Shown piece by piece: positions 1-64,000 of a stretch of 64,000 bases of DNA. Source of the DNA: Heliomicrobium modesticaldum Ice1. GTDB lineage: Bacteria > Bacillota > Desulfitobacteriia > Heliobacteriales > Heliobacteriaceae. Location: contig NC_010337.2 in NCBI RefSeq assembly GCF_000019165.1, positions 2,471,501-2,535,500 of the forward strand, written 5' to 3'. Both the position numbers and the translations under genes were made by a program. A model generated the notes under the pieces. It was not told the origin of the DNA. It was given only the letters and a program-made list of their open reading frames with translations, and did no database searches. The stretch's first letter is position 1. Every line of letters starts with the position of its first letter.

Positions 1-477
1 CCCGTCGGCGAATGGCGGATCGTTGACAAGCAGAAACATTGGGGCGACGGTTTTGGCAGCAGATGGTTAGGGTTCAACGTCCCTTGGGGCATTTACGGGA
101 TTCACGGCACCAACAAACCCTGGTCGGTCGGCAAGAGCGTGAGCGGCGGATGCTTTCGCATGCACAACCGCGACGTTGAGGAACTCTTTGAATGGATCCC
201 CTTACGGACTGTCGTCCGTGTCATTGACTCGCAGAAGGTCAAATTGTCTAAAAGCGCCTATAAAATCGGCATGACCGGTCAGGAGGTGGCTCGGATTCAA
301 TTCCGCTTACAGGAGAAAGGGTTTTCGCCTGGTTTGGCTGACGGGCGTTTTGGGGCGGAGATGGAAAAAGCCGTCCGTAATTTCCAAAAACAGCAGCAGA
401 TTAGCGAAACGGGTGTCATCGACGAAGCAACCCTCAGGCTCCTCGATTTTCAGGTGGAGAAAAAAGAAGGTACTTGA
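1..477 (+). CDS. L,D-transpeptidase (YkuD) with C-terminal peptidoglycan-binding domain, 5' truncated by window edge
   Basis: The reading frame is open from base 1, so the start lies outside the window. The visible part carries the YkuD signature: HGTN, then SVSGGCFRM, with the catalytic Cys codon at 151-153 and the following Arg. After about residue 85 comes a PG_binding_1-type repeat (TGQEVARIQFRLQEKG, then DGRFG and AVRNFQKQ), a typical peptidoglycan-binding domain. The family makes 3-3 cross-links or anchors proteins in peptidoglycan outside the membrane. The stop codon overlaps the -35 of the tRNA-Leu promoter. The family call is secure; the exact role is not. Confidence 0.9.
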   Translation, partial: PVGEWRIVDKQKHWGDGFGSRWLGFNVPWGIYGIHGTNKPWSVGKSVSGGCFRMHNRDVEELFEWIPLRTVVRVIDSQKVKLSKSAYKIGMTGQEVARIQFRLQEKGFSPGLADGRFGAEMEKAVRNFQKQQQISETGVIDEATLRLLDFQVEKKEGT

Positions 478-502
478 CGGGCAAGCCAACCATAAGTATA
501 AT
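474..502 (+). promoter_or_regulatory. Sigma-A type promoter for tRNA-Leu
   Basis: TTGACG (474-479), a 17-base spacer and a perfect TATAAT (497-502) lie 45 bases upstream of the tRNA-Leu gene. Confidence 0.8.
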
Positions 503-546
503 TCACATTGTTATCGCTCAAAACAACAAAGAGCGAGAACCAAAAG

Positions 547-633
547 GCGGTCGTGGCGGAATTGGCAGACGCGCTAGATTCAGGTTCTAGTGGTCGCAAG
601 GCCGTGGAGGTTCAAGTCCTCTCGACCGCACCA
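547..633 (+). tRNA. tRNA-Leu (anticodon CAG)
   Basis: Class II tRNA with a 7-bp acceptor stem (GCGGTCG/CGACCGC), anticodon stem CTAGA/TCTAG around loop TTCAGGT (anticodon CAG), a long variable arm, T-loop GTTCAAGTC and an encoded CCA end (631-633). Confidence 0.97.
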
Positions 634-640
634 TTTGATG

Positions 641-668
641 AAAAAGACGGGCTATGCCGTCTTTTTTT
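641..668 (+). terminator. Rho-independent terminator after tRNA-Leu
   Basis: Stem AAGACGG/CCGTCTT followed by a run of seven T, 8 bases after the CCA end. Confidence 0.85.
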
Positions 669-781
669 GTTCTTCCGTTTGATTTTATTTGCAGTTCTCT
701 CCCAATCCTCTCCGGGGATATTTCGTTCCTCCTGTCCCAGACTAAGAGGTAGACCGGAAGAGAAGGGGGGGAGGAAGCGGC

Positions 782-931
782 ATGTGGGAACGAGACAAGA
801 CGCTGATCCATGACTCCGGATTTGAATTCGGCCACGCCGGATGGTTCGCTTTTCATGCAGTTGCGATTCCAACCATGATGTATATCGGTTCAGTTCTGAC
901 ATCCCGGAAAAAGCGGCGCCAGTTTCATTAA
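782..931 (+). CDS. Small single-span membrane protein (49 aa), unknown function
   Basis: ATG at 782 is preceded by a very strong Shine-Dalgarno (AAGGGGGGAGGAAG), and the frame runs 49 codons to TAA. The N-terminal 20 residues are charged. They are followed by one hydrophobic stretch (from GWFAFHAV through MMYIGSVL, about residues 20-39) and a basic tail (SRKKRRQ), the pattern of a one-helix inner-membrane peptide with the C-terminus inside. I recognise no family. The gene stands alone between the tRNA-Leu terminator and another hairpin. It may be a small sporulation or membrane-associated peptide, but nothing in the sequence proves it. Confidence 0.6.
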   Translation: MWERDKTLIHDSGFEFGHAGWFAFHAVAIPTMMYIGSVLTSRKKRRQFH

Positions 932-983
932 AGTCCCCTTTTGGGGATAAAGCTATCTGATGCAGACGAAACAAACAATCCCC

Positions 984-1012
984 GCCGGGCCGATATCGCC
1001 CGGTATTTTTTA
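984..1012 (+). terminator. Rho-independent terminator after the 49-aa gene
   Basis: GC-rich inverted repeat CCGGGC/CGCCCGG with a short loop, followed by TATTTTTT. The rest of 932-1311 holds no convincing gene. A TATAAT at 1204-1209 could be the -10 of the phasin-like gene, although its -35 is weak. Confidence 0.7.
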
Positions 1013-1311
1013 AAAAAAATCCAGCGCATGCGCTGGCAGGGAGAGATATATCCACCAAAAAGCGGAGCATCAGTAGTTTGCCCGAAAGAAGAACGCTTAT
1101 TCAGGATTTTTTCAGCCGCCCTCGCTGATTGTTCGTTATATTCCGGACGATAGGGCAGGCAACGGTCTTTACAAAAATAAGTTAAATTGGCACCCTTCAG
1201 TGGTATAATGAATAGTAGAGGCAGCGATATTGGCCCTGTCATTGCGGTTCATGTGGGGCCGGGCACCGTCCTTGGCTCCATTGGAAAAATACGATAAAAG
1301 GAGTGTTGCCT

Positions 1312-1692
1312 ATGTTGGACATCGTACGCAAAGCACTGCTGGCCGGCCTCGGCGCCGTCACCTTGACCAAAGAACGAGCCGAGGTCATCGTCGAGGAATT
1401 GGTAAAAAAAGGCGAGATGAGCAAAGAAGAAGCCGCCAAGATCATTGAAGAATTGCTGGAAAAGAGCAAAGAGCAGCGCGAGGTCGTCTCCGAAACGATC
1501 AAGAGTGAATTCAGCCGCCTCCGCAACGACTTCGGTTTAGTCACCCGGAAGGAATATGAAGCCCTCGAGGCGCGCATTGCTGCGATCGAGGAAAAGCTGG
1601 GCATCCGACCGAAGGAGGAAGTTGTCATCGACGCGGAGCCGGCCCCTGCTGAGGCTTCGGCCGCCGAAACGACAGGGGAAAAGACAGAGTAA
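1312..1692 (+). CDS. Phasin-family / polyhydroxyalkanoate synthesis regulator-like coiled-coil protein
   Basis: The 126-aa product is mostly charged alpha-helix. A short hydrophobic N-terminus (LDIVRKALLAGLGAVTLTKE) leads into long heptad-like helices (VEELVKKGEMSKEEAAKIIEE and LEARIAAIEEKLG), and the tail is Ala/Pro/Glu-rich. This is the layout of COG3937 'phasin' proteins that coat storage granules or act as coiled-coil scaffolds. ATG at 1312 is chosen because AAAGGAG lies 8 bases upstream; an upstream in-frame GTG (1303) overlaps the RBS. No PHA synthase gene is in the window, so a role in PHA storage is only a family-level guess. Confidence 0.7.
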   Translation: MLDIVRKALLAGLGAVTLTKERAEVIVEELVKKGEMSKEEAAKIIEELLEKSKEQREVVSETIKSEFSRLRNDFGLVTRKEYEALEARIAAIEEKLGIRPKEEVVIDAEPAPAEASAAETTGEKTE

Positions 1693-1744
1693 TTCTTAAG
1701 GAGTAGCTTTTTAGTCCTCAAAAAAAGGAGAGATAAGGAGCGCC

Positions 1745-1978
1745 ATGCCGACCTACGATTTCGAATGCACCCACTGCGGTCACCAGTTTTCCGAGTTGGT
1801 ATCCTACGATAAACGAAGCGAAGTCCCTTGCCCTAAATGTGGACAAAAAGGTGCCAAAGCGCTGATGACTGGCTTTTTTGTCGGGAAGTCCAGTTCACCG
1901 TCCCCCTGCGGACCCGGCGGATGTCCCGTGCCGACACCGGGCGCTTGCTCTAGCGGCGGTTGCGGCTGTCCTCTTTGA
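1745..1978 (+). CDS. FmdB-family zinc-ribbon regulatory protein
   Basis: The 77-aa protein begins [12 protein letters not shown], the standard opening of the FmdB/CxxC_CXXC_SSSS family. Two zinc knuckles are visible (C8-x2-C11 and C29-x2-C32), followed by a short helix and an unstructured tail unusually rich in Gly, Pro and Cys (at least five further Cys). Family members are small DNA- or RNA-associated zinc proteins of unclear role. The RBS is a double AAGGAG just upstream. A strong terminator follows at 2028. Confidence 0.85.
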
Positions 1979-2027
1979 ACGCCTTTCCAGCCCATCAATA
2001 TTAGACTAGGCTGCCGAGATGATCGAT

Positions 2028-2063
2028 GCCTGTCCGAAAAAATTTTTCCGGACAGGCATTTTT
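2028..2063 (+). terminator. Rho-independent terminator
   Basis: Perfect 9-bp stem GCCTGTCCG/CGGACAGGC with an A/T-rich loop, then ATTTTTG. Confidence 0.85.
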
Positions 2064-2133
2064 GTCATTCATAGTCCTGCCTTCACGCCCATATACATGC
2101 AGCAGAATCGGGACAAGGGTGAGGGGGGAGTTC

Positions 2134-3354
2134 ATGAGGCCTCTATTTTACCGGTGGCGTCAGATGGTGCTGCTGCTGTTCCTGCTCCTGTTCTTCCAGA
2201 ATTCCGGCGTCGCCCTGGCCGACCCGGAACCACCCCCGCTGGAAGACAAATCTCAGCGGCAAGTCAAACATGTCCTCATTATGGTCATGTCTGGTGTGGG
2301 AATGGATGCACTGCTGCACACCCATGCACCGGCTTTTCATGACGTATCCAAGGAAGCGGTGAAGGTAGAACAGGCGGTTGCCGTCTATCCGCCGACCAAC
2401 CCGTCGGCACTCGCCTCATTGGCCACTGGCGCCACGCCCCGTCGCCATGGCATGCTCAACCCCCTCCAGCCCTTGCAGGCGGAGACGATTTTTCAGATCT
2501 GGCAAGCCCAGGGGCAGCAGACCTTGTTGGTCGCCTCGGCAGAGGAAGATGTGAAGCCGCTGGTGCCCGGTTTTCGCCAAAAAGTATTCCTTCGCGACGG
2601 CGCCGCCAAGGCGCTCACTGACCAAGCTCTCGAACAGTGGAAAGCTAATAAACCTTTCGCCACCCTAGTTGTCTTCTCTGACCCGGCGCGAGCAGCTAAG
2701 AAAGAAGGTCCCTACAGCCAGGGACACCTGCGCGCCATCAGTGAGGTCGATCAGCAGATCGCCCGCTGGATCCGCGCGATTAAAGAGGCCGGCCTCTATG
2801 AGGATACTTTGATCATCATCACATCTGACCATGGGCTGGCCCCACGCAGCAGCGATCGCACCGATAAAACGGTCGACCGGGAACTCGTGGTTCCCTTGCT
2901 CCTGCGCGGTCCCAAGCTCAAAACAGCCGTCACGTTGCCGCCTGCGGGCACTGTCGACGTAGCAACTACCTTGGCCCAACTGACAGGGGTCCGCCGTCCG
3001 GCTCAAGCGGAGGGAGATGTCCTGTGGAACGCCCTGCTCCCCGGCGCTGAGGTGAGCCAAGAAGGGCTATATGAAAGACGGGTGAAAGACCTCAGCCAGC
3101 GCAATCTGGAGTTGTCGCGCAGCGCCTTCCAATTGGCCGAAGACAAGATGAATATCGACGCTCGCATCGAGAACCTGCAGGAACAGAAACGGCAGATGCA
3201 AACGTTTACGGAAGAGAAAGAACAGGTGATCGCCGCCCTGGAAGATAAGGTCTTTTGGCTGCGTTGCCTGATTGGCGCCATCATCTTCCTCGCCATCATT
3301 GGCTTTATCGTCGAATACTGGCTGCTTCGCAAACGATTCTTGCTCTTTGATTAG
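2134..3354 (+). CDS. Alkaline-phosphatase-superfamily (type I phosphodiesterase-like) membrane protein with altered active site
   Basis: 406 aa. ATG at 2134 follows GAGGGGGGAG. The protein has an N-terminal signal segment (residues 9-29) and an AP-superfamily core in which VVFSDPARA, SEVDQQIARWIR and ITSDHG (D232, H233) are intact. A coiled coil follows (about 310-372), then a C-terminal membrane helix (about 377-399) and a short basic tail. Two positions look wrong for an active enzyme. The first metal-ligand motif, normally xxDG, reads MVMSGVG (Ser53). The nucleophile segment YPPTNPSALASLATG has Asn89 where Thr/Ser is expected. It is therefore probably an extracytoplasmic, membrane-tethered protein of this fold, perhaps catalytically altered. 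It is a single gene ahead of the met genes. Confidence 0.75.
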   Translation: MRPLFYRWRQMVLLLFLLLFFQNSGVALADPEPPPLEDKSQRQVKHVLIMVMSGVGMDALLHTHAPAFHDVSKEAVKVEQAVAVYPPTNPSALASLATGATPRRHGMLNPLQPLQAETIFQIWQAQGQQTLLVASAEEDVKPLVPGFRQKVFLRDGAAKALTDQALEQWKANKPFATLVVFSDPARAAKKEGPYSQGHLRAISEVDQQIARWIRAIKEAGLYEDTLIIITSDHGLAPRSSDRTDKTVDRELVVPLLLRGPKLKTAVTLPPAGTVDVATTLAQLTGVRRPAQAEGDVLWNALLPGAEVSQEGLYERRVKDLSQRNLELSRSAFQLAEDKMNIDARIENLQEQKRQMQTFTEEKEQVIAALEDKVFWLRCLIGAIIFLAIIGFIVEYWLLRKRFLLFD

Positions 3355-3515
3355 AGACGGCTATGCCAGTATATAGAAAAGCAACAACCATGGGATCTGA
3401 AAAACAAGACAGGTGAAGCCATATCGATAGGGCGGGTGCCTCCCCGTCCTTTTGCTTTTTCTAAGGATGTCCAGCATCAACGAACCAGAACTGTATCATG
3501 CAAGAACCATTTTTT

Positions 3516-3544
3516 TTGCATAATGCATGGAAGCAAGCTATAAT
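3516..3544 (+). promoter_or_regulatory. Sigma-A type promoter for the methionine synthase operon
   Basis: TTGCAT (3516-3521), a 17-base spacer and TATAAT (3539-3544) lie 33 bases upstream of the activation-domain gene. No SAM or cobalamin riboswitch was recognisable in 3355-3577. Confidence 0.65.
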
Positions 3545-3577
3545 GGCAGTCAGAACAAGAATGTTGGAGGGAGACGG

Positions 3578-4276
3578 ATGTCCTTTTGCCGGTTTCCCTT
3601 GACCGTTATTAGCAAGGAGGAAGCCCGCCGGTACGCCGGAATGGCCGGAACGTCTGGAGAGGAATTTCAATTTCCCGAAGAACGGCTCCTCGCTGCCTGT
3701 CAGGAGGGGCTTCTTTATGCCGAGGGAAAGGCGCTCTGGAAAACCTTTCCCTATGATCCAGAGCGGAGTGCTGTCGGCACTGATCCCGTCATCATTCTGG
3801 AAGGGCGGGATATTGTCGCCCATCTCGCTGGCGCCGAATCGGTTGTCATCATGACAGCGACGATTGGTCAAGCCCTGGAGCGGGCAGTGGAGGAACATTT
3901 TGCTGCCGGACGCTATGTCCAAGGGATGCTCCTCGACGCTGCCGGCACGGCTGCCGTAGAGGCGGTGGCCGATCAGGCGAATCGCTACATAGAGGAAGAG
4001 GGCGCCCGCCGGGGATACCGCGCCACTTGGCGCTTCAGTCCCGGCTACGGGGATTGGCCGCTGACCGTGCAGCCAGCCCTGCTTGCCGCCGTAGAAGCCG
4101 GCAAACTTCCCGTCTCGGTCACGGAAGGACTTATGCTCAACCCGCAAAAATCAGTCACGGCCATCATCGGTTTGGTTCCACGCACGGTTGCCTCGAACAA
4201 GAAAACCGATATCGTCTGTCAGAGAGGTTGCACCGCCTGCCCAAAGAAAGATTGCCTCGCTAGAAAGGAATCGTGA
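3578..4276 (+). CDS. Stand-alone methionine synthase reactivation (SAM-binding) domain protein
   Basis: The 232-aa product matches the C-terminal MetH activation domain that binds S-adenosylmethionine and reductively re-methylates inactive cob(II)alamin. Visible hallmarks are the RFSPGYGDWPLTVQ motif (the RxxPGY SAM-binding loop) and the following GLMLNPQKSVTAIIGL segment. The C-terminus has a CxxC-x4-C cluster (CTACPKKDC). ATG 3578 follows TTGGAGGGAGACG. The gene ends 4 bases before metH, so the pair is translated from one transcript and together replaces the fused enzyme of enterobacteria. Confidence 0.88.
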   Translation: MSFCRFPLTVISKEEARRYAGMAGTSGEEFQFPEERLLAACQEGLLYAEGKALWKTFPYDPERSAVGTDPVIILEGRDIVAHLAGAESVVIMTATIGQALERAVEEHFAAGRYVQGMLLDAAGTAAVEAVADQANRYIEEEGARRGYRATWRFSPGYGDWPLTVQPALLAAVEAGKLPVSVTEGLMLNPQKSVTAIIGLVPRTVASNKKTDIVCQRGCTACPKKDCLARKES

Positions 4277-4280
4277 TAGG

Positions 4281-6704
4281 ATGATAAAGCTTTTTGACGG
4301 CGCCATGGGGACTATGCTGCAAGCGGCAGGTCTGCTGCCGGGCGCTTGCCCGGAACGGTTCAACCTAGAACACCCCGAACGAGTGACCGCCATCCACCGG
4401 CGCTATGTGGAGATGGGCGCAGAGATCATCGAAACGAACACCTTTGGTGCCACTCGGCTCAAACTGGCCCACTACAGGATGGCCGACCAGGTCGAGGCCG
4501 TCTGTCATGCCGCTGTTCGGGCTGCCCGTGCCGCTTGCGGGCCAGCGACAAAGATCGCCGGCTCTGTAGGACCGACAGGGAAACTGATCGCGCCGCTCGG
4601 CGAACTGTCCTTCGAAGAGGCTGTCGATGTATATTCGGAACAGATCAGCGCCCTTGCGGCGGTTGGCGTAGATTATATTCTTATCGAGACCATCATCGAC
4701 ATCCAAGAGATGCGGGCCGCGCTGCTGGCGGCGAAAGCTGTGGCCAAGGTCCCCGTGATCTGTCAACTCAGTTTTGGCGCTGACGGTCGAACCGTCACCG
4801 GCACCGATCCGGCGACTGCCGCCTACCTGTTGGAAGCTATGGGGGCTGACGTGATCGGCGTCAACTGCTCCCTGGGACCGGCCCAACTGCTGCCGGTTAT
4901 CGAAGCCATCGCCGGCGCCACAAACCTCCCCATCAGCGCCCAGCCTAACGCCGGGATGCCTGAACTGATCGACGGGCGCACCGTCTTTCCCATGAGCCCG
5001 GAAGAGTTTGCCTCCTGGGCGCCCAAATTGGCAGCCGCCGGTGCCACTTATCTCGGCGGTTGCTGTGGCACCACGCCGGAGCATATCGCCGCCGCCAAGG
5101 CTGCGCTGGAAGCCGCCTATCCCGGTGGCGCCGCCCCTGCCCGTCTAATAAAAGACCCGGTGACGGCGCTGACGAGCCGCAGCCGCACCGTCTTTCTGGG
5201 ACCGGCATTCTCTCCGGTGATTATCGGCGAGCGCATCAATCCGACGGGCCGCAAGGCCCTGGCCGCCGAAATCAAAGGCGGAAGCTGGCTGACGGTGAAA
5301 CGGGATGCCATCGAACAGGTCCGAGCCGGCGCCCAGATCCTTGACGTGAACATGGGCGTTCCCGGTATCAACCAGGCTAAGGCGATGGAAACAGCCATTA
5401 CGGAATTGTCCTTGCTCGTCGATGTGCCTCTGGCCATTGATACGACCGATGCAGCCGCCTTGGAAGCGGGGCTTCGGGTCTACCCCGGCCGCGCTTTGAT
5501 CAACTCGGTAAGCGCCGAGCCGGACCGGCTCCGTGAATTCCTGCCGCTGGCAAAAAAATATGGCGCCGCTGTGCTCTGCCTGCCCATTGCGCCAGGCGGC
5601 GTTCCCCAGACGGCGCAGGAACGAGTGGCTATCGCCCAGCAGATCGTCGACGCCGCTCTAGCCGCCGGTCTCCGCCGTCAGGACCTTCTGCTCGATCCCC
5701 TCGTCATGACTGTGGCCACTGACGCGAATGCCGCCCGGGAAACGCTGGAGACGCTCCGCAGCTACCGGAAAACCTTCGGGTTCCCAACCGTCATGGGTCT
5801 TAGTAATGTCTCCTTCGGCCTGCCACGGCGCAATCTCGTCAACGCCGCCTTCTGTGCATTGGCTCTTGACGCCGGTCTGGACGCGCCGATCATGAACCCC
5901 TTTGATGAAACCCTCTCTGACTGCTGGAACGCTGCCCAGGTATTGCTCGGCCATGACAAGCAGGGACAGCGCTTCTGCATCCGTTACGCCCAATCTGCGG
6001 GGGCACCTTCATCGGCGAAGGTCGCAGGCAACGCCGCAACCGAAGGCGATGTGCTCACCTGCATCCGCAAGGCTGTCATCGCCGGCGAGAAGGAGAGCGT
6101 AATCCCCCTCGTCCGCAAAGCATTGGCCGAAGGATTGACGGCCATCGCCATCACCGAGGGAGGGCTGACAACCGCCATGACCGAGATCGGCGAGGCCTAT
6201 GGCAGCGGCCGCTGCTTTCTGCCGCAAGTCATGCTTGCAGCTGAAACGATGCGGGTAGCCTTCCAGACTCTGAAGGCGGAACTGCCCAGCCAGGACATGG
6301 CCAGCAAAGGGCGGGTACTCCTGGCGACGGTGCGGGGCGATATTCACGATCTGGGTAAAAACATCGTAGCGGCCTTGCTGGAAAACAACGGATTTACCGT
6401 CATCGACCTCGGCAAGGACGTGCCGGCTGAACGGATCGTCGCCGAGGCGCGGGCGCAACGAGCCGACGTAGTGGGTCTTTGTGCCTTGATGACGACAACC
6501 TTGCCGGAGATCGATCACACCATCGCCGCCCTCAAAGCGGCCGGAGTCGAATGCCTGACTATGGCCGGGGGCGCCGTTGTCACCGCCGAATACGCCGCGG
6601 CAGCCGGGGTTGACGGCTATGCACCGGATGCTGTCTCGGCTGTGAAATTGACGGAAGAACTGCTTAAAAGGCGAAAGAGAGGAAAAACGCGAGGGCTGAC
6701 GTGA
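4281..6704 (+). CDS. metH: Cobalamin-dependent methionine synthase core (Hcy, folate and B12 modules)
   Basis: 807 aa. Transfers a methyl group from 5-methyltetrahydrofolate to homocysteine through methylcobalamin in the cytoplasm. Domains in order: homocysteine S-methyltransferase barrel (1-290) with the zinc ligands C196 (VNCSLG) and C261/C262 (GGCCGTTPEH); pterin-binding barrel (about 320-575, with GERINPTG and LDVNMG); B12 cap helices; and the Rossmann cobalamin domain with the axial histidine H689 in DIHDLGKN and a GGA motif near the end. The C-terminal activation domain is absent and is encoded just upstream. ATG 4281 was preferred over longer in-frame starts that overlap the previous gene. 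The stop codon lies inside the terminator stem. Confidence 0.95.
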   Translation: MIKLFDGAMGTMLQAAGLLPGACPERFNLEHPERVTAIHRRYVEMGAEIIETNTFGATRLKLAHYRMADQVEAVCHAAVRAARAACGPATKIAGSVGPTGKLIAPLGELSFEEAVDVYSEQISALAAVGVDYILIETIIDIQEMRAALLAAKAVAKVPVICQLSFGADGRTVTGTDPATAAYLLEAMGADVIGVNCSLGPAQLLPVIEAIAGATNLPISAQPNAGMPELIDGRTVFPMSPEEFASWAPKLAAAGATYLGGCCGTTPEHIAAAKAALEAAYPGGAAPARLIKDPVTALTSRSRTVFLGPAFSPVIIGERINPTGRKALAAEIKGGSWLTVKRDAIEQVRAGAQILDVNMGVPGINQAKAMETAITELSLLVDVPLAIDTTDAAALEAGLRVYPGRALINSVSAEPDRLREFLPLAKKYGAAVLCLPIAPGGVPQTAQERVAIAQQIVDAALAAGLRRQDLLLDPLVMTVATDANAARETLETLRSYRKTFGFPTVMGLSNVSFGLPRRNLVNAAFCALALDAGLDAPIMNPFDETLSDCWNAAQVLLGHDKQGQRFCIRYAQSAGAPSSAKVAGNAATEGDVLTCIRKAVIAGEKESVIPLVRKALAEGLTAIAITEGGLTTAMTEIGEAYGSGRCFLPQVMLAAETMRVAFQTLKAELPSQDMASKGRVLLATVRGDIHDLGKNIVAALLENNGFTVIDLGKDVPAERIVAEARAQRADVVGLCALMTTTLPEIDHTIAALKAAGVECLTMAGGAVVTAEYAAAAGVDGYAPDAVSAVKLTEELLKRRKRGKTRGLT

Positions 6705-6716
6705 AGTCAGCCCTTT
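6693..6716. terminator. Bidirectional terminator between metH and the minus-strand small gene
   Basis: Stem GGGCTGAC/GTCAGCCC with a 5-base loop, followed by TTTTC on the plus strand; the minus strand also reads into a T-rich tract. The metH stop codon is within the hairpin. Confidence 0.8.
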
Positions 6717-6785
6717 TCAATGGTCATATTATCGTTTTCGGGTACCGGCTTGGCTTTTTACCCTCTCACTGAAACGTGTTACCGG

Positions 6786-6995
6786 CTAAACCGCCTGGTT
6801 GCGCAGCTTTTCCCGCAACCGGTCGACATGAGCGGCGAAAAGCTCCAAGCGCCGTTTTTCCGTCTCCGCGTTGTATTGACCTGACTCCAGATCCAACGTG
6901 GCGATCAGCTTCGCATAAAAGAGCTTATCCTCCAGGGACATGTTTCGGTTTTGAAAATACTTGTCGATCCGGTACAAAACTTGATCTTCTCGCAT
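6786..6995 (-). CDS. Small conserved-looking helical protein (69 aa), unknown
   Basis: From ATG at 6995 (RBS GAAAGAGGTGG 7 bases upstream) the frame gives a 69-residue, highly charged, mostly helical protein (starts MREDQVLYRIDKYFQNRN, with SLEDKLFYAKLIATLD later). There is no signal or membrane segment. A longer frame upstream lacks an RBS. It is transcribed opposite to its neighbours. I recognise no family. Confidence 0.6.
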   Translation of the reverse strand: MREDQVLYRIDKYFQNRNMSLEDKLFYAKLIATLDLESGQYNAETEKRRLELFAAHVDRLREKLRNQAV

Positions 6996-7136
6996 TATGG
7001 CCACCTCTTTCACTTTCGAACTATACCCTATAATCGTATGCATCAGTTGACAGCCGTAGAACCGGTTCTATACTATTTATCCCCTACATAAATTTTACAT
7101 ATAAACGGCCGATTGGACAGGGAGGAGGAACCGGTC

Positions 7137-7955
7137 TTGCACATACAGGAACAACGGAAATTGGAACAACAGATCCTCGGCTTGCTCGACCAGTTGATCG
7201 ATGAAGCGAGCCAGGTCAGCATGCTCGTGGGTCCTTATCGGGAGGAGCGCTTTGAAGAGGGTGCACGGCTATCGGCCCAACTGGCAGTGCTCTGTGAATT
7301 GCTGGTAGAGGGAAGGCGCGAATATGTGGAACCAACCATGCGTCAGCTTTTGCAACAAAAGCTTCCCCATCCGGCCGTCTTGCGCAGTTTCGGCGAATTC
7401 CAGCGCACCCTCGAAGACTACCTGAAAGCCGGCATTGCCCGACGGCAGGCAGAATGGAACAGCGGTACTGTTGCCGTGGGCGGTGCGATGCCGCTGTTGC
7501 CGGAAAAGGACGTAACGTCTGATGCTGGGGCGCTTTGCAGCGCTGCAGCAGAGCAGGCCGCGTCAGCGAATCGATCTGGCCCGGCCACGGCAGCGGCCCT
7601 AAGACAAGCGCCATCGAAACAACACGCCTGCGCTGCCGCCAATACGCCCAAGTCTACCGCCAAAGCCGCAGGCAAGGAGGAAAAAGAATCTGGTAAAATC
7701 ATCGTTATGCGCGCCCTGAAGGATATATACCCACAGATGGAGGTGATCGCCGGCAGCCCGCCCGGCCTATCAGGCATCGCCGCCTATGTGCCGGCGAAAG
7801 GGCTTGCCGTCTGTTGCGACCCTGAGCCGAAAGGGGCGAGCCGCCTCGAATTCGCCTGCCGACAAAGGGGCCTCAAATTAGCCTATATTTCTCCGACAGA
7901 TATGCACAGCCCCAGCCGATTGAAACGGGCCTTGTTGCGCACAGGAATCCGCTGA
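7137..7955 (+). CDS. Hypothetical protein (272 aa) with helical N-terminus and basic C-terminal domain
   Basis: TTG at 7137 is taken as start because GGGAGGAGG (7120-7128) sits at ideal distance; a longer TTG start at 7113 precedes the RBS. Residues 1-110 are long amphipathic helices (KLEQQILGLLDQLIDEASQ, LVEGRREYVEPTMRQLL). Residues 115-195 are low-complexity Ala/Ser/Lys. The last 80 residues form a compact alpha/beta segment (SGKIIVMRALKDIYPQ, GIAAYVPAKGLAVCCD, KLAYISPTDMHSPSRLKRALL). No family is recognised. It is followed 8 bases later by the promoter of the alaRT T-box leader. Confidence 0.65.
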   Translation: MHIQEQRKLEQQILGLLDQLIDEASQVSMLVGPYREERFEEGARLSAQLAVLCELLVEGRREYVEPTMRQLLQQKLPHPAVLRSFGEFQRTLEDYLKAGIARRQAEWNSGTVAVGGAMPLLPEKDVTSDAGALCSAAAEQAASANRSGPATAAALRQAPSKQHACAAANTPKSTAKAAGKEEKESGKIIVMRALKDIYPQMEVIAGSPPGLSGIAAYVPAKGLAVCCDPEPKGASRLEFACRQRGLKLAYISPTDMHSPSRLKRALLRTGIR

Positions 7956-7963
7956 TTTTTTCC

Positions 7964-7992
7964 TTGACCCTTTTTCCGGGACGGTGTAGAAT
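7964..7992 (+). promoter_or_regulatory. Sigma-A promoter of the alaR-alaT T-box leader
   Basis: TTGACC (7964-7969), 17-base spacer, TAGAAT (7987-7992). Transcription would start about position 7999. Confidence 0.8.
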
Positions 7993-7998
7993 ACAAGT

Positions 7999-8280
7999 AC
8001 ATCTTGAATAATCGATCCAATAGTGATGATGGGGAAGAGTAACCGTCTCATCCGCACAGACAGCGAACCGGGGTAGGTGGGAGCCGGACTGGCGGAAACG
8101 GTGAAAGCCACCCTTAAACTGCAACCTGAGCCGCTGAGCATAATATGCTGGTGGGGTAAGGGATGCCGGCATTCCTCCGTTATCGGGAAATTGAGTGGAC
8201 CGGCGCATTATCGCCGGTAACCAGGGTGGTACCGCGAAGCCAGGCCTTCGTCCCTTTTTGTGGACGAGGGCCTTTTTTGT
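7999..8280 (+). promoter_or_regulatory. T-box leader (tRNA-sensing riboswitch), likely alanine-specific, upstream of alaR-alaT
   Basis: The leader contains a Stem I region with the AGTA motif (8038-8041), an AG-bulge/GGTG distal loop (about 8061-8085), the canonical T-box AACCAGGGTGGTACCGCGA (8219-8237) and then a strong terminator (8243-8278, stem GGCCTTCGTCC/GGACGAGGGCC plus T6). The most likely specifier triplet is GCC at 8107-8109, in the usual setting GAAA-GCC-ACCC, which reads Ala. The UGGU in the T-box side bulge matches a tRNA with A73. Uncharged tRNA-Ala would thus allow readthrough into alaR-alaT. T-box identity is certain; the specifier assignment is from pattern only. Confidence 0.92.
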
Positions 8281-8306
8281 CGAGTAAAAAAAAGGAGTGA
8301 CGTACC

Positions 8307-8801
8307 ATGGAAGCTGGGGCCAAAAAACAAATCCTTGACATCCTCCAAGAAGACTGCCGGAGGAGTCCCGAACAGATCGCCCTGATGCTGGGCCTGGAAG
8401 CAGAGGCCGTAAAAGCTGCCATCGCCGAGATGGAAGATGAACGCCTCATTCTCAAATACCCGGCTCTGATCAACCCGGAAAAACTGGGTGATGACACGGT
8501 CACCGCCATGATCGACGTAAAGGTTGTTCCCCAACGGGATCTGGGCTTTGACCAGGTGGCCGAGCGCATTTACCGCTACCCGGAAGTGCGTTCCGTCTTC
8601 CTCATGTCCGGCGGTTATGACCTCTCTGTCGTGATTGAAGGGCGGACAATGAAGGAAGTGGCCCTTTTCGTGGCCCAGAAACTAGCCGTCTTGGAGCATG
8701 TCCAGTCAACGGCGACCCATTTTGTCCTCAAACGGTACAAGAAAGACGGCGTCATCTATGATGAAGAAATAGAAGACAATAGATTGCAGGTGAGTCCATG
8801 A
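8307..8801 (+). CDS. alaR: Lrp/AsnC-family transcriptional regulator (AlaR-like)
   Basis: The 164-aa protein has an N-terminal winged helix-turn-helix (about residues 5-60, including RRSPEQIALMLGLEAEAV) and a C-terminal RAM/AsnC ligand-binding domain (about 70-150) that in the family binds amino acids. ATG 8307 has AAAAGGAG upstream. Its stop overlaps the start of the aminotransferase gene, so the two are coupled. The same order occurs in B. subtilis alaR-alaT (yugG-yugH), and the alanine-type T-box in front supports that assignment. It likely senses alanine and regulates this operon. Confidence 0.85.
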   Translation: MEAGAKKQILDILQEDCRRSPEQIALMLGLEAEAVKAAIAEMEDERLILKYPALINPEKLGDDTVTAMIDVKVVPQRDLGFDQVAERIYRYPEVRSVFLMSGGYDLSVVIEGRTMKEVALFVAQKLAVLEHVQSTATHFVLKRYKKDGVIYDEEIEDNRLQVSP

Positions 8802-9985
8802 TGAAGCCCTTCAACGACTACATCAACCCGGTAATCCTTAACCTTCCGCCCTCGGGGATCCGCCGATTCTTCGATCTGGTGGCCAATACGAAGGGCGTCA
8901 TCTCCCTTGGTGTGGGCGAACCGGACTTCGTCACCCCCTGGCATGTGCGCGAATCCTGTTTTTACGCCCTTGAACGAGGTTACACCATGTACACATCCAA
9001 CTTCGGTACGCCGGAGTTGCGGAAAGAAATCACCCGCTTCATCCAGCGTTCCTATGGGGTCGATTATGACCCCCTCTCGGAGGTTCTGGTCACCGTCGGC
9101 GCCTCTGAGGCTGTCGATCTGGCCATGCGGATGCTGCTCTGCCCCGGCGATGAGGTGCTTGTTCCCGAGCCGAGCTACGTCTCCTACTCACCAACTGTCA
9201 CCATGGCCGGCGGCGTAGCCGTCGCCGTCCCTACCTATGTGAAAGATGACTTCCAATTGACTGTTGAGGCCCTGGAGAAAAAGGTGTCGCCTCGCACCAA
9301 GATGCTTGTCCTCTGTTATCCGAATAATCCGACAGGCGCGATCATGACCCGGCCAGAACTGGAGGCCATCGCCCGCTTCGCAGAAGAGAGAGACCTGATC
9401 GTCCTGGCTGACGAGATCTATGCCGAACTGACTTATGAGGAACAGCACGTCTGTTTTGCCGGACTGCCCGGGATGCGCGATCGCACCGTGCTGATCAACG
9501 GCCTGTCCAAATCACACGCCATGACGGGTTGGCGTATCGGATATGTTTGTGGGAACAAGGATTTTATCGCCCAAATGACGAAAATACACCAATACACGAT
9601 CCTCTGCGCGCCGATCATGGGGCAAATGGCTGCTCTCGAAGCGCTGCGCAACGGGGATCTGGAAAAGTCGCGCATGGTCAATCAATACGACCAGCGCCGC
9701 CGTTTCGTCGTTGCGAGATTCAACCAGATGGGGTTGACCTGTTTTAACCCGCGGGGCGCCTTCTACGCCTTCCCCAGCATCACCGCCACCGGACTGTCCA
9801 GCGACGATTTCTGCGAACAACTGCTGGCAGAGGAGAAGGTGGCTGTCGTGCCTGGCACCGCTTTCGGCGCCAGCGGAGAAGGATTTATCCGCGTCTCCTA
9901 CGCCTCATCGATGGCCAATCTCACGACCGCCTTGGACCGCATCGAGGCTTTTGTCCAGCGCTGCAAGAAACGGCAGGCGTCCTGA
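8798..9985 (+). CDS. alaT: PLP-dependent class I aminotransferase, probably alanine transaminase
   Basis: 395 aa, fold-type I aminotransferase. Family landmarks are LGVGEPDF near the N-terminus, YPNNPTGA in the cofactor region, the Schiff-base Lys238 in NGLSKSHAMTGWR, and a C-terminal Arg in EGFIRVSYA for the substrate carboxylate. It belongs to the YugH/PatA-like group. Overlap with alaR and control by an alanine-type T-box point to synthesis of alanine from pyruvate and glutamate, although aspartate or aromatic activity cannot be excluded from sequence. Two adjacent ATG codons (8798, 8801) are possible starts. Confidence 0.88.
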   Translation: MMKPFNDYINPVILNLPPSGIRRFFDLVANTKGVISLGVGEPDFVTPWHVRESCFYALERGYTMYTSNFGTPELRKEITRFIQRSYGVDYDPLSEVLVTVGASEAVDLAMRMLLCPGDEVLVPEPSYVSYSPTVTMAGGVAVAVPTYVKDDFQLTVEALEKKVSPRTKMLVLCYPNNPTGAIMTRPELEAIARFAEERDLIVLADEIYAELTYEEQHVCFAGLPGMRDRTVLINGLSKSHAMTGWRIGYVCGNKDFIAQMTKIHQYTILCAPIMGQMAALEALRNGDLEKSRMVNQYDQRRRFVVARFNQMGLTCFNPRGAFYAFPSITATGLSSDDFCEQLLAEEKVAVVPGTAFGASGEGFIRVSYASSMANLTTALDRIEAFVQRCKKRQAS

Positions 9986-9999
9986 AAGGAAGATGCCTG

Positions 10000-11658
10000 A
10001 TGAAACTCCGCTTTCTGGGAGCCGCCCAGACGGTCACCGGTTCTTGCTACCTCATCGACACCGGGAAGACCAAACTCCTCGTCGATTGCGGACTCTACCA
10101 GGGCCCCAAGGAGATCAAAGAGCGGAACTACGGCGAATTTCCCTTCAACCCGGCTGCGATCGACTTCGTCTGCCTGACCCACGCCCATACAGACCACTCC
10201 GGCTTACTGCCCAAACTGGCCCGCCTGGGTTTTAAGGGCCAGATCCTGGCCACTGCGCCGACCATCGACCTCTGCAACATCATGCTGCCCGATTCAGGCC
10301 ACATCCAGGAGATGGAAGTGGAGCGGAAAAACCGCAAAGCCTCCCGTTCGGGAAAACCACTGTTGCAGCCCATCTATACGGTCCGCGATGCTGCTGAAAC
10401 GATGAAATATTTCCGACCTGCGGGCTACCGCGAAACCATCCAGTTGACGCCGGAAATCCGGGTGCGTTTTCAAGATTCCGGGCACATCCTCGGTTCGGCT
10501 TCTCTGGAGATCTGGGTGACCGAAGCGGGGAAGGAGGCCAAGATCGTCTTTTCCGGTGACTTGGGCAACACCAACCTGCCCATCGTCAATGAGCCGACGC
10601 CCATCACCGATGCCGACTACATCGTCGTTGAGTCCACCTACGGCGACCGCGACCACGACCGGAGCCGGTCTCGGCTGGATCTGCTCCAGGAGGTCATCCA
10701 GGAGACTTATGACCGGGGCGGCAAGCTACTCATCCCGTCCTTCGCTATCGAACGCACCCAGGACCTGCTCTATGAATTGGCCCAACTGTTCCAAAAAAAG
10801 CTGGTTCCTGACATCGACATCTACATCGACAGCCCCCTAGCCATCGCTGCCACTGAAGTTTTTATGAAAAATATGTACTACTTCGATGACGAGGCTAAGG
10901 GCTTTTTTACCGCCAACAACGGCGTCTTCTCCCTGCCAAACCTGCACTACTCCCGACGAGCCGAGGAATCGATGGCTCTCAACAGTCTGCAGGGACGGGC
11001 GATCATCATCGCCGGTTCGGGGATGGCCGATGCGGGGCGGATCAAGCACCATCTCAAGCACAATCTTTGGCGCAAAGAAACAACGGTTCTCTTTGTCGGC
11101 TTCCAGGCAGAAGGCACTCTGGGACGGCGGTTGCTGGAAGGAGAGAAGCAGGTCCGCATTCACGGTGAGGAGATCACGGTCCGCGCCAACATCCGCAATG
11201 TGCCCGGTTTTTCCGGCCATGCTGACCGGAGCGGCTTGATCAACTGGCTAAAGCATTTTCAGAGGCCGCCGAAAACCCTCTTTATCACCCATGGCGAACC
11301 GGAGGCGATGAACAGTTTTTCCGACCTGATCCGGCAACAGCTGGGCTGGAAGACCCATATCCCTGCCTGGCTAGAGGAAGTGCCTTTGCTGGCGGAGCAA
11401 CCTGCCGAAGTACCGGCAGCAGCGGCGGCAGTGACTTCAACCTCTGTTCTGCCCTCCGTCGGCGATCTGGTGACGCCAGAAGCCGCCGAGCGGGCCTATC
11501 TGCAACTGCGCATGCTGTTGCGTGAACTGGTTGAAGAGGAAATGGACCGCCACGAATATGCCCGCCTGCTGGAACACTTCAAAGAATTGGAAAAGGTCAT
11601 CCTCTCCATGTTGGGACGACCGCTCGGTGGCGCAGGCAGTGGTCGCGCGACCGGGTAA
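10000..11658 (+). CDS. Beta-CASP metallo-beta-lactamase-fold RNase (Ysh1/CPSF73-like)
   Basis: 552 aa. The MBL core shows H61-x-H-x-D-H66 (LTHAHTDHSG), DSGHILGSAS, FSGDLG and VESTYGDRDH. The beta-CASP insert includes GSGMADAGRIKHHL, and the closing FSGHADRSG and FITHGEPEAM motifs complete the zinc site of RNA-cleaving or exonucleolytic enzymes. Family members process or degrade RNA in the cytoplasm. The C-terminal ~95 residues are an added Ala/Pro linker and a charged helix. GAAAGGA precedes the ATG, which lies 14 bases after alaT, so it may share that operon. Confidence 0.92.
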   Translation: MKLRFLGAAQTVTGSCYLIDTGKTKLLVDCGLYQGPKEIKERNYGEFPFNPAAIDFVCLTHAHTDHSGLLPKLARLGFKGQILATAPTIDLCNIMLPDSGHIQEMEVERKNRKASRSGKPLLQPIYTVRDAAETMKYFRPAGYRETIQLTPEIRVRFQDSGHILGSASLEIWVTEAGKEAKIVFSGDLGNTNLPIVNEPTPITDADYIVVESTYGDRDHDRSRSRLDLLQEVIQETYDRGGKLLIPSFAIERTQDLLYELAQLFQKKLVPDIDIYIDSPLAIAATEVFMKNMYYFDDEAKGFFTANNGVFSLPNLHYSRRAEESMALNSLQGRAIIIAGSGMADAGRIKHHLKHNLWRKETTVLFVGFQAEGTLGRRLLEGEKQVRIHGEEITVRANIRNVPGFSGHADRSGLINWLKHFQRPPKTLFITHGEPEAMNSFSDLIRQQLGWKTHIPAWLEEVPLLAEQPAEVPAAAAAVTSTSVLPSVGDLVTPEAAERAYLQLRMLLRELVEEEMDRHEYARLLEHFKELEKVILSMLGRPLGGAGSGRATG

Positions 11659-11718
11659 GCCTAGTGGTATAGGAAAGGAACGCCTTTGGACAAATTATGG
11701 TATGGAGGTGAGCCTTTA

Positions 11719-11901
11719 ATGACCCATATCATCAACGACGATTGTGTCAACTGCGGCGCTTGCGCACCTGAATGCCCGACGAATGCCATCAGCGAAGGCC
11801 CTGACAAGTACATCATTGATGCGGACAAGTGCATCGATTGCGGCGCCTGCGCCGATGTCTGCCCCGTTGGCGCTCCTCGTCCGGAAGGGGACCAAAAATA
11901 A
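11719..11901 (+). CDS. 2[4Fe-4S] ferredoxin
   Basis: 60 aa with two CxxCxxCxxxCP clusters (CVNCGACAPECP and CIDCGACADVCP), the standard clostridial-type two-cluster electron carrier. ATG at 11719 has GGAGGTGAG upstream; a longer TTG start at 11686 lacks an RBS. A strong terminator follows. The partner enzyme is not identifiable from context. Confidence 0.95.
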   Translation: MTHIINDDCVNCGACAPECPTNAISEGPDKYIIDADKCIDCGACADVCPVGAPRPEGDQK

Positions 11902-11912
11902 ACGTTCTCTAC

Positions 11913-11951
11913 AAAAAACCTTTCCTGCCGCTGTGCAGGGAAGGTTTTTTA
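11913..11951 (+). terminator. Rho-independent terminator after ferredoxin
   Basis: Long stem AAAACCTTTCCTGC/GCAGGGAAGGTTTT with flanking A and T runs. Confidence 0.88.
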
Positions 11952-12023
11952 CCCTGTTGCCAAGCCGATCAGGGGAGAGTACAATGGGACTGACAATCAT
12001 TTGCATTCAGGGGGCTGTATCCC

Positions 12024-12251
12024 ATGCGACTCTCGCTCGACCAGGTCAAAAGAGGCCAGCAGGTCGTCATTCGTTCCCTTCCTGACGAGCGGATCCGGGC
12101 ACAGGCCATCCGCTTCGGCATCGCCGAAGGCGCCGCAGTAGTCTGCCAGGAGATCATCCCCGCCGGTCCCATTGTCATCCGCAAAAACAAACAGGAAATA
12201 GCTATCGGGCGCGATCTGGCCCGGCGGATCGATGTAGAACTCGTCAGTTGA
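12024..12251 (+). CDS. FeoA-domain (SH3-like) protein
   Basis: The 75-aa protein has the FeoA-type beta-barrel pattern: RGQQVVIRSLPDE, RAQAIRFGIAEGAAVVC, then PIVIRKNKQEIAIGRDLARRIDV. FeoA proteins support FeoB ferrous iron transport, but there is no feoB next to it. It is followed 12 bases later by selA, so the real partner is unknown. The start ATG has a GGGGGCT RBS. Confidence 0.82.
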   Translation: MRLSLDQVKRGQQVVIRSLPDERIRAQAIRFGIAEGAAVVCQEIIPAGPIVIRKNKQEIAIGRDLARRIDVELVS

Positions 12252-12263
12252 TAGGACTGGGAT

Positions 12264-13820
12264 ATGATGAACCAGGAACCAGGAATTTCTTCCTATTTGC
12301 GTCGTCTCCCCGCCGTCCATCTCGTAGCGGCGCAGGCCGATCTTCGAGAAAAAACGGACGCTTTCGGCCAAGCGAGATTGGTGGCAGCCATTCAGGCTGC
12401 CCTCGATCATCTGCGTCAGCAAATCCGGAGGGTCAGTTCACTCGAAGCGCTCGAACAGATCGATATCACGCCGGAAGGCGTCAGTCGAGCGGCGCTGGCC
12501 TTGCTGGAGGCGCAGGAGCGACCGCATCTCCAGCAAGTGATCAACGCCACCGGCGTGATTCTCCATACGAATCTCGGCCGCGCACCCTTGGCTGACGAGG
12601 CATTGGCCGCTATCCAAAGAACTGCATCAGGCTACTCGAACCTGGAACTTGATCTGGCCTCAGGCAAGCGGGGGGAGCGCTACGACCATGTGCGGGACTT
12701 GCTCTGCCTTTTGACCGGCGCCGAGGCAGCCCTCGTCGTCAACAACAACGCCGCCGCGGTCCTCTTGGTTCTCACGGCCTTAGCCAGAGACCGGGATGTC
12801 ATCCTTTCGCGGGGCGAAATGATCGAGATCGGCGGTTCTTTCCGCATCCCTGACGTGATGGTCCAGAGCGGCGCCCGGCTCGTCGAAGTGGGCACGACAA
12901 ACAAGACCCGGCTCTCCGACTATGCAGCTGCCATTACTGAAAAGACGGCGCTTCTGTTGAAAGTCCACCCCAGCAACTACCGGATCATCGGTTTTACCGA
13001 ATCGACAGCGCGAGAGGACCTCGTCCGTCTTGGGAATGGGCGGGGCATCCCTGTTGTGGAAGATCTGGGCAGCGGGGCCTTGCTGGATGGCGACGGTTCT
13101 GGATGCTTTTTGGGCGAACCGACTGTCTCCCAGGTGGTCCGCTCCGGCATAGATGTCGTCACCTTCAGCGGCGACAAGCTCCTCGGCGGACCTCAAGGGG
13201 GGATCATCGTCGGCAAGCGCTGCTGGATCGACCGGATCGCCCAGCACCCGCTCACACGAGCGTTGCGTGTCGACAAATTAACCCTAGCCGCGCTGGAAGC
13301 GACCCTTCGTCTCTACCTGCGACCAGAAGCGGCCCGAGAACAGATTCCCGCCCTTCGGGCGCTGCTTCGTGATGAAACGGAAATCCGTGAAGAGGCGGAA
13401 AGGCTTGCCGCATCGCTGCGATCGGCCTTGGCAGCCGCCTCCGCACCTGATCCGGCAACAAGCCCCGCAGCGACTTCGGTTCCTACTCCCAGGGCACCCT
13501 CGTTCATTGCGCAGGCAACGGTGCAACCGAATGGGGAGACGATCGCTCGCAAAGAGAGAATGCCAGCAGGAGACAGGCTTGTTCGCGTGGAAAAAAGCTA
13601 TGCCCAGGTAGGCGGAGGCGCCTTGCCTGAGTTGCAGATCCCCAGTTGGGCTGTTGTCGTTACGCCGCGAACCGGCGCCCGACATTTGGCGGAGGACCTG
13701 CGCTGCGGCGAGATCCCCGTCCTCGGGCGGGTGCAATCGGAGGAACTTTGGCTGGATCTGCGAACGGTCACCTCGGCGCAGGCAACCCTGTTGCCTCGTC
13801 TTGTGGCGGCTGTTTTTTAA
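12264..13820 (+). CDS. selA: L-seryl-tRNA(Sec) selenium transferase
   Basis: 518 aa. SelA is a PLP enzyme that converts Ser-tRNA(Sec) to Sec-tRNA(Sec) with selenophosphate. Hallmarks: an N-terminal helical domain (LRRLPAVHLV), INATGVILHTNLGRAPL, NNNAAAVLLVLTAL, and the PLP lysine K305 in FSGDKLLGGPQGGI. Relative to the family there is an extra Ala/Pro/Thr-rich stretch of about 45 residues (roughly 390-436) inside the C-terminal domain, probably a surface loop. It lies directly upstream of selD, whose own mRNA needs Sec insertion. Two adjacent ATG codons are possible starts. Confidence 0.95.
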   Translation: MMNQEPGISSYLRRLPAVHLVAAQADLREKTDAFGQARLVAAIQAALDHLRQQIRRVSSLEALEQIDITPEGVSRAALALLEAQERPHLQQVINATGVILHTNLGRAPLADEALAAIQRTASGYSNLELDLASGKRGERYDHVRDLLCLLTGAEAALVVNNNAAAVLLVLTALARDRDVILSRGEMIEIGGSFRIPDVMVQSGARLVEVGTTNKTRLSDYAAAITEKTALLLKVHPSNYRIIGFTESTAREDLVRLGNGRGIPVVEDLGSGALLDGDGSGCFLGEPTVSQVVRSGIDVVTFSGDKLLGGPQGGIIVGKRCWIDRIAQHPLTRALRVDKLTLAALEATLRLYLRPEAAREQIPALRALLRDETEIREEAERLAASLRSALAAASAPDPATSPAATSVPTPRAPSFIAQATVQPNGETIARKERMPAGDRLVRVEKSYAQVGGGALPELQIPSWAVVVTPRTGARHLAEDLRCGEIPVLGRVQSEELWLDLRTVTSAQATLLPRLVAAVF

Positions 13821-13886
13821 AAAAGGGCGGCTGTTTTTTTATCATCTATGTGTAGCTTTTCGCAAACGCAGGAAGGGGGGAGCGCC

Positions 13887-14942
13887 GTGACCTTAGATCC
13901 GATTCGCCTGACGGCGATGTCCAGTAAAGCTGGGTGAGCGGCCAAAATCGGTCCTGCGGACCTAGCCCAGGTCTTGGGCTACTTACCTCCAAAACCAGAC
14001 GACCCGAACCTGCTCGTCGGCTTGGAATACAGCGATGACGCCGGCGTATACCGGCTCTCGCCCGATTTGGCGCTGGTGCAGACCGTTGACTTTTTTACGC
14101 CAATCGTGGATGATCCCTATCTCTTTGGGCAAATCGCCGCCGCCAACGCCCTCTCCGACGTGTACGCCATGGGCGGACGACCGGTGACGGCTCTCAATCT
14201 TGTCGCCTTTCCCACCAAAACGTTGCCCATGAAAGTCCTCGGTGAGATCCTGCGCGGCGGCGCCGACAAAGTGCGCGAAGCCGGTGCCGTCTTGCTCGGC
14301 GGCCACTCCATCGAGGATAAGGAACCCAAATACGGTCTTTCCGTCACTGGCGTCGTCCATCCCGACCGGGTCTGGACCAATGGCGGCGCCCGGCCCGGTG
14401 ACGGGCTGATCCTGACCAAGCCGCTGGGCATCGGCATCATCTCGACGGCCATCAAAAAAGGCAAAGCCTCCCCGGACGCCGTGGCAGCGGCCACAGAGGC
14501 GATGACTGCCCTCAACAAGACGGCGGCGGAGGTTCTTTCCGACTTTTCCGTCGGCGGATGCACCGACATCACCGGCTTCGGTCTTCTCGGTCACGGCCTA
14601 GAGATGGCCAGAGCGTCTCGATGCAGCCTTCGAATCCATGCCGGCAAGGTTCCCATCATACCCGAGGCCCGCGACTACGCCATCGCCGGATACGTCCCCG
14701 GCGGTTCCAAATGCAACCTTTCCACCGTTTCGCCGCAGCTCCATCTTGCGGCGGATCTGCAACCAGAAACGGGTATCCTGCTGGCGGATGCCATCACCTC
14801 CGGCGGCTTGCTCGTCTCCCTGCCGGAAAAAGAGGTAGAAGCGGCGATCGCGGCGCTTCATAACGCTGGTGTGACCAGCGCCCGCTACATCGGCAGTGTC
14901 TCCGGCGACGCGCCGGGCACGATCTCTGTCCTTTCAGAATAG
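13887..14942 (+). CDS. selD: Selenide, water dikinase, selenocysteine-containing (in-frame TGA)
   Basis: A GTG start at 13887 (RBS GGAAGGGGGG) opens a 351-codon frame in which TGA at 13935-13937 is residue 17, in the context SSKAG-U-AAKIGP. This is exactly the catalytic Cys/Sec position of SelD. Downstream are the Gly-rich ATP-binding and metal motifs (DFFTPIVDDPYLFGQIAAANALSD, GGHSIEDKEPKYGLSVTG, SVGGCTDITGFGLLGHGLEMA). SelD makes selenophosphate from selenide and ATP. Starting at an ordinary ATG or TTG after the TGA would delete the active site, so Sec insertion is the right reading. A candidate SECIS hairpin follows the TGA. Confidence 0.95.
13935..13965 (+). promoter_or_regulatory. UGA(Sec) codon and candidate bacterial SECIS hairpin in selD
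   Basis: TGA (13935-13937) is followed 12 bases later by GGTCC-TGC-GGACC (13950-13962), a short stem-loop at the distance used by bacterial SelB. The fine structure of the apical loop was not modelled. Confidence 0.7.
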
Positions 14943-14958
14943 GAAAGAAGGGTCAGCC

Positions 14959-16602
14959 TTGTCTTTCGAACGAACCGGTTCCATCTTTTCTGGACTCGCA
15001 GGCGCCTATGTCCAAAGGGAGGCCCATGTGGTCTCCCTTTTTCCTTACGCCTTCCCCGATGAAAACGCTCTGGCGCTCCGCGCCCGCCGAATGACCGCAA
15101 CAGACTCCTATCCCCGCTCGGAACTATCGTCTCTCCTGGAAGGGTATCAGCGCCGGCTGGCAGATCTTGCAGGGTTGGAGGGATCCTCCAACCGGGCTGC
15201 CGACCAGGCGCGCCGCCTGGCCGAAGCAAATAGCCTTGCTGTGGTGACCGGTCAGCAAGCGGGTTTGTTTACCGGTCCCCTGTACACGATCTACAAAGCC
15301 GTCACCTGTATCAACCTGGCCAAGCGGTTGGAGGCAAAAACTGGTCAGCCCGTTATCCCAGTCTTCTGGGTCGCCTCGGAGGACCATGATTTTGAGGAGA
15401 TCTCTCACATCAAACTTCTTCAAGGGGAAAAGACCGTCGTCATCACAATGACCAGCCGCCCAGATGAGGACCGCTTTGCCATAGGCCACCGCACCCTGCC
15501 GGAGGACTTGGCGGTAACCCTTGAATCTTTTTTATCTCATTTACCCCAAAGCGAACATAGGCTGCCATGGGAGGAGACCTGGCATCGTTTGCTGACCGGT
15601 CCCACTGGTCCCCATGAGCACTTCGCCGCCCTGTTGCACAAGCTGTTGGGTCCTTACGGCCTCGTCATCCTTGATCCGCTCCTCTCGGGCCTGAAGCAAC
15701 TGCCGAGATGTGCATCCTTCTTCGCCAGTGTTCTTGAAAACGAAGTTTCCCTGCGGGAAGGACTATCCCGGGGCGTCGAACAGATCCGGAGACTGGGATA
15801 TACGCCACAGGTGGAAAAGGGGCCGGAAGAGACAAGCCTTTTTTACTTTCATCAAGGCCGCCGGCTGGCCATCTTGCGTGACGGCAGAGGCTACCGACTC
15901 CGGGGCGCCGAGATTACCTTCAGCCGCGATGAACTGCTCGATCTAGCGCAGCGTCAGCCTGACTTGTTTTCAACCAATGTGGTGACACGCCCGCTTCTCC
16001 AGGATCAACTCCTGCCTACGACGGCTTATGTGGCTGGTCCCGGCGAGATCGCTTACTTTGCCGCTTATCGAGATGTCTATCGTGCCATGGGCATGGAGAT
16101 GCCACCCATTGTTCCCCGGTTGAGCGTCACCATCATCGAAGGCTTTGTCGACAAACTGCTTGAGCGCTATGCCCTTTCCTTCGCCGACGTGCCGGCGGGA
16201 CTCGAAGGGCGGTTGAGGGAAGAATTGGCCGCCCAAGACGAACTGGGCATCGGAGCGCTCTTCGAGGAACTCGAATCGCAGGTGCGGGCGGCCTATCTGC
16301 CGGCAGTCGAACGGATCGCCCGCTGGGATCGGCAGATGGGAAATCTGGCCGAAGAGAACTTAGATCGCGTCATCGCCCAAGCGCGCTTTTTACGCCAGAA
16401 GGTTGAACACCGGCACCGCCAGCGTTGCCAAGACAAGCGAAATCACTTCCGCAAGGTGGAATTACACCTTTGGCCGGGTGCCCCACAGGAGCGGGTGTAC
16501 AACATCTTCCCTTATCTTTTGAAATACGGTTCCTCTCTGATTGAAACGCTCCTGGAAGCGCCCGTCGAGTGGCTCGACTCCCACTGCTTGTTCCGGTGCT
16601 GA
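14959..16602 (+). CDS. bshC: BshC-family (YllA) putative cysteine ligase of bacillithiol synthesis
   Basis: 547 aa from TTG 14959 (GGAAAGAAGGG upstream); an earlier in-frame ATG lies inside selD. Signature segments are VVTGQQAGLFTGPLYTIYKA, PVFWVASEDHDFEEI and the long C-terminal coiled coil. BshC adds Cys to GlcN-malate in the last step of bacillithiol synthesis. The other genes (bshA, bshB) are not in this window, so the pathway is unconfirmed here. Only 16 bases separate it from selD. Confidence 0.9.
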   Translation: MSFERTGSIFSGLAGAYVQREAHVVSLFPYAFPDENALALRARRMTATDSYPRSELSSLLEGYQRRLADLAGLEGSSNRAADQARRLAEANSLAVVTGQQAGLFTGPLYTIYKAVTCINLAKRLEAKTGQPVIPVFWVASEDHDFEEISHIKLLQGEKTVVITMTSRPDEDRFAIGHRTLPEDLAVTLESFLSHLPQSEHRLPWEETWHRLLTGPTGPHEHFAALLHKLLGPYGLVILDPLLSGLKQLPRCASFFASVLENEVSLREGLSRGVEQIRRLGYTPQVEKGPEETSLFYFHQGRRLAILRDGRGYRLRGAEITFSRDELLDLAQRQPDLFSTNVVTRPLLQDQLLPTTAYVAGPGEIAYFAAYRDVYRAMGMEMPPIVPRLSVTIIEGFVDKLLERYALSFADVPAGLEGRLREELAAQDELGIGALFEELESQVRAAYLPAVERIARWDRQMGNLAEENLDRVIAQARFLRQKVEHRHRQRCQDKRNHFRKVELHLWPGAPQERVYNIFPYLLKYGSSLIETLLEAPVEWLDSHCLFRC

Positions 16603-16603
16603 A

Positions 16604-16645
16604 TGAAAAAAGCCGTCCCCGTTGAGCAAAATCTTCTGGGACGGC
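16604..16645 (-). terminator. Terminator of the minus-strand cell-wall hydrolase gene
   Basis: Stem GCCGTCCC/GGGACGGC with an 18-base loop. On the minus strand it is followed by TTTTTT. It also lies just after the convergent bshC gene. Confidence 0.75.
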
Positions 16646-16688
16646 CTTCCTATTGTCTTGTTTGATACCTTTTGACGAGGCAAAAGAG

Positions 16689-17456
16689 TTACATGGCGAA
16701 GAGGTGTCCGCCAATTTGAGTGGTAATCACCCGCTGACGCATCCAGCCGTCAGAGGACTTATCGGGGTTAAAGAAGAAAAGGGCGCCTTTAGAGGGATCC
16801 CAACCAGCCAGGGCGTCCTGCGCCGCCTTTTGGGAGAGGGCGCTCGCTGGTCGATTGATCATGCCGTTTCTCACCGGCGTAAACTGCAAGGGATCATAGA
16901 TGACGCCGGAGATGGAAGATGGGAACTTTCCGCTTTTTATCCGGTTGAGCACCACAGCGCCGACGGCCACTTTGCCTTCGTAAGGCTCGCCGGAGGCCTC
17001 CGCCTCGATCAACCGCGCCAGCAGGTCCAGGTCAGACTGGCCGACGCCGTTGCTTGCCCTCTGACTTTGCCGGTCGATCCCCGTAGGCACCTTGAGCACC
17101 TGGCCGGGATAAATGTCGTTGGTAATCATCCCGTTCAGCTCCTTGATCGCCCAATCAGTGGAGCTGAAGCGGTTGGCGATCAGATAGAGGCTGTCGCCCG
17201 ATCTGACGGTGTAGGTGGAGACATCGGGAATGTTCAGCACTTTGCCTGTTGGGAGGTTGTTAGGCGCCACCTGATTGGCGCCTTGAATCAGCGTCCAGGG
17301 GAGGCCAAAGCGCTGACCCAACGAGTAAAAGGTGTCACCCGGTTGAATCGTATACTGCCAGGCATGGGCCGGCGTTGCGGTGGCGCCTCCCCAGATCAGG
17401 AAGGTAAACGCTGCCGACAGCATCCCGGCACGTAGCCAAGAGCGACGAAAGACCAT
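16689..17456 (-). CDS. Secreted LysM cell-wall hydrolase (SleB-type, Hydrolase_2)
   Basis: About 255 aa from ATG 17456. A signal peptide ends at PAHA-WQ. Two LysM peptidoglycan-binding repeats follow (YTIQPGDTFYSLGQRFG... and YTVRSGDSLYLIANRF...). The C-terminal domain is SleB/CwlJ-like: LLARLIEAEASGEPYEG, VGAVVLNRI, VIYDPLQFTPV, DALAGWDPSKGALFFFNP. The catalytic Glu of this family lies in EAEASGEPYEG. The enzyme would cut peptidoglycan or spore cortex outside the membrane. The start is uncertain: TTG 17477 or ATG 17465 would also work, but the GGAAAGG RBS fits 17456 best. A c-di-AMP riboswitch precedes it. Confidence 0.88.
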   Translation of the reverse strand: MVFRRSWLRAGMLSAAFTFLIWGGATATPAHAWQYTIQPGDTFYSLGQRFGLPWTLIQGANQVAPNNLPTGKVLNIPDVSTYTVRSGDSLYLIANRFSSTDWAIKELNGMITNDIYPGQVLKVPTGIDRQSQRASNGVGQSDLDLLARLIEAEASGEPYEGKVAVGAVVLNRIKSGKFPSSISGVIYDPLQFTPVRNGMINRPASALSQKAAQDALAGWDPSKGALFFFNPDKSSDGWMRQRVITTQIGGHLFAM

Positions 17457-17476
17457 GTAAAGGATCATCCTTTCCA

Positions 17477-17622
17477 AGCGCCTTCGGAGTTAGCTGACGG
17501 GTTGGGCCAGAAAGGTTGGCCTTCTTCCGAAGAAGATTCACCCCTCGCAACCGGAAATCGGCTGCAGAACGACCTAGTGAGGGCCGCGGTTCCTCCGTAC
17601 CCCAGCTGGGGATTCGGCGTTT
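17477..17622 (-). promoter_or_regulatory. Cyclic-di-AMP riboswitch (ydaO-yuaA class)
   Basis: Read on the minus strand, the leader has AATCCCCAGCTGGGGTACGG (17617 to 17598), then GAGGAACC, GGGGTGAATC and near the 3' end AACCCGTCAGCTAACTCCG. These conserved segments, in this order, are those of the ydaO riboswitch. In other Firmicutes this class usually shuts off cell-wall hydrolase and K+ transport genes when c-di-AMP is high. The downstream gene is a secreted LysM hydrolase, the expected target. The 3' end runs almost into the RBS. Confidence 0.88.
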
Positions 17623-17640
17623 TATTTTTGGTTCCCCGCA

Positions 17641-17669
17641 ATTATACCGGCTTGGACAGACACTGTCAT
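17641..17669 (-). promoter_or_regulatory. Promoter of the c-di-AMP riboswitch transcript
   Basis: On the minus strand: ATGACA (17669-17664), 17-base spacer, TATAAT (17646-17641), just upstream of the riboswitch. Confidence 0.75.
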
Positions 17670-17833
17670 GACGATCATTTTTCCTGAGGCGGTAGGGCTT
17701 GGACAGTTTCCCAGGTTTGACGCCTCTATAAGAGCCATGTTGACGCTCTGTCTAAAGATCGCAGCAGCATTTGAGCAGGAAAAGTGTCCAATTTGTTGAA
17801 ATGTCGGAAAAATGCAAATAGGAGGTGTGCCTT

Positions 17834-19555
17834 GTGCAACAACGGCATGAGATCGTCACCCAACTGTTCAATTGGGTGGCCATCATCAATGCTTCTCACA
17901 ACCCCATCATCGCCACTGACCATGAGGGGCTGGTGCGCGTCTTCAACAAGGCCGCCTCCCGCGCCTTTGGCAAAGAAACCCGCGACGTCATCGGAATGCC
18001 CTTTGAGGCTGTCGTCCCCAAGTGCCGCCTCCGGGAGACGATTCAAACGGGCCAACCCCTAACTGGCCTGCGTTTTAGCTACCAGGAGCGGGTCTTTCTC
18101 GTCAACCTGACTCCCATACTGCGAAAACAGCAGCTCGTCGGCGCCGTGGCGATCTTTCAAGACATGACCGAGTTGGAGTCTGTTGTGGAGGAACTCAATC
18201 GGGTCAAGGAATTAAAGGGCACCCTGGAAGCGATCTTGGAGGCCGCCTATGACGGGATCATCGTCGTCAACGCCGAGGGTATCATCACCATGGTCAATCA
18301 AGCCTGTTGCAATTTCCTCGGTTTTCGCGAGTCCGATCTGCTGGGCCGCCATGTGGCCAACATGGTGGAGGGGACGCGCATGCATATCGTCTTGCAGACA
18401 GGACAAGCCGAAGTAGGCGATTTACAGCGCACCGGCGGCCATGACTACATCGCCATGCGCATCCCCATCGTGAAAGATGGACAGGTCGTTGGGGCTGTCG
18501 GCAAGATCATGTTCAAAAACGTAAATGAACTGAACGCGCTGGCTTCGAAGATCAATTCCCTTCAAAAAGAACTCCATTACTACAAGGAAGAACTGCAAAA
18601 GTACCGGGGCGCCCGCTACAGCTTTGACGCCGTAGTCGGAACCAGCTACGCCATCCGGATGATCAAGGATACGGCCCGGCAGGTGGCTCGCACCGATTCG
18701 ATCGTCCTGCTCCGGGGAGAGAACGGCACAGGCAAACAACTGTTGGCCCATGCTATGCACATCGAGTCAGAACGGAGAGAAGGCCCCTTCATTCAAATCA
18801 GCTGCAGCGGAATCAGACCGGAGTCCCTCGAGATCGAACTATTCGGCAGCGCCGTCGACGCACCCGGGGCATCATCGTCAGGCAAGTTTGCCCTTGCCCA
18901 CCGGGGGACGCTGTACATTACCGATATCGGCGACATGCCGCTGCCTGCACAAGCCCGGTTGTTCCGGCTGCTGCAAGGTCAATTGCCCCTCGTCGACAGC
19001 CCCGACGGCCCGGTGATCGCCGATGTTCGACTGATCGTCTCAACAAACCGCCATCTCGAGGAGATGGTCCGCAAAGACCTCTTCCGAGAGGATCTCTACA
19101 ACCGGTTGAACGTGATCAGCCTCTTCATCCCGCCGTTGCGTGATCGCAAGGAGGACATCCCTGAACTGGTCTCCCTCTTTATCCAGAATTTCAACCGCCA
19201 ATTTGGTTTTTCTGTCCAGAAGGTGACACGGGAAGCTATGCAGGTCCTGATCAACTACCATTGGCCGGGTAATGTGAGGGAACTGCACTCGTTGATCGAG
19301 CGGATCTACGACCGGGTCAAAGGCGACACGATCGATGTAGGCCACCTGCCCATGCACCTGCAAAAATTCAACCACACGGACGCGACAGCGCCTCAGTCAC
19401 AAAGCCTGCAAGCCCTCCTGGAAGAGACAGAAAAAACGGCGATCCTGCAGGCCTTGCAGTCCGCCAATGGCAACAAGGTGCAGGCGGCCCAATTGCTCGG
19501 GATTTCCCGTGCCGGCCTCTACCAGAAGTTGGCTAAGTACCAAATTGAAGAGTGA
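17834..19555 (+). CDS. PAS-PAS-AAA+-Fis regulator resembling sigma-54 activators but lacking GAFTGA
   Basis: 573 aa from GTG 17834 (GGAGG 8 bases upstream). Two PAS domains (about 15-105 and 130-235) precede an AAA+ domain with VVGTSYAIRMIKDTA, Walker A GENGTGKQ (295-302) and arginine-finger segment DLFREDLYNRLNVISLFIPPLRDRKEDI. The C-terminal Fis-type helix-turn-helix (about 530-573) reads QAAQLLGISRAGLYQKLAKY. The sigma-54-contact loop GAFTGA is missing: ELFG is followed by DAPGAS (342-347) and the intervening segment is short. Walker B reads LYITDIGD rather than LFLDEIGD. It is probably a TyrR-like regulator that acts without sigma-54. Divergent from the LysM hydrolase. Confidence 0.85.
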   Translation: MQQRHEIVTQLFNWVAIINASHNPIIATDHEGLVRVFNKAASRAFGKETRDVIGMPFEAVVPKCRLRETIQTGQPLTGLRFSYQERVFLVNLTPILRKQQLVGAVAIFQDMTELESVVEELNRVKELKGTLEAILEAAYDGIIVVNAEGIITMVNQACCNFLGFRESDLLGRHVANMVEGTRMHIVLQTGQAEVGDLQRTGGHDYIAMRIPIVKDGQVVGAVGKIMFKNVNELNALASKINSLQKELHYYKEELQKYRGARYSFDAVVGTSYAIRMIKDTARQVARTDSIVLLRGENGTGKQLLAHAMHIESERREGPFIQISCSGIRPESLEIELFGSAVDAPGASSSGKFALAHRGTLYITDIGDMPLPAQARLFRLLQGQLPLVDSPDGPVIADVRLIVSTNRHLEEMVRKDLFREDLYNRLNVISLFIPPLRDRKEDIPELVSLFIQNFNRQFGFSVQKVTREAMQVLINYHWPGNVRELHSLIERIYDRVKGDTIDVGHLPMHLQKFNHTDATAPQSQSLQALLEETEKTAILQALQSANGNKVQAAQLLGISRAGLYQKLAKYQIEE

Positions 19556-19609
19556 TCCGCGAGCAGCGCCGACTTTCATTGGGCAGAGCGAACCGATCGA
19601 GCATAGATA

Positions 19610-19637
19610 CCCTGAACCTTCTGGTTCGGGGTTTTTT
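19610..19637 (+). terminator. Rho-independent terminator after the PAS-AAA regulator
   Basis: Stem CCCTGAACC/GGTTCGGGG, loop TTCT, then T6. Confidence 0.88.
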
Positions 19638-19707
19638 CCGTTTCATGCATAGAGAACTTCAGTGAACCAAAAAATAGGGCAGACAGGTCTAATAGGAGGG
19701 GAGAACA

Positions 19708-20259
19708 ATGCGCTGTTGCAATGCTTTTTTCGCCATACTGCTCACGGCGGCCTTCGCGTTCGCCGGGTGGCAGGGCGTGAACCAACCGCTGTCGGACGCC
19801 CCATGCGGCTTCTCTGCTTGGAAAGCAGGCGGTAACGCTGACGCGAAGGCAGTTTGGAATCTGCCTGCCGCTGAAGCAGAAACAGGACAAGGGTATCCAA
19901 AACGGGGAGACGAGACGATGCTGGCTCGGGCAATCCACGGTGAAGCCAGGGGCGAACCGTATGAAGGACAAGTCGCCGTTGGCGCCGTCATTATCAACCG
20001 AACAAAACATGCATCCTTTCCCAATTCGGTCCACGGCGTCATCTTTCAACCGGGCGCCTTTACGGCCGTCAATGACGGTCAGATCTGGACACCCTTAAAA
20101 CCGACTGATTCGGCCAACAAGGCGGCACGCGACGCCCTGGCCGGCTGGGACCCCACCGGCGGATGCATCTACTACTGGAACCCGGCGACGGCGACGAGTC
20201 GGTGGATCTGGAGTCGGCCCGTCGTCAAGCAGATCGGCAAACACTATTTCGCCAAATGA
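19708..20259 (+). CDS. sleB: Spore cortex-lytic enzyme SleB (short form without PG-binding domain)
   Basis: 183 aa. A signal peptide (residues 1-20) is followed by a short linker and the Hydrolase_2 catalytic domain: MLARAIHGEARGEPYEG with the catalytic Glu, VGAVIINRTKHASFPNSV, FTAVNDGQIW and ARDALAGWDPTGG. SleB degrades spore cortex during germination and is normally stabilised by YpeB, which is encoded 49 bases downstream. Bacillus SleB has an N-terminal peptidoglycan-binding domain; it is absent here. The RBS is GGAGGGGAG. Confidence 0.92.
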   Translation: MRCCNAFFAILLTAAFAFAGWQGVNQPLSDAPCGFSAWKAGGNADAKAVWNLPAAEAETGQGYPKRGDETMLARAIHGEARGEPYEGQVAVGAVIINRTKHASFPNSVHGVIFQPGAFTAVNDGQIWTPLKPTDSANKAARDALAGWDPTGGCIYYWNPATATSRWIWSRPVVKQIGKHYFAK

Positions 20260-20308
20260 GCCGTTACGACGATGTTCCTACGATCTATACCAGAAAGGAT
20301 GAGCGCTT

Positions 20309-21823
20309 ATGAGCGAAATCCGAGATCGCGATGAAACCCCTGTTGATGATCATCGTCTCATTGAAGAAACGAACCACCTACGCAAGGTCAAAAAAACGCT
20401 CAGTGTCGTCGCTGGCCTGCTGGGGGTCACAACAGCGCTCTTCGGCTACCTTGGATACCAACAGTACGTGCAGAACCAGGCGTATCAGATGGCCGTAGAA
20501 AACCGATACCAGCGCGCCTTTGCCGACCTGTCAAGCAACGTGGAGAATATGGAGTTGGAAATGTCTCGCCTGCTGGCCAGCAATTCGCCCAATCAGGCCG
20601 TCATGGGGCTCCAGCAGGTGTCACGCCAAGCCAGTGAGGCATCGGCCAACATGGGGCAACTCCCCCTAGCGACACTCCTGTTGAGCCGAACCCATCGCTT
20701 CATCAACACAGTCGACGATTTTTCCACCACGTTGGCTGAACGCAAAGTCGATGGAAAGGCAGCCCTCACCGCTGCTGAAAAGAAAACCCTCGGCGAACTG
20801 CATCGCCAGACCACCTTCTTGCGCGATGAGTTGGGCAAGATGGGCGAACAATTGAACGAGCGCCGGGTCACCTGGGTCGCCCTGGAGAAACAGGCGCGGC
20901 AGCAGGAGCAGCAAGGATCAAAACAACAGACGGCCTTGGGACAGTTCTGGCAGCGTGTTGTCGCCGCCGTGGCTGGTCAGGGACCAGAGACACAGGCGCC
21001 ACCTATTTTGGCTAACTTCCAGTTTGTCGAGAATGAACTGCAAAAATATTCACCTGTCGAGTACGACGGTAGACATTCCGAGCAGATCCAGATCACCCCG
21101 CGCGGGCTCGGGTCAGGTCAGATCACGCAAGAGCAGGCTATCTCCATCGCCCAGTCTTGGATCGGTCAAGGTCCTCTCGCCGGTCACCAGGTACGGGTGA
21201 CCGGGGAAGGAAAGGCCGCCATTCCCGCCTACGGTATTGGCGTATATCCCAACGACGCCCCTAATGAAAACAGGATCGCCATGGAGATCTCCAAAACAGG
21301 CGGCCATGTGATCTGGATGCTAAAAGAACGCCCAGTCGGCACACCAGTGATCAGCCGCGACGAAGCCGCCGCCGTCGCCCGTGACTTCCTAAGCCGCCGC
21401 GGCCTGAACAACTTTGAAGCGACAGCAGTCGAAGAGTATCAGAGCCTCGCCGTCGTCACCTTGGTTCCGCGAGACGGCAATATCAGCCTTTATCCGGACA
21501 AGATCAAGGTCCGCGTTGCCATGGATGACAAAGAGGTCCTAGGCTATGACGCGACTGCCTATCTGACCTTCCATACCAACCGCAACCTGCCAGTGCCTAA
21601 GATCAGTCGAGAAGAAGCCCGTAAGCGCGTCGCTTCCGATGTAACCGTTACCGGCGACAAACTGGTGTTGCTGGCTAAGGACAATTACCAAGAGCTCCTC
21701 TGCTGGGAGTTCAAGGCCGTCCGGGATAACATGACCTATCTCGTCTATATCAACACCCAGACAGGCCGAGAGGAGCGGATCTTCCGAGTGATCGAGACGA
21801 ACGCGGGCACTTTCATCTTCTGA
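20309..21823 (+). CDS. ypeB: Germination protein YpeB
   Basis: 504 aa. One N-terminal membrane anchor (about residues 30-52) is followed by a long helical region (about 55-230) and three C-terminal YpeB/PepSY-type repeats. Each repeat pairs a segment such as ITQEQAISIAQSWIG, ISRDEAAAVARDFL or ISREEARKRVASDV with a following beta-sheet, which is the known YpeB layout. YpeB keeps SleB stable in the dormant spore. It forms an operon with sleB. A strong terminator follows at 21911. Confidence 0.92.
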   Translation: MSEIRDRDETPVDDHRLIEETNHLRKVKKTLSVVAGLLGVTTALFGYLGYQQYVQNQAYQMAVENRYQRAFADLSSNVENMELEMSRLLASNSPNQAVMGLQQVSRQASEASANMGQLPLATLLLSRTHRFINTVDDFSTTLAERKVDGKAALTAAEKKTLGELHRQTTFLRDELGKMGEQLNERRVTWVALEKQARQQEQQGSKQQTALGQFWQRVVAAVAGQGPETQAPPILANFQFVENELQKYSPVEYDGRHSEQIQITPRGLGSGQITQEQAISIAQSWIGQGPLAGHQVRVTGEGKAAIPAYGIGVYPNDAPNENRIAMEISKTGGHVIWMLKERPVGTPVISRDEAAAVARDFLSRRGLNNFEATAVEEYQSLAVVTLVPRDGNISLYPDKIKVRVAMDDKEVLGYDATAYLTFHTNRNLPVPKISREEARKRVASDVTVTGDKLVLLAKDNYQELLCWEFKAVRDNMTYLVYINTQTGREERIFRVIETNAGTFIF

Positions 21824-21910
21824 ACCATCTTCCACACTTCCCGACCATACTGACTGCCCAGCCGTCCAAAAATCAAGGCGTTCCAGTCAAAAATCACCCA
21901 TTTCTTTGCT

Positions 21911-21946
21911 GCTGCAGGCAGACCATCCTCTGCCTGCAGCTCTTTT
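21911..21946 (+). terminator. Rho-independent terminator after ypeB
   Basis: Perfect 12-bp stem GCTGCAGGCAGA/TCTGCCTGCAGC followed by TCTTTT. Confidence 0.9.
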
Positions 21947-22022
21947 CTGTTGGGTCATTTACCCTTCCCTGGAACGTATGGTATAAATAGAGTAATGGAA
22001 GACCAGCGGGAGGAGGTTCCCC

Positions 22023-22745
22023 ATGCTCATTGCCGTCGGTGTTTCCGCCAGGCACCTTCACCTCAGCGATGAACACCTAGAGATCCTCTTTGGCCAGGGC
22101 TACCGCCTGACGCCGAAACGCCACTTGTCCATACCGACGCAGTATGTCTGTGAAGAGCGGGTTAGCATCCGGGGAGCCCGCGGGGCCATCCACAACGTGG
22201 CCATCATCGGACCGACCCGCGCCCAAACACAGGTAGAGGTGACGCGTACAGACGCCGTCACCCTTGGCGCAAACCCTCCGATCCGCCTCTCCGGTGACCT
22301 GGATGAAAGCGCCCCTGTCACCATCACCGGACCGAAGGGCCAAGTTGAATTGCCCGAAGGCTTAATCGTAGCCATGCGTCACATCCATATGACTGAGAAA
22401 GACGCCGATGAGCTCGGTTTCAGTCACAAGGACTATGCCATGGTGATCGTTCCCGGACCGCGCAGCCTCGTCTTTGACCATGTCGTTGTCCGGGTTGCCC
22501 GGGAAAATACCCACACGGAACTGCATATCGACACCGATGAGGCCAACACGGCTGCACTCTCCAATGGAGAAAAGGTCAATCTCCTGCGCATCAACGATAA
22601 AAAGATCCGTCTCGAACAACTGATCGCAATGTTCGATGAGCGTCAGTTGAAACAGGTCGAGGCTTGCATCGCCAACATTGTCGCCGAAGAGCGTCGCAAG
22701 GTGGCGGAAATGGAGGACATGCTGGCCTTGTTGCGCAAAGGCTAG
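22023..22745 (+). CDS. pduL: Phosphate propanoyltransferase/phosphotransacylase (PduL family) with C-terminal extension
   Basis: 240 aa. PduL exchanges CoA for phosphate on acetyl- or propionyl-groups using two zinc ions. The two zinc-binding motifs are visible: VSARHLHLS near the N-terminus and AMRHIHMT at about 117-124. The body of both beta-barrel repeats (IHNVAIIGPTR, RLSGDLDESAPVTITGP) fits the family. About 45 charged helical residues after position 195 (EQLIAMFDERQLKQVEACIAN and on) are extra relative to a typical ~200-aa PduL. No microcompartment genes surround it. The next gene begins 22 bases later. Confidence 0.9.
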   Translation: MLIAVGVSARHLHLSDEHLEILFGQGYRLTPKRHLSIPTQYVCEERVSIRGARGAIHNVAIIGPTRAQTQVEVTRTDAVTLGANPPIRLSGDLDESAPVTITGPKGQVELPEGLIVAMRHIHMTEKDADELGFSHKDYAMVIVPGPRSLVFDHVVVRVARENTHTELHIDTDEANTAALSNGEKVNLLRINDKKIRLEQLIAMFDERQLKQVEACIANIVAEERRKVAEMEDMLALLRKG

Positions 22746-22767
22746 CTGCATGAAAGGAACGACAGCT

Positions 22768-23742
22768 GTGCGTCTGGGAGAACTCTATCAGTGGCTCTTG
22801 CAAGAGGGCATTGCCGCCGACCCCCGCTCCCGCGAGGAGGTGGAAGCGCTGCTGGCAGCGCGAAAAAAAGCCGTCACTGGCAGCATGGACAAGGCGACCC
22901 GCCTTGCCGATGACGGTCAATGGGATAACCCCTATGGCGACACACGTATCCTCTACGGCGAGGCAGATAGGGAAGTGCGCAGGGTTCTCGCCGGCATCGA
23001 CATTGACGGAGCGGAGCTGCTTTTGGCTGACCGCTGGCGCGAACGGGGCAAGCCGATCGATCTGGTCATTGCTCACCATCCGGCGGGACGCGCCCTTGTC
23101 CAGCTGCATCAAGTCATGAAGGTCCAAGAAGACCTCTTGGCCGCTGCAGGCATCCCGATCAACGTAGCAGAAGCCATTATGGCAGACCGTATCGAAGAGG
23201 TACGCCGATCGCTTTTACCGTCGAACCATCAGAAGGTGGTCGACCTGGCTCGCCTTCTCGATATTCCTTTTCTCTGTGTCCATTCGCCGGCTGACAACAA
23301 AGTGCAAAGATACCTCAGCGAGTACCTGACAGCAGACCGGATCGGTCCGGAAAAGACGCGGACTGTCCGGGATATTGTCGATGCCCTCCTCGATCTTCCG
23401 GAATTTCAACTGGCCGCCGGTCACGGCGTAACGCCGCAGGTTATTGCCGGTAAGAACGATGACCGGGCAGGAAAGATCTATATCAAGATGAACGGCGGAA
23501 CATCAGGTCCTGAACAATCGATTGAGGCACTGGTTAAGGCGGGCGTCGGGACAATGGTCTGTATGCACCTCCCAGAGTCGCAGCGCAAAAAGGCGGCAGA
23601 GGCTAAACTGCGCGTCGTCATCGCCGGACACATGGCCTGCGACTCTCTGGGCATGAACCTTTTGCTGGATGGTCTAGAACGCCAAGGCGTCGAGGTGCTG
23701 TCCTGCGCAGGATTGTTGCGGTATCAACGCGATAGCGCCTAA
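22768..23742 (+). CDS. NIF3-like (NGG1p-interacting factor 3 family) protein
   Basis: 324 aa from GTG 22768, chosen for AAAGGA at good spacing; ATG at 22750 is possible but has no RBS. The core has IDLVIAHHPAGRAL, the NIF3-type metal motif, followed by GIPINVAEAIMADR and DIPFLCVHSPADN. It ends with KMNGGTSGPEQSIEALV and VVIAGHMACDSLGMNL, matching the second metal site region. NIF3-like proteins are di-metal hydrolase-fold proteins of uncertain function. It sits in a likely operon with pduL. Confidence 0.78.
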   Translation: MRLGELYQWLLQEGIAADPRSREEVEALLAARKKAVTGSMDKATRLADDGQWDNPYGDTRILYGEADREVRRVLAGIDIDGAELLLADRWRERGKPIDLVIAHHPAGRALVQLHQVMKVQEDLLAAAGIPINVAEAIMADRIEEVRRSLLPSNHQKVVDLARLLDIPFLCVHSPADNKVQRYLSEYLTADRIGPEKTRTVRDIVDALLDLPEFQLAAGHGVTPQVIAGKNDDRAGKIYIKMNGGTSGPEQSIEALVKAGVGTMVCMHLPESQRKKAAEAKLRVVIAGHMACDSLGMNLLLDGLERQGVEVLSCAGLLRYQRDSA

Positions 23743-23860
23743 ACTTCTTATGATCCATAAGGCCAGGTCATATTCTATAACTGTAAAGCCATCCCGTCGG
23801 TAATCACCAACAAAAGATAGATCTTGCCGAAAAAACTACCGCAAGTTATACTCCTGTTGT

Positions 23861-23940
23861 AAGGACAATGGTGTCCTTTTGAGACGACGGCGTTTCCTCC
23901 GAATGAAATTAACGCATTCGGTCGATGCGTCTTTTTATTT
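23861..23940 (+). promoter_or_regulatory. Attenuator-like leader with an ANTAR-type hairpin, upstream of the ANTAR gene
   Basis: Three hairpins are visible. Hairpin 1 (23861-23878) is AAGGAC-AATGGT-GTCCTT, a hexaloop with A at loop position 1 and G at position 4, the pattern reported for ANTAR-bound RNA. An antiterminator-like stem pairs CCGAATG (23899-23905) with CATTCGG (23915-23921). A competing terminator stem pairs ACGCAT (23912-23917) with ATGCGT (23925-23930) and is followed by CTTTTTATTT. The last two cannot coexist. The coding TTG starts 20 bases later. Confidence 0.6.
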
Positions 23941-23960
23941 TTGCTGAGGAGGGGACGCCG

Positions 23961-24548
23961 TTGAACGGGTTACGCATTTTTTTGGCGATGCCGGCCGGTC
24001 CTCTTCGCGATAAGGTAAAGGACTCCCTTAGCCGGCATGGATACGTCATCATCGGCGAGGCCGCCGATGGGATGACAGCATTACGGTCGCTGCACAAGTT
24101 GCTGCCTGATCTCGTTATTATTGAGATGCAGCTGCCCGCACTGGACGGATTAGAACTGGCCAAGCTGTGCCAGGAGGAGCAGTTGGGCGCTGCTGTCTTG
24201 CTCACCCCCTACAACCAGTTAGGAACTGTGCAGAGGGCGCTTGAGACCTGGCTTTTTGAGCCACTAATCCGCCCTATCCGTGAAGAAGCGCTGCTAGCCG
24301 CCGTTGTCACCGCCTATACTCATTATATGCGGGAAGCGCGCCTCACAAGAGAAGTTCATGAACTCAAGGAAGCCTTGGAAAAACGGAAACTGATCAACCA
24401 AGCCAAACGACGGCTCATGGAGAAGTTGCACGTCAACGAGGATGAGGCCCATCGCATCCTCCAGCGCTATGCGATGAACCACCGCATAGCGAGCAAGGAG
24501 GCAGCCTCACGGATTCTTAAAGTTTACTCCCATGATGAAAGGGCGTAA
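23961..24548 (+). CDS. Response-regulator-like protein with ANTAR RNA-binding domain and degenerate receiver
   Basis: 195 aa from TTG 23961 (GAGGAGGGG upstream). Residues 5-120 have a receiver fold, but the phospho-acceptor Asp is Glu55 (LVIIEMQLP) and the conserved Lys is Arg104 (PLIRPI). A coiled coil (about 120-145) leads into an ANTAR domain (about 145-190) with the helical RRLMEKLHVNEDEAHRILQRYAMNHR pattern, here split in two motifs RRLMEKLHVNEDEAHR and ILQRYAMNHR. ANTAR proteins bind tandem hairpins in nascent RNA to prevent termination. The Asp-to-Glu change suggests phosphorylation-independent activity. The gene has its own attenuator-like leader. Confidence 0.88.
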   Translation: MNGLRIFLAMPAGPLRDKVKDSLSRHGYVIIGEAADGMTALRSLHKLLPDLVIIEMQLPALDGLELAKLCQEEQLGAAVLLTPYNQLGTVQRALETWLFEPLIRPIREEALLAAVVTAYTHYMREARLTREVHELKEALEKRKLINQAKRRLMEKLHVNEDEAHRILQRYAMNHRIASKEAASRILKVYSHDERA

Positions 24549-24575
24549 TGATTCCCGGGATGTTCTGACTGTGTG

Positions 24576-24617
24576 AAAAACCGGCTTGAGCTTCGATAAA
24601 AGCCCGGCCGGTTTTTT
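24576..24617 (+). terminator. Rho-independent terminator after the ANTAR gene
   Basis: Inverted repeat AAAAACCGGC/GCCGGTTTTTT around a loop of about 22 bases. Confidence 0.8.
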
Positions 24618-24721
24618 CATTCCTTCCAGATAGTAGGGTGAAAAAAATATGAAGCAGAAAAATGTAATTTTTTTCATGCCCTCACGACATAAGGCATAAG
24701 ATGTGACAGGGAAGCAAGGGT

Positions 24722-24747
24722 ACTGCTCCGGCAGTTTGCCGCTTTTT
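24722..24747 (+). promoter_or_regulatory. Paired mutually exclusive small hairpins in a gene-free stretch
   Basis: ACTGC-TCCG-GCAGT (24722-24735) overlaps CGGCA-GTT-TGCCG followed by CTTTTT (24729-24747), an antiterminator/terminator-like arrangement. Nothing coding was recognised between 24618 and 24950, which is otherwise AT-rich. Confidence 0.35.
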
Positions 24748-24950
24748 AATCTTGGGACTGCGACGATGTAATCACAGTTGAAGAAGAAATATTAAAAATT
24801 TTAAAAATAAAACTTTTGTGTCCCGTCGGTTGCAAAGCAATGATGAAAATGACTTTTTACAAAAAATGGATACCTTGGTCACAAATAAGTACTTTGGTCT
24901 AAAACAAAAAAGCTTCAAACGTTGCGTTCAAAGCCTTAAACACACGAATA

Positions 24951-25027
<77 letters not shown>

Positions 25028-25031
25028 CTAT

Positions 25032-25109
25032 TGGTAGCGGTGGTAGGATTTGAACCTACGACACTACGGGTATGAACCGTATGCTCTAGACCAACTGAGC
25101 TACACCGCC
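25032..25109 (-). tRNA. tRNA-Met (anticodon CAT)
   Basis: Acceptor GGCGGTG/CACCGCT (one G-T pair), anticodon loop TTCATAC, T-arm GGTTCAAATCC, encoded CCA. The stem does not show the initiator C1-A72 mismatch, so elongator tRNA-Met is likely; a CAU tRNA for Ile after lysidine modification cannot be excluded. Confidence 0.92.
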
Positions 25110-25233
25110 ACGACCAAATACAAAAAACATTATAAAATAAGGCGATATTTGTGTCAATAGTTTTTTGCGAACGAATACGAAAATTCGCCTCAATATCCCA
25201 TGAGAAGATGGCGCCTGAGAAGGATTATCGAGA

Positions 25234-25620
25234 ATGATGTCGAAGAGGTATCTGGTACAAGATGGGCGGGAAAGGGGAGCCAAAATGGAAGAATGGGTTT
25301 TGCAGCCTGGGGAGAAACCGTACCGGATCCTGACCGCCGCCGGTGATAGTTCACCTGATGGCTTGAAAGGTATTCATTTTTATTCAAAGATAAAAGAAAC
25401 AGGCATGATCGACTGCCTGCTGATTTTCAGCTACGATGAACGCCAGGCCGTCCGCCAAGCTAAAGACTTTCCGCCTGACCAGTTTGAGCACTTCCTGCGG
25501 GGAGTGGCGAGCCGGTCGCCCTATCCCTGCCAGATTGTGGACGGCATAAGGGAAGAGCAGAAGGCGCTGGCCCTCTGGGAATCCTTTATCGGACCTTCCG
25601 TGGAAAAAGCGGTAAGTTGA
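25234..25620 (+). CDS. Hypothetical soluble protein (128 aa)
   Basis: ATG 25234 (a second ATG follows at once) lies behind GAGAAGGA. The protein has an N-terminal charged segment, then a beta-rich part (EEWVLQPGEKPYRILTAAGD, GLKGIHFYSKIKETG, DCLLIFSYDERQAVRQA) and a helical C-terminus (EEQKALALWESFIGPS). No signal or membrane segment. No family recognised. It stands alone between two minus-strand tRNA groups and has its own terminator. Confidence 0.65.
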   Translation: MMSKRYLVQDGRERGAKMEEWVLQPGEKPYRILTAAGDSSPDGLKGIHFYSKIKETGMIDCLLIFSYDERQAVRQAKDFPPDQFEHFLRGVASRSPYPCQIVDGIREEQKALALWESFIGPSVEKAVS

Positions 25621-25700
25621 TAAGGCTGTTACATCTGCGGCTTATAGCTACGGCATAGAATTATCGCCTACTGCAGTTGCTTTCTTGTTTTTGAGTAGAG

Positions 25701-25738
25701 AAAAACCCTGGACGACAGTCCCGGGTTTTCCTTTTTTC
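25701..25738 (+). terminator. Rho-independent terminator after the 128-aa gene
   Basis: AAAACCC(TGG) pairs with (CC)GGGTTTT around a small loop; a second T-rich run follows. Confidence 0.7.
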
Positions 25739-25802
25739 CTGCACCTATTATTACGTAGGAATAGGGCTTCATAGCTGTATAACCCATAGAGAAAAAAATA
25801 AA

Positions 25803-25829
25803 AAAAACTCAGGCAATCCTGAGTTTTTC
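25803..25829. terminator. Bidirectional terminator at the end of the tRNA cluster
   Basis: AAAAACTCAGG-CAAT-CCTGAGTTTTT, a perfect palindromic terminator just downstream (minus strand) of tRNA-Leu(GAG). Confidence 0.88.
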
Positions 25830-25837
25830 TGTTATGT

Positions 25838-25920
25838 TGGTGCGAGAGGGGGGACTTGAACCCCCACGGTTGCCCACACGCCCCTCAAACGTGCGCGTCT
25901 GCCAGTTCCGCCACTCTCGC
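25838..25920 (-). tRNA. tRNA-Leu (anticodon GAG)
   Basis: Acceptor GCGAGAG/CTCTCGC, anticodon stem CACGT/GCGTG with loop TTGAGGG, long variable arm, encoded CCA. Confidence 0.95.
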
Positions 25921-25927
25921 ATTCACG

Positions 25928-26003
25928 TGGAGCCACTGACCGGGATTGAACCGGTGACCTTATCCTTACCAAGGATACGCTCTACCTACTGAGCTACAGC
26001 GGC
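25928..26003 (-). tRNA. tRNA-Thr (anticodon GGT)
   Basis: Acceptor GCCGCTG/CAGTGGC, anticodon stem TATCC/GGATA with loop TTGGTAA, encoded CCA. Confidence 0.96.
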
Positions 26004-26021
26004 ATATGCTAGTAAGGAAAA

Positions 26022-26096
26022 TGGCAGGGGAGACAGGACTCGAACCCGCAGCCTACGGTTTTGGAGACCGCCGCTCTACCATTGAGCTACTCCCCT
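26022..26096 (-). tRNA. tRNA-Trp (anticodon CCA)
   Basis: Acceptor AGGGGAG/CTCCCCT with discriminator G, anticodon loop CTCCAAA, encoded CCA. Confidence 0.96.
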
Positions 26097-26110
26097 GTAA
26101 TCTACTGAAA

Positions 26111-26184
26111 TGGAGCGGGTGATGGGAATCGAACCCACGTATCCAGCTTGGGAAGCTGGTGTTCTACCATTGAACTACACCCGC
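26111..26184 (-). tRNA. tRNA-Gly (anticodon CCC)
   Basis: Acceptor GCGGGTG/CACCCGC with U discriminator, anticodon stem CCAGC/GCTGG with loop TTCCCAA, encoded CCA. Confidence 0.95.
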
Positions 26185-26203
26185 AACCGATAGTAAATAG
26201 AGA

Positions 26204-26278
26204 TGGAGCGGGAAACGAGATTCGAACTCGCGACCCTCGCCTTGGCAAGGCGATGCTCTACCACTGAGCTATTCCCGC
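26204..26278 (-). tRNA. tRNA-Gly (anticodon GCC)
   Basis: Acceptor GCGGGAA/TTCCCGC, anticodon stem TCGCC/GGCGA with loop TTGCCAA, encoded CCA. Confidence 0.96.
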
Positions 26279-26285
26279 AACATCA

Positions 26286-26373
26286 TGGTGCCGAAGGCCG
26301 GGGTCGAACCGGCACGAGGAGTGACCTCACTGGTTTTTGAGACCAGCGCGTCTGCCAATTCCGCCACTTCGGC
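26286..26373 (-). tRNA. tRNA-Leu (anticodon CAA)
   Basis: Acceptor GCCGAAG/CTTCGGC, anticodon stem CTGGT/ACCAG with loop CTCAAAA, long variable arm, encoded CCA. Confidence 0.95.
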
Positions 26374-26381
26374 AAGACAAA

Positions 26382-26458
26382 TGGTGGGCGATGAGGGAAT
26401 CGAACCCCCGACCTCATGCATGTGAGGCATGCGCTCTAACCATCTGAGCTAATCGCCC
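26382..26458 (-). tRNA. tRNA-Val (anticodon CAC)
   Basis: Acceptor GGGCGAT/ATCGCCC identical to tRNA-Val(GAC), anticodon stem CATGC/GCATG with loop CTCACAT, encoded CCA. First gene of the minus-strand cluster. Confidence 0.96.
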
Positions 26459-26491
26459 GCTGTCAACCAGCGTTTGCCGGTGACGAAATAT

Positions 26492-26520
26492 AATCTATCA
26501 AATTTAGAGGCTAAAGTCAA
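26492..26520 (-). promoter_or_regulatory. Probable promoter of the minus-strand tRNA cluster
   Basis: Minus strand TTGACT (26520-26515), 17-base spacer, TAGATT (26497-26492), about 35 bases before tRNA-Val(CAC). No gene is supported in 26459-26751. Confidence 0.5.
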
Positions 26521-26707
26521 TAAGTTTTTTCTGATTTTACGGAGAAAATCAAGGAGACGCAGGAAAAGTATGGTCGTTTTCCTTGTCGACGATGTTTTCC
26601 CTGTTCTACGCATTATGTTGTCTTTAGCATCGATGAAAAGGGGCTTAATCCAAATGGGATGTAGGCAGGTGAGTCCCGACCACAAAAAACAAGCGGGCCT
26701 CTTTCGC

Positions 26708-26737
26708 TTGACTTCTACAAACGTTTTATAGTAGAAT
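26708..26737 (+). promoter_or_regulatory. Promoter of tRNA-Pro
   Basis: TTGACT (26708-26713), 18-base spacer, TAGAAT (26732-26737). Confidence 0.7.
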
Positions 26738-26751
26738 AATTTTCGTTCAGT

Positions 26752-26828
26752 CGGGGCGTGGCGCAGCTTGGTAGCGCGCTTGGTTCGGGACCAAGAGGCC
26801 GCAGGTTCAAATCCTGTCGCCCCGACCA
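26752..26828 (+). tRNA. tRNA-Pro (anticodon CGG)
   Basis: Acceptor CGGGGCG/CGCCCCG, anticodon stem CTTGG/CCAAG with loop TTCGGGA, T-arm GGTTCAAATCC, encoded CCA. Confidence 0.97.
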
Positions 26829-26927
26829 TTGATCTTATTGGGTTTTTCGGGTGTGTGGGCATCGGTTGCGGTCGGGTTTGACGCCTGGCGTGACGGCTGT
26901 TGAGAATTTGAAGATGAGTTATGTTGG

Positions 26928-26956
26928 AGCCCAGGATTAATTCCTGGGCTTTTTTA
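26928..26956 (+). terminator. Rho-independent terminator downstream of tRNA-Pro
   Basis: AGCCCAGGA/TCCTGGGCT stem followed by TTTTT. The remainder of 26829-27142 shows no gene. Confidence 0.85.
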
Positions 26957-27142
26957 CTTTGTGTTGCGAAGGTAAGCGGTGGGGGGGACAACAGGTCGTT
27001 GGCTCAACGCCGCTAAAACAAGAGGAAAGGGAAAAGTATTTTTTTGCTCTTATGGCCATAATTTAGTACAATAAGGTGTGATTCAGATACTCAAAAGTTG
27101 ATTAGCTTGGATCACTGCTTCGTGCATGAATTCGGTCGCGAA

Positions 27143-27979
27143 TCAGTCTACCAGCTTCTTCGTGACCGATGCGATTTTATCGGTCGTTTCCTGGATCGTG
27201 CAAATCGTGGCGGATAATTCCTCGATCGAGTCGGTTTGCGCTTTTGCAAAATCTCCCAATTGTTCAAGTTTAGCGGCGATATTGTTTAGCGAATCGATCA
27301 TTTTGTTCAATTTTAAAGACATGTCGGAGACGCTGTGATTCGTATTTTGCGCAAGGCTACGGACCTCTTCCGCAACAACGGCGAAGCCCCTCCCGGCATC
27401 ACCTGCCCTAGCTGCCTCTATGGCAGCGTTGAGGGCGAGTAAATTCGTCTGATCCGAGATTTTTTTGATCAATGCGATGACATCACCGATCGTCCCAAGT
27501 TCCTTTTTGATTCTCACCGTTTCACCGACGATTTCGTGCATCGCATTGTTGAATCTGACGGCCCCGGAAGCGATGGCTTCACTGGAAGAAGTTGTGTGTA
27601 ACAGCGTAGAGTATAGCCTGTCCGTATTCTCCTTCAATTCTTCATAGGCTACCACAGGCGCAGTCATTCCGATCGCGCCTATGATCTTCTTATTATGATC
27701 ATATATCGGCAATCCGATAGATGTGTAGGGAACACCAAAAGGGGAATTTTCCCTAGAAAAGGTTTTTTTCACCCTCCTATTCTGCTGGATAGCCTCCCGT
27801 AGCACTGTCGTGTCCGGATATTTGTGACCCAGTTCGATGGGTATCTTGAGGGAGCCCTCAAATTTTCCCACGATCACTTCCGTATCCGCGACCAATATCG
27901 TGGAAGCCGAGTGAAACATCCGAAACATCAGTTCTGCGCATTTGAGCGCCTCTTGCAAAGCGACAGGTAGTTGTAACAT
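27143..27979 (-). CDS. Soluble methyl-accepting-chemotaxis-type signal transducer
   Basis: About 278 aa from ATG 27979 (GGGGGT RBS); ATG at 28006 adds nine residues. The N-terminal ~125 residues form a PAS-like sensory domain ([38 protein letters not shown]). The C-terminal half is a receptor signalling coiled coil with the conserved hairpin tip split as [20 protein letters not shown] and [20 protein letters not shown]. There are no membrane segments, so it is cytoplasmic. The methylation helices are short. No che genes are near. Composition is more AT-rich than the neighbours, which could indicate acquisition. Confidence 0.85.
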
Positions 27980-28178
27980 GATTAAATCTACCCCCGATCG
28001 ATTCATTCGAACTATCCAGCATATATTCTATCAGGTCATCTACCCTAAGGGATGTAATTATAACAATTTATGCAAACAGGGGTGACCGGCATGCGGGGAA
28101 GCTGATACAACAGTATCCTTTCATTTTACCATGACAGTAGTGTTTTTTCGAAGACATGGCACCAGCGAAGGATAGCCT

Positions 28179-28331
28179 ATGTTAAATGATTTCCGCTGCT
28201 TTCAGGATAGTCTCTTGGCCTTGCAATTCGCTCCGGTCACTCTGTCAGAACTTTTCGAACAGGAATCGGAATGCATCTCCCAGGGTATCGCTGTCGTGAT
28301 CGAAATCACAGGCGGATTCAATCAAAAGTGA
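28179..28331 (+). CDS. Possible small protein (50 aa), unknown
   Basis: ATG 28179 with GAAGGA 7 bases upstream opens a 50-codon frame (begins MLNDFRCFQDSLLALQF, ends TGGFNQK). No family, signal or membrane feature. It is the only plausible gene in the 450-base interval between the transducer and the phage-like gene, and could be chance. Confidence 0.35.
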   Translation: MLNDFRCFQDSLLALQFAPVTLSELFEQESECISQGIAVVIEITGGFNQK

Positions 28332-28463
28332 TCGACGCACAGGCAGTTTTTCATATCTTCGCAATAGCTATCGTCGAATCCCAAAGAAACAGTTCGTAGA
28401 TAAGCCAAGGGCCTTCAATTATGATATGATATCTTCGATAGCTGTTGCGAGAGGTGAAAATCG

Positions 28464-28853
28464 TTGGAACAAGAATATCAGGTGGCCCTTTATACGTCGG
28501 ATCCTGTGCTGAGTAAATCTTACTACGGTTCTTATGATTTGGATGAACGGGCTGAGGTGCATGACGGTGGGTACGCGCGCCAACCTGTAACCTTCGCCCT
28601 TGTCCGAACCGGTGACGGTTACATGGCGCGCAACGTAAAGCCAGTGATCTTCCCGGAAGCAACGGCACCTTGGGGGATGATCACCCACATGGCTCTTTTG
28701 GTTGCTGGAAACCGGGGATTCTGCACTCCCCTCAGCGCGCCCATAGAGGTCCTGGCAGGGGAGACAGTCGAAATCCCTCCTGGTGAATTGGCCTTGCTGA
28801 TCCCGCAAGAAAGGTGCAATTGCTGTAACAAGGAACCTAGCCATTCTGCCTGA
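28464..28853 (+). CDS. Phage-tail/structural-protein-like orphan (129 aa)
   Basis: TTG 28464 follows GAGAGGTG. The order of motifs resembles small phage structural proteins next to tail-fibre genes: an N-terminal YTSDPVLSKSYYGSYDL, a tyrosine/arginine turn (GGYARQPVTFAL), VIFPEATAPWGMITHMALLV, then PLSAPIEVLAGETVEIPPGE and LALLIPQ. The resemblance is to the general FPEATxxWGxITH pattern, recalled from phage proteins rather than searched. The C-terminus has a CNCC cluster. No other phage gene is nearby, so it is a remnant or a recruited protein. Confidence 0.55.
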   Translation: MEQEYQVALYTSDPVLSKSYYGSYDLDERAEVHDGGYARQPVTFALVRTGDGYMARNVKPVIFPEATAPWGMITHMALLVAGNRGFCTPLSAPIEVLAGETVEIPPGELALLIPQERCNCCNKEPSHSA

Positions 28854-29042
28854 AGGGCCGCCTGTTCCAAGGCCTGGCGAAGATGCGCCGGGCCTTGGCA
28901 TTTGATAAAAAATCGAAACGGTGGCGCCTTTTTTTCGATCGCCGCTGGTGACCGTCGGGGAACTGGCGCCCCTGCTAACCCCCGCGCCTACATCAAGCAC
29001 CGTAAAGGTTTTCCTGTGAAAAAGCAGACCGGAGGCGACCCC

Positions 29043-30776
29043 ATGCGGTGGATCTTTCCATCAACACAACAAATATCCTCCTATCCTGGACTCACCCCTT
29101 TTCAGGCGGCGTTGCTCGCCCGGCGAGGAATTGGGCCTGCTGAAGCGGAACGGTTTATCCGTTCCGGCATTGAAGACATGTACGATCCACGGCTGATGAA
29201 AGGCGCTACCGCTGCGGCAGCGATCATTAGTGACACCATCGACCGGCAAGTTCCTATCACCGTGTACGGCGACTACGACTGCGACGGTGTCACCGGTACA
29301 GCGCTCTTGGTAGAGAGCCTCACCAAACTGGGCGCTTCGGTAGACTGGTACATTAACAGCCGTTTCGTGGAAGGATTCGGCATGCACCCGCTCGGCATCG
29401 AAGAGATCGCGCGAAGGGGAACACCCCGGTTAATCATCTCCGTCGACAACGGGATCAGCGCCGGCGACGCCGTCCGGCGAGCCCGGGAATTAGGGATGCA
29501 GGTCGTCATCACCGATCACCATGAACCGAGCGAGGAATTGCCGCCGGCTGACGTCATCGTCAACCCGAAACAAGCCGGTTGCGCTTATCCCGAGAAACAC
29601 CTGGCCGGGGTCGGCGTAGCTTTCAAGGTGATGCAGATCCTCTTCCAGGCGGCGGGGAGACCGCGCGAAATCCTGCGCTCTCTCGACCTCGTCGCCATCG
29701 GCACGGTGGCCGACGTGATGCCTGTGACAGGAGAAAACCGTATATTCATCAAAAACGGCCTGAAGTTGATCAACTGGGGCAACCGGACGCGGATCGGCTT
29801 GCAAGCCATCAAAGATGCTGCCAACCTGAAGGGGGATGTGAACGCCCACTACCACCTCGGTTTCATCTTTGGCCCCATGCTCAATGCCACTGGCCGCATC
29901 GACGGTGTGCCCGCAGCGGCGGTGGAACTCCTGCTGACAGCGGATCGTCACCGGGCCGCCGGATTGGCTGCCCAACTGCGGAAGGTCAACGAGGAGCGAC
30001 AAGAACTGACCCGCCGCCAAACCGAGGTAGCCCTCACCCAGGCCCAGACCAAGATGCAGGGAACGGGAGCACCGGGGTTTATCGTCGTCTACAATCCGGC
30101 CTTCCATGAGGGGATCGTGGGACTGATCGCCTCCCGTCTCAAGGAGGTCTATCACAGGCCGGTGTTGGCGCTGACCGACAGTCACGAACCGGGAGTGCTG
30201 AAGGGCTCTGTCCGCAGTGTAAAGGGGTTCTCTGTCAAAGAACACCTCATCGACGGCTGCGCCGACCTGTTGCTCAAAGGTGGCGGTCACGAAATGGCAG
30301 CGGGCTGTTCCCTGATCAAGGAGAACTTGGCCGCTTTGTGCTGCCGCCTCGATGCGGCAGTCCACCAGGCGCCGGCCGATCTCTTCGTCCCCTCCGTGGG
30401 TATCGATTACGTCCTGGAGCCTAAGGAAATGGACAGGGGGCTGGTGACGCAGATCGAGGAGTTCGCCCCCTACGGCGCCGGCTTCCCCCGGCCCAATTTT
30501 CTCCTGGCGCCTTTCTGGCCTGAGCAGGTCCGCTTTGTGGGCCGAGATGGCAACCACCTCCGCCTCAGCGGCCAGGGGGTGATTGCCATCGGCTTTAACC
30601 AAGCCGAGGCCTTCCGCAAGGCCAACCCCCAAGGAACGCTGGCTCTTCTCGGGCTGCCGGAGATCAACGACTATGACCGTTCCGTTCAGTTCCGCCTGCG
30701 CAATGCGGGCTGGCGAAATCTGGCCGATCTCCCCGGTGATATCGGCTTCCCTGAGGACGTTGAAGCCGCAGGATAG
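29043..30776 (+). CDS. recJ: Single-stranded-DNA-specific exonuclease RecJ
   Basis: 577 aa from ATG 29043 (CGGAGG, 7-base spacing); the frame is open further up but has no better start. DHH-family phosphoesterase motifs: VYGDYDCDGVTGTALL (motif I), ISVDNGISA, ITDHHEPSEELPPADVIVNPKQ split as ITDHHEP and ADVIVNPKQ, then GPMLNATGRIDG. The DHHA1 part has GSVRSVKGFSVKEHL and GGGHEMAAGCS. RecJ degrades ssDNA 5' to 3' in recombination and repair. The length suits a compact RecJ. Confidence 0.93.
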   Translation: MRWIFPSTQQISSYPGLTPFQAALLARRGIGPAEAERFIRSGIEDMYDPRLMKGATAAAAIISDTIDRQVPITVYGDYDCDGVTGTALLVESLTKLGASVDWYINSRFVEGFGMHPLGIEEIARRGTPRLIISVDNGISAGDAVRRARELGMQVVITDHHEPSEELPPADVIVNPKQAGCAYPEKHLAGVGVAFKVMQILFQAAGRPREILRSLDLVAIGTVADVMPVTGENRIFIKNGLKLINWGNRTRIGLQAIKDAANLKGDVNAHYHLGFIFGPMLNATGRIDGVPAAAVELLLTADRHRAAGLAAQLRKVNEERQELTRRQTEVALTQAQTKMQGTGAPGFIVVYNPAFHEGIVGLIASRLKEVYHRPVLALTDSHEPGVLKGSVRSVKGFSVKEHLIDGCADLLLKGGGHEMAAGCSLIKENLAALCCRLDAAVHQAPADLFVPSVGIDYVLEPKEMDRGLVTQIEEFAPYGAGFPRPNFLLAPFWPEQVRFVGRDGNHLRLSGQGVIAIGFNQAEAFRKANPQGTLALLGLPEINDYDRSVQFRLRNAGWRNLADLPGDIGFPEDVEAAG

Positions 30777-30857
30777 CAGGCATCGCCTCGACAGCAGCTG
30801 CGACTGGCAGTTCCATCGAAGCAGTCACTCTCACCGCCCCATGTCGCTTACCGGTCA

Positions 30858-32087
30858 TTACCGGTAATGGCCGCCGATCTTTACGGCCCGATCCCGAGCC
30901 TGGCCGGCCGGCAGGAGGGAGGAGGCGCGGACGATGGCCGTCGTTCCCATGGCGTCGCGGATGCGGTCCATGGTCCGGCTCACCCGGTCCTGCCGATCCA
31001 TATCACGGAACAGTTCCTGCTGGAGGGTGCCGTCTTCCTCAAGACCGCTGAGATCGACGGTGACCGTGCGGACAGGGCGGCCGTCCCAGTGCCGGCGAAA
31101 GAGCAGCTGCGCTTTTTCAAAAACTGGCCCTGACAGGTTGGAGGGGGAAGGCAGTGTCGTCTGGCGGTAGAATCCCCGTGTCAGGTCATAGGCGCGCAAG
31201 CCGACGGAGACGGTCCGACCCGCCTTGCCCAGTTTACGCGCCCGTCGGCAGACCTCGTCAGTCAACTCCAACAGCACCAGCTCGATATCGTCGCTGTGAT
31301 GGTAATCGCGAGGCAGGGTGACGGAATGACCGACGCTCTTGGTCTGTTCCAGCGAGTCCGGGCGAACCGGCGAGCCGTCGCGCCCCCAGGCCAGGTTGTG
31401 GTAGACGGCGCCGCGAAGTCCGAAGCGCCGCATCAGGTAATCGACGGGGTAGTGGGCCAAATCGCCGATAGTGAGCAGGCCCATGTTGCGAAAATGCCGC
31501 TCCATCCGTGAGCCTACCATGAACATCTTGCCTATCGGCAAGGGATGCAGCTTTGCTTCCACATCGTCGACTCTCCAGAGCGCCACGCCGGAGGGGCTTT
31601 TTTTCGCCTCCACATCACAGGCCATCTTAGACAGGAACTTGTTGGGGCCGACACCTACGGAGCAGGGGACCTTTACCGCCTCCCAGACCCTTTGCCGGAA
31701 AATCCCGGCCGCCTCAACAGCGTCACCCCAGATGTGTTCGGCGCCTCGTACGTCGATAAACAGTTCGTCGACGCTGTAGGGCTCCACCAGGGGCGAAAGG
31801 GTGCGGGCGATCTGCTGGATCTGCCAAGATACCTCCAAGTAAAGGCTCATCCGCGGGCGCACACAGACCGCATCAGGACAGATCGCCCGGGCCTCGCCGA
31901 CGGTCATGGCCGTCTTTACTCCGCGACGTTTGGCCTCCCGGGATGCGGCTAAGATGATGCCATGCCGCCGTTCCGGATCGCCGCAGACGAGCACCGGCTG
32001 TCCCCGCAAGGTCGGGTTATGGGCCATCTCGACGCTGGCATAAAAAGAATTCATATCCGCCAGGAGGACCGTCGGCTCAACCTTCAC
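30858..32087 (-). CDS. dinB: Y-family DNA polymerase (DinB/UvrX-like)
   Basis: 409 aa. Translesion polymerase with catalytic segments LLADMNSFYASVE (D11) and YSVDELFIDV (Asp-Glu pair), SVGVGPNKFLSKMA, and a C-terminal little-finger domain (TVSVGLRAYDL, RTVTVDLSGL). It lacks the extended beta-clamp peptide seen in some PolIV; the group with a YolD partner is usually UvrX/YqjW-like. The ATG overlaps the stop of the yolD-like gene by 4 bases. The promoter carries two LexA boxes, so the pair should be part of the SOS regulon. The palindrome TTACCGGT/ACCGGTAA spans the stop codon. Confidence 0.92.
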   Translation of the reverse strand: MKVEPTVLLADMNSFYASVEMAHNPTLRGQPVLVCGDPERRHGIILAASREAKRRGVKTAMTVGEARAICPDAVCVRPRMSLYLEVSWQIQQIARTLSPLVEPYSVDELFIDVRGAEHIWGDAVEAAGIFRQRVWEAVKVPCSVGVGPNKFLSKMACDVEAKKSPSGVALWRVDDVEAKLHPLPIGKMFMVGSRMERHFRNMGLLTIGDLAHYPVDYLMRRFGLRGAVYHNLAWGRDGSPVRPDSLEQTKSVGHSVTLPRDYHHSDDIELVLLELTDEVCRRARKLGKAGRTVSVGLRAYDLTRGFYRQTTLPSPSNLSGPVFEKAQLLFRRHWDGRPVRTVTVDLSGLEEDGTLQQELFRDMDRQDRVSRTMDRIRDAMGTTAIVRASSLLPAGQARDRAVKIGGHYR

Positions 32088-32425
32088 GGCTCTTCCGCCC
32101 CCACGATGGCCATAATAGCCAGCCCTTCAACAGTACCGGCCCGGCGCCAGCGCAGCGTTCCCGGCGGTTGCCCTACACTCAAGGGAATGCCGGTGAGCTT
32201 CTCCAGCCGGCCCTCGCGGTTGACGAGCAGCGTGACGGGGCGGCCTGCTTCGCGCGCTGCGAGGACCAACGCCTGAATCTCCTCCAAGTATTCCTGGGTG
32301 GGGCAAGGAATCGGCGCCGCTTCCCGGACATGCACAACAGCGCCAGCCCGGTGTTCCGGCAGAATTATGCGGGATCCCTGCCAGAGCCGGTTGTGGGTGA
32401 AAAAGGCGCAGATACGTTCATCCAA
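32084..32425 (-). CDS. YolD-like protein, partner of the Y-family polymerase
   Basis: 113 aa from TTG 32425 (GGGAGGG 6 bases upstream; a GTG at 32440 overlaps the RBS). The N-terminal SRIILPEHR motif and the SH3-like strand pattern (VTLLVNREGRLEKLTGIP) match the YolD family, which in B. subtilis precedes uvrX. YolD proteins are thought to regulate the polymerase, much as UmuD-type partners do. Translational overlap with dinB and shared SOS boxes support a functional pair. Confidence 0.75.
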   Translation of the reverse strand: MDERICAFFTHNRLWQGSRIILPEHRAGAVVHVREAAPIPCPTQEYLEEIQALVLAAREAGRPVTLLVNREGRLEKLTGIPLSVGQPPGTLRWRRAGTVEGLAIMAIVGAEEP

Positions 32426-32444
32426 GGCGTTCCCTCCCACGTTA

Positions 32445-32501
32445 GAATATATGTTCTCAGAACACCAGTTCTATTATACGAACATGCACTCCTCTTGTCA
32501 T
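32445..32501 (-). promoter_or_regulatory. SOS promoter with two LexA boxes for yolD-dinB
   Basis: Minus strand: ATGACA (32501-32496), 17-base spacer, TATAAT (32478-32473). Immediately downstream lie GAACACCAGTTC (32460-32471), a perfect GAAC-N4-GTTC Bacillus-type LexA box, and GAATATATGTTC (32445-32456), a one-mismatch second box. lexA itself is at 62509 in this window. Confidence 0.85.
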
Positions 32502-32534
32502 GGGGATCGGGTTAAAAAAATTTCAAGCAATAAA

Positions 32535-32586
32535 CAAAGGAACCCGGTTCCTGCTCCCGAAGGAGGAGGGAAACCAGGTTCCTTTT
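32535..32586. terminator. Hairpin terminator between SLH protein and yolD promoter
   Basis: Long imperfect stem AAAGGAACC.../...GGTTCCTTT with inner CTCCC/GGGAG-type pairing; T-runs on the minus side serve the SLH gene. Confidence 0.65.
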
Positions 32587-32596
32587 GTCGTCCAAA

Positions 32597-33622
32597 TTAC
32601 TTTCGCGAAACATTGTTGTCATAGAGGCGTTCGAGCAGGAGGAAAGCCTCTTCCCGGGCGATTGGGTTCTCAGGACGGAAAGTGCCATCGGGATAACCCT
32701 TGGCCAACCCATTGACCGTCGCCGCACTGACGGGGCCCCAAGCCCAAGAGTTCTCCATATCGGCGAAGGTTGGTGTCGAAGGGTTGTCCCATTGCTGTGC
32801 CCGTGACACCAAGGTGACAGCCTCCGCTCGGGTGATCGGCGCGTCCGGCGCCAGCCGGTGCCCTGGGCGTCCAATCACTAAGTTTTGCTTCACAAGACCG
32901 GCCAAACGGCCTTGCAGTTCTGGCTTCGTTTTATCTGCATCGGTAAACGAACGCAACTGTTCTGCTTCCTCGCCCTTAACGCTCTCCTCAATCTGCTTTA
33001 ATGAGGGAGAGACGTCTATGAAATAAGAGAAGAACTCCTGCCGGGTCATCCCATCGGAGAACTTGCCATCTCGGTCCGACCAGGTCACCATCTCAGAGAC
33101 ACGCACCATGCTCAGATCCTTTGAATGGAAAGTAAATTCAACAAAAGGGACCCCCGTTGGGCGCATGTTGGCGATTTCCACCGTCAAGGAACGAGGCGTG
33201 GCCGATACCAGGCGAAAGGCAGGTCGATCTCCCTCCGTAGTAATGGCGTTAACAAGCCAGTTAATCATGGATGGACAGGACACATACTTGTCCAGCCTTT
33301 CCGCCGTCGGGACCTGCATATACTCGATACCAAAAGGCAACGTTACTGTGATCCGGCTGCCTACACCGACAGATTGAGGTCCCTCAGTGGGGGCGACCAA
33401 AAAGACAGAACGCAAAGTCTGATTATCGCCAAAGTTTACTCGCGGAACCGATTCCGATAGGTTTTCACTGGTCATCGTTCCGGCGGATTGGACAGCCACG
33501 GGGCTCCAGACACCGGGCCTCTCTACGTCCTCAAAACGGACCCGGATATCACCTGCCTCAGCCATACCCGCTCCGAGAGTGACGAGAGCCAACGTTGTGA
33601 AGAACAGCAACCGTTTGCGCAA
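32597..33622 (-). CDS. Secreted protein with two C-terminal S-layer homology domains
   Basis: 341 aa from TTG 33622 (AGGAGGGAATCTG upstream). A signal peptide (RKRLLFFTTLALVTLGAGMAEA) is followed by a beta-rich domain of about 200 residues (IRVRFEDVERPGVWSPV, SRITVTLPFGIEYM) of unknown function. Two SLH motifs follow (about 245-285 and 300-340; ITRAEAVTLVSRA and GYPDGTFRPENPIAREEA), which bind pyruvylated secondary wall polymer. The protein is therefore anchored at the cell surface. The N-terminal domain may be a stabiliser of a surface array; no enzyme motif is seen. Confidence 0.85.
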   Translation of the reverse strand: MRKRLLFFTTLALVTLGAGMAEAGDIRVRFEDVERPGVWSPVAVQSAGTMTSENLSESVPRVNFGDNQTLRSVFLVAPTEGPQSVGVGSRITVTLPFGIEYMQVPTAERLDKYVSCPSMINWLVNAITTEGDRPAFRLVSATPRSLTVEIANMRPTGVPFVEFTFHSKDLSMVRVSEMVTWSDRDGKFSDGMTRQEFFSYFIDVSPSLKQIEESVKGEEAEQLRSFTDADKTKPELQGRLAGLVKQNLVIGRPGHRLAPDAPITRAEAVTLVSRAQQWDNPSTPTFADMENSWAWGPVSAATVNGLAKGYPDGTFRPENPIAREEAFLLLERLYDNNVSRK

Positions 33623-33860
33623 CAGATTCCCTCCTAAAGCTTCTAAAATATACATGATCGGATGAATCGTCGGACAATCAGGCGTCCCGTACTCACTTCG
33701 CACTTTTTCTATTTTTTCCTCCTTTTTAGCCAGAAGGCTTACGGAAAATGCTATAGGTTTCTTTCCCCTTTATCGAGGAAAGCGATGCCTCGCTACTGTT
33801 CCGTTTGCTTGGATCTCCCTGAGGCGGGTATAATGGTGGTAAAAGAAGGGAGGGGAGCGC

Positions 33861-34046
33861 ATGGCCCTCTGTGACAAGTGCCGGGAATGTCGCCGCGACA
33901 AGGAGTTTGAGTTAGAACGCTTCCGTAAAAACTACATGGATGGCGGTGTCGTCGAGAAATCTCCTCAGTGTAAAGACTGCGACAACGTGGAAGGTGACGA
34001 TCTGGAACGGTGCCTGGTCTGCGGTGCTGTAATTAGAGACAAATAA
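33861..34046 (+). CDS. Small cysteine-rich zinc-binding protein (61 aa)
   Basis: ATG 33861 behind AAGGGAGGGGAG. Pairs CDKCREC, CKDC and CLVCG suggest a zinc-ribbon or double zinc finger around a central helix (ELERFRKNYMDGG). No family name can be given. It precedes the LCP gene by about 200 bases and may be monocistronic. Confidence 0.65.
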   Translation: MALCDKCRECRRDKEFELERFRKNYMDGGVVEKSPQCKDCDNVEGDDLERCLVCGAVIRDK

Positions 34047-34258
34047 CAGGCGATGGAACAGGGGGCGCAAGCCTCCTTGTTTCATGTACGCCCTCTGCCC
34101 GCCTTTAATGACCGGGTCGTGCTCAGCCTTCGCTTTGAAATTCTTTATTAACAAAACCGTTTTCGTGGTAGAATGATGGGCGACATCTTTTTCATCGCCA
34201 AGCGACACCAAACACGAATAAATCACGCTTCGCAGAACAATTCAAGGCAGGTGATTCG

Positions 34259-35605
34259 ATGCAGAAATGGCAGGCCAGACCCAGGCTGATGATCTTTTTC
34301 GGTCTCATGCTGCTCCTGGTGGTGACGGCAGTGGTTACATACGGGATCTTGAGTCCCGATCTTTCCCTGCGCGATCCTTTCAGCCCTGACGGACCCTTGA
34401 CGGAATCAGAAATCAATCGGCGGATGAATGTGCTCCTACTGGCCGTGGATAACCGTCCTGGGGAATCGGATGGACGCACTGACACGATCATCGTCGCCAG
34501 TGTTGATCGTCATGATAAAAAGCTTTATCTTCTCTCTATCCCCCGTGACAGCCGAGTCAAAATCAGCGGCCACGGCATGGACAAAATCAACGCGGCCCAC
34601 ATGTACGGCGGCGTCCCCTTGACAAGGAAAACAGTGGAGGAGTTATTGGGGATACCGATCGATTACTACGTGAAGACCGATTTCAACGGCTTTCGAGAGA
34701 TCGTCGACACGCTCGGCGGCGTAGAAATTGATGTCGAAAAAAACATGTACCACAATGAAGGAGATCCGGAAGATTTAATTAATTTAAAAAAGGGTCTCCA
34801 AAGGTTGAGCGGCAAAGAGGCGCTCCAGTATGTCCGGTTCCGCTCAGACGAACTGGGTGATATCAGCCGGACCCAACGGCAACAAAAATTCCTCCACGCC
34901 CTCGCCAAACAGTCCTTGCAGGTCAATACGGTGTGGAAGCTTCCGTCCCTCGTTCCTCAACTGGTAAATCACGTCGAGACCAATCTGAGCGCCGGCGATC
35001 TCGTCTCCCTAGCGATCATGGCCAAGGACTGGAACGCAAGCAACATTATCGCCCACACCTTACCGGGAAATTTTGTCACCCTCAACGGCGTCAGCTATTG
35101 GCAAGTCGATCCGGCGAAGTCCCGTCAGGCCGCCCTTGATTTCATGCGTGGTGTCATCAGCACCTCCATCATCGACGAAAGCATCGTCGTCCTCGAAAAA
35201 CCGAAAAAGAAGTCAAAAACAGCGGATGGAGAAACAAAGCCGGAAACTGACCAAATGCAGCATCCTGTTTCAGGATCACAACCAAGTGACCAAATCGGTG
35301 CGGACCAGGCGGGAAAACCTGCTGCTTTTTCCGGGCTGAAGGACGGCTTAGAGCAGAAAGCCGGCGCTGAGAGCCCCAGCGCCCCTCAGTCACCTGTTCC
35401 GCTTGACACTCCTGACACTCCGAGCAAGCCGCCAACCTCTCCGAGCACCCCCAAGAACCCGCAACAGCCCGGTCCTTCTGTCACCCCGCCAGCGCCGTCG
35501 CGCCTGCCCGATGCCCTCAATCCAACTGCGCCCAATCGCGTCGTCCCGGGCGCCCCTCCGGTTCCCACCGATGTTCAACCGCACTCCAGCAGCGGGATTG
35601 AGTAA
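34259..35605 (+). CDS. LytR-CpsA-Psr (LCP) family glycopolymer ligase
   Basis: 448 aa. An N-terminal membrane helix (about 11-30) anchors an extracytoplasmic LCP domain: LLLAVDNRPGESDGRTDT (catalytic region), SIPRDSRVKISGHGMDKINAA, DYYVKTDFNGFREIVDTLGGVEIDV split around DFNGF, and QYVRFRSDELGDISRTQRQQ. These enzymes transfer wall polymers from lipid carrier to peptidoglycan. The last ~130 residues are Pro/Ser/Thr-rich, a wall-spanning linker not found in most LCP proteins. It precedes ahcY by about 30 bases. Confidence 0.92.
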   Translation: MQKWQARPRLMIFFGLMLLLVVTAVVTYGILSPDLSLRDPFSPDGPLTESEINRRMNVLLLAVDNRPGESDGRTDTIIVASVDRHDKKLYLLSIPRDSRVKISGHGMDKINAAHMYGGVPLTRKTVEELLGIPIDYYVKTDFNGFREIVDTLGGVEIDVEKNMYHNEGDPEDLINLKKGLQRLSGKEALQYVRFRSDELGDISRTQRQQKFLHALAKQSLQVNTVWKLPSLVPQLVNHVETNLSAGDLVSLAIMAKDWNASNIIAHTLPGNFVTLNGVSYWQVDPAKSRQAALDFMRGVISTSIIDESIVVLEKPKKKSKTADGETKPETDQMQHPVSGSQPSDQIGADQAGKPAAFSGLKDGLEQKAGAESPSAPQSPVPLDTPDTPSKPPTSPSTPKNPQQPGPSVTPPAPSRLPDALNPTAPNRVVPGAPPVPTDVQPHSSSGIE

Positions 35606-35634
35606 CCAGTACTATTCTCGAGGAGGCTTTATTT

Positions 35635-36882
35635 GTGGATTCGATGATTCGCGACATCAACCTTGCCCCCCAGGGTCAGCTGAAAATCGACTGGGTCGAC
35701 CAGCACATGCCCATCCTGAACCAGGTCAAGAGAGACTTTGCGCAGCGCAAGCCCCTAGCCGGTAAACGGGCCGTCATCTGCCTGCACCTGGAAGCGAAAA
35801 CAGCCTACCTGGCTTTGACCGTCAAAGCCGCCGGTGCCGAGGTGGCTGTTTGCGGTTCCAACCCACTCTCCACCCAAGACGACGTGGTTGCCGCCTTGGT
35901 CAAAAACGGGGTGACCGCCTACGCCTGGCACGGCGCCACTGACAAAGAATACAAGATGCACCTGAATAAAGCCCTCGATTTCCAGCCCGACATCCTCATC
36001 GATGACGGCGGCGACCTGGTGGCCACCCTCCATGCGGAACGGCTGGAGCAAGCCAAAGGGATCATCGGCGGCGCCGAGGAAACGACGACAGGCATCTTGC
36101 GTCTTAAAGCGCTCGCCCGGGAAGGCAAACTCACCTTCCCCATGATAGCCGTCAACGACGCCCAGATGAAGTACCTCTTCGACAACCGCTATGGCACCGG
36201 CCAGTCTGTCTGGGACGGCATCCTGCGCACAACCAACCTGACCGTCTGCGGCAAGGTGGTCGTTGTCGCCGGCTATGGCTGGTGCGGCAAAGGGGTAGCC
36301 GCCCGGGCCAAAGGCTTGAACGCTCGTGTTGTTGTCACCGAGATCGATCCAATTAAAGCTAACGAAGCGCTTATGGACGGTTTTGAAGTCATGCCCATGG
36401 TCGAAGCCGCCAAACTGGGAGACATCTTTGTCACCGTCACCGGCAATCGCGATATCATCCGCCGGGAGCACCTTGAGGTGATCAAGGACAAGGCCATCCT
36501 CAGCAACGCCGGACACTTCGATGTAGAAGTGAACAAGGAAGATCTGCGGGCCATGGCCACGAGCGTCCGCATCGCCCGCAAGAACATCGAAGAATACACC
36601 TTCCCCGATGGTCGCAAGGTCTACCTGCTCGGCGAAGGCCGCCTCGTCAACCTGGCCTGTGCCGATGGTCACCCTGCCGAGGTGATGGACCTGACCTTCG
36701 CTTTGCAGGCCTTGTCTCTCGATTACCTCGTCGCTAACCGCGACAAGCTGGAACCGGGCGTCTTCTCCGTGCCCGATTCGATCGACCGCAAGGTAGCCGA
36801 GTTCCGTTTGAAAGCTCTCGGCGTTTCCCTCGACGAATTGACGGAAAAACAGGCCAAGTACCTGGCCAGTTGGGCAGAATAG
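35635..36882 (+). CDS. ahcY: Adenosylhomocysteinase
   Basis: 415 aa from GTG 35635 (CGAGGAGG 9 bases upstream). Hydrolyses S-adenosylhomocysteine to adenosine and homocysteine. Landmarks: CLHLEAKTAYLALTVKAAGAEV, IIGGAEETTTGILRLKAL, the NAD-binding loop VVAGYGWCGKGVAARAKG, TGNRDII, SNAGHFDVEV and a C-terminal KAYLAS-like tail (KQAKYLASWAE). The length suits the archaeal/thermophilic-type enzyme. Homocysteine produced here is the substrate for MetH at 4281. It is followed closely by a HAD phosphatase. Confidence 0.95.
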   Translation: MDSMIRDINLAPQGQLKIDWVDQHMPILNQVKRDFAQRKPLAGKRAVICLHLEAKTAYLALTVKAAGAEVAVCGSNPLSTQDDVVAALVKNGVTAYAWHGATDKEYKMHLNKALDFQPDILIDDGGDLVATLHAERLEQAKGIIGGAEETTTGILRLKALAREGKLTFPMIAVNDAQMKYLFDNRYGTGQSVWDGILRTTNLTVCGKVVVVAGYGWCGKGVAARAKGLNARVVVTEIDPIKANEALMDGFEVMPMVEAAKLGDIFVTVTGNRDIIRREHLEVIKDKAILSNAGHFDVEVNKEDLRAMATSVRIARKNIEEYTFPDGRKVYLLGEGRLVNLACADGHPAEVMDLTFALQALSLDYLVANRDKLEPGVFSVPDSIDRKVAEFRLKALGVSLDELTEKQAKYLASWAE

Positions 36883-36924
36883 CCGCGTCCGAAGAGGCTT
36901 CATGTGACAGGGGAGGAGAAGCGG

Positions 36925-37629
36925 ATGCTCGTTTTCTTCGATGTGGACGGCACCCTCACAGCAGGATCCAACGTGTGGGAGGTTATCTACCGGCGCCTCG
37001 GCTTGTGGGAGTCTGCCGGGATCCCGATTCAGGAGGCCTTCCTGAAGGGGGAGATCGACTACCAGGAATTCGCCGCCCAAGACGCCGCCTTTTTTGCCGG
37101 TACCCCTGTTGAAGCGCTCGAACAGTGGATCTCGGAAATCCCCCTCCGACCGGATGCTACGGAAGCCCTTGAAAGTTTGCAAAAGAACGGTTGTCGAATC
37201 ATCCTCCTGTCGACCGGTTTGACCGCCTTGACGGACCATCTGGCGAAGCGCTTTGGCGCCTTCGCCAGAATGGCCAACGAGTTAGAGGTGGTCGATGGCA
37301 AGTTGACGGGACGCGTCTTCGTCCACGTGTCTGCCGATGATATCCACAAGGACAAGGGAGCCTGGGTCCGCCGTTTCTGTAAAAAACACCGAGTAAGTAT
37401 GGAAAAGACAGCGGCTATCGGCGATTCCTCCGGCGATATCCCCATGTTCCGCCAGGCAGAACTGCCGATTCTGTTCAAGGCAACCGATTCCTTGATCGAC
37501 GAAGAACCTGTCCTCCAGGCCATCCCCGGCATTCTTCAAGTATCTACATTGCTTGAGGCTGCTCAAGCGATTATCGATTTTGTCCAGCCAAACCGATACT
37601 GGCTGGAATGGAGGAGCAATGCCCGCTGA
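36925..37629 (+). CDS. HAD-superfamily (IB, phosphoserine-phosphatase-like) phosphatase
   Basis: 234 aa from ATG 36925 with GGGAGGAG upstream. Catalytic motifs: FFDVDGTLT (D6, D8), LLSTGLTAL (motif II), a Lys in KDKGAWVRRF (III) and GDSSGDIPMF (IV). The cap helices follow the IB pattern of SerB-like enzymes. The substrate is unknown. Its last 22 bases overlap the DUF3343 gene. Confidence 0.88.
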   Translation: MLVFFDVDGTLTAGSNVWEVIYRRLGLWESAGIPIQEAFLKGEIDYQEFAAQDAAFFAGTPVEALEQWISEIPLRPDATEALESLQKNGCRIILLSTGLTALTDHLAKRFGAFARMANELEVVDGKLTGRVFVHVSADDIHKDKGAWVRRFCKKHRVSMEKTAAIGDSSGDIPMFRQAELPILFKATDSLIDEEPVLQAIPGILQVSTLLEAAQAIIDFVQPNRYWLEWRSNAR

Positions 37630-37952
37630 GCGAATCATATGGTGATCCGAAAACCCTCTGGCGTCATAAAGACTATCCCCTGATCACCTTTCTCTCCCCC
37701 CAGGAAGCCATGGCCGCCGAAGACAGGCTGAAAGCAGAGACAATCTGTTGCCTCGTCGTTCCGACGCCACGCGAACTGGGGGAGGGATGCGGTCTCTCCA
37801 TCCGAATCTTTCCCGGTGATGTGGAACGTTGCCGAAGTGTTTTGGGAAAGGGGAGTATCAAGGCGCAATTTTTTACCTGGAATGGACAAACTGCTCACTG
37901 GCGCGAAATATTCGAAGCACCTTTTGCCGGGGCAGAAAAAATGTTAGAATGA
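37608..37952 (+). CDS. DUF3343 putative Se/S carrier-like protein
   Basis: 114 aa. The segment FLSPQEAMAAEDRLKAE, ICCLVVPTPRELGEGCGLSIRI is the DUF3343 signature: a short ferredoxin-like fold with paired cysteines proposed to carry selenium or sulfur. ATG 37608 overlaps the HAD gene by 22 bases, but its upstream RBS is weak and a GGAGG lies just inside, so the start is uncertain. The window also holds selA and Sec-containing selD, which makes a selenium role attractive. Confidence 0.78.
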   Translation: MEEQCPLSESYGDPKTLWRHKDYPLITFLSPQEAMAAEDRLKAETICCLVVPTPRELGEGCGLSIRIFPGDVERCRSVLGKGSIKAQFFTWNGQTAHWREIFEAPFAGAEKMLE

Positions 37953-38005
37953 ACCCATATGAAATGTCGATCAGCCGAGCGGAACCAGCCATGGAGGTTT
38001 AGTTG

Positions 38006-38515
38006 ATGAATCATAAGGCGGCCATTCCCAATGCCTTCACACTCACCAACCTATTATTGGGAATACTTTCCATCATTTATACTATGGATCAAAACTACAG
38101 CATGTCCGCCATCATGATTCTGCTTGCCGCCATCCTAGATGGGATGGATGGTCGGGTGGCCCGGAAGCTCGAAGTATCGTCGGCATTTGGGAAAGAGTTG
38201 GATTCCCTTTCCGACCTGGTTTCCTTCGGGGTGGCTCCGGCGATCCTCATCTATGCGGCGCACCTTGAGGTGCCCTACCAGTATTTCGGCCTGGCTATCG
38301 CCATCATCTTTGCGCTTTGTGGTGCCATCCGCTTGGCCCGGTTCAACATCCTCAACATTACAACCCACTTCCTGGGTATCCCTATAACCGTCGCTGGTCC
38401 CTTGATGGCAATTTTTTCTCTTGCCGGAAACCGCCTTCCCACGCTTTTTTTCCCTGTTGCCATGCTGCTCCTGGCGGGATTGATGGTGTCCAACCTGAAA
38501 GTACCCAAGCTCTAA
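38006..38515 (+). CDS. pssA: CDP-diacylglycerol-serine O-phosphatidyltransferase
   Basis: 169 aa integral membrane enzyme. The CDP-alcohol phosphatidyltransferase motif D-G-x2-A-R-x8-G-x3-D-x3-D reads DGRVARKLEVSSAFGKELD plus SLSD. Several hydrophobic helices follow. It makes phosphatidylserine. ATG 38006 has GGAGG at 37993-37997. A terminator follows. Confidence 0.92.
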   Translation: MNHKAAIPNAFTLTNLLLGILSIIYTMDQNYSMSAIMILLAAILDGMDGRVARKLEVSSAFGKELDSLSDLVSFGVAPAILIYAAHLEVPYQYFGLAIAIIFALCGAIRLARFNILNITTHFLGIPITVAGPLMAIFSLAGNRLPTLFFPVAMLLLAGLMVSNLKVPKL

Positions 38516-38533
38516 CAACTGAGGCGAAAAGGC

Positions 38534-38565
38534 AAAACCCCTGGCCCGCGCCAGGGGTTTCTTTC
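38534..38565 (+). terminator. Rho-independent terminator after pssA
   Basis: AACCCCTGG/CCAGGGGTT stem with A-rich upstream and TTCTTT downstream. Confidence 0.82.
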
Positions 38566-38701
38566 CACCATAAAATAGACAAAGCGGAAGCCCTCTTCGC
38601 TGGTCAGGCTAGCCGGGAAGGGACCATCTTGCCGGCAGGGGACTTCCGCACTCCTAGTATGTCCCCGCTCGTCAAGCTCCATACAGGGAGGTGAAGGCGA
38701 C

Positions 38702-38908
38702 ATGAAAATTCCCTACTGCGAAGGCTGCGGCGTCACCGATACGCAGGGGGCGGTCTGTGGGCACTGCGATACCATGTATTGTTATGATTGTATGGAGAAA
38801 AAGCAGATCAACATGTTTGTCTGCAAAAAGTGCGGGCGCTTTATCTGCGCCGCCTGCCGGATCGGCATGGACGATTGTGGTCAGGTGCCTGTTGGTCAGG
38901 AACGGTAA
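38702..38908 (+). CDS. Small multi-cysteine zinc-binding protein (68 aa)
   Basis: ATG 38702 behind GGGAGGTGA. Twelve Cys in paired motifs (CEGCG, CGHCDTMYCYDC, CKKCGRFICAAC, DCG) suggest a double zinc-binding, B-box/RING-like or zinc-ribbon knot. No family is assigned. It lies between pssA and the PlsY-like gene. Confidence 0.68.
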   Translation: MKIPYCEGCGVTDTQGAVCGHCDTMYCYDCMEKKQINMFVCKKCGRFICAACRIGMDDCGQVPVGQER

Positions 38909-38978
38909 CATCAAGGAGTACGCATAGCCGTCAAGACCGGAGCATACACATTACTACCGTATTCTGGGAGGAATGGGT

Positions 38979-39554
38979 GTGTTTACAGTCTTGACGCTTT
39001 TTATCTGCGCCTACCTGCTCGGCGCCCTTTCGCTGCCCTACTGGATCGGCCGAATCAAGGGCAATTTGGCTGCCGCTGATTACGGTCCCGGCTCGATCGG
39101 CCCCGCCAAACTGCTGCGCCTGACGGGACCAGAGAGCATGGTCGCCGCCCTCTTGGCTGAACTCGCAAAAGGCTGGCTGATCGGCTGGTTGACTGTTTTT
39201 TTTCAGGTCGGAGAAATGCCCCGGTGGATGACCGCCTTGTTCTTATTGGTGGGATATGCTTGGTCGCCGGTGATCGGCGGGCGAGGGGGGAACGTCTGGA
39301 TTCCATTTACAGGTTTTTTGCTCCACCTCGCGCCTTCGTTGGGCCAAATTTCGCTCGCCGTCGCCTTATCAGCGCTGCTGCTGACACGCTCACCTAATTT
39401 TGCTGCCTTTTCGGCGCTGTGGATCGTACTCATTGTGGCCTGGATGAAGGGCTTTCCTGCTTCTGCATTGACTGTAATGGCCGTCGCGGCCGCCATCGTA
39501 GCCTTTCAATTTTGGTTGGTCCGCTGTCACCGACAAAGGGAATCGACAATATAA
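38979..39554 (+). CDS. Divergent PlsY-like (glycerol-3-phosphate acyltransferase family) membrane protein
   Basis: 191 aa from GTG 38979 (GGGAGG, 7-base spacing; ATG 38973 overlaps it). Five or so hydrophobic helices with PlsY-like landmarks: SLPYWIGRIKG near the N-terminus (PlsY SxPxxxxxxK), AELAKGWLIG (KG motif) and VIGGRGGNV (PlsY GGKGVAT). The key GSGNxGATN motif is replaced by YGPGSIGPAKLL, so acyltransferase activity is doubtful. It may be a paralogue of PlsY or a membrane protein that lost catalysis. Confidence 0.7.
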   Translation: MFTVLTLFICAYLLGALSLPYWIGRIKGNLAAADYGPGSIGPAKLLRLTGPESMVAALLAELAKGWLIGWLTVFFQVGEMPRWMTALFLLVGYAWSPVIGGRGGNVWIPFTGFLLHLAPSLGQISLAVALSALLLTRSPNFAAFSALWIVLIVAWMKGFPASALTVMAVAAAIVAFQFWLVRCHRQRESTI

Positions 39555-39601
39555 TAGGGAAGAACGTGAGAGGCCAGCGACAAAAAGGGGTGAAGACCAT
39601 C

Positions 39602-39667
39602 ATGCGGATTTACTTTGTCCGGCTGCCAGGTTTTTTGCGGACATTGCTCTTGAAGGTATGGGGATAA
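39602..39667 (+). CDS. spoVM: Stage V sporulation protein M (21 aa)
   Basis: ATG 39602 with AAGGGGTGAAG upstream encodes MRIYFVRLPGFLRTLLLKVW-G (21 residues). It aligns with B. subtilis SpoVM (26 aa, MKFYTIKLPKFLGG...): an amphipathic helix with Pro9, Phe and basic residues in the same places. SpoVM binds convex outer forespore membrane and recruits SpoIVA to build the coat. The C-terminal five residues of B. subtilis are missing. A terminator follows at once. Confidence 0.82.
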   Translation: MRIYFVRLPGFLRTLLLKVWG

Positions 39668-39673
39668 AGAGCG

Positions 39674-39710
39674 ACGGGGAGAGGCAGGCCTCTTCCCGTT
39701 GGCTTTTTTT
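39674..39710 (+). terminator. Rho-independent terminator after spoVM
   Basis: ACGGGGAGAGGC/GCCTCTTCCCGT stem followed by TGGCTTTTTTT. Confidence 0.85.
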
Positions 39711-39739
39711 CGACCCTGTGATAATATGACAAAGGGTAC

Positions 39740-40129
39740 TCATTCTCTCCAGGCGATCCCGGCGATGCCGCCGGCGGAACCGCCGGCCAGAGCGTAGAGC
39801 ATTTTTTTCCACCATGCTGTCATCGGGAAGGCCGGGGCCGGCACGAAATATCCGACGACAACGGTGAAGGCAAAAAAGCTCAACCCCGCCAGCAAACCGT
39901 AAATCAATCCCTTGGCGCCGGCTTTCCGGGAAGCCACCCAGCCGGCTCCCAATGCACAGAGTCCGTAGGCGCTATGGACAACTGGCATGATGTATCGTTC
40001 GGACAAGCTGGTATAGAAGAAAAAAAGGACAAGCAGCACGGAAACACCCAACGACGCTGCCAAGGCGTAACCCGTTCCGACCAAAACGGGGGTCGCCGAC
40101 AGGGTTGCCGGCTCATTTTGTTCTGCCAT
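39740..40129 (-). CDS. TIGR04086-type small membrane protein
   Basis: 129 aa from ATG 40129 (AAGGAGG 8 bases upstream). Four hydrophobic helices (GYALAASLGVSVLLVLFFFY, IMPVVHSAYGLCALGAGWVA, IYGLLAGLSFFAFTVVVGYF, YALAGGSAGGIAGIAW) and the motif GxxxxxRKAGAKGLIYGLL fit the TIGR04086 family of sporulating Firmicutes. Function unknown. Confidence 0.78.
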   Translation of the reverse strand: MAEQNEPATLSATPVLVGTGYALAASLGVSVLLVLFFFYTSLSERYIMPVVHSAYGLCALGAGWVASRKAGAKGLIYGLLAGLSFFAFTVVVGYFVPAPAFPMTAWWKKMLYALAGGSAGGIAGIAWRE

Positions 40130-40163
40130 CAGGTCCACCTCCTTGCCACCACTTTATTCAACG

Positions 40164-40874
40164 ATGCTTCTGTTTAGGACGAGATTGCAAGACACAGGAG
40201 GACTGATCGCCACGAAGAACCGTTCGACCGCCAATAAAGTCGCCCTTATATTTTTCTCCATCATCGTGCTGACCGCTTTTTACCTATCTACCCATCGCGT
40301 ACCTGCGCCACCGCTCGATTCGGCCATCGCTGTCGATCCTCGCGATGTCCATATCAAGGTGACGGGAACATCCGATCTGCCGGCAGAACTCTGGCGGCTG
40401 ACCGTGGCTGTCCAACAAGGAGGACGCACGTCAAACGAGGCAGTGCAAGCCATGCGCCGTTCCGTCGAAAAACTGCTCGACAGCATGACCGATGCCGGCC
40501 TTTCCCCTGACAACATCAACTGCGTCGATCAGAAGTTGACGCCGCAGTGGTCAGTCGCCGGCACCAAATCGCCCCAGGGCTATATTGCCGCATCCACCAT
40601 TGAAGTCAACGGCATTCCCGCAGAACAGCGGGAAGCGATCTTGTCTACTGCGCTGGCCAACGGCGCCAATCAGATCATCAAGACGGAGCCACTGGCCGTT
40701 GGCAATGCTGATGTGCAAAAACTGGCCGTCAAAGCCGCTCTTGATGACGCCCACCGAAAAGCAAAAGCCATCGCCGCCGGCATGGGTCGGGATTTAGGGG
40801 ACGTCGTTTCCATCGACCAGGCGGAAATAGATGGTCATTTACAATTGACAGTGCTTTACCGGCTGAAGTTTTGA
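40164..40874 (+). CDS. SIMPL (DUF541/YggE) domain protein, membrane-anchored
   Basis: About 236 aa if ATG 40164 is used. One N-terminal membrane segment (KVALIFFSIIVLTAFYL) is followed by a SIMPL domain (VHIKVTGTSDLPAELWRLTVAV, SPQGYIAASTIEVNG, VKAALDDAHRKAKAIAAGMG). SIMPL proteins are extracytoplasmic and linked to oxidative stress. The ATG has no RBS. A clear GGAGG (40197-40201) is followed only by in-frame CTG 40203 and ATC 40206, so the true start may be non-standard. Confidence 0.75.
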   Translation: MLLFRTRLQDTGGLIATKNRSTANKVALIFFSIIVLTAFYLSTHRVPAPPLDSAIAVDPRDVHIKVTGTSDLPAELWRLTVAVQQGGRTSNEAVQAMRRSVEKLLDSMTDAGLSPDNINCVDQKLTPQWSVAGTKSPQGYIAASTIEVNGIPAEQREAILSTALANGANQIIKTEPLAVGNADVQKLAVKAALDDAHRKAKAIAAGMGRDLGDVVSIDQAEIDGHLQLTVLYRLKF

Positions 40875-40876
40875 GT

Positions 40877-40906
40877 TTGACAGTACTTTTCCAGGGCGGG
40901 TATAAT
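40877..40906 (+). promoter_or_regulatory. Promoter of fur
   Basis: TTGACA (40877-40882), 18-base spacer, TATAAT (40901-40906). Confidence 0.8.
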
Positions 40907-40941
40907 GAAGAGAGAGTATTCAAGAGTCAGGGGGCCAGGCA

Positions 40942-41376
40942 TTGGACCGCTTCCAGGATTTGTGCGAACGGCTCCATCAGAAAGAATACAAGCTGACACC
41001 CCAGCGCAAGATCATCCTGCGCGCGCTGTTGAACGGCGATGATGCCCATTTGAGCGCTGAAGACCTCTACGGCATCGTAAAGCAGCAGAACCCGGAGATC
41101 GGTTTAGCTACTGTCTACCGGACCTTGGAACTGCTTGCCGAGATCGACGTCCTCCAGAAGATAGACTTCGGCGATGGACGCCTTCGCTATGAACTGGCCA
41201 GCGAGGAAGCCCACCATCACCATCACCTGATCTGCACCCGTTGCGGCAAGGTGCTGGAATTTGAAGATGACCTGCTTGATTCTCTTGAACAGGCCATCCA
41301 GTGCCGCAACCAGTTTCGCATCCTCGATCATCAGTTGAAGTTCTTCGGCGTCTGCAAAGAGTGTCAAATCGAGTAG
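40942..41376 (+). CDS. fur: Fur-family metal-responsive repressor, 3' end altered by group II intron
   Basis: 144 aa from TTG 40942 (AGGGGGCCAGG). The winged helix (PQRKIILRALL to EIGLATVYRTLELL) and the metal-site motif SEEAHHHHHLICTRCGKVLEF are classical. C-terminal CKEC is the structural zinc site. Fur/PerR/Zur cannot be told apart from sequence alone. The stop TAG (41374-41376) is supplied by the last bases of the antisense group II intron. Joined across the insertion, the frame would continue DERKPGIDSLVSHFA and stop, about 15 more residues. Confidence 0.9.
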   Translation: MDRFQDLCERLHQKEYKLTPQRKIILRALLNGDDAHLSAEDLYGIVKQQNPEIGLATVYRTLELLAEIDVLQKIDFGDGRLRYELASEEAHHHHHLICTRCGKVLEFEDDLLDSLEQAIQCRNQFRILDHQLKFFGVCKECQIE

Positions 41377-43251
41377 GAGGGGGTGATTAACCCCCGTCCT
41401 CTCACACCACCGTACGTACCGTTCGGTATACGGCGGTTCATGCTGGTTGACGATGAGATTGGTATGTTTCGACTAAACTGACTAAGCCCTGTTCCCGCCA
41501 GTAGGCGAGGCCAAGGGCTTTATTCATTTGCGGGGTCAAGGACAGACGCCAATATCCTTTTCGTGAGCCGCTGATGTTGCATGCCCATTCCTCCGGGATC
41601 CCCAACGCCACTAAGTTTCGTCTTCGTGTCTTCGGGCGCTTCCATTGCTTGAGCAGGCACATCCGCAGTCGTCGGCGAAGCCACTCATCCAACTCTTTAA
41701 GTACGCTTGGCGTGTCAATGAGTCGAAAGTAGCCCATCCAGCCTTTCAGGTATTGGTTGAGGGTGACCAGTCGGTCCTCCATCGCAATGCTTCGGTTCCG
41801 CCCAGTGAACTGGCGGATCTTCTCTTTCACCCGTTTCACCGTTTGGGGGGCGAGCCGAATCTTTGCTGCCTTATGCCACGTAAATGAAAACCCCAGAAAC
41901 TTTCGGTTCCAGGGTCGGTCGACTGCGCTTTTCTCCCAGTTGACCTGCAGTTTTAACCGCCCCTCCAGAAACTTTGCCATACCCTCCATCACTCGTTGCC
42001 CTGCCCGTCGACTGCGGACGTAGACGTTACAGTCGTCGGCGTACCGGCAGAAGCGATGTCCCCGGCTTTCCAGTGCCTTATCCAAATCATCCAGGATGAT
42101 GTTCGCCAGCAAAGGGCTGAGTGGACCTCCCTGGGGTGTTCCTTCCTCGCTCTTCACACGAATCCCGTTGAGCATGACCCCGGCCTTGAGGTATTCTCGG
42201 ATCAACTTCAAGATTCGTTTGTCCTTCACCTTGCGCGCTACGCGCGCCATGAGAATGTCGTGATTGACGCGATCAAAGAACTGGGCCAGGTCCATGTCAA
42301 CCACCCATCGGTAGCCGTCGGCGATGTATTCCTTCGCTTTCTTCACCGCTTGGTGCGCACTCTTTCCCGGACGAAATCCGTAGCTGTTCGTGGAAAAGTC
42401 AGGGTCGAAGATCGGCATCAGGATCTGGTTCAGGGCCTGTTGGATCAGTCGATCGACGACAGTGGGAATGCCCAGCTTCCGTGTTCCGCCTTGGGGTTTG
42501 GGAATTTCAACCCGCCGGACCGGTTGCGGTCGATAGGTCCCCTCCAACAATTCCTGTTTAATGCGCGACCATTCCTCTTTTAGGTACGGGCGCAGGGATT
42601 CTAGCCCCATACCGTCGATTCCGGCCGCGCCTTTGTTGGCCATGACTCGCTTATACGCTTCCGTCATGTTCCCTCGTTCGACGACTTTCTCCATCAGGTC
42701 ATACGTCTCTTCGCGGGGTTGCTTCGCTTCTTGTGCCGGTAACGCGCTCGGCACTCCACCGGTCCCCTGCGGATTCACCGCTTCCTCCCGTTGGCAGTTC
42801 CCTTTCGGGATATTCGGCTGTCTCTGCGCGTCACGCGAACGCATCGTCGCTTCCCCTTCCATCATGTTCGGTCCTTCATCTGGCCGGACGTCGGGCCAGC
42901 CTACTATGACCTCTGCTGACTCCTGCCGGTTCAGCCACGCCTTTCGGCGTGGTTTCCCAAGTTACTTGGTCCCCCGGCAGGCCTCCCCGGGTAAGAACGT
43001 TGCCTTTCCCTCCATCTACCCGCCCCATTTACTCTCGGCAGCCTTCGGTGACAAGGACTTCGCTTTGTTCGGCAAGCTCATCCAACTGCCGCTAGCCTCA
43101 CCTGGGGTTCGTGGTCCTCGGGCCGGAGGTTTGCCGCTGGCTTCCTTCAGATTCCGCCTCGCGGCGGACACCCTTGCCTTAAGCTAACGCCTACTGCCAC
43201 CTTCGGCGTTCGGGACTTCCACCCTAGAGACAACGCCCATGCCGGGCGCAC
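41373..43251 (-). mobile_element. Group II intron with reverse transcriptase, inserted antisense at the 3' end of fur
   Basis: On the minus strand the element begins GTGCGCCCGGCATGGGCG (43251 downward), the standard group II 5' end. It ends with domain V (GAACCGCCGTATACC... to ACGTACGGTGGTGTG, about 41438-41392) and domain VI (GACGGGGGTTAATCACCCCC then TCCTAC). Total 1879 bases. The 5' exon is a perfect terminator-like hairpin 6 bases away, which suits class C introns that insert after terminators. Exact 3' boundary is inferred from CCTAC and could shift by a few bases; the domain V motif and RT are certain. Confidence 0.9.
41438..42865 (-). CDS. ltrA: Group II intron reverse transcriptase/maturase
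   Basis: 475 aa. An RT domain with QGGPLSPLLANIILDDLD, the catalytic FCRYADDCNVYV (YADD) and the upstream motifs (KLGIPTVVDRLIQQAL, FSTNSYGFRPGKSAHQAV). A maturase domain X follows (FRLIDTPSVLKELDEWLRRRL, QWKRPKTRRRNL). There is no H-N-H endonuclease domain, as in class C enzymes. The protein splices and mobilises the surrounding intron. The frame is intact, so the element may be active. ATG 42865 has GAAGGA upstream; ATG 42844 is also possible. Confidence 0.95.
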   Translation of the reverse strand: MMEGEATMRSRDAQRQPNIPKGNCQREEAVNPQGTGGVPSALPAQEAKQPREETYDLMEKVVERGNMTEAYKRVMANKGAAGIDGMGLESLRPYLKEEWSRIKQELLEGTYRPQPVRRVEIPKPQGGTRKLGIPTVVDRLIQQALNQILMPIFDPDFSTNSYGFRPGKSAHQAVKKAKEYIADGYRWVVDMDLAQFFDRVNHDILMARVARKVKDKRILKLIREYLKAGVMLNGIRVKSEEGTPQGGPLSPLLANIILDDLDKALESRGHRFCRYADDCNVYVRSRRAGQRVMEGMAKFLEGRLKLQVNWEKSAVDRPWNRKFLGFSFTWHKAAKIRLAPQTVKRVKEKIRQFTGRNRSIAMEDRLVTLNQYLKGWMGYFRLIDTPSVLKELDEWLRRRLRMCLLKQWKRPKTRRRNLVALGIPEEWACNISGSRKGYWRLSLTPQMNKALGLAYWREQGLVSLVETYQSHRQPA

Positions 43252-43257
43252 CGAGCG

Positions 43258-43284
43258 GAAACCAGGGATTGACTCCCTGGTTTC
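43258..43284. terminator. Terminator-like hairpin flanking the intron (original fur terminator)
   Basis: Perfect 11-bp stem GAAACCAGGGA/TCCCTGGTTTC with loop TTGAC, 6 bases outside the intron 5' end. Confidence 0.78.
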
Positions 43285-43397
43285 TCACTTTGCATAGCCT
43301 CGATGAAACGCCTCTTCTCAATGCCCAAAGGTGTTTTCGCACCGCCGATTCGATGATAGAATAAAAAAACGGGGGATAATGAGAGGAGTAGTGACCG

Positions 43398-43958
43398 GTG
43401 CTGAAGACATACTATCATCCAGAACCGATGACCTACGATGGAACACAACTGCGCTCCCTATGGACATACCGTCATTTTCACATCATGGGGGACAGCATCG
43501 TCACCTTCCGAGGGCCCTGTAAAGTCAGCCTAGACAAGATGGTCGATCTGGAAGATGTTCTCGTCGGTGACAGCATCTACAGCGCCGAGATGCTGCATTT
43601 TATCATCGAACATTTCGATATGGACCTCGAGAAGACGGTCTACCGACAACGACTCTTCATGGCCATGATCAAAGAGGATCTGGAAGAGGTCTGTGGCGGC
43701 GCCCTGATTCGTCGCGGAGACGACCTCTACTGGCGGGAAAAGAAACTCTCCGTCTCTATCGCTACCTTGTCACCGGTGTCCACCCTGATCCATGTGGGGT
43801 TGAACCTGCGGACAGAGGGGACGCCAGTGCCGACAGCTTCGTTGGAGCAGATCGGAGAAAAGGACCCTGAGGGATTTGCTCGCCGTCTGATGAATCAATA
43901 CGCCGCGGAAGTGGCTGATATCTATCTCGCCCGCTGCAAAGTTCGAGGAGTTGAATAA
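43398..43958 (+). CDS. DUF366 family protein
   Basis: 186 aa from GTG 43398 (GAGAGGAG upstream). Family-like segments are RGPCKVSLDKMVDLEDVL, DSIYSAEMLHFIIEHFDMDLEK and TVYRQRLFMAMIKEDLEE, with a C-terminal GLNLRTEGTPVPTASLEQIG. DUF366 is of unknown function, and the position just upstream of queE and folE suggests a role in pterin or queuosine synthesis. The stop overlaps the start region of queE. Confidence 0.75.
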   Translation: MLKTYYHPEPMTYDGTQLRSLWTYRHFHIMGDSIVTFRGPCKVSLDKMVDLEDVLVGDSIYSAEMLHFIIEHFDMDLEKTVYRQRLFMAMIKEDLEEVCGGALIRRGDDLYWREKKLSVSIATLSPVSTLIHVGLNLRTEGTPVPTASLEQIGEKDPEGFARRLMNQYAAEVADIYLARCKVRGVE

Positions 43959-43962
43959 TTCA

Positions 43963-44691
43963 TTGCCTACGGCCGATCTCGTCGAAATCATGGTTTCTGC
44001 TCAGGGGGAGGGACCCTGGATCGGTTGCCGGCAGGTCTTCTTACGCTTTTTCGGCTGCAACCTCTCTTGTTCCTACTGTGACACCCCGGGTAGCCGGGGG
44101 CCGCGTCCATCGGCCTGCCGAATCGAAAAGGAACCCGGCAGCAGCCTCTTTGATCTTTGGGAAAATCCAGTCACAGTGGATCGGGTCGCCGAATACCTCT
44201 GCCATACCGTTCCCATCCATTCGGTCAGCCTGACCGGAGGAGAACCATTGCTGCATGTCGAATTTATCCAACAGCTGATCCCATTGCTGGGAGCGCAGCG
44301 ACCCGACCTGTACCTGGAAACAAACGGGACACTGCCTGAACAGTTAGCCCTCATCGTAGATGACCTGGACTATGTCAGCATGGACCTCAAGACGCCCTTG
44401 GACAACCACTGGGATCTGCATCGCCTTTTTTTACGTATCGCCTCCCGTAAAAAAGGTTATGTCAAAATCGTTATTACCCCGACTACGGCACTTGATGTGG
44501 TGCAGCGAGCGGCTGCGATCATTGAGGAAGAAGCCCCGCATTTTCCGCTGGTGTTGCAGCCTGTCACGGGAAAAACGGGACTGCCCCTGACCGTCCCTGG
44601 TCACCTGCTTAACCTGCAAGGAGCCGCCCTGGCCATCCATCGCGACGTCCGCATCATCCCCCAGGTCCATCCGATTTTGGGTATCTTATGA
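43963..44691 (+). CDS. queE: 7-carboxy-7-deazaguanine synthase QueE (radical SAM)
   Basis: 242 aa from TTG 43963; a TTG at 43951 touches the GGAG RBS, so the later start is preferred. The radical-SAM cluster is C32-x3-C36-x2-C39 (GCNLSCSYCDT), preceded by SAQGEGPWIGCRQVF, followed by LTGGEPLLH. QueE turns 6-carboxy-tetrahydropterin into the deazaguanine core of queuosine. folE follows 16 bases later and DUF366 precedes it. queD and queC are not in the window. Confidence 0.92.
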   Translation: MPTADLVEIMVSAQGEGPWIGCRQVFLRFFGCNLSCSYCDTPGSRGPRPSACRIEKEPGSSLFDLWENPVTVDRVAEYLCHTVPIHSVSLTGGEPLLHVEFIQQLIPLLGAQRPDLYLETNGTLPEQLALIVDDLDYVSMDLKTPLDNHWDLHRLFLRIASRKKGYVKIVITPTTALDVVQRAAAIIEEEAPHFPLVLQPVTGKTGLPLTVPGHLLNLQGAALAIHRDVRIIPQVHPILGIL

Positions 44692-44707
44692 ATAGCAGGT
44701 GAATGAT

Positions 44708-45280
44708 ATGGATTTGATGAAGATCGAACAGGCGGTCTATATGATCCTTGAGGCCATCGGCGAGGATCCCCGGCGGGAGGGTCTCGTAGATACGCCGCGC
44801 CGAGTCGCCCGCATGTACCAGGAGATCCTGGGCGGCCTGGAGGAGGATCCGAAACGCCATCTGGAAGTGATCTTTACAGAAGAGCATGAAGAGATGGTTT
44901 TAGTCAAAGACATTCCCTTATACTCTGTCTGTGAACACCATCTGCTGCCCTTCTACGGTGTCGCCCATGTGGCCTACATCCCCCGTTCCGGCATGATCAC
45001 CGGTTTAAGCAAGTTGGCTCGCCTGGTGGAAGGGTTTGCCAAGCGTCCTCAGCTGCAGGAGCGCCTCACCGCGCAAATCGCTGACGCGATCGTAGAAAAG
45101 CTGAATCCCCAAGGTGTACTCGTCGTCATTGAAGCCGAACACATGTGCATGACCATGCGTGGCGTCAAGAAACCGGGATCACGGACGGTCACCTCGGCGG
45201 TGCGAGGGATTTTCCGAAGCCGCCCGGCGACGCGCAGTGAAGCCATTTCCCTGATTCGCAGTTCGCGGAACCTTCCTTAA
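44708..45280 (+). CDS. folE: GTP cyclohydrolase I
   Basis: 190 aa from ATG 44708 (AGGTGA). Opens pterin synthesis by converting GTP to dihydroneopterin triphosphate. Markers: [32 protein letters not shown] (zinc Cys and His), [23 protein letters not shown] split as [15 protein letters not shown], and [19 protein letters not shown]. Clustering with queE implies dual supply of folate and queuosine precursors. Confidence 0.95.
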
Positions 45281-45307
45281 CGAAATACTGAGCCGGGAGG
45301 AATCGCG

Positions 45308-45808
45308 ATGGCGCACAGGCTCTTTACATATGGCACGCTGATGGACCGCGACACCATGGAAGGCTTGCTGGAGCACAAGGCCGGCATCACCCGTCCGGCC
45401 ATCCTGACCGGCTACCAGACCTACCCCTCTGCTTATGGCTACCCCTATATCTTACCGGTTCAGGAGGGAAAGGTGGAGGGGGTGCTCTGGAGCGATCTCA
45501 GCGATGAAGACCTGCTTCGCACCGACGAATACGAGGGTCTCCTCGATGAAAACCCCATGTATTTTCGAAAATCAATCACCGTGGATGTCGATGGCCAACC
45601 GGTAGAAGCCTGGGTCTACATTGGCATCCCGGAAGCTTTTACTGATGTTTCCGTCGATTTTGAACCGCTGGCGACGAAGGAGATTCCCGATAACGTCGAC
45701 ATATACACCCTGGTCGATTTCCTCAACGACACCTTGAAGGACGATGGTCTGCTCTTCAGGGTGAAAAAAAAGGGCGAGACGATGACCATTTCCATCTACA
45801 AGGTATAA
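45308..45808 (+). CDS. Gamma-glutamylcyclotransferase-fold (AIG2/GGCT-like) protein
   Basis: 166 aa. Opens with HRLFTYGTLMDRDTMEGLL, the YGxL/GGCT signature loop, and has VQEGKVEGVLWSDLSDEDLL and LRTDEYEGL, where the catalytic Glu of the family lies in the DEYEG segment. The substrate is unknown; the family includes cyclotransferases acting on gamma-glutamyl or related amines. RBS GGGAGG. Confidence 0.85.
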   Translation: MAHRLFTYGTLMDRDTMEGLLEHKAGITRPAILTGYQTYPSAYGYPYILPVQEGKVEGVLWSDLSDEDLLRTDEYEGLLDENPMYFRKSITVDVDGQPVEAWVYIGIPEAFTDVSVDFEPLATKEIPDNVDIYTLVDFLNDTLKDDGLLFRVKKKGETMTISIYKV

Positions 45809-45855
45809 GATGTAGTAAAGTTTTCCATAAATGGATCTCGCTGGGGGATAGCTCC

Positions 45856-46068
45856 ATGATCGATCTGGATCTCTGCATCAATTGTTACCTTGATTTGCAG
45901 CCGTCCCAATGGGAAATCATATGGGCACGGGATTCGCGGTACATCCTTCGATGTCCCCGGTGCCGCGCCTTTCATTCCTGGGCGCCCGGGACCGGGCTTT
46001 GGATCGGTCCGAGAAAAGGCAGCTCGGGTCATATCCGACTGGAGGAAAAATGTTGCGCATTCTGCTGA
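45856..46068 (+). CDS. Small Cys-rich hypothetical protein (70 aa) overlapping surE
   Basis: ATG 45856 behind GGGGGATAG. CINC near the N-terminus, CPRC in the middle and KCCAFC at the C-terminus suggest a zinc-binding fold. It overlaps the surE start by 19 bases. Unknown family. Confidence 0.5.
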   Translation: MIDLDLCINCYLDLQPSQWEIIWARDSRYILRCPRCRAFHSWAPGTGLWIGPRKGSSGHIRLEEKCCAFC

Positions 46069-46871
46069 CCAATGACGACGGGATCCATGCGCCGGGCATT
46101 CATGCCTTATGGCGCATCTTCGATGATTGGGCTGACATCTTCGTGGTCGCTCCCGATACGGAGCGGAGCGCCACTGGTCACGGCATCACCGTTCACCAAC
46201 CCCTGCGTGTGGAAAAGCTGTCCTTTGCCAATCCTCATTGTCACGGTTGGGCCGTCAATGGCACACCGGCTGATTGTGTCAAACTGGCTATGGAGGAACT
46301 CCTGGCAGAACCGCCTCACATTGTTATCTCTGGCATCAACCGCGGCCCTAATCTGGGAACTGATGTGCTCTACTCTGGAACCGTTTCAGCTGCCATGGAA
46401 GGGGTCATCTACGGCGTCCCGTCAATCGCTGTTTCGGTCACCGGCTGGCACACAGCAGACTATACCGTCGCCGCCGAAACGACCCGCTTGCTCTGCGAAA
46501 AACTGGTGGCCCGGGGGCTGACGCCGGATACTTTTCTCAACGTGAATGTGCCTGATTTGCCCCGTGAACGCATTGCCGGCATCCAGGTGACAAAACTGGG
46601 AAGCCGTCGCTACCAGAACATCTTTGACAAGCGGACTGATCCGCGCGGCCGTACCTACTACTGGATGGCTGGAGAGGTTCATGACGTCGACGCCGGCGAA
46701 GGCACCGACATTAGCGCCGTCAACGCCGGCGCCATCTCGGTGACACCGATTCATTTCGATCTCACCAACTACTCCCTAATCCAAGAGGTATCAGATTGGC
46801 TCGGCGGGGGATCATCTCCCTTCGCAGATAGAAATAAAAAAGATGATGTCGAGACAAAAAGGAAGGCCTAG
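46050..46871 (+). CDS. surE: 5'-nucleotidase SurE
   Basis: 273 aa from ATG 46050 (GGAGG 4 bases upstream). SurE dephosphorylates 5'- and 3'-nucleotides. Hallmarks: LLTNDDGIHAPGI, VVAPDTERSATGHGIT, VNGTPADCV, ISGINRGPNLGTDVLYSGTVSAAMEG (split at GTDV) and NVNVPDLPR. A long hairpin (GGAAGGCCTAGCCTTCC) spans its stop. Confidence 0.94.
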   Translation: MLRILLTNDDGIHAPGIHALWRIFDDWADIFVVAPDTERSATGHGITVHQPLRVEKLSFANPHCHGWAVNGTPADCVKLAMEELLAEPPHIVISGINRGPNLGTDVLYSGTVSAAMEGVIYGVPSIAVSVTGWHTADYTVAAETTRLLCEKLVARGLTPDTFLNVNVPDLPRERIAGIQVTKLGSRRYQNIFDKRTDPRGRTYYWMAGEVHDVDAGEGTDISAVNAGAISVTPIHFDLTNYSLIQEVSDWLGGGSSPFADRNKKDDVETKRKA

Positions 46872-46943
46872 CCTTCCTTTCGCGATCTGTTCCGTCCTGT
46901 TTACCTCCCAGCGCCTTCCATCGGCCAATGATCGACCGGTCCG

Positions 46944-47180
46944 TTACGACGTCGGCCCCTTGCCATCCTGGACCAACAACGCCTCAGCCCGGCGGACCAT
47001 GGCCTTTACCATGCTGCCCCCAATCTTGCCCCCCACACGGCCGCAATCGCTGGTCGTCAAAGCGCCCCAGTAGCCGTCGTGGATTTTTGGCGTCAGCCCC
47101 AATTCCTCGGCAATCTCGTACTTAAAAGCATCACGTACAGACTCGGGAAAAATCTTTCCTCGCGGAAAAAACCGGGCCAG
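46944..47180 (-). CDS. Alpha/beta-type small acid-soluble spore protein, apparent CTG start
   Basis: Minus strand frame of 78 codons. Residues 13-30 (ESVRDAFKYEIAEELGL) and 37-69 (GYWGALTTSDCGRVGGKIG, KAMVRRAEALL) are those of alpha/beta SASPs, which coat spore DNA. No ATG, GTG or TTG lies in frame upstream of the first conserved residues. A strong GGAGGAGG (47189-47196 on the plus strand as CCTCCTCC) is followed 9 bases later by CTG at 47180-47178, so CTG is the likely start. A germination protease site could not be located with certainty. Confidence 0.75.
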   Translation of the reverse strand: MARFFPRGKIFPESVRDAFKYEIAEELGLTPKIHDGYWGALTTSDCGRVGGKIGGSMVKAMVRRAEALLVQDGKGPTS

Positions 47181-47275
47181 GGGGAACCACCTCCTCCGTG
47201 TATCTAGTATCTTCCACCGAGTTTTCCGCTATGACGAAAAAATCATGGCCCATCCGCTAAAAAACGGGTCATCTA

Positions 47276-47314
47276 GCAGGCGCCTCCACATGTAAAGCGC
47301 CTGCTCATTTTTTC
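47276..47314. terminator. Terminator hairpin between SASP and spoVB
   Basis: GCAGGCGC/GCGCCTGC 8-bp stem, loop about 13 bases, T6 on the plus strand and a T-rich tract further along on the minus strand, just after the spoVB stop. Confidence 0.65.
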
Positions 47315-48888
47315 CGGAGCCATCCAAGCAACCAGACCCCTCCTGGAAAACTGCGCAGATCAGCAGCAGTCAAACCTCCATATGCAGCCAGCGTGACGAA
47401 GTAGAGAATACCCATAATAGCCACCATCGCTACCAAGGCCGTTACGTCAGAGCGCCCTGCGAAGGCGGTTACCTGAAGGCACACCCATAGGCCGGCGGCC
47501 GCGACGAGAGCAGCAGGAAGGGGCAACAGGGAAGAGGACAGTTCCCTTCCCGTGAGACCGAGTCGTCGGTGAAACCAAAAAAGATGCAACAGAGCCGCCA
47601 GGATGTTGGAAATCGTAAAGCCATAGGCGATGCCATTCAGACCAACGGAAGGCAAGGTGGCCAGGGTGAGGAAGAGACCGACGCGGAGCAATGACGTGGC
47701 CACTGTAACGAGGAGTGGGAAAACGACCATTCCCAGGCCTTGCAAGATTCCGCCGGTGGTGCTTTGCAGGTAGAAAAAAGGAGCGCCCCAAGCTAGGATT
47801 TGAATCGTATCGCCCATATGGTCCAAACCGAAAAACAGTGACGCAAAACGATCGCCGATGATGCCGAGCAACACCGCCGCCGGCCAGCCGATCACCGCCG
47901 TCAGGCGCAGCGCCTTGACAGCCCGGTAGCGCACCGTCCGCTCCTGCTTGAGCGCCCAACTTTCGGCAATGCCGGGAACTAAGCTGACCGATAGGGGCGC
48001 CGTGAATACAGCAGGAATAGCGATCAGGGGAACTAAGCCACCGACGAGACTGCCGAAGGCGGTCGTGGCTTCTGATAAAGAGAGACCGGCCTGTTGGAGG
48101 ACGCGCGGGATCAGGTAGGCGTCAAGACCCATGATCAGACAGGCCGCAATCCGAGAAGCGGCTACCGGGCAAGCCACCGGCCAGAGTGAACGCAGCGCCT
48201 GTCCCGTGCTGATCGTTGCCCGGGCACGGTAGCCAGCCCAGAAGAGCTTGAGCCGGCTGAAGAACAAAGGACTTGCAAATATCAGCAGGGTAACGAGACC
48301 GAACAATTCGCCGAGAGTGATCCCCAAGGTCATTCCGGCAGCCGCCCAGCCGGCGCCGCGGGGTAGCAACACCAGTGCCAGGGAGATTCCACTGACGATG
48401 CGCACTACCTGCTCGACAAAAGAGGCGATCGAGGATGGTGCCATCTCCTGCATGCCTTGACAGAAGGAACGGATCGCCGAGGCGAAACTGATCAGTACGA
48501 TGCTGGGCAAGAGAGGCCAAAAGGCGGTCACTGCACGATCATCAGCCACCAACGCCGGAAAGAGGGAACGGGAGAGCAGAAATGCCGCAGCCGTCACTGC
48601 CATTCCGCCGGCAACCAACAGCAGTACGGACACCTTCATCAGGCGCCGCACATTGCCCCAGCGGTTATAAGCAGCTTCCTCGGCGATTCTTTTCGTCAAC
48701 GCCACCGGAATGCCAAAAGTGGCCGCCACCAGTAAGAGTATGTAGACGGGATAGATCATCTGAAAGAGCCCGACCGTCTCTGCGCCAATGTATCTCATCA
48801 GTACAATCTGGTTATAAAAGGAAAGCAAACGGTTTAACAACGTAGCCGCCATCAGGACGAGGGTGCCATAGGTCAAGGCGGTGGCCAT
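47305..48888 (-). CDS. spoVB: Stage V sporulation protein B / MOP-superfamily flippase
   Basis: 527 aa from ATG 48888 (AGGAGGTGG). About 14 hydrophobic helices with the polysaccharide-transporter (MurJ/SpoVB) layout: LLNRLLSFYNQIVLMRYIG, LFQMIYPVYILLLVAATFGIP and SFCQGMQEMAPSSIASFVEQ. Such proteins flip lipid-linked wall precursors across the membrane; SpoVB is needed for spore cortex synthesis. Neighbour of the spore gene above, but the exact paralogue in the family cannot be fixed. Confidence 0.85.
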   Translation of the reverse strand: MATALTYGTLVLMAATLLNRLLSFYNQIVLMRYIGAETVGLFQMIYPVYILLLVAATFGIPVALTKRIAEEAAYNRWGNVRRLMKVSVLLLVAGGMAVTAAAFLLSRSLFPALVADDRAVTAFWPLLPSIVLISFASAIRSFCQGMQEMAPSSIASFVEQVVRIVSGISLALVLLPRGAGWAAAGMTLGITLGELFGLVTLLIFASPLFFSRLKLFWAGYRARATISTGQALRSLWPVACPVAASRIAACLIMGLDAYLIPRVLQQAGLSLSEATTAFGSLVGGLVPLIAIPAVFTAPLSVSLVPGIAESWALKQERTVRYRAVKALRLTAVIGWPAAVLLGIIGDRFASLFFGLDHMGDTIQILAWGAPFFYLQSTTGGILQGLGMVVFPLLVTVATSLLRVGLFLTLATLPSVGLNGIAYGFTISNILAALLHLFWFHRRLGLTGRELSSSLLPLPAALVAAAGLWVCLQVTAFAGRSDVTALVAMVAIMGILYFVTLAAYGGLTAADLRSFPGGVWLLGWLRKK

Positions 48889-49001
48889 GGCCCACCTCCT
48901 AAAAATTCAGTATGTTCCTACAAAAGTGAAAAGGATTTTTATACCTTAACGTATAATTAATAAAATAGTTCAAATCATCCCTAGGGAAGGAGGGTTCCAG
49001 T

Positions 49002-51032
49002 TTGACGACACCGAGAGAAGCCATACGCAACATCGCTGTTCTCGCCCACACCGGCGCAGGAAAGACCTCCTTGGTGGAATCGATGCTGTTCAATGCGGGA
49101 CTCATCAACCGAAAAGGTCGAGTCGAAGACGGCAATACAACGACCGATTACCTGCCCGAGGAAACGAAGCGAAAAGTAAGTATCCAATCGGCGATGGCGC
49201 TGATCAAGTGGCAAGGGGCAAAACTAAATATCATTGACACACCGGGATACAGCGATTTTTTTGGCGAGGTCATCAGCGCCGTATCGGTCGTTGAAGGGAC
49301 TTTGCTGGTCGTCTGCGGCGTCAACGGCGTCCAGGTCCAGACGGAGGCGGCCTGGCAGTTGAGCCAAGACAAGGGGCGTATCCCTGTCGTTTTTATTAAC
49401 AAACTAGATCGGGAGAACTCGAACTATGGCAAAGCGCTGGAGCAATTGCGCGAACTCGGCGGTCCTCATGTTCTTCCCTTACAATGGCCTCTTGGCGCCG
49501 CTCCCCATTGGCAGGGGATGGTCGATATCCTCGACGGCACTTTCGTCCCGACCAATCCTAAGTTCAAAGATATGCCGGCTTTGTCCACAGAAGAATCGGA
49601 GAACATAAAAAGCTGGCGCGACAAGTTGGTCGAGGCTATCGTCGAGATGGACGAGGAACTGCTGATGCGCTACCTCGACGGCGAAGCGATCGATCTGGAA
49701 GAACTCCGTCCGGCCTTGGCAGTTGCCGTCAAGGAAGGCAAGATCGTCCCCGTCCTCGGCGGCGCCATTAACGCTGATGGAACCGTCAAGCGCCTGCTCG
49801 ATGACCTGGTCGCACTGCTCCCAGCGCCTCTCGATGAAGAAGGCCAGGAGCCGTCTGCCGGAGCGCCCTTAAAAGCCCAGGTATTCAAGACCGTCATCGA
49901 CCCCTACCTGGGCAAAGTCAACTTTGTCCGCATCTATCAGGGTACACTGCGCGCAGATACGCCGCTCTACAACGGCACGAGTCAAAAAGAAGAAAAGCCG
50001 GCAGCGCCGCTGTTCATGACCGGCAAGAACCAGCAGCCCGCTGATGCAGCCGGCCCAGGCGAGATCATCGCCCTTGTGAAACTCCAACATACCCATACCG
50101 GTGACACGTTGTTTGCCAAAGGCACTGGCCTGACGCCGCTCAGACCTATCGAGTTCCCCAATCCCAGCCTGTCCATGGCCTTCTACCCGGCCACCAAAGC
50201 CGATGAAGATAAACTGGGCACAAGCCTGCAACGCCTGTTGGAGGAAGAGCCCTGCTTAAAGATTCACCGAAACACGGAAACGAAGGAAACCATCCTGACC
50301 GGCATGGGCACCCTGCACATGGAGGTCTGCGTCGAACGACTACAACGCAAGTACGGCGTGAATGTGACCACCAGTTGGCCAAAGATCCCCTACCGCGAGT
50401 CGATCCGCAGAACGGCCAAAGCCGAAGGAAAACATAAAAAGCAAACCGGCGGACACGGCCAGTACGGCCATGTCTGGCTGGTCTTGGAACCGAAGCATGA
50501 CGGCGATTTTGAGTTCGTCGAATCTATCTTCGGCGGCGTGGTGCCGAAAAACTTCATCCCCGCAGTCGAAAAGGGCGTTCGCGAGAGCCTTCTGGAAGGG
50601 ACGTTAGCTGGCTATCCCGTCATGAACATCAAGGTCAACCTTGTCGACGGCTCCTACCATCCCGTTGACTCTTCAGAACTCTCCTTTAAGATGGCCGCTC
50701 ATATCGCCTTCAAAAAAGGCATGGAGATGGCCGATCCCTACCTGCTCGAACCGGTGATGCAGGTGGAGATCAATGTGCCCGAGCACCACCTGGGCGACAT
50801 CCTGGGCGATCTGAACAGCCGCCGGGGCCGCGTCCTCAGCAGCGATATGGTTGGCAAGCGCCAGATCATCCAGGCCCTCGTGCCCCAACAGGAATTGATC
50901 CAGTTCCCCCTGCAGCTCCAAGCAATTACCCACGGCCGCGGCAGCTACCGAGCCCAATTCCACTCCTACCAAGAGGTACCTGCCCGGCTGGCTCAGACCA
51001 TCATCGAATCGGCCCGCAAGAACGGCCATTAA
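49002..51032 (+). CDS. Elongation factor G-like GTPase (FusA2 type)
   Basis: 676 aa from TTG 49002 (GGAAGGAGGG). G1 AHTGAGKTSLVESML, G3 IIDTPGYSDFFGEV, G4 NKLDRENS. The effector loop reads DGNTTTDYLPEETKR. Domains II-V follow with GMGTLHMEVCVERLQRKYGV and a C-terminal RGSYRAQFHSYQEVPARLAQ. The divergence from canonical EF-G and the lack of adjacent ribosomal genes suggest the second, FusA2-type GTPase rather than the main translocase. Confidence 0.9.
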   Translation: MTTPREAIRNIAVLAHTGAGKTSLVESMLFNAGLINRKGRVEDGNTTTDYLPEETKRKVSIQSAMALIKWQGAKLNIIDTPGYSDFFGEVISAVSVVEGTLLVVCGVNGVQVQTEAAWQLSQDKGRIPVVFINKLDRENSNYGKALEQLRELGGPHVLPLQWPLGAAPHWQGMVDILDGTFVPTNPKFKDMPALSTEESENIKSWRDKLVEAIVEMDEELLMRYLDGEAIDLEELRPALAVAVKEGKIVPVLGGAINADGTVKRLLDDLVALLPAPLDEEGQEPSAGAPLKAQVFKTVIDPYLGKVNFVRIYQGTLRADTPLYNGTSQKEEKPAAPLFMTGKNQQPADAAGPGEIIALVKLQHTHTGDTLFAKGTGLTPLRPIEFPNPSLSMAFYPATKADEDKLGTSLQRLLEEEPCLKIHRNTETKETILTGMGTLHMEVCVERLQRKYGVNVTTSWPKIPYRESIRRTAKAEGKHKKQTGGHGQYGHVWLVLEPKHDGDFEFVESIFGGVVPKNFIPAVEKGVRESLLEGTLAGYPVMNIKVNLVDGSYHPVDSSELSFKMAAHIAFKKGMEMADPYLLEPVMQVEINVPEHHLGDILGDLNSRRGRVLSSDMVGKRQIIQALVPQQELIQFPLQLQAITHGRGSYRAQFHSYQEVPARLAQTIIESARKNGH

Positions 51033-51144
51033 TAGGGAAAGCACTAGCTGATTCCTTGCGTAAACTGCTTCGTACCCATAAACGGGCAGTTCCGTCGTTG
51101 GCCCACAATGGGAGGGGAAGAACCCTTTCGATTCATCAGCCAAG

Positions 51145-51189
51145 GGGAGACCGTGAGCAGAGGGGGAGACCCTCTGCTCACGGTCTCCC
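51145..51189. repeat. 20-bp perfect inverted repeat after the EF-G-like gene
   Basis: Left arm GGGAGACCGTGAGCAGAGGG (51145-51164), loop GGAGA, exact complement to 51189. No immediate T-run, so it is either an imperfect terminator or some other RNA structure. Confidence 0.8.
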
Positions 51190-51284
51190 TTCATCGTCTT
51201 CGTCGATTTTTGCGTTAAGAAAAAAGGTTTTTTTTTATCTACAGGGAATACATGAAGGAAAACGCGGAGACAGGGGAAAGGCCT

Positions 51285-52127
51285 ATGACCATCGACCTCC
51301 ATCTGCATACAACAGTCTCCGACGGATTGCACAGCCCCATGGAAATCCTCGACATGGCTGTCCAAGCAGGATTGACCACGCTGTCGATCACCGATCACGA
51401 ATCCATCGAGGGTTGCCTAGAGATCGCCGGCGCTGCAGATAAAAAGGGCATCCGCGTCATCCCCGGCGTAGAACTGCTCGTTACCTATGCAGGCAATGAA
51501 ATCCACCTGCTCGGCTACGGCATGGACCTGACCGACGGTTCTTTCCTGCAGCGACTGGCCGAACTCCGCCAAGCACGCAATATCGTTGCGGAGCAGACGG
51601 TTCGAAACCTGCAAAAACTCGGCATCCCCCTTGCCTGGGAAGATGTAGTGTCCATCGCCCACCCACGGGGTGCCATCAGCAAAGGTCACATCATCCACGC
51701 CCTGCACCTGGGCGGCCTGTTGACCCACCCTGCTCAGGAATTTATCCGCCTCTATCTCTCCCGCGACGGGCTGGCTCATGTAGAATACAATTCTAACAGC
51801 TTTGACCAAGGCGTGGAGACGATAAAGTCTGCCGGCGGGGTACCTATTGTGGCCCACCCGGGCCTGATCCAGAGCCAGTCGCTACTGTCGGAATTGCTGC
51901 TTCGCCCTGATGTAGGGTTGGAGGTTTTTTACGGCTACTACGGTCCCAACCGAGAGCGGTGGATTGAGAATTACCGCCGCATCGCCCAGGAGAAAAACCT
52001 GGTCATGACCGGAGGGACCGATTACCACGGCCCCTTCGCTCCGTTCAAACCGGGAAGCGTGCCCATTCCCGATTGGGTTGTACCTAACCTGGACCGGGCC
52101 ATCATGATGGCCAAACAGTCTCGATAA
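51285..52127 (+). CDS. PHP-domain phosphoesterase (YciV/TrpH/nucleoside bisphosphatase-like)
   Basis: 280 aa from ATG 51285 (GGGGAAAGG); ATG 51252 adds 11 residues. Metal-binding motifs DLHLHTTVSDG, LSITDHESIEG, VIPGVELLV, GGVPIVAHPGL and GTDYHGPFAP give a tri-metal PHP site. Family members include the RNase AM/3',5'-bisphosphatase of E. coli TrpH. Confidence 0.9.
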   Translation: MTIDLHLHTTVSDGLHSPMEILDMAVQAGLTTLSITDHESIEGCLEIAGAADKKGIRVIPGVELLVTYAGNEIHLLGYGMDLTDGSFLQRLAELRQARNIVAEQTVRNLQKLGIPLAWEDVVSIAHPRGAISKGHIIHALHLGGLLTHPAQEFIRLYLSRDGLAHVEYNSNSFDQGVETIKSAGGVPIVAHPGLIQSQSLLSELLLRPDVGLEVFYGYYGPNRERWIENYRRIAQEKNLVMTGGTDYHGPFAPFKPGSVPIPDWVVPNLDRAIMMAKQSR

Positions 52128-52217
52128 GCCGCCCGGGTGTGTTTTTGAGCGGCCAGTAGCCGCCAAACCATCATAGAGATCAAACATCGAAAAAAGACGA
52201 GCTGAGGAGAGTGACTC

Positions 52218-53519
52218 ATGATCTGGAACCGACCGATGGAAACGATGGCCCGCAAGGAATTACAAGCATTGCAACTCCAACGGCTGAAAGCCCTCGTAGA
52301 GCGGGTCTATCACAACGTGCCTGCCTATCGGGAAAAGATGCAGGCCGCCGGATTGACCCCCAGGGATGTGCAAAGCCTGGAGGACCTGCGTCGACTGCCT
52401 TTTACAGTAAAGCAGGACCTGCGCGACCACTACCCCTATGGACTCTTCGCAGCTCCCATGCGCGAGATCGTCCGCGTCCACGCTTCTTCCGGCACGACGG
52501 GCAACCCGATCGTCGTCGGCTATACCCGCAGGGATCTCGACACCTGGTCAGAAGTAACCGCCCGTACCCTGGCTTGCGCCGGCGCTGACGCCGACGCTGT
52601 CGTCCAAGTCAGTTACGGCTACGGCCTCTTCACCGGCGGTCTCGGCATCCACTACGGCGCCGAGAAGATCGGCGCCACTGTCGTGCCCATGTCAGGTGGA
52701 AACACCCAGCGGCAAATCAAGCTGATGCAGGACTTCGGCGCCACTATCCTGGCCTGCACGCCTTCCTATGCGCTTTACCTGGCTGAGGCGATCCAGGAGA
52801 TGAAGATCCCTCGAGAAAAGCTGCGCCTAAAAGCGGGCATCTTCGGTGCTGAACCCTGGACCGAAGAGATGCGGCGCGAATTGGAGTACCGTCTGCAGAT
52901 CATGGCTATCGACATCTACGGCCTGAGCGAGGTCATCGGTCCCGGTGTCGCCAGCGAATGCCCTGTGAAAAATGGCCTACATATCTTCGAGGACCACTTC
53001 ATTCCTGAGATCATCGACCCTGAAACGGAGCAGCCGCTGCCCTACGGGGAAAAAGGGGAACTCGTCTTCACCACGATCACCAAAGAGGGTTTTCCCGTCA
53101 TCCGCTACCGCACTCGCGACATCTCAGTCCTGCATGCCGAACCCTGTCCCTGCGGTCGGACTCATGTCCGCATGGAAAAGGTGAGCGGCCGCAGCGACGA
53201 TATGATCATCATCCGCGGCGTCAACGTCTTCCCGTCTCAGGTGGAGAGTGTTCTCCTCAAGCTTGGCTTGACAGAGCCTCATTATGTGCTCGTCGTCGAT
53301 CGGGTAGGCTCCCTGGACACGCTGGAGGTGTGGGTGGAGGTTTCAGACAAACTCTTCTCTGACGAGGTGCGCAACCTCGAAAAGATCGAGCGGACGATCC
53401 AGCGGGAACTGGAAAGCCTGCTGGGGCTCACCGCCCGCGTCCGCCTCGTCGAACCTAAGTCGATCGAGCGCAGCGAAGGCAAAGCCAAGCGCGTCATTGA
53501 CCGCCGAAAAAAACAATAA
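52218..53519 (+). CDS. paaK: Phenylacetate-CoA ligase
   Basis: 433 aa. Adenylate-forming enzyme with [48 protein letters not shown] and a C-terminal [13 protein letters not shown]. It activates phenylacetate or related aryl acids. The ACT protein 27 bases downstream is its usual companion in clostridial and archaeal ior/paaK clusters for aromatic amino acid catabolism. Confidence 0.9.
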
Positions 53520-53546
53520 CAAAACAGGGAAGGGGAGGGGTAACTT

Positions 53547-53978
53547 ATGAAGGTGCAGCAAATCTCTGTCTTTCTAGAGAACAAATCAGGTCGCCTCGCC
53601 ATGCTGACAAAGGTGCTGGCCCAAGAAAAGATCAACATCCGGGCGCTCTCCATCGCCGATACAACCGACTTCGGCATCCTCCGCCTCATCGTCGACCAGC
53701 CTGATGCCGCTTATCTGATGCTGAAACGGGCCGGCTTTACCGTCAGTGAGACAGCCGTCATAGCCGTAGAGATCCCTGACCATCCTGGGGGCCTCGCCGA
53801 GATCCTGGACATCCTGGCCGGCGCCGAGATTAACATCGAATACTGCTACGCGCTGCCTCAGAAGAGCAATGACAAGGCTCTCGTCGTCTTCCGCGTCGAG
53901 CGGTTGGACGAAGCCATTCGCGTCCTCCTGGAAAAAGGCGTCGGCGTTTTGAAGGAAGACTCTGTATACGGCATCTAA
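53547..53978 (+). CDS. Double ACT-domain amino-acid-binding protein
   Basis: 143 aa with two ACT repeats: QISVFLENKSGRLAMLTKVL and VIAVEIPDHPGGLAEILDILAGAEINIEYCY (split at AEIL). ACT domains bind amino acids. It lies in an operon with paaK, as in other anaerobes, so it may sense aromatic amino acids. Confidence 0.88.
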   Translation: MKVQQISVFLENKSGRLAMLTKVLAQEKINIRALSIADTTDFGILRLIVDQPDAAYLMLKRAGFTVSETAVIAVEIPDHPGGLAEILDILAGAEINIEYCYALPQKSNDKALVVFRVERLDEAIRVLLEKGVGVLKEDSVYGI

Positions 53979-54069
53979 TTTCATGAAATGATAGCGGATA
54001 TGGATGCTCATCCCAAAGGGCATCCATTTTCCACACTGATTTTCCCCATGTAAGGAAAGGAATGGGCAA

Positions 54070-56862
54070 TTGACTGTGAAACAACGCCGCTTTCGAGGTG
54101 CAGTCTTCCTGGCGGTCATCTTTTTTCTATTGCCTCTGCTTTCCGCGCTGCTCCGTCTCTATGTAGAGTGGCGCTGGTTCGGTTCCGAAGGGTTTGGCAA
54201 TTTCTGGTTAACCCGCTATGCCACGGATTGGGGATTGGTCCTAGGCACAGGGCTGCTCGCCTTTCTCTTTTTCTACTTCAACCTGCGCCTAACCCGTGAC
54301 GTTGTCGACAAGGCGTTACAGTACGCCTGGACGACCGCCGAGGATCACCCTAGGCTGTTTGCGCTGGGCGATTGGTTAAAACCAGAGAAGGTTCGTTATA
54401 TCGTTCTGCTCCTCAGCCTGCTGCCGGCGCTCCTCGTCTCCCAACTGGCGCAAAACCGCTGGCAAACGCTGTTGCTGGCACTACAGAACGAAAAATTCGG
54501 CATTGCCGATCCGCTGTTCCAACTTGACGTTGGTTTTTACGTCTTTCAACTGCCGCTGCTGCAGTTCATCTACGGCGTCGTGCAGTTTGTGCTGGTTGTA
54601 ACAGCGATCATGCTGGTGCTCGTCTATCAGACCGCCAACATCCTTGGTTTCGGCAAAGTGGGGTGGAGGGATCTTCCGCGCGCCCGTTTTCACCTGGCTG
54701 GGATCGGCGCGCTCTTTTTCCTGATCAAGGCCTTTGGGTACCGACTGGACATGTACGATTTGGTCTATTCGCCCCGCGGCGTCGTCTTCGGCGCCAGCTA
54801 CACCGATGTGCATGCCCAACTGCCGGCCTACCAAATCCTTTCGGTGATCGCCCTGATCACGGCGGCGATGCTCGTCTTCGCCCTCGTCCGCCGGCGCATC
54901 CGTTGGGCCGCCTATGGTGTGGGTCTGCTCATCTCCGCCTCCGTATTGGTCGGGGCTGTTTACCCGGAACTCGTCCAGCGGTTCAAGGTAGAACCGAACG
55001 AGTTTGTCATGGAAAAACCTTACATCGATATGAACATTGCCTTCACCCGCCGAGCCTTCGACCTGGATCGGATCCAAATCCAGCCTTTCGCCGTCAAGAA
55101 CGATCTCTCAGCGGCCGACATCGTCGCCAACAGCGACACGATGGCCAATGTGCGTCTCTGGGACTGGCGTCCGCTCCAACAGACCTACAGCCAGTTGCAG
55201 GAGATCCGCCTCTACTACAAGTTTAAGGGAATCGACATCGACCGCTACCGCATCGACGGCGCTGAGCGTCAGGTCATGTTGGCGGCCCGCGAACTGGACA
55301 CGGCTGCGCTGCCGGAGACCGCCCAGACCTGGATCAACAAGCGACTGCTCTACACCCACGGGTACGGCGTCGCCATGAGCCCTGTCAACGAGGTCTCCTC
55401 CGAAGGACTGCCGAAGTTTTTCTTAAAAGACATCCCGCCGAAGCCCACTTCACCTTCTCTGGCGATCACTCGGCCTGAGATCTATTTCGGCGAGACAGAA
55501 GGCGACTATGTGATCGTCAAGACGGCGACGAAGGAGTTCGACTACCCCTCCGGCGATGACAACGTTTACACGACCTATGAGGAAGAAGCCGGATTGCCCG
55601 TCGGATCCTTCATGCAAAAGCTGGTCTATGCCCTGTATTTCGGCGACATGAAGCTGCTCCTTTCCTCGGAAATCCTGCCGGAGAGCCGCCTGCTCATGGA
55701 GCGCAATATCGTCGACCGCCTTCAGAAGGTTGCCCCCTTCTTGCGCTTTGATAAGGACCCCTACCTGGTGATCCAAGATGGCCGGCTCGTCTGGATGGCT
55801 GACGCCTATACGGTTTCCAAAGCCTATCCCTTCTCCCAACCGGTCAGCGGCATGGGCAACTACATCCGCAACGCTGTCAAAGCCACCGTCGACGCTTACA
55901 CGGGCCGGATGACCTTCTATCTCAGCGATCCCCATGATCCGATCATTCGCAGCTACGGGGCTATCTTTCCGGGCATGTTCCGGCCCATGGAAGAGATGCC
56001 GTCAACCCTGCGGGATCACATCCGCTACCCGGAAGAACTGTTCCAGATCCAGTCGCGCGTCTACGCCACCTACCACATGGAGGATACGGGCGTCTTTTAC
56101 AACAAAGAGGATGAATGGAACATCCCCACGACACGGGTGAGCGACAAGGAGCAGCGGGAGATCGAGCCCTACTACACGCTGATGAGGCTACCCGGACAGG
56201 CGTCACCGGAGTACATCCTCATGATCCCCTTTACGCCGTCGAAAAAGCAGAACATGATCGCCTGGATGGCTGTCCGCAACGATGGGGCCAACTATGGCAA
56301 CATCATCGTTTACACCTTCCCGAAACAGGAGCTTATCTACGGTCCTGCCCAAATCGAGGCGCGGATCGACCAGGATTCGGAGATCTCCCAGAAATTGACC
56401 TTGTGGAATCAAAAGGGCTCCTCGGTCATCCGTGGCAACCTGCTCGTCTTGCCGATCAAAGATTCGCTCCTCTACATCGAACCCTTGTTCCTGCAGTCAG
56501 AGCAGGGAAAACTGCCGGCCTTGCGGCGTGTTATCGTCATTTTCGGCGAACGGGTCGTCATGGAAGAAAACCTGGACACGGCACTTCAGCGGATCTTCGG
56601 CCAAGGCGCCGCCGCCAGACCGCCGGGCCAGGGAACAGCGGCACAACCGGGCGCACCGCCGGCTATGCCAGGGCAACCAGCCCCGCCGGGACAACCGGCG
56701 CCCGCCCCTGCTGAACAGTCAGTTCCCGAACTGGCTGCCCGAGCGCGCCAATTGTACGACGATGCTGACGCGCGCTTGAAAGCGGGCGATTGGAATGGCT
56801 ACGGCGAACGGCTGCGCGAACTCAGGGAGACGCTGGAAAGCTTAGAGAAAAAGACGAGATAA
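54070..56862 (+). CDS. UPF0182 (COG1615) large membrane protein
   Basis: 930 aa from TTG 54070 (AAGGAAAGGA). About seven hydrophobic helices occupy residues 1-310. A large extracytoplasmic domain follows (YGVAMSPVNEVSSEGLPKFFL, GEYVYT-like repeats, FGDMKLLLSSEILPESRLLM, DAYTVSKAYPFSQPVSG). Near the C-terminus is a Pro/Ala-rich stretch and a final coiled helix. This is the UPF0182 family of unknown function, common in Clostridia and actinobacteria. Confidence 0.9.
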   Translation: MTVKQRRFRGAVFLAVIFFLLPLLSALLRLYVEWRWFGSEGFGNFWLTRYATDWGLVLGTGLLAFLFFYFNLRLTRDVVDKALQYAWTTAEDHPRLFALGDWLKPEKVRYIVLLLSLLPALLVSQLAQNRWQTLLLALQNEKFGIADPLFQLDVGFYVFQLPLLQFIYGVVQFVLVVTAIMLVLVYQTANILGFGKVGWRDLPRARFHLAGIGALFFLIKAFGYRLDMYDLVYSPRGVVFGASYTDVHAQLPAYQILSVIALITAAMLVFALVRRRIRWAAYGVGLLISASVLVGAVYPELVQRFKVEPNEFVMEKPYIDMNIAFTRRAFDLDRIQIQPFAVKNDLSAADIVANSDTMANVRLWDWRPLQQTYSQLQEIRLYYKFKGIDIDRYRIDGAERQVMLAARELDTAALPETAQTWINKRLLYTHGYGVAMSPVNEVSSEGLPKFFLKDIPPKPTSPSLAITRPEIYFGETEGDYVIVKTATKEFDYPSGDDNVYTTYEEEAGLPVGSFMQKLVYALYFGDMKLLLSSEILPESRLLMERNIVDRLQKVAPFLRFDKDPYLVIQDGRLVWMADAYTVSKAYPFSQPVSGMGNYIRNAVKATVDAYTGRMTFYLSDPHDPIIRSYGAIFPGMFRPMEEMPSTLRDHIRYPEELFQIQSRVYATYHMEDTGVFYNKEDEWNIPTTRVSDKEQREIEPYYTLMRLPGQASPEYILMIPFTPSKKQNMIAWMAVRNDGANYGNIIVYTFPKQELIYGPAQIEARIDQDSEISQKLTLWNQKGSSVIRGNLLVLPIKDSLLYIEPLFLQSEQGKLPALRRVIVIFGERVVMEENLDTALQRIFGQGAAARPPGQGTAAQPGAPPAMPGQPAPPGQPAPAPAEQSVPELAARARQLYDDADARLKAGDWNGYGERLRELRETLESLEKKTR

Positions 56863-56906
56863 CGGGAAGATCAATTGAAAAAACGGAAATCCAAATCACT
56901 TTCTGT

Positions 56907-56935
56907 TTCACAAAGCAGGGCATCAGTGGTATAAT
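56907..56935 (+). promoter_or_regulatory. Promoter of the 6S-like RNA
   Basis: TTCACA (56907-56912), 17-base spacer, TATAAT (56930-56935). Confidence 0.75.
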
Positions 56936-56941
56936 GGCATC

Positions 56942-57140
56942 GAACAGCAATGTGCCTGCCGTGTTCGTCAGCCCATGAATGTTTCTAACCTACAGGAAAC
57001 ATTCGGGAGTCAATACCGGCGGTGGCTGCCAGGCCAACGTTGATTGGAAGGCAAAAGCGTGCCGTGAGGCGCCCACCTGCGAGACGCAGGTTTAGAAACC
57101 ACGGTGCAACGGCATAGCGGGTACATTGCCGTTTCATAAG
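56942..57140 (+). ncRNA. ssrS: Probable 6S RNA (SsrS)
   Basis: A non-coding transcript of about 200 bases with its own promoter and a terminator after it. The ends pair: AATGTGCCTGC near 56950 with GCGGGTACATT near 57117-57127. An inner segment ATGAATGTTTC/GGAAACATTCGG forms a further stem. The order and pairing fit 6S RNA, which binds RNA polymerase holoenzyme. The assignment is from recalled consensus, not a search. Confidence 0.7.
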
Positions 57141-57146
57141 AAGAAC

Positions 57147-57178
57147 AAAAGGCCCCGGCGATAAGCCGAGGCCTTTTT
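57147..57178 (+). terminator. Terminator of the 6S-like RNA
   Basis: AAAAGGCC..GGC/GCC..GGCCTTTTT hairpin with T-run. Confidence 0.85.
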
Positions 57179-57279
57179 ATTTTTACTGGAATAGCGGCAG
57201 TAACTGGACGGTTGAAGGAAATCCCTCCTGCCTGTGGAATAGAGATAACTTAAATATTACCCCCAGGAGGTATGTTAAC

Positions 57280-57936
57280 ATGGGTCGCAGAAATATCCGC
57301 TTTCAAGGTGTAATCAAAAACGGCGCCCTCATCGAATTCTTTGGGACCATGATCCCGAGCCTACTGCTGTTCAAGCGCGACCCGCACGCCTGGTGGCAGC
57401 GCCGACAAAAGAGAAGAAACCGCAACCGCCAACCATTGCCTGCGCTAGAAGTGTTACTGAAACGCCCCGATGACGCCGGGCGCGCAGGGGATACATACAT
57501 CTTCATATTCAAATGGAAAGGCGATGAGTTTGATTTAGACGCCTTCCACGACAGCCACGACTTCCTACTTGATTTGGATCGGGTGCTCCGCGCCCAAGGA
57601 CGGCGCTTTCGCATCTACACGTCCCTTTCGCCGAAAACCAACCTTCCGAGACTGGCCGAAGCAGCGGGTCTGGGCAACCTGTCACCTTTCGGATTACTCG
57701 TCCATGCCCGATTCGGTCCAAGAATGCTGATCACCGGGGTGGAGGTGGAAGGGGGGCTCCCGCTTCCGGATCAGGTAGAGCAACCGGCGAGTATGGGCTG
57801 CAACGACTGCGGGCTATGCCTGCGCCTTTGCCCGCAAGCGCCGTTAAAAAGCGGTGAGGTGGACTTGCGCAAATGTGAGGGGTGCAGCCGCTGCATCAAG
57901 TGCTGTCCCATCGGCAAAAGCGTTTCAATCGTCTAA
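57280..57936 (+). CDS. Two-cluster iron-sulfur protein with QueG/ferredoxin-like C-terminus
   Basis: 218 aa. ATG 57280 has CAGGAGG. The N-terminal ~140 residues show no recognised motif, although ARFGPRMLITGVEVEG and LVHARFGPR resemble the tail of epoxyqueuosine reductases. The C-terminus has two ferredoxin clusters, CNDCGLCLRLCP and CEGCSRCIKCCP. It is shorter than QueG and lacks the cobalamin-binding N-terminal half, so it may be a related reductase or orphan. Monocistronic. Confidence 0.7.
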   Translation: MGRRNIRFQGVIKNGALIEFFGTMIPSLLLFKRDPHAWWQRRQKRRNRNRQPLPALEVLLKRPDDAGRAGDTYIFIFKWKGDEFDLDAFHDSHDFLLDLDRVLRAQGRRFRIYTSLSPKTNLPRLAEAAGLGNLSPFGLLVHARFGPRMLITGVEVEGGLPLPDQVEQPASMGCNDCGLCLRLCPQAPLKSGEVDLRKCEGCSRCIKCCPIGKSVSIV

Positions 57937-58198
57937 TCTTCTAATCGGACGATGAATGATTGGATGAATGATGTTCGTCACATCGAGCAGGAGGGCTCCG
58001 TGGAGAAGGTACCGAATTGACGAGACTGCTTTCAGTTGCTTCGTTAGTTTACATAATATCGATTATGCGAAATAAAAGCTCGGTTGTCTGCCTATCAACG
58101 AGAAAAAAAATCACACCCCTTGCAACCTTTCCACTCCTTCCGTCGTCATTACAGTGAAACGTTATCCAAAAGAAAACCAAATAAAGGAGTGAAACCAC

Positions 58199-60400
58199 AT
58201 GGTCCAAAGGCACACCTTCCGTCGCTGCCTGGCCGGTTGCCTCAGCGTCTGCTTGCTGGCAGGAGTTGCGCCTGCCGTCGCCGCCGAACCAGCGCGGTTG
58301 ATCGCTGCGCCGGATGGGCAGATGCAGCCCACTTTGCCGGAAAAAGCACCAGTGACGTTGGAGCAGGCGCTGGTCAAAGCGAAGGAAGCGTTCCCTCCCC
58401 CTCCAGAATATACGAACTTTCAATCGGCCTTTAGCGGCTATGGCAGGCAAACCGTCTGGAGCCTGAGTTGGCGGCCGGAAAACAATACGGGATTTTTTGA
58501 GGTTTCCGTTGACGCTGTCACCGGCGAGATTGTGGCCATGAATCAGTGGAAGGAACAGATATCTCAGGGACGTCCCGATCTCTTCCCCACCCTGCCGCTG
58601 GACAAAGCGCGGGAAAAAGCCTGGCGCCTGGTGCAACAGTTGAATCCGACTAAAGCAGAGAACCTGCGGCTACATATAGACGGACTCAACGGCGGCGTCA
58701 TCAGACCGGAGATGGAAAGGCGTTACCACTTCATCTGGCAACGCACCCACAAGGGCATTCCCTTTCCGGGCAACACCATCACGGTGGAAATAGACGCCAA
58801 CAGCGGCGATGTGACCAGCTATCACGTCAACTGGACCACCCAGGTCCTGCCTGACGCCCATGGCGTGATCTCTCTTCAAAAAGCGCGCGAAATCTATGAA
58901 AAAGCGGGCATGCTCGAACTGCAGTACTATTTACCTCGCACCCCTGACGGGAAGGCGACTAAAGAGGCTCAATTGATTTATCGTCTACAACACCCGTCCA
59001 ACGGTCAAATCGACGCCTTTACCGGCCAACCCGTCAAGCCCTATACACCGGATTGGAAGTTTACCGAGAGCGGCGCTGGCGGATTCGGTTCCCTCGCAAA
59101 ATCAGCTGCCCAGGAGCTCACTCTCCAGGAGAACCGAGAGATAGAGCTGACCGGCAAGTTGCTCTCCCGCGACAAGGCCCTCCAGGCGGTAAAAAAATGG
59201 TTTGACCTTCCGCAAGGCGCGGAATTGCGAGGCGCCCATCTGGGTAAGTATGATGAAAACAGCTACGCTTGGATGTTTGACTGGGAAGGCTCTCCGGAAA
59301 AACAAATCCCCTTTGTCAATGCTCGAGTGAATGCCGAAACGGGAGAACTTATCGAGTACTATCTACATGATCCCAACGATTATAACCAACCGGGCGGGGA
59401 CCTGCCTCGTGAAGAGGCCCAGAAGATTGGCGAAGCCTTTCTGCAAAAGATTCAGCCTGATCGTTTGGCACAAACCCGCCTAAACAACAATGTCAATGAA
59501 ATGACGCCGATCATCCTGAAAGGAAAAGTGCCCGCCAATCACTCGTTCCTCTATCGCAGGCATGTCCAGGATGTGCCCTATCCGGAAAACTTTATCTCCA
59601 TCTCGGTCAACACGAAAACCAAAAAGATCACTGGCTACCAGATGCGCTGGTCCTCGTCAGACCGATTTGCCACCCCGCAGAATATCCTCAGCCCCTCCGG
59701 CGCTGTTGACGCCTTCCTCAAATACCGTCCTCTCACCCTCACCTATACCCAAAATTTCACCGAACCGGGCAAGGAAGCGCCCATAAGCCTCGTCTACGTT
59801 GCGCAGGATGGCCCGAACGGCTACTTCTATGAGATGATCGATGCCCGTTCGGGCAAACCGCTCCGTTTTGACGGCCAGCCCATGGAGCCACCCAGCGGCT
59901 CCTTCCGGTTCAACGATATCGCCGACCACCCACTCGTCAAAGAGATCAGTCTGTTAGGTCAGATGAACGCCTTCCGGGAGTACGGCGACGCCCTGCATCC
60001 CGATCAACCGGTGACCGCTGTCTCACTCCTCCGGTCGATCGTGATCACCCGACCTGATTATTACCGTGAAGACAAGCCCTCTGACGGTGAGATCATGCAA
60101 CGGGCGCGAACGATAGGTCTGCTGGCGGAACCAATTCAGGCCGGCGACGTTGTCAGCCGCGAATTGCTCGCCAAATGGATGGTGCGGATGCTCAAGCTGG
60201 AACCGGCAGCTCGTTTGCAATCGATATACCAATTACCCCATGAAGACGCCGCTTCCCTTTCAGCTGAATCGAAAGGCCATGTGGCCATCGCTTGGGGGTT
60301 GGGACTGCTCCCCGTTGATGCCGAGCAACTCGAACCCAGCCAACCAGTGACCCGTTTAGAAGCCGCCATATCCATGGTGAAGGCCTTCAAAGTGAAGTAA
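58199..60400 (+). CDS. Secreted YcdB/YcdC-repeat (PepSY-like) protein with C-terminal SLH-like region
   Basis: 733 aa. ATG 58199 follows AAAGGAG. A signal peptide (RRCLAGCLSVCLLAGVAPAVA) precedes repeated PepSY/YcdB units: ARFxGYGRQTVWSLSWRPEN-type and VTGEIVAMNQW, then GDVTSYHVNW, LISRDKALQAVKKWFDL-like and ETGELIEYYL. The final ~150 residues have SLH-like motifs (PVTAVSLLRSIV, PVTRLEAAISMVKAF). It should be secreted and wall-associated. Function unknown. Confidence 0.8.
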   Translation: MVQRHTFRRCLAGCLSVCLLAGVAPAVAAEPARLIAAPDGQMQPTLPEKAPVTLEQALVKAKEAFPPPPEYTNFQSAFSGYGRQTVWSLSWRPENNTGFFEVSVDAVTGEIVAMNQWKEQISQGRPDLFPTLPLDKAREKAWRLVQQLNPTKAENLRLHIDGLNGGVIRPEMERRYHFIWQRTHKGIPFPGNTITVEIDANSGDVTSYHVNWTTQVLPDAHGVISLQKAREIYEKAGMLELQYYLPRTPDGKATKEAQLIYRLQHPSNGQIDAFTGQPVKPYTPDWKFTESGAGGFGSLAKSAAQELTLQENREIELTGKLLSRDKALQAVKKWFDLPQGAELRGAHLGKYDENSYAWMFDWEGSPEKQIPFVNARVNAETGELIEYYLHDPNDYNQPGGDLPREEAQKIGEAFLQKIQPDRLAQTRLNNNVNEMTPIILKGKVPANHSFLYRRHVQDVPYPENFISISVNTKTKKITGYQMRWSSSDRFATPQNILSPSGAVDAFLKYRPLTLTYTQNFTEPGKEAPISLVYVAQDGPNGYFYEMIDARSGKPLRFDGQPMEPPSGSFRFNDIADHPLVKEISLLGQMNAFREYGDALHPDQPVTAVSLLRSIVITRPDYYREDKPSDGEIMQRARTIGLLAEPIQAGDVVSRELLAKWMVRMLKLEPAARLQSIYQLPHEDAASLSAESKGHVAIAWGLGLLPVDAEQLEPSQPVTRLEAAISMVKAFKVK

Positions 60401-60533
60401 ACAACACTTCTTCGATAAAAAGCACGATAGGATTGAAAAGTGAGCAAGGAAATAAACCCTCAAGAGGAAAATGGGAAGAGAGGCGGGGCGATTGTCCCGT
60501 CTCTCTTTTTATGACTTTTGTTTCTGAAACGGC

Positions 60534-62345
60534 TCACCAGCGACCCTCGTCCTGCGGCGAGGGATAACCCCGGCGTTTCGAGTCTCCGTAAACACCGACC
60601 GGCATCGAAGGGATCTCCGAATCCCGTGCTGAACAGGTGACCTCGTACATGACGTCAAAGTATTCCCGAATCATCCGGTGGGACGAGAACTGCCAGCGGG
60701 ACATGTCGATGCTGGCGCGCATCATCTGGATCCATCGTTCCCGATCATGGTAATAGGTCGGGATCACCTCATTGAGCAGCACCCGGTAGAGTTCGCGCAA
60801 GTCTTTTTCATCCTGTTCCCATTCATTCAGGTCGGCTTCGAAGATGGGATTGAGCAACCATCCACTTACTCGATGCTGTAGCCCCTCACCGACCCAACCG
60901 TCGACAACACTCAAGTTCAGCACCCCGTTCATGGCTGCCTTCATCCCCGAGGTTCCGCTTGCCTCCAGAGGACGGCGCGGGTTGTTCAGCCACACGTCAC
61001 AGCCACGCACCATGTGTCGGGCCACTTCCATGTTGTAGTTCTCGATGAAGACTACGCTCTTGCCGTATTTCTTGGACATGCGCACCAGCTGCTGGATGAT
61101 GTCCTTGCCGATCCCATCCTGAGGATGAGCCTTGCCAGAGAAGACGAGTTGAATCTTTCCCTCCATCAGCAACGGCTCGATCACCTCAGAAGACCGGAAG
61201 ATCAAGTCGCTACGTTTGTAAGGCGCGGCGCGACGGGCAAAACCAACAATCAAGGCGTCCGGGTTTAACCGTTTGTGACAATGTTGCTCAATATAGTCGA
61301 TCAGCATGCCCTTGTTCCGCTGGTGGACCGTCCAAAGATCACCCTTGCGCTCGAAGGCATCACGGATGCCCTCATCCTGCCAGGTCTGAGGGTGAACCCC
61401 GTTGGTGATAGAGATGATACATGCAGCATCATGGATGTCTTTCCACATGCGGCAGGCCGTCTGACCATGCAGCTTAGAGACACCATTGGCGATGTGGGAC
61501 AGGCGCAACGAGGCTGCCGTCATATTAAAGGGATCGCCACCGATCTCGCGGGCCTGTTCGTATGTCAAACCGTTGTAGACCTCCATGTGCTGAAGCAGAC
61601 CGTGATCATGGATCTCGTTCCCGGCCTCAACCGGCGTATGAGTCGTAAAGACGATCTGCTTGCGCGTCTCGCTCCAGGCGTCTTTGAAAGACATCCCCTG
61701 CTGCATCTTTTCCCGGATCAGTTCGATACCGCAAAAAACGGCATGTCCCTCATTCATATGATAGATATCCACATCGATGCCCAAGGCCCGCAACGCCCGG
61801 ATGCCGCCGACTCCCAGGATGATCTCCGCCGCCACCCGGTCCTGTGCCGTTCCGCCGTAGAGGCGATTCGTCATCCACCCGTGTTCGCTGCCCGGAAAAT
61901 TCGTATCGAGAAGATAGAGGGGCACATTGCCGAACTGGTCTACCTTGTGAACCTTACAGGTCACATCAGCGCCCCGCACCCGTACCTTTACGGTGACCCC
62001 CGTGTCTTTGACCGAATCAAAAGTGAAATTGGGATACTTGTCGTAGGGGCGACCGTCTTCCCCGATGTATTGCTGCGTATAGTCCTGGTTCCAGAGGATG
62101 CCGATACCCACCATGGGCAAGCCCAAATCATAAGCCGCCTTCAAGTAATCGCCAGCCAGCACGCCGAGACCGCCGGCATAGATAGGCAATTGGGGATCTA
62201 AGCCATATTCCATGCAAAAGTAGGCTACTCGAGGTTTTTTCGTCGTATCATTGTCAAGCCTCAAATCGCTTTTTCCGGCGGAAAAGGGGCATCTCCGCCG
62301 GATTTCACCTCCCGCCACAGAAAATGGGGTTTCTTTTGCTATCAT
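60534..62345 (-). CDS. glgP: Short-type alpha-glucan (glycogen/maltodextrin) phosphorylase
   Basis: 603 aa from ATG 62345 (TTGGAG upstream; a TTG/ATG at 62366 is possible). GT35 features: MEYGLDPQLPIYAGGLGVLAGDYLKAA (split at GLGV), WMTNRLYGG, NEGHAVFCGIELI and the PLP-lysine region PLEASGTSGMKAAMNGVLN. It frees glucose-1-phosphate from glycogen or maltodextrin. The length is that of the short Thermotoga/clostridial type, not the 800-aa type. Confidence 0.92.
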   Translation of the reverse strand: MIAKETPFSVAGGEIRRRCPFSAGKSDLRLDNDTTKKPRVAYFCMEYGLDPQLPIYAGGLGVLAGDYLKAAYDLGLPMVGIGILWNQDYTQQYIGEDGRPYDKYPNFTFDSVKDTGVTVKVRVRGADVTCKVHKVDQFGNVPLYLLDTNFPGSEHGWMTNRLYGGTAQDRVAAEIILGVGGIRALRALGIDVDIYHMNEGHAVFCGIELIREKMQQGMSFKDAWSETRKQIVFTTHTPVEAGNEIHDHGLLQHMEVYNGLTYEQAREIGGDPFNMTAASLRLSHIANGVSKLHGQTACRMWKDIHDAACIISITNGVHPQTWQDEGIRDAFERKGDLWTVHQRNKGMLIDYIEQHCHKRLNPDALIVGFARRAAPYKRSDLIFRSSEVIEPLLMEGKIQLVFSGKAHPQDGIGKDIIQQLVRMSKKYGKSVVFIENYNMEVARHMVRGCDVWLNNPRRPLEASGTSGMKAAMNGVLNLSVVDGWVGEGLQHRVSGWLLNPIFEADLNEWEQDEKDLRELYRVLLNEVIPTYYHDRERWIQMMRASIDMSRWQFSSHRMIREYFDVMYEVTCSARDSEIPSMPVGVYGDSKRRGYPSPQDEGRW

Positions 62346-62508
62346 GCGCATCTCCAATAAATTCATACAACGCGCTTAAAGGGGGCAGTTTTCACGACTA
62401 TACAACCGTTTTCCAAAGAAAGATGGTTTTTCCGTGAATTGATGTTTGATAGGTCAGATTATGTTATAATTATCGACGGAAGAACGGACATATCCGGGAG
62501 GGCCTTTG

Positions 62509-63120
62509 ATGTTCGAGCTGAGCGAACGACAAAAGTCAATTCTGAACTATATCCGCACGGAAATCCGCCGCCGCGGCTATCCGCCCTCTGTCCGGGAGAT
62601 CGGCGACGCCGTCGGCCTGACCTCCAGTTCAACCGTCCATGGTCACCTCAGCCGCTTGGAAAAAGCAGGTTTCATCCGTCGAGATCCCGCCAAGCCGCGG
62701 GCGCTCGAAGTGCTAGCACCTGACGATGACAACGGGGTGGAACGTCCGCTCATTGACATCCCCATCGTCGGACGGATCAGCGCAGGTAGCCCTATTCTCG
62801 CCACGGAGAACATCGAAAACACATTCCCCCTTCCGCTCGATTTCATCCGTACCGATCAGGTCTTTATCCTGACCGTCCGGGGTGAAAGCATGATCAACGC
62901 CGGCATCCATGACGGAGACCTGGTGATCGTCCGCATCCAGCAGACGGCAGACAACGGCGACATCGTCGTGGCCTTGCTCGGCGACGAAGCGACAGTCAAA
63001 CGGTATTTCAAGGAAAAAGATTACTACCGGCTTCAGCCGGAAAACGACTATATGGAACCCATTCTGATCAAAGAAGTCCACATCCTCGGAAAGGTCATCG
63101 CCTTGTTTCGGAAGTTTTAA
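62509..63120 (+). CDS. lexA: LexA repressor
   Basis: 203 aa from ATG 62509 (GGGAGGG). An N-terminal winged helix ([19 protein letters not shown]) precedes the autocleavage domain with the Ala92-Gly93 bond (GRISAGSP), catalytic Ser127 (RGESMIN) and Lys164 (EATVKRYF). Represses SOS genes until RecA-ssDNA triggers cleavage. A TATAAT lies at 62465. No clear GAAC-N4-GTTC box was seen in its own upstream region; it does target the yolD-dinB promoter boxes. Confidence 0.95.
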
Positions 63121-63160
63121 GCTTTCACAGCGACAAGGCAAGTCATCCGAACATAAAAGA

Positions 63161-63196
63161 AGACGCCTTTCCATACTTGGAGGGCGTCTCTTTTCA
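63161..63196 (+). terminator. Terminator after lexA
   Basis: AGACGCC/GGGCGTCT stem with TCTTTT, between convergent lexA and ddl. Confidence 0.75.
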
Positions 63197-63268
63197 TGCA
63201 TCCCAAATGCAGACAGATCGTTATAACACAGATACGGCCGTTCGGTATAATAGGGAAATGCCATTCGG

Positions 63269-64000
63269 TCACAAACGAGGCAACCGTTCCGTGGCATTTC
63301 GCTGTTTTTCCCGGTAACGGGCAAGACCCAGATCGACAAGCCGGCTGAGCAGTTCCCCGTAAGGGATACCTGTCGCCTCCCAGAGTTTCGGGTACATGCT
63401 GATTGAGGTAAAACCGGGCAGGGTATTGATCTCGTTGATGTACACTTCCCCGCTATTCTTGTCAAGCAGGAAGTCAACGCGCGAAAGACCAGAACCGTCA
63501 ATGGCCCGAAAAGCGCGGATGGCCATCTCTTGAAAAGTCGCCACATCGGCCGCTGCGATGGGCGCCGGGATGAGCAGGCGCGAATCAGCGGCGGCGTATT
63601 TGGCGTCATAGTCGTAAAACTCGTGGGCTGGCACGATCTCGCCGGGCACAGACGCTACCACCTCATCGTTCCCCAGCACACTGACCTCGATCTCACGGAC
63701 GTTGATCCCTTTTTCTACAATAAGTTTGCGATCGTAACGGACGGCGTCGTCAAAAGCGGCAACCAGTTCTGCTCGGTTGGTCGCCTTGGAGATGCCCACA
63801 CTAGAGCCCATGTTGGCCGGTTTGACGAAGCAGGGGTAGCCAAGACGGTCTTCCACTTCGTCGATAACCTGTTCCCGCGCCGACTCCCAGCGGTTGCGCA
63901 ACACCACGAGATAGGGCAGTTGGGGCAAATCACTCTGGGCAAAGAGCGCCTTCATGATCGCCTTATCCATGCCACAAGCCGATGCTAGGACACCACAGCC
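63269..64000 (-). CDS. ddl: D-alanine-D-alanine ligase, 5' part beyond the window
   Basis: The frame is open to base 64000, so the N-terminus is outside. Visible: GCGVLASACGMDKAIMK, YPCFVKPANMGSSVGISKA, IVEKGINVREIEVSVLG, VPGEIVPAHEFYDYDAKY and INEINTLPGFTSISMYPKLW, which is the ATP-grasp metal and substrate region. It joins two D-Ala for peptidoglycan precursors. The active loop is intact. Confidence 0.93.
   Translation of the reverse strand, partial: GCGVLASACGMDKAIMKALFAQSDLPQLPYLVVLRNRWESAREQVIDEVEDRLGYPCFVKPANMGSSVGISKATNRAELVAAFDDAVRYDRKLIVEKGINVREIEVSVLGNDEVVASVPGEIVPAHEFYDYDAKYAAADSRLLIPAPIAAADVATFQEMAIRAFRAIDGSGLSRVDFLLDKNSGEVYINEINTLPGFTSISMYPKLWEATGIPYGELLSRLVDLGLARYREKQRNATERLPRL

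Follow-up and report, generated by a model that had tools for sequence, protein, structure and literature searches.

About 110 homologues of enhancer-binding proteins (EBPs) deviate from GAFTGA, the Firmicute protein YplP being among those named, and NtrC-family proteins with a defective motif, such as TyrR, DhaR, HupR and VpsR, are precedents for action at sigma-70 promoters (PMC3162934). The NtrC proteins of Rhodobacter capsulatus and Caulobacter carry a deletion in loop 1, and that of R. capsulatus, which lacks GAFTGA, is reported to use the binding of ATP rather than its hydrolysis (PMC10274813). EBP homologues with a broken GAFTGA are already known as a kind, and the sigma-54 independence of loopless NtrC-family proteins has often been argued from sequence alone.

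Here we describe a regulator from Heliomicrobium modesticaldum Ice1 whose gene lies in a 64-kb window (the whole stretch of DNA analysed, 64,000 nucleotides). With an NtrC-type AAA+ domain, a helix-turn-helix and no GAFTGA, the protein fits the loopless, sigma-54-independent NtrC-family class, to which its family is a new addition; we found no description of a link between this family and spore genes in the literature searched.

Like TyrR of E. coli and PhhR, which act at sigma-70 promoters, the regulator is an NtrC-family protein with a defective GAFTGA (PMC3162934). Unlike TyrR, it has no ACT domain, its helix-turn-helix is the Fis-type HTH_8 (HTH_50 reaches only 19.4 bits against a cut-off of 27), and it scores 217 bits with the NCBIfam TyrR model, whose cut-off is 576. 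VpsR of Vibrio cholerae also combines an AAA+ core with a defective GAFTGA (PMC3162934), and its structure (PDB 7v2b) matches the AAA+ core of the regulator with an E-value of 2e-37, but the N-terminal half of the regulator consists of two PAS domains. DhaR of E. coli, a sigma-70-dependent AAA-HTH protein with no working GAFTGA (PMC3162934), is distinguished by the 278 bits that the regulator scores with the NCBIfam DhaR model (cut-off 551), and no dihydroxyacetone kinase genes were seen adjacent to the regulator. In YplP of B. subtilis, likewise an EBP homologue from a Firmicute, GAFTGA carries a deletion (PMC3162934), but YplP is described as a cold-shock regulator, a distinction drawn from that description. 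The R. capsulatus and Caulobacter NtrC proteins share the loop 1 deletion, but they are two-component response regulators, whereas the H. modesticaldum regulator is a one-component PAS protein. Closest by sequence, and of the same architecture, are PrdR and a set of PAS-type EBPs (L067-L089, 40-45% identity). In contrast to the regulator, L067-L089 carry GAFTGA and an intact Walker B, and none lies within 1.5 kb of sleB; the PrdR model (NCBIfam NF041552) gives the regulator 388.8 bits against a cut-off of 795.

A PAS-type AAA+ protein without GAFTGA

The regulator gene begins with a GTG codon preceded by a ribosome-binding site (AGGAGG at 17820), and the Pfam matches of its product comprise two PAS domains, Sigma54_activat (PF00158, 138.8 bits), AAA_lid_14 and HTH_8 (Table 1). 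PAS domain 2 resembles the cytoplasmic PAS domain of CitA. The AAA+ domain can be aligned along its whole length with FleQ and other NtrC-type structures, loop 1 excepted, where residues 335-349 (ELFG-SAVDAPGASSS) stand against ELFGHEKGAFTGA in FleQ and against GAFTGA in the paralogues, the segment falling a few residues short of the normal length of one that contains GAFTGA. Walker B reads LYITDIGD rather than LFLDE, with T for the conserved D and D for E, and sensor II (WPGNVRE) is intact. A predicted structure based on three input sequences had a pLDDT of 46.5 (below 40 across most of the AAA+ domain) and a pTM of 0.27, and was set aside.

Table 1. Features of the regulator locus, in positions of the 64-kb window.
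Feature	Position	Strand	Basis or detail
Loopless NtrC-family regulator, 573 aa, PAS-PAS-AAA+-lid-Fis HTH	17834..19555	+	ORF and Pfam
PAS domain 1	17873..18166	+	Pfam PF00989, residues 14-111
PAS domain 2	18224..18505	+	Pfam; PDB 5fq1/8bjp, E ~6e-17
Walker A GENGTGK	18716..18736	+	kept in 7/7 orthologues
Loop 1 remnant SAVDAPGASSS at the GAFTGA place	18848..18880	+	alignments
Degenerate Walker B LYITD	18911..18925	+	alignment with orthologues
Arginine-finger segment FREDLYNR, intact	19082..19105	+	alignment
Fis-type helix-turn-helix	19418..19540	+	PF02954, 54.5 bits, cut-off 22
SigH-type promoter of regulator, GCAGGAAAA-N11-GTTGAAATG	17775..17803	+	11-bp spacing shared
Intrinsic terminator 3' of regulator	19609..19632	+	hairpin and T-run, also in orthologous loci
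Forespore SigG-type promoter of sleB-ypeB, GCATA-N18-AAAAATA	19647..19676	+	consensus match
sleB	19708..20259	+	TIGR02869, 200.6 bits (below cut-off 236.5); PF07486; adjoins ypeB
ypeB	20309..21823	+	TIGR02889, 366 bits, above cut-off
Divergent LysM and SleB-type wall hydrolase	16689..17477	-	PF07486, PF01476
c-di-AMP riboswitch (ydaO/yuaA) leading the hydrolase	17465..17629	-	Rfam RF00379, 86.7 bits, gathering 38
SigA-type promoter of hydrolase, ATGACA-N17-TATAAT	17641..17669	-	11/12 matches
Array of four TGTCYAA boxes	17652..17791	.	17652-, 17699-, 17749+, 17785+

Nine Heliobacteriaceae genomes were searched for orthologues, among them H. chlorum, H. mobile and two Heliorestis-like genomes (G006 and G007). 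Seven genomes carry one, including the source genome (a single contig of 3,075,407 bases), and the other six proteins share 52-93% identity with the regulator; none was found in G003 or G005, and a search at the level of the order yielded no further genomes. The seven orthologues form one clade (support 1.0), and PAS domain 1 is missing from those of G006 and G007, whose match begins only at residue 105-106.

GAFTGA is absent from every orthologue. The remnants in its place read DAPGASS, DAPGTSS, FDGGI (in two species), GKSPALP and EFQGRDDDPSAN, with a complete deletion in G006, and in the alignment this variety is the pattern of a freely drifting loop. Because all seven lack the loop and their remnants differ, sequencing error was ruled out as its cause. 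The 23 nearest relatives outside the family all have GAFTGA together with an intact Walker B, and so we conclude that loss of the loop preceded the divergence of the orthologues. The initial annotation had read a PAS-PAS-AAA+-Fis architecture with ELFG followed by DAPGAS instead of GAFTGA, and both points are borne out. Its ITDIGD version of Walker B is correct for this protein but is no family trait, given that TD occurs in only four of the seven orthologues; G008 has EE (LEE) and the Heliorestis-like proteins an intact DE, with which they may still hydrolyse ATP.

This patchy loss of motifs, a changed arginine finger in G008 and the absence of the gene from two genomes could be taken as signs of a gene decaying towards loss. 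However, the reading frame is open in all seven genomes, the helix-turn-helix is conserved across the orthologues, and dN/dS is 0.13 for the gene of H. modesticaldum against that of G004 and 0.02 for H. chlorum against H. mobile. Decay is thus extremely improbable, and the pseudogene reading was rejected. Purifying selection preserves the gene, though not every part of the ATPase cycle.

The regulator and sigma-54

Two Pfam models of sigma-54 domains (PF04552 and PF04963) find matches in seven of the nine genomes, that of H. modesticaldum included, and none in G006 or G007. Completeness exceeds 90% for both of these genomes (G007 is a single 3.2-Mb contig), and each retains the regulator next to sleB-ypeB. 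Since the gene persists in two genomes that lack sigma-54, the regulator almost certainly works independently of this factor; their retention of the gene is the strongest evidence for independence and needs no reading of the motif. Compared with sigma-54 activators (bEBPs), the regulator has the Sigma54_activat domain but neither GAFTGA nor a Walker B DE, and sigma-54 is not present in every genome that carries it.

A contrary view is that the regulator is still a sigma-54 activator, touching the factor by a substitute loop. H. modesticaldum does possess sigma-54, and the AAA+ fold, Walker A and arginine fingers of the regulator are kept. Against this, the remnant varies freely in length and sequence up to outright deletion, Walker B is altered in five of the seven orthologues, and a loose scan upstream of the regulator and of sleB found no -12/-24 site, the kind of promoter that the initial annotation had named as evidence against its own proposal. 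The two sigma-54-less carriers nearly refute such contact for the Heliorestis-like members, and with loop drift and deletion they led us to reject a substitute loop, which we regard as very improbable for the family.

Four strong EBP-type proteins are encoded in the source genome: L001 and L002 have GAFTGA, and the regulator and L003 have none. In G006 and G007 the strongest EBP matches are the regulator and a loopless response-regulator type (L026/L027), and so every remaining strong EBP relative in the sole sigma-54-less genus is loopless.

L026 and L027, together with L061 (4833-6647; G000:C1:381702-382214), represent another family of loopless NtrC-type proteins in heliobacteria, independent of the first, with a receiver-AAA+-HTH arrangement, WEPPGPAKAGNEAK or a deletion at the GAFTGA place, and IRD or LKE in Walker B. 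This family is also retained in the sigma-54-less genomes. A diverged loopless AAA+ protein of the regulator's class in G007 (L035, G007:C1:15115-15933) is possibly a third loopless regulator.

With sigma-54 eliminated, and with TyrR, DhaR, HupR and VpsR as precedents, the regulator probably controls sigma-70-family promoters. The initial annotation had proposed sigma-70-type promoters in the manner of TyrR; independence from sigma-54 is upheld by the two genomes lacking it, but the likeness to TyrR holds only broadly.

Promoters and neighbours of the regulator gene

Promoters recognised by SigH have the consensus RnAGGAwWW-N11-12-RnnGAATww. A candidate of this type, with an equal 11-bp spacing and in a similar position, precedes the regulator in six of the seven genomes, where AGGARAA-N14-GAAW lies some 50-70 bases upstream of the start. 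It persists in G006 and G007, in which the upstream DNA is otherwise unalignable, and the match fails in G008. Scores in the six genomes are 13-14 of 15 against the consensus, with a shuffle P of 0.004-0.11 each, a match that is modest taken alone. Both H. modesticaldum and H. convoluta are reported to have SigH, E, F, G and K (PMC7143216).

In all seven carrier genomes the regulator lies directly upstream of sleB-ypeB, and within the fetched stretches the order is selA, selD, bshC, regulator, sleB, ypeB, pduL and a Nif3-like gene, least complete in G008. Beyond ypeB, window positions 22023-24548 hold pduL, the Nif3-like gene and an ANTAR response regulator, which are linked to ypeB in several heliobacteria. 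Neither sleB nor ypeB occurs within 1.5 kb of any of the 23 GAFTGA relatives. Since the whole block from selA-selD-bshC to pduL is syntenic, the adjacency of regulator and sleB is suggestive but not proof of a functional tie.

The placement just upstream of sleB-ypeB in the initial annotation is correct and conserved, but sleB has a promoter of its own behind a terminator. This promoter (GCATA/GTATA-N17/18-AAAAATA) agrees with the SigG consensus at 10 of 11 positions in six genomes and at 9 of 11 in the seventh, and it could possibly also match SigF; the consensus is GNATA/CAWAMTA, and sleB is among the SigG genes (PMC3416734). With a terminator and a conserved forespore-type promoter between them, the regulator is no operon partner of sleB-ypeB.

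The regulator might still act directly on that forespore promoter, as a repressor or an activator. The invariant adjacency, which holds even where the divergent hydrolase is missing, favours direct control, as does G003 (~99% complete), which has no match to YPEB_PepSY1-2 and lacks the regulator too. However, conservation between terminator and sleB is confined to the SigG-type promoter and the bases immediately 3' of it, no TGTCYAA box is found in that interval, and G005 has sleB-ypeB without the regulator, which is therefore dispensable for these genes. On balance we consider direct control unlikely.

On its other side the regulator faces a wall hydrolase, the divergent gene of the initial annotation, which is present at five of the seven orthologous loci and missing from G006 and G007. 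The intergenic stretch 17465-17629 does not offer free operator space, being occupied by a c-di-AMP riboswitch that belongs to the divergent gene; this leader is conserved in the alignment with G004, H. chlorum, H. mobile and G008. Upstream of it, the SigA-type promoter of the hydrolase is conserved in four genomes with a spacer of 17 or 18 bases.

Between the facing genes lie four TGTCYAA boxes, where 0.05 would be expected, out of 18 in the window. In H. modesticaldum the first sits inside the spacer of the hydrolase promoter and the last inside that of the regulator promoter, and sites placed like this within core promoters would be in keeping with a repressor. The same region holds two of the three close direct TGTCYAA pairs in the genome. 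The idea that such pairs are unique to the locus was rejected when a wider gap range gave the third, and pairs elsewhere in relatives, some of them within tandem repeats. Three boxes occur in each of H. chlorum and H. mobile, in orientations and positions that partly differ from those of H. modesticaldum, and G004 has one exact box and near-matches. G008 has no such array and none was seen in the Heliorestis-like genomes, which rules the array out as the ancestral target.

For the protein that binds these boxes the regulator is our predicted first choice, and Spo0A is the main rival. The Spo0A box is TGTCRAA, one base class away from TGTCYAA, and sporulation genes are known to combine a SigH promoter with 0A boxes, a design that the locus would fit. 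The array could then belong to another factor such as Spo0A, with the regulator acting on unlinked genes and its place beside sleB-ypeB being inherited synteny, to which the syntenic block lends some weight. Against this, no TGNCGAA box occurs in the array region except for one in H. chlorum, and the near confinement of close TGTCYAA pairs to the locus in this genome would be odd for a global regulator. We judge this alternative rather improbable.

Proposed role and significance

Our best reading is that the regulator is a TyrR/VpsR-like, autoregulated protein linked to sporulation. Overall, we lean slightly towards the explanation that a former sigma-54 activator is now a DNA-binding, sporulation-linked regulator of sigma-70-family promoters. 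Most likely the regulator senses through its PAS domains, for which the initial annotation had tentatively suggested a small-molecule signal; it would oligomerise with nucleotide bound and contact DNA through the Fis helix-turn-helix, so that the PAS domains and the bound nucleotide would form a switch in place of ATP hydrolysis as a motor. Its action would then dispense with the ATP-driven remodelling on which sigma-54 depends. The nearest targets would be the SigA-type promoter of the facing hydrolase and the regulator's own SigH-type promoter, both of which it would most likely repress via the TGTCYAA boxes in and between the spacers. We give autoregulation plus control of the facing hydrolase an even chance. 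SigH-type expression and the fixed linkage to sleB-ypeB would place the work of the regulator at the onset of sporulation, in the remodelling of wall and cortex, a predicted role for which the odds seem evenly balanced.

More tentatively, the family may represent a lineage-specific escape, in which the loop was lost in the heliobacterial ancestor, the gene came under SigH and was drawn into sporulation and the control of cortex and wall hydrolases, and strong loopless relatives outlasted the loss of sigma-54 in the Heliorestis-like lineage. The order of events can likely be read across the seven genomes, with loop loss first, Walker B degraded or kept, and sigma-54 lost in one lineage. Evolution has here performed a deletion test, the regulator being retained in two related genomes that have no sigma-54, and the family offers a way to study how an ATP-driven activator turns into an ordinary regulator. 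For heliobacterial biology, the locus suggests that phototrophic Firmicutes possess a regulator of sporulation or wall remodelling that has so far gone undescribed.
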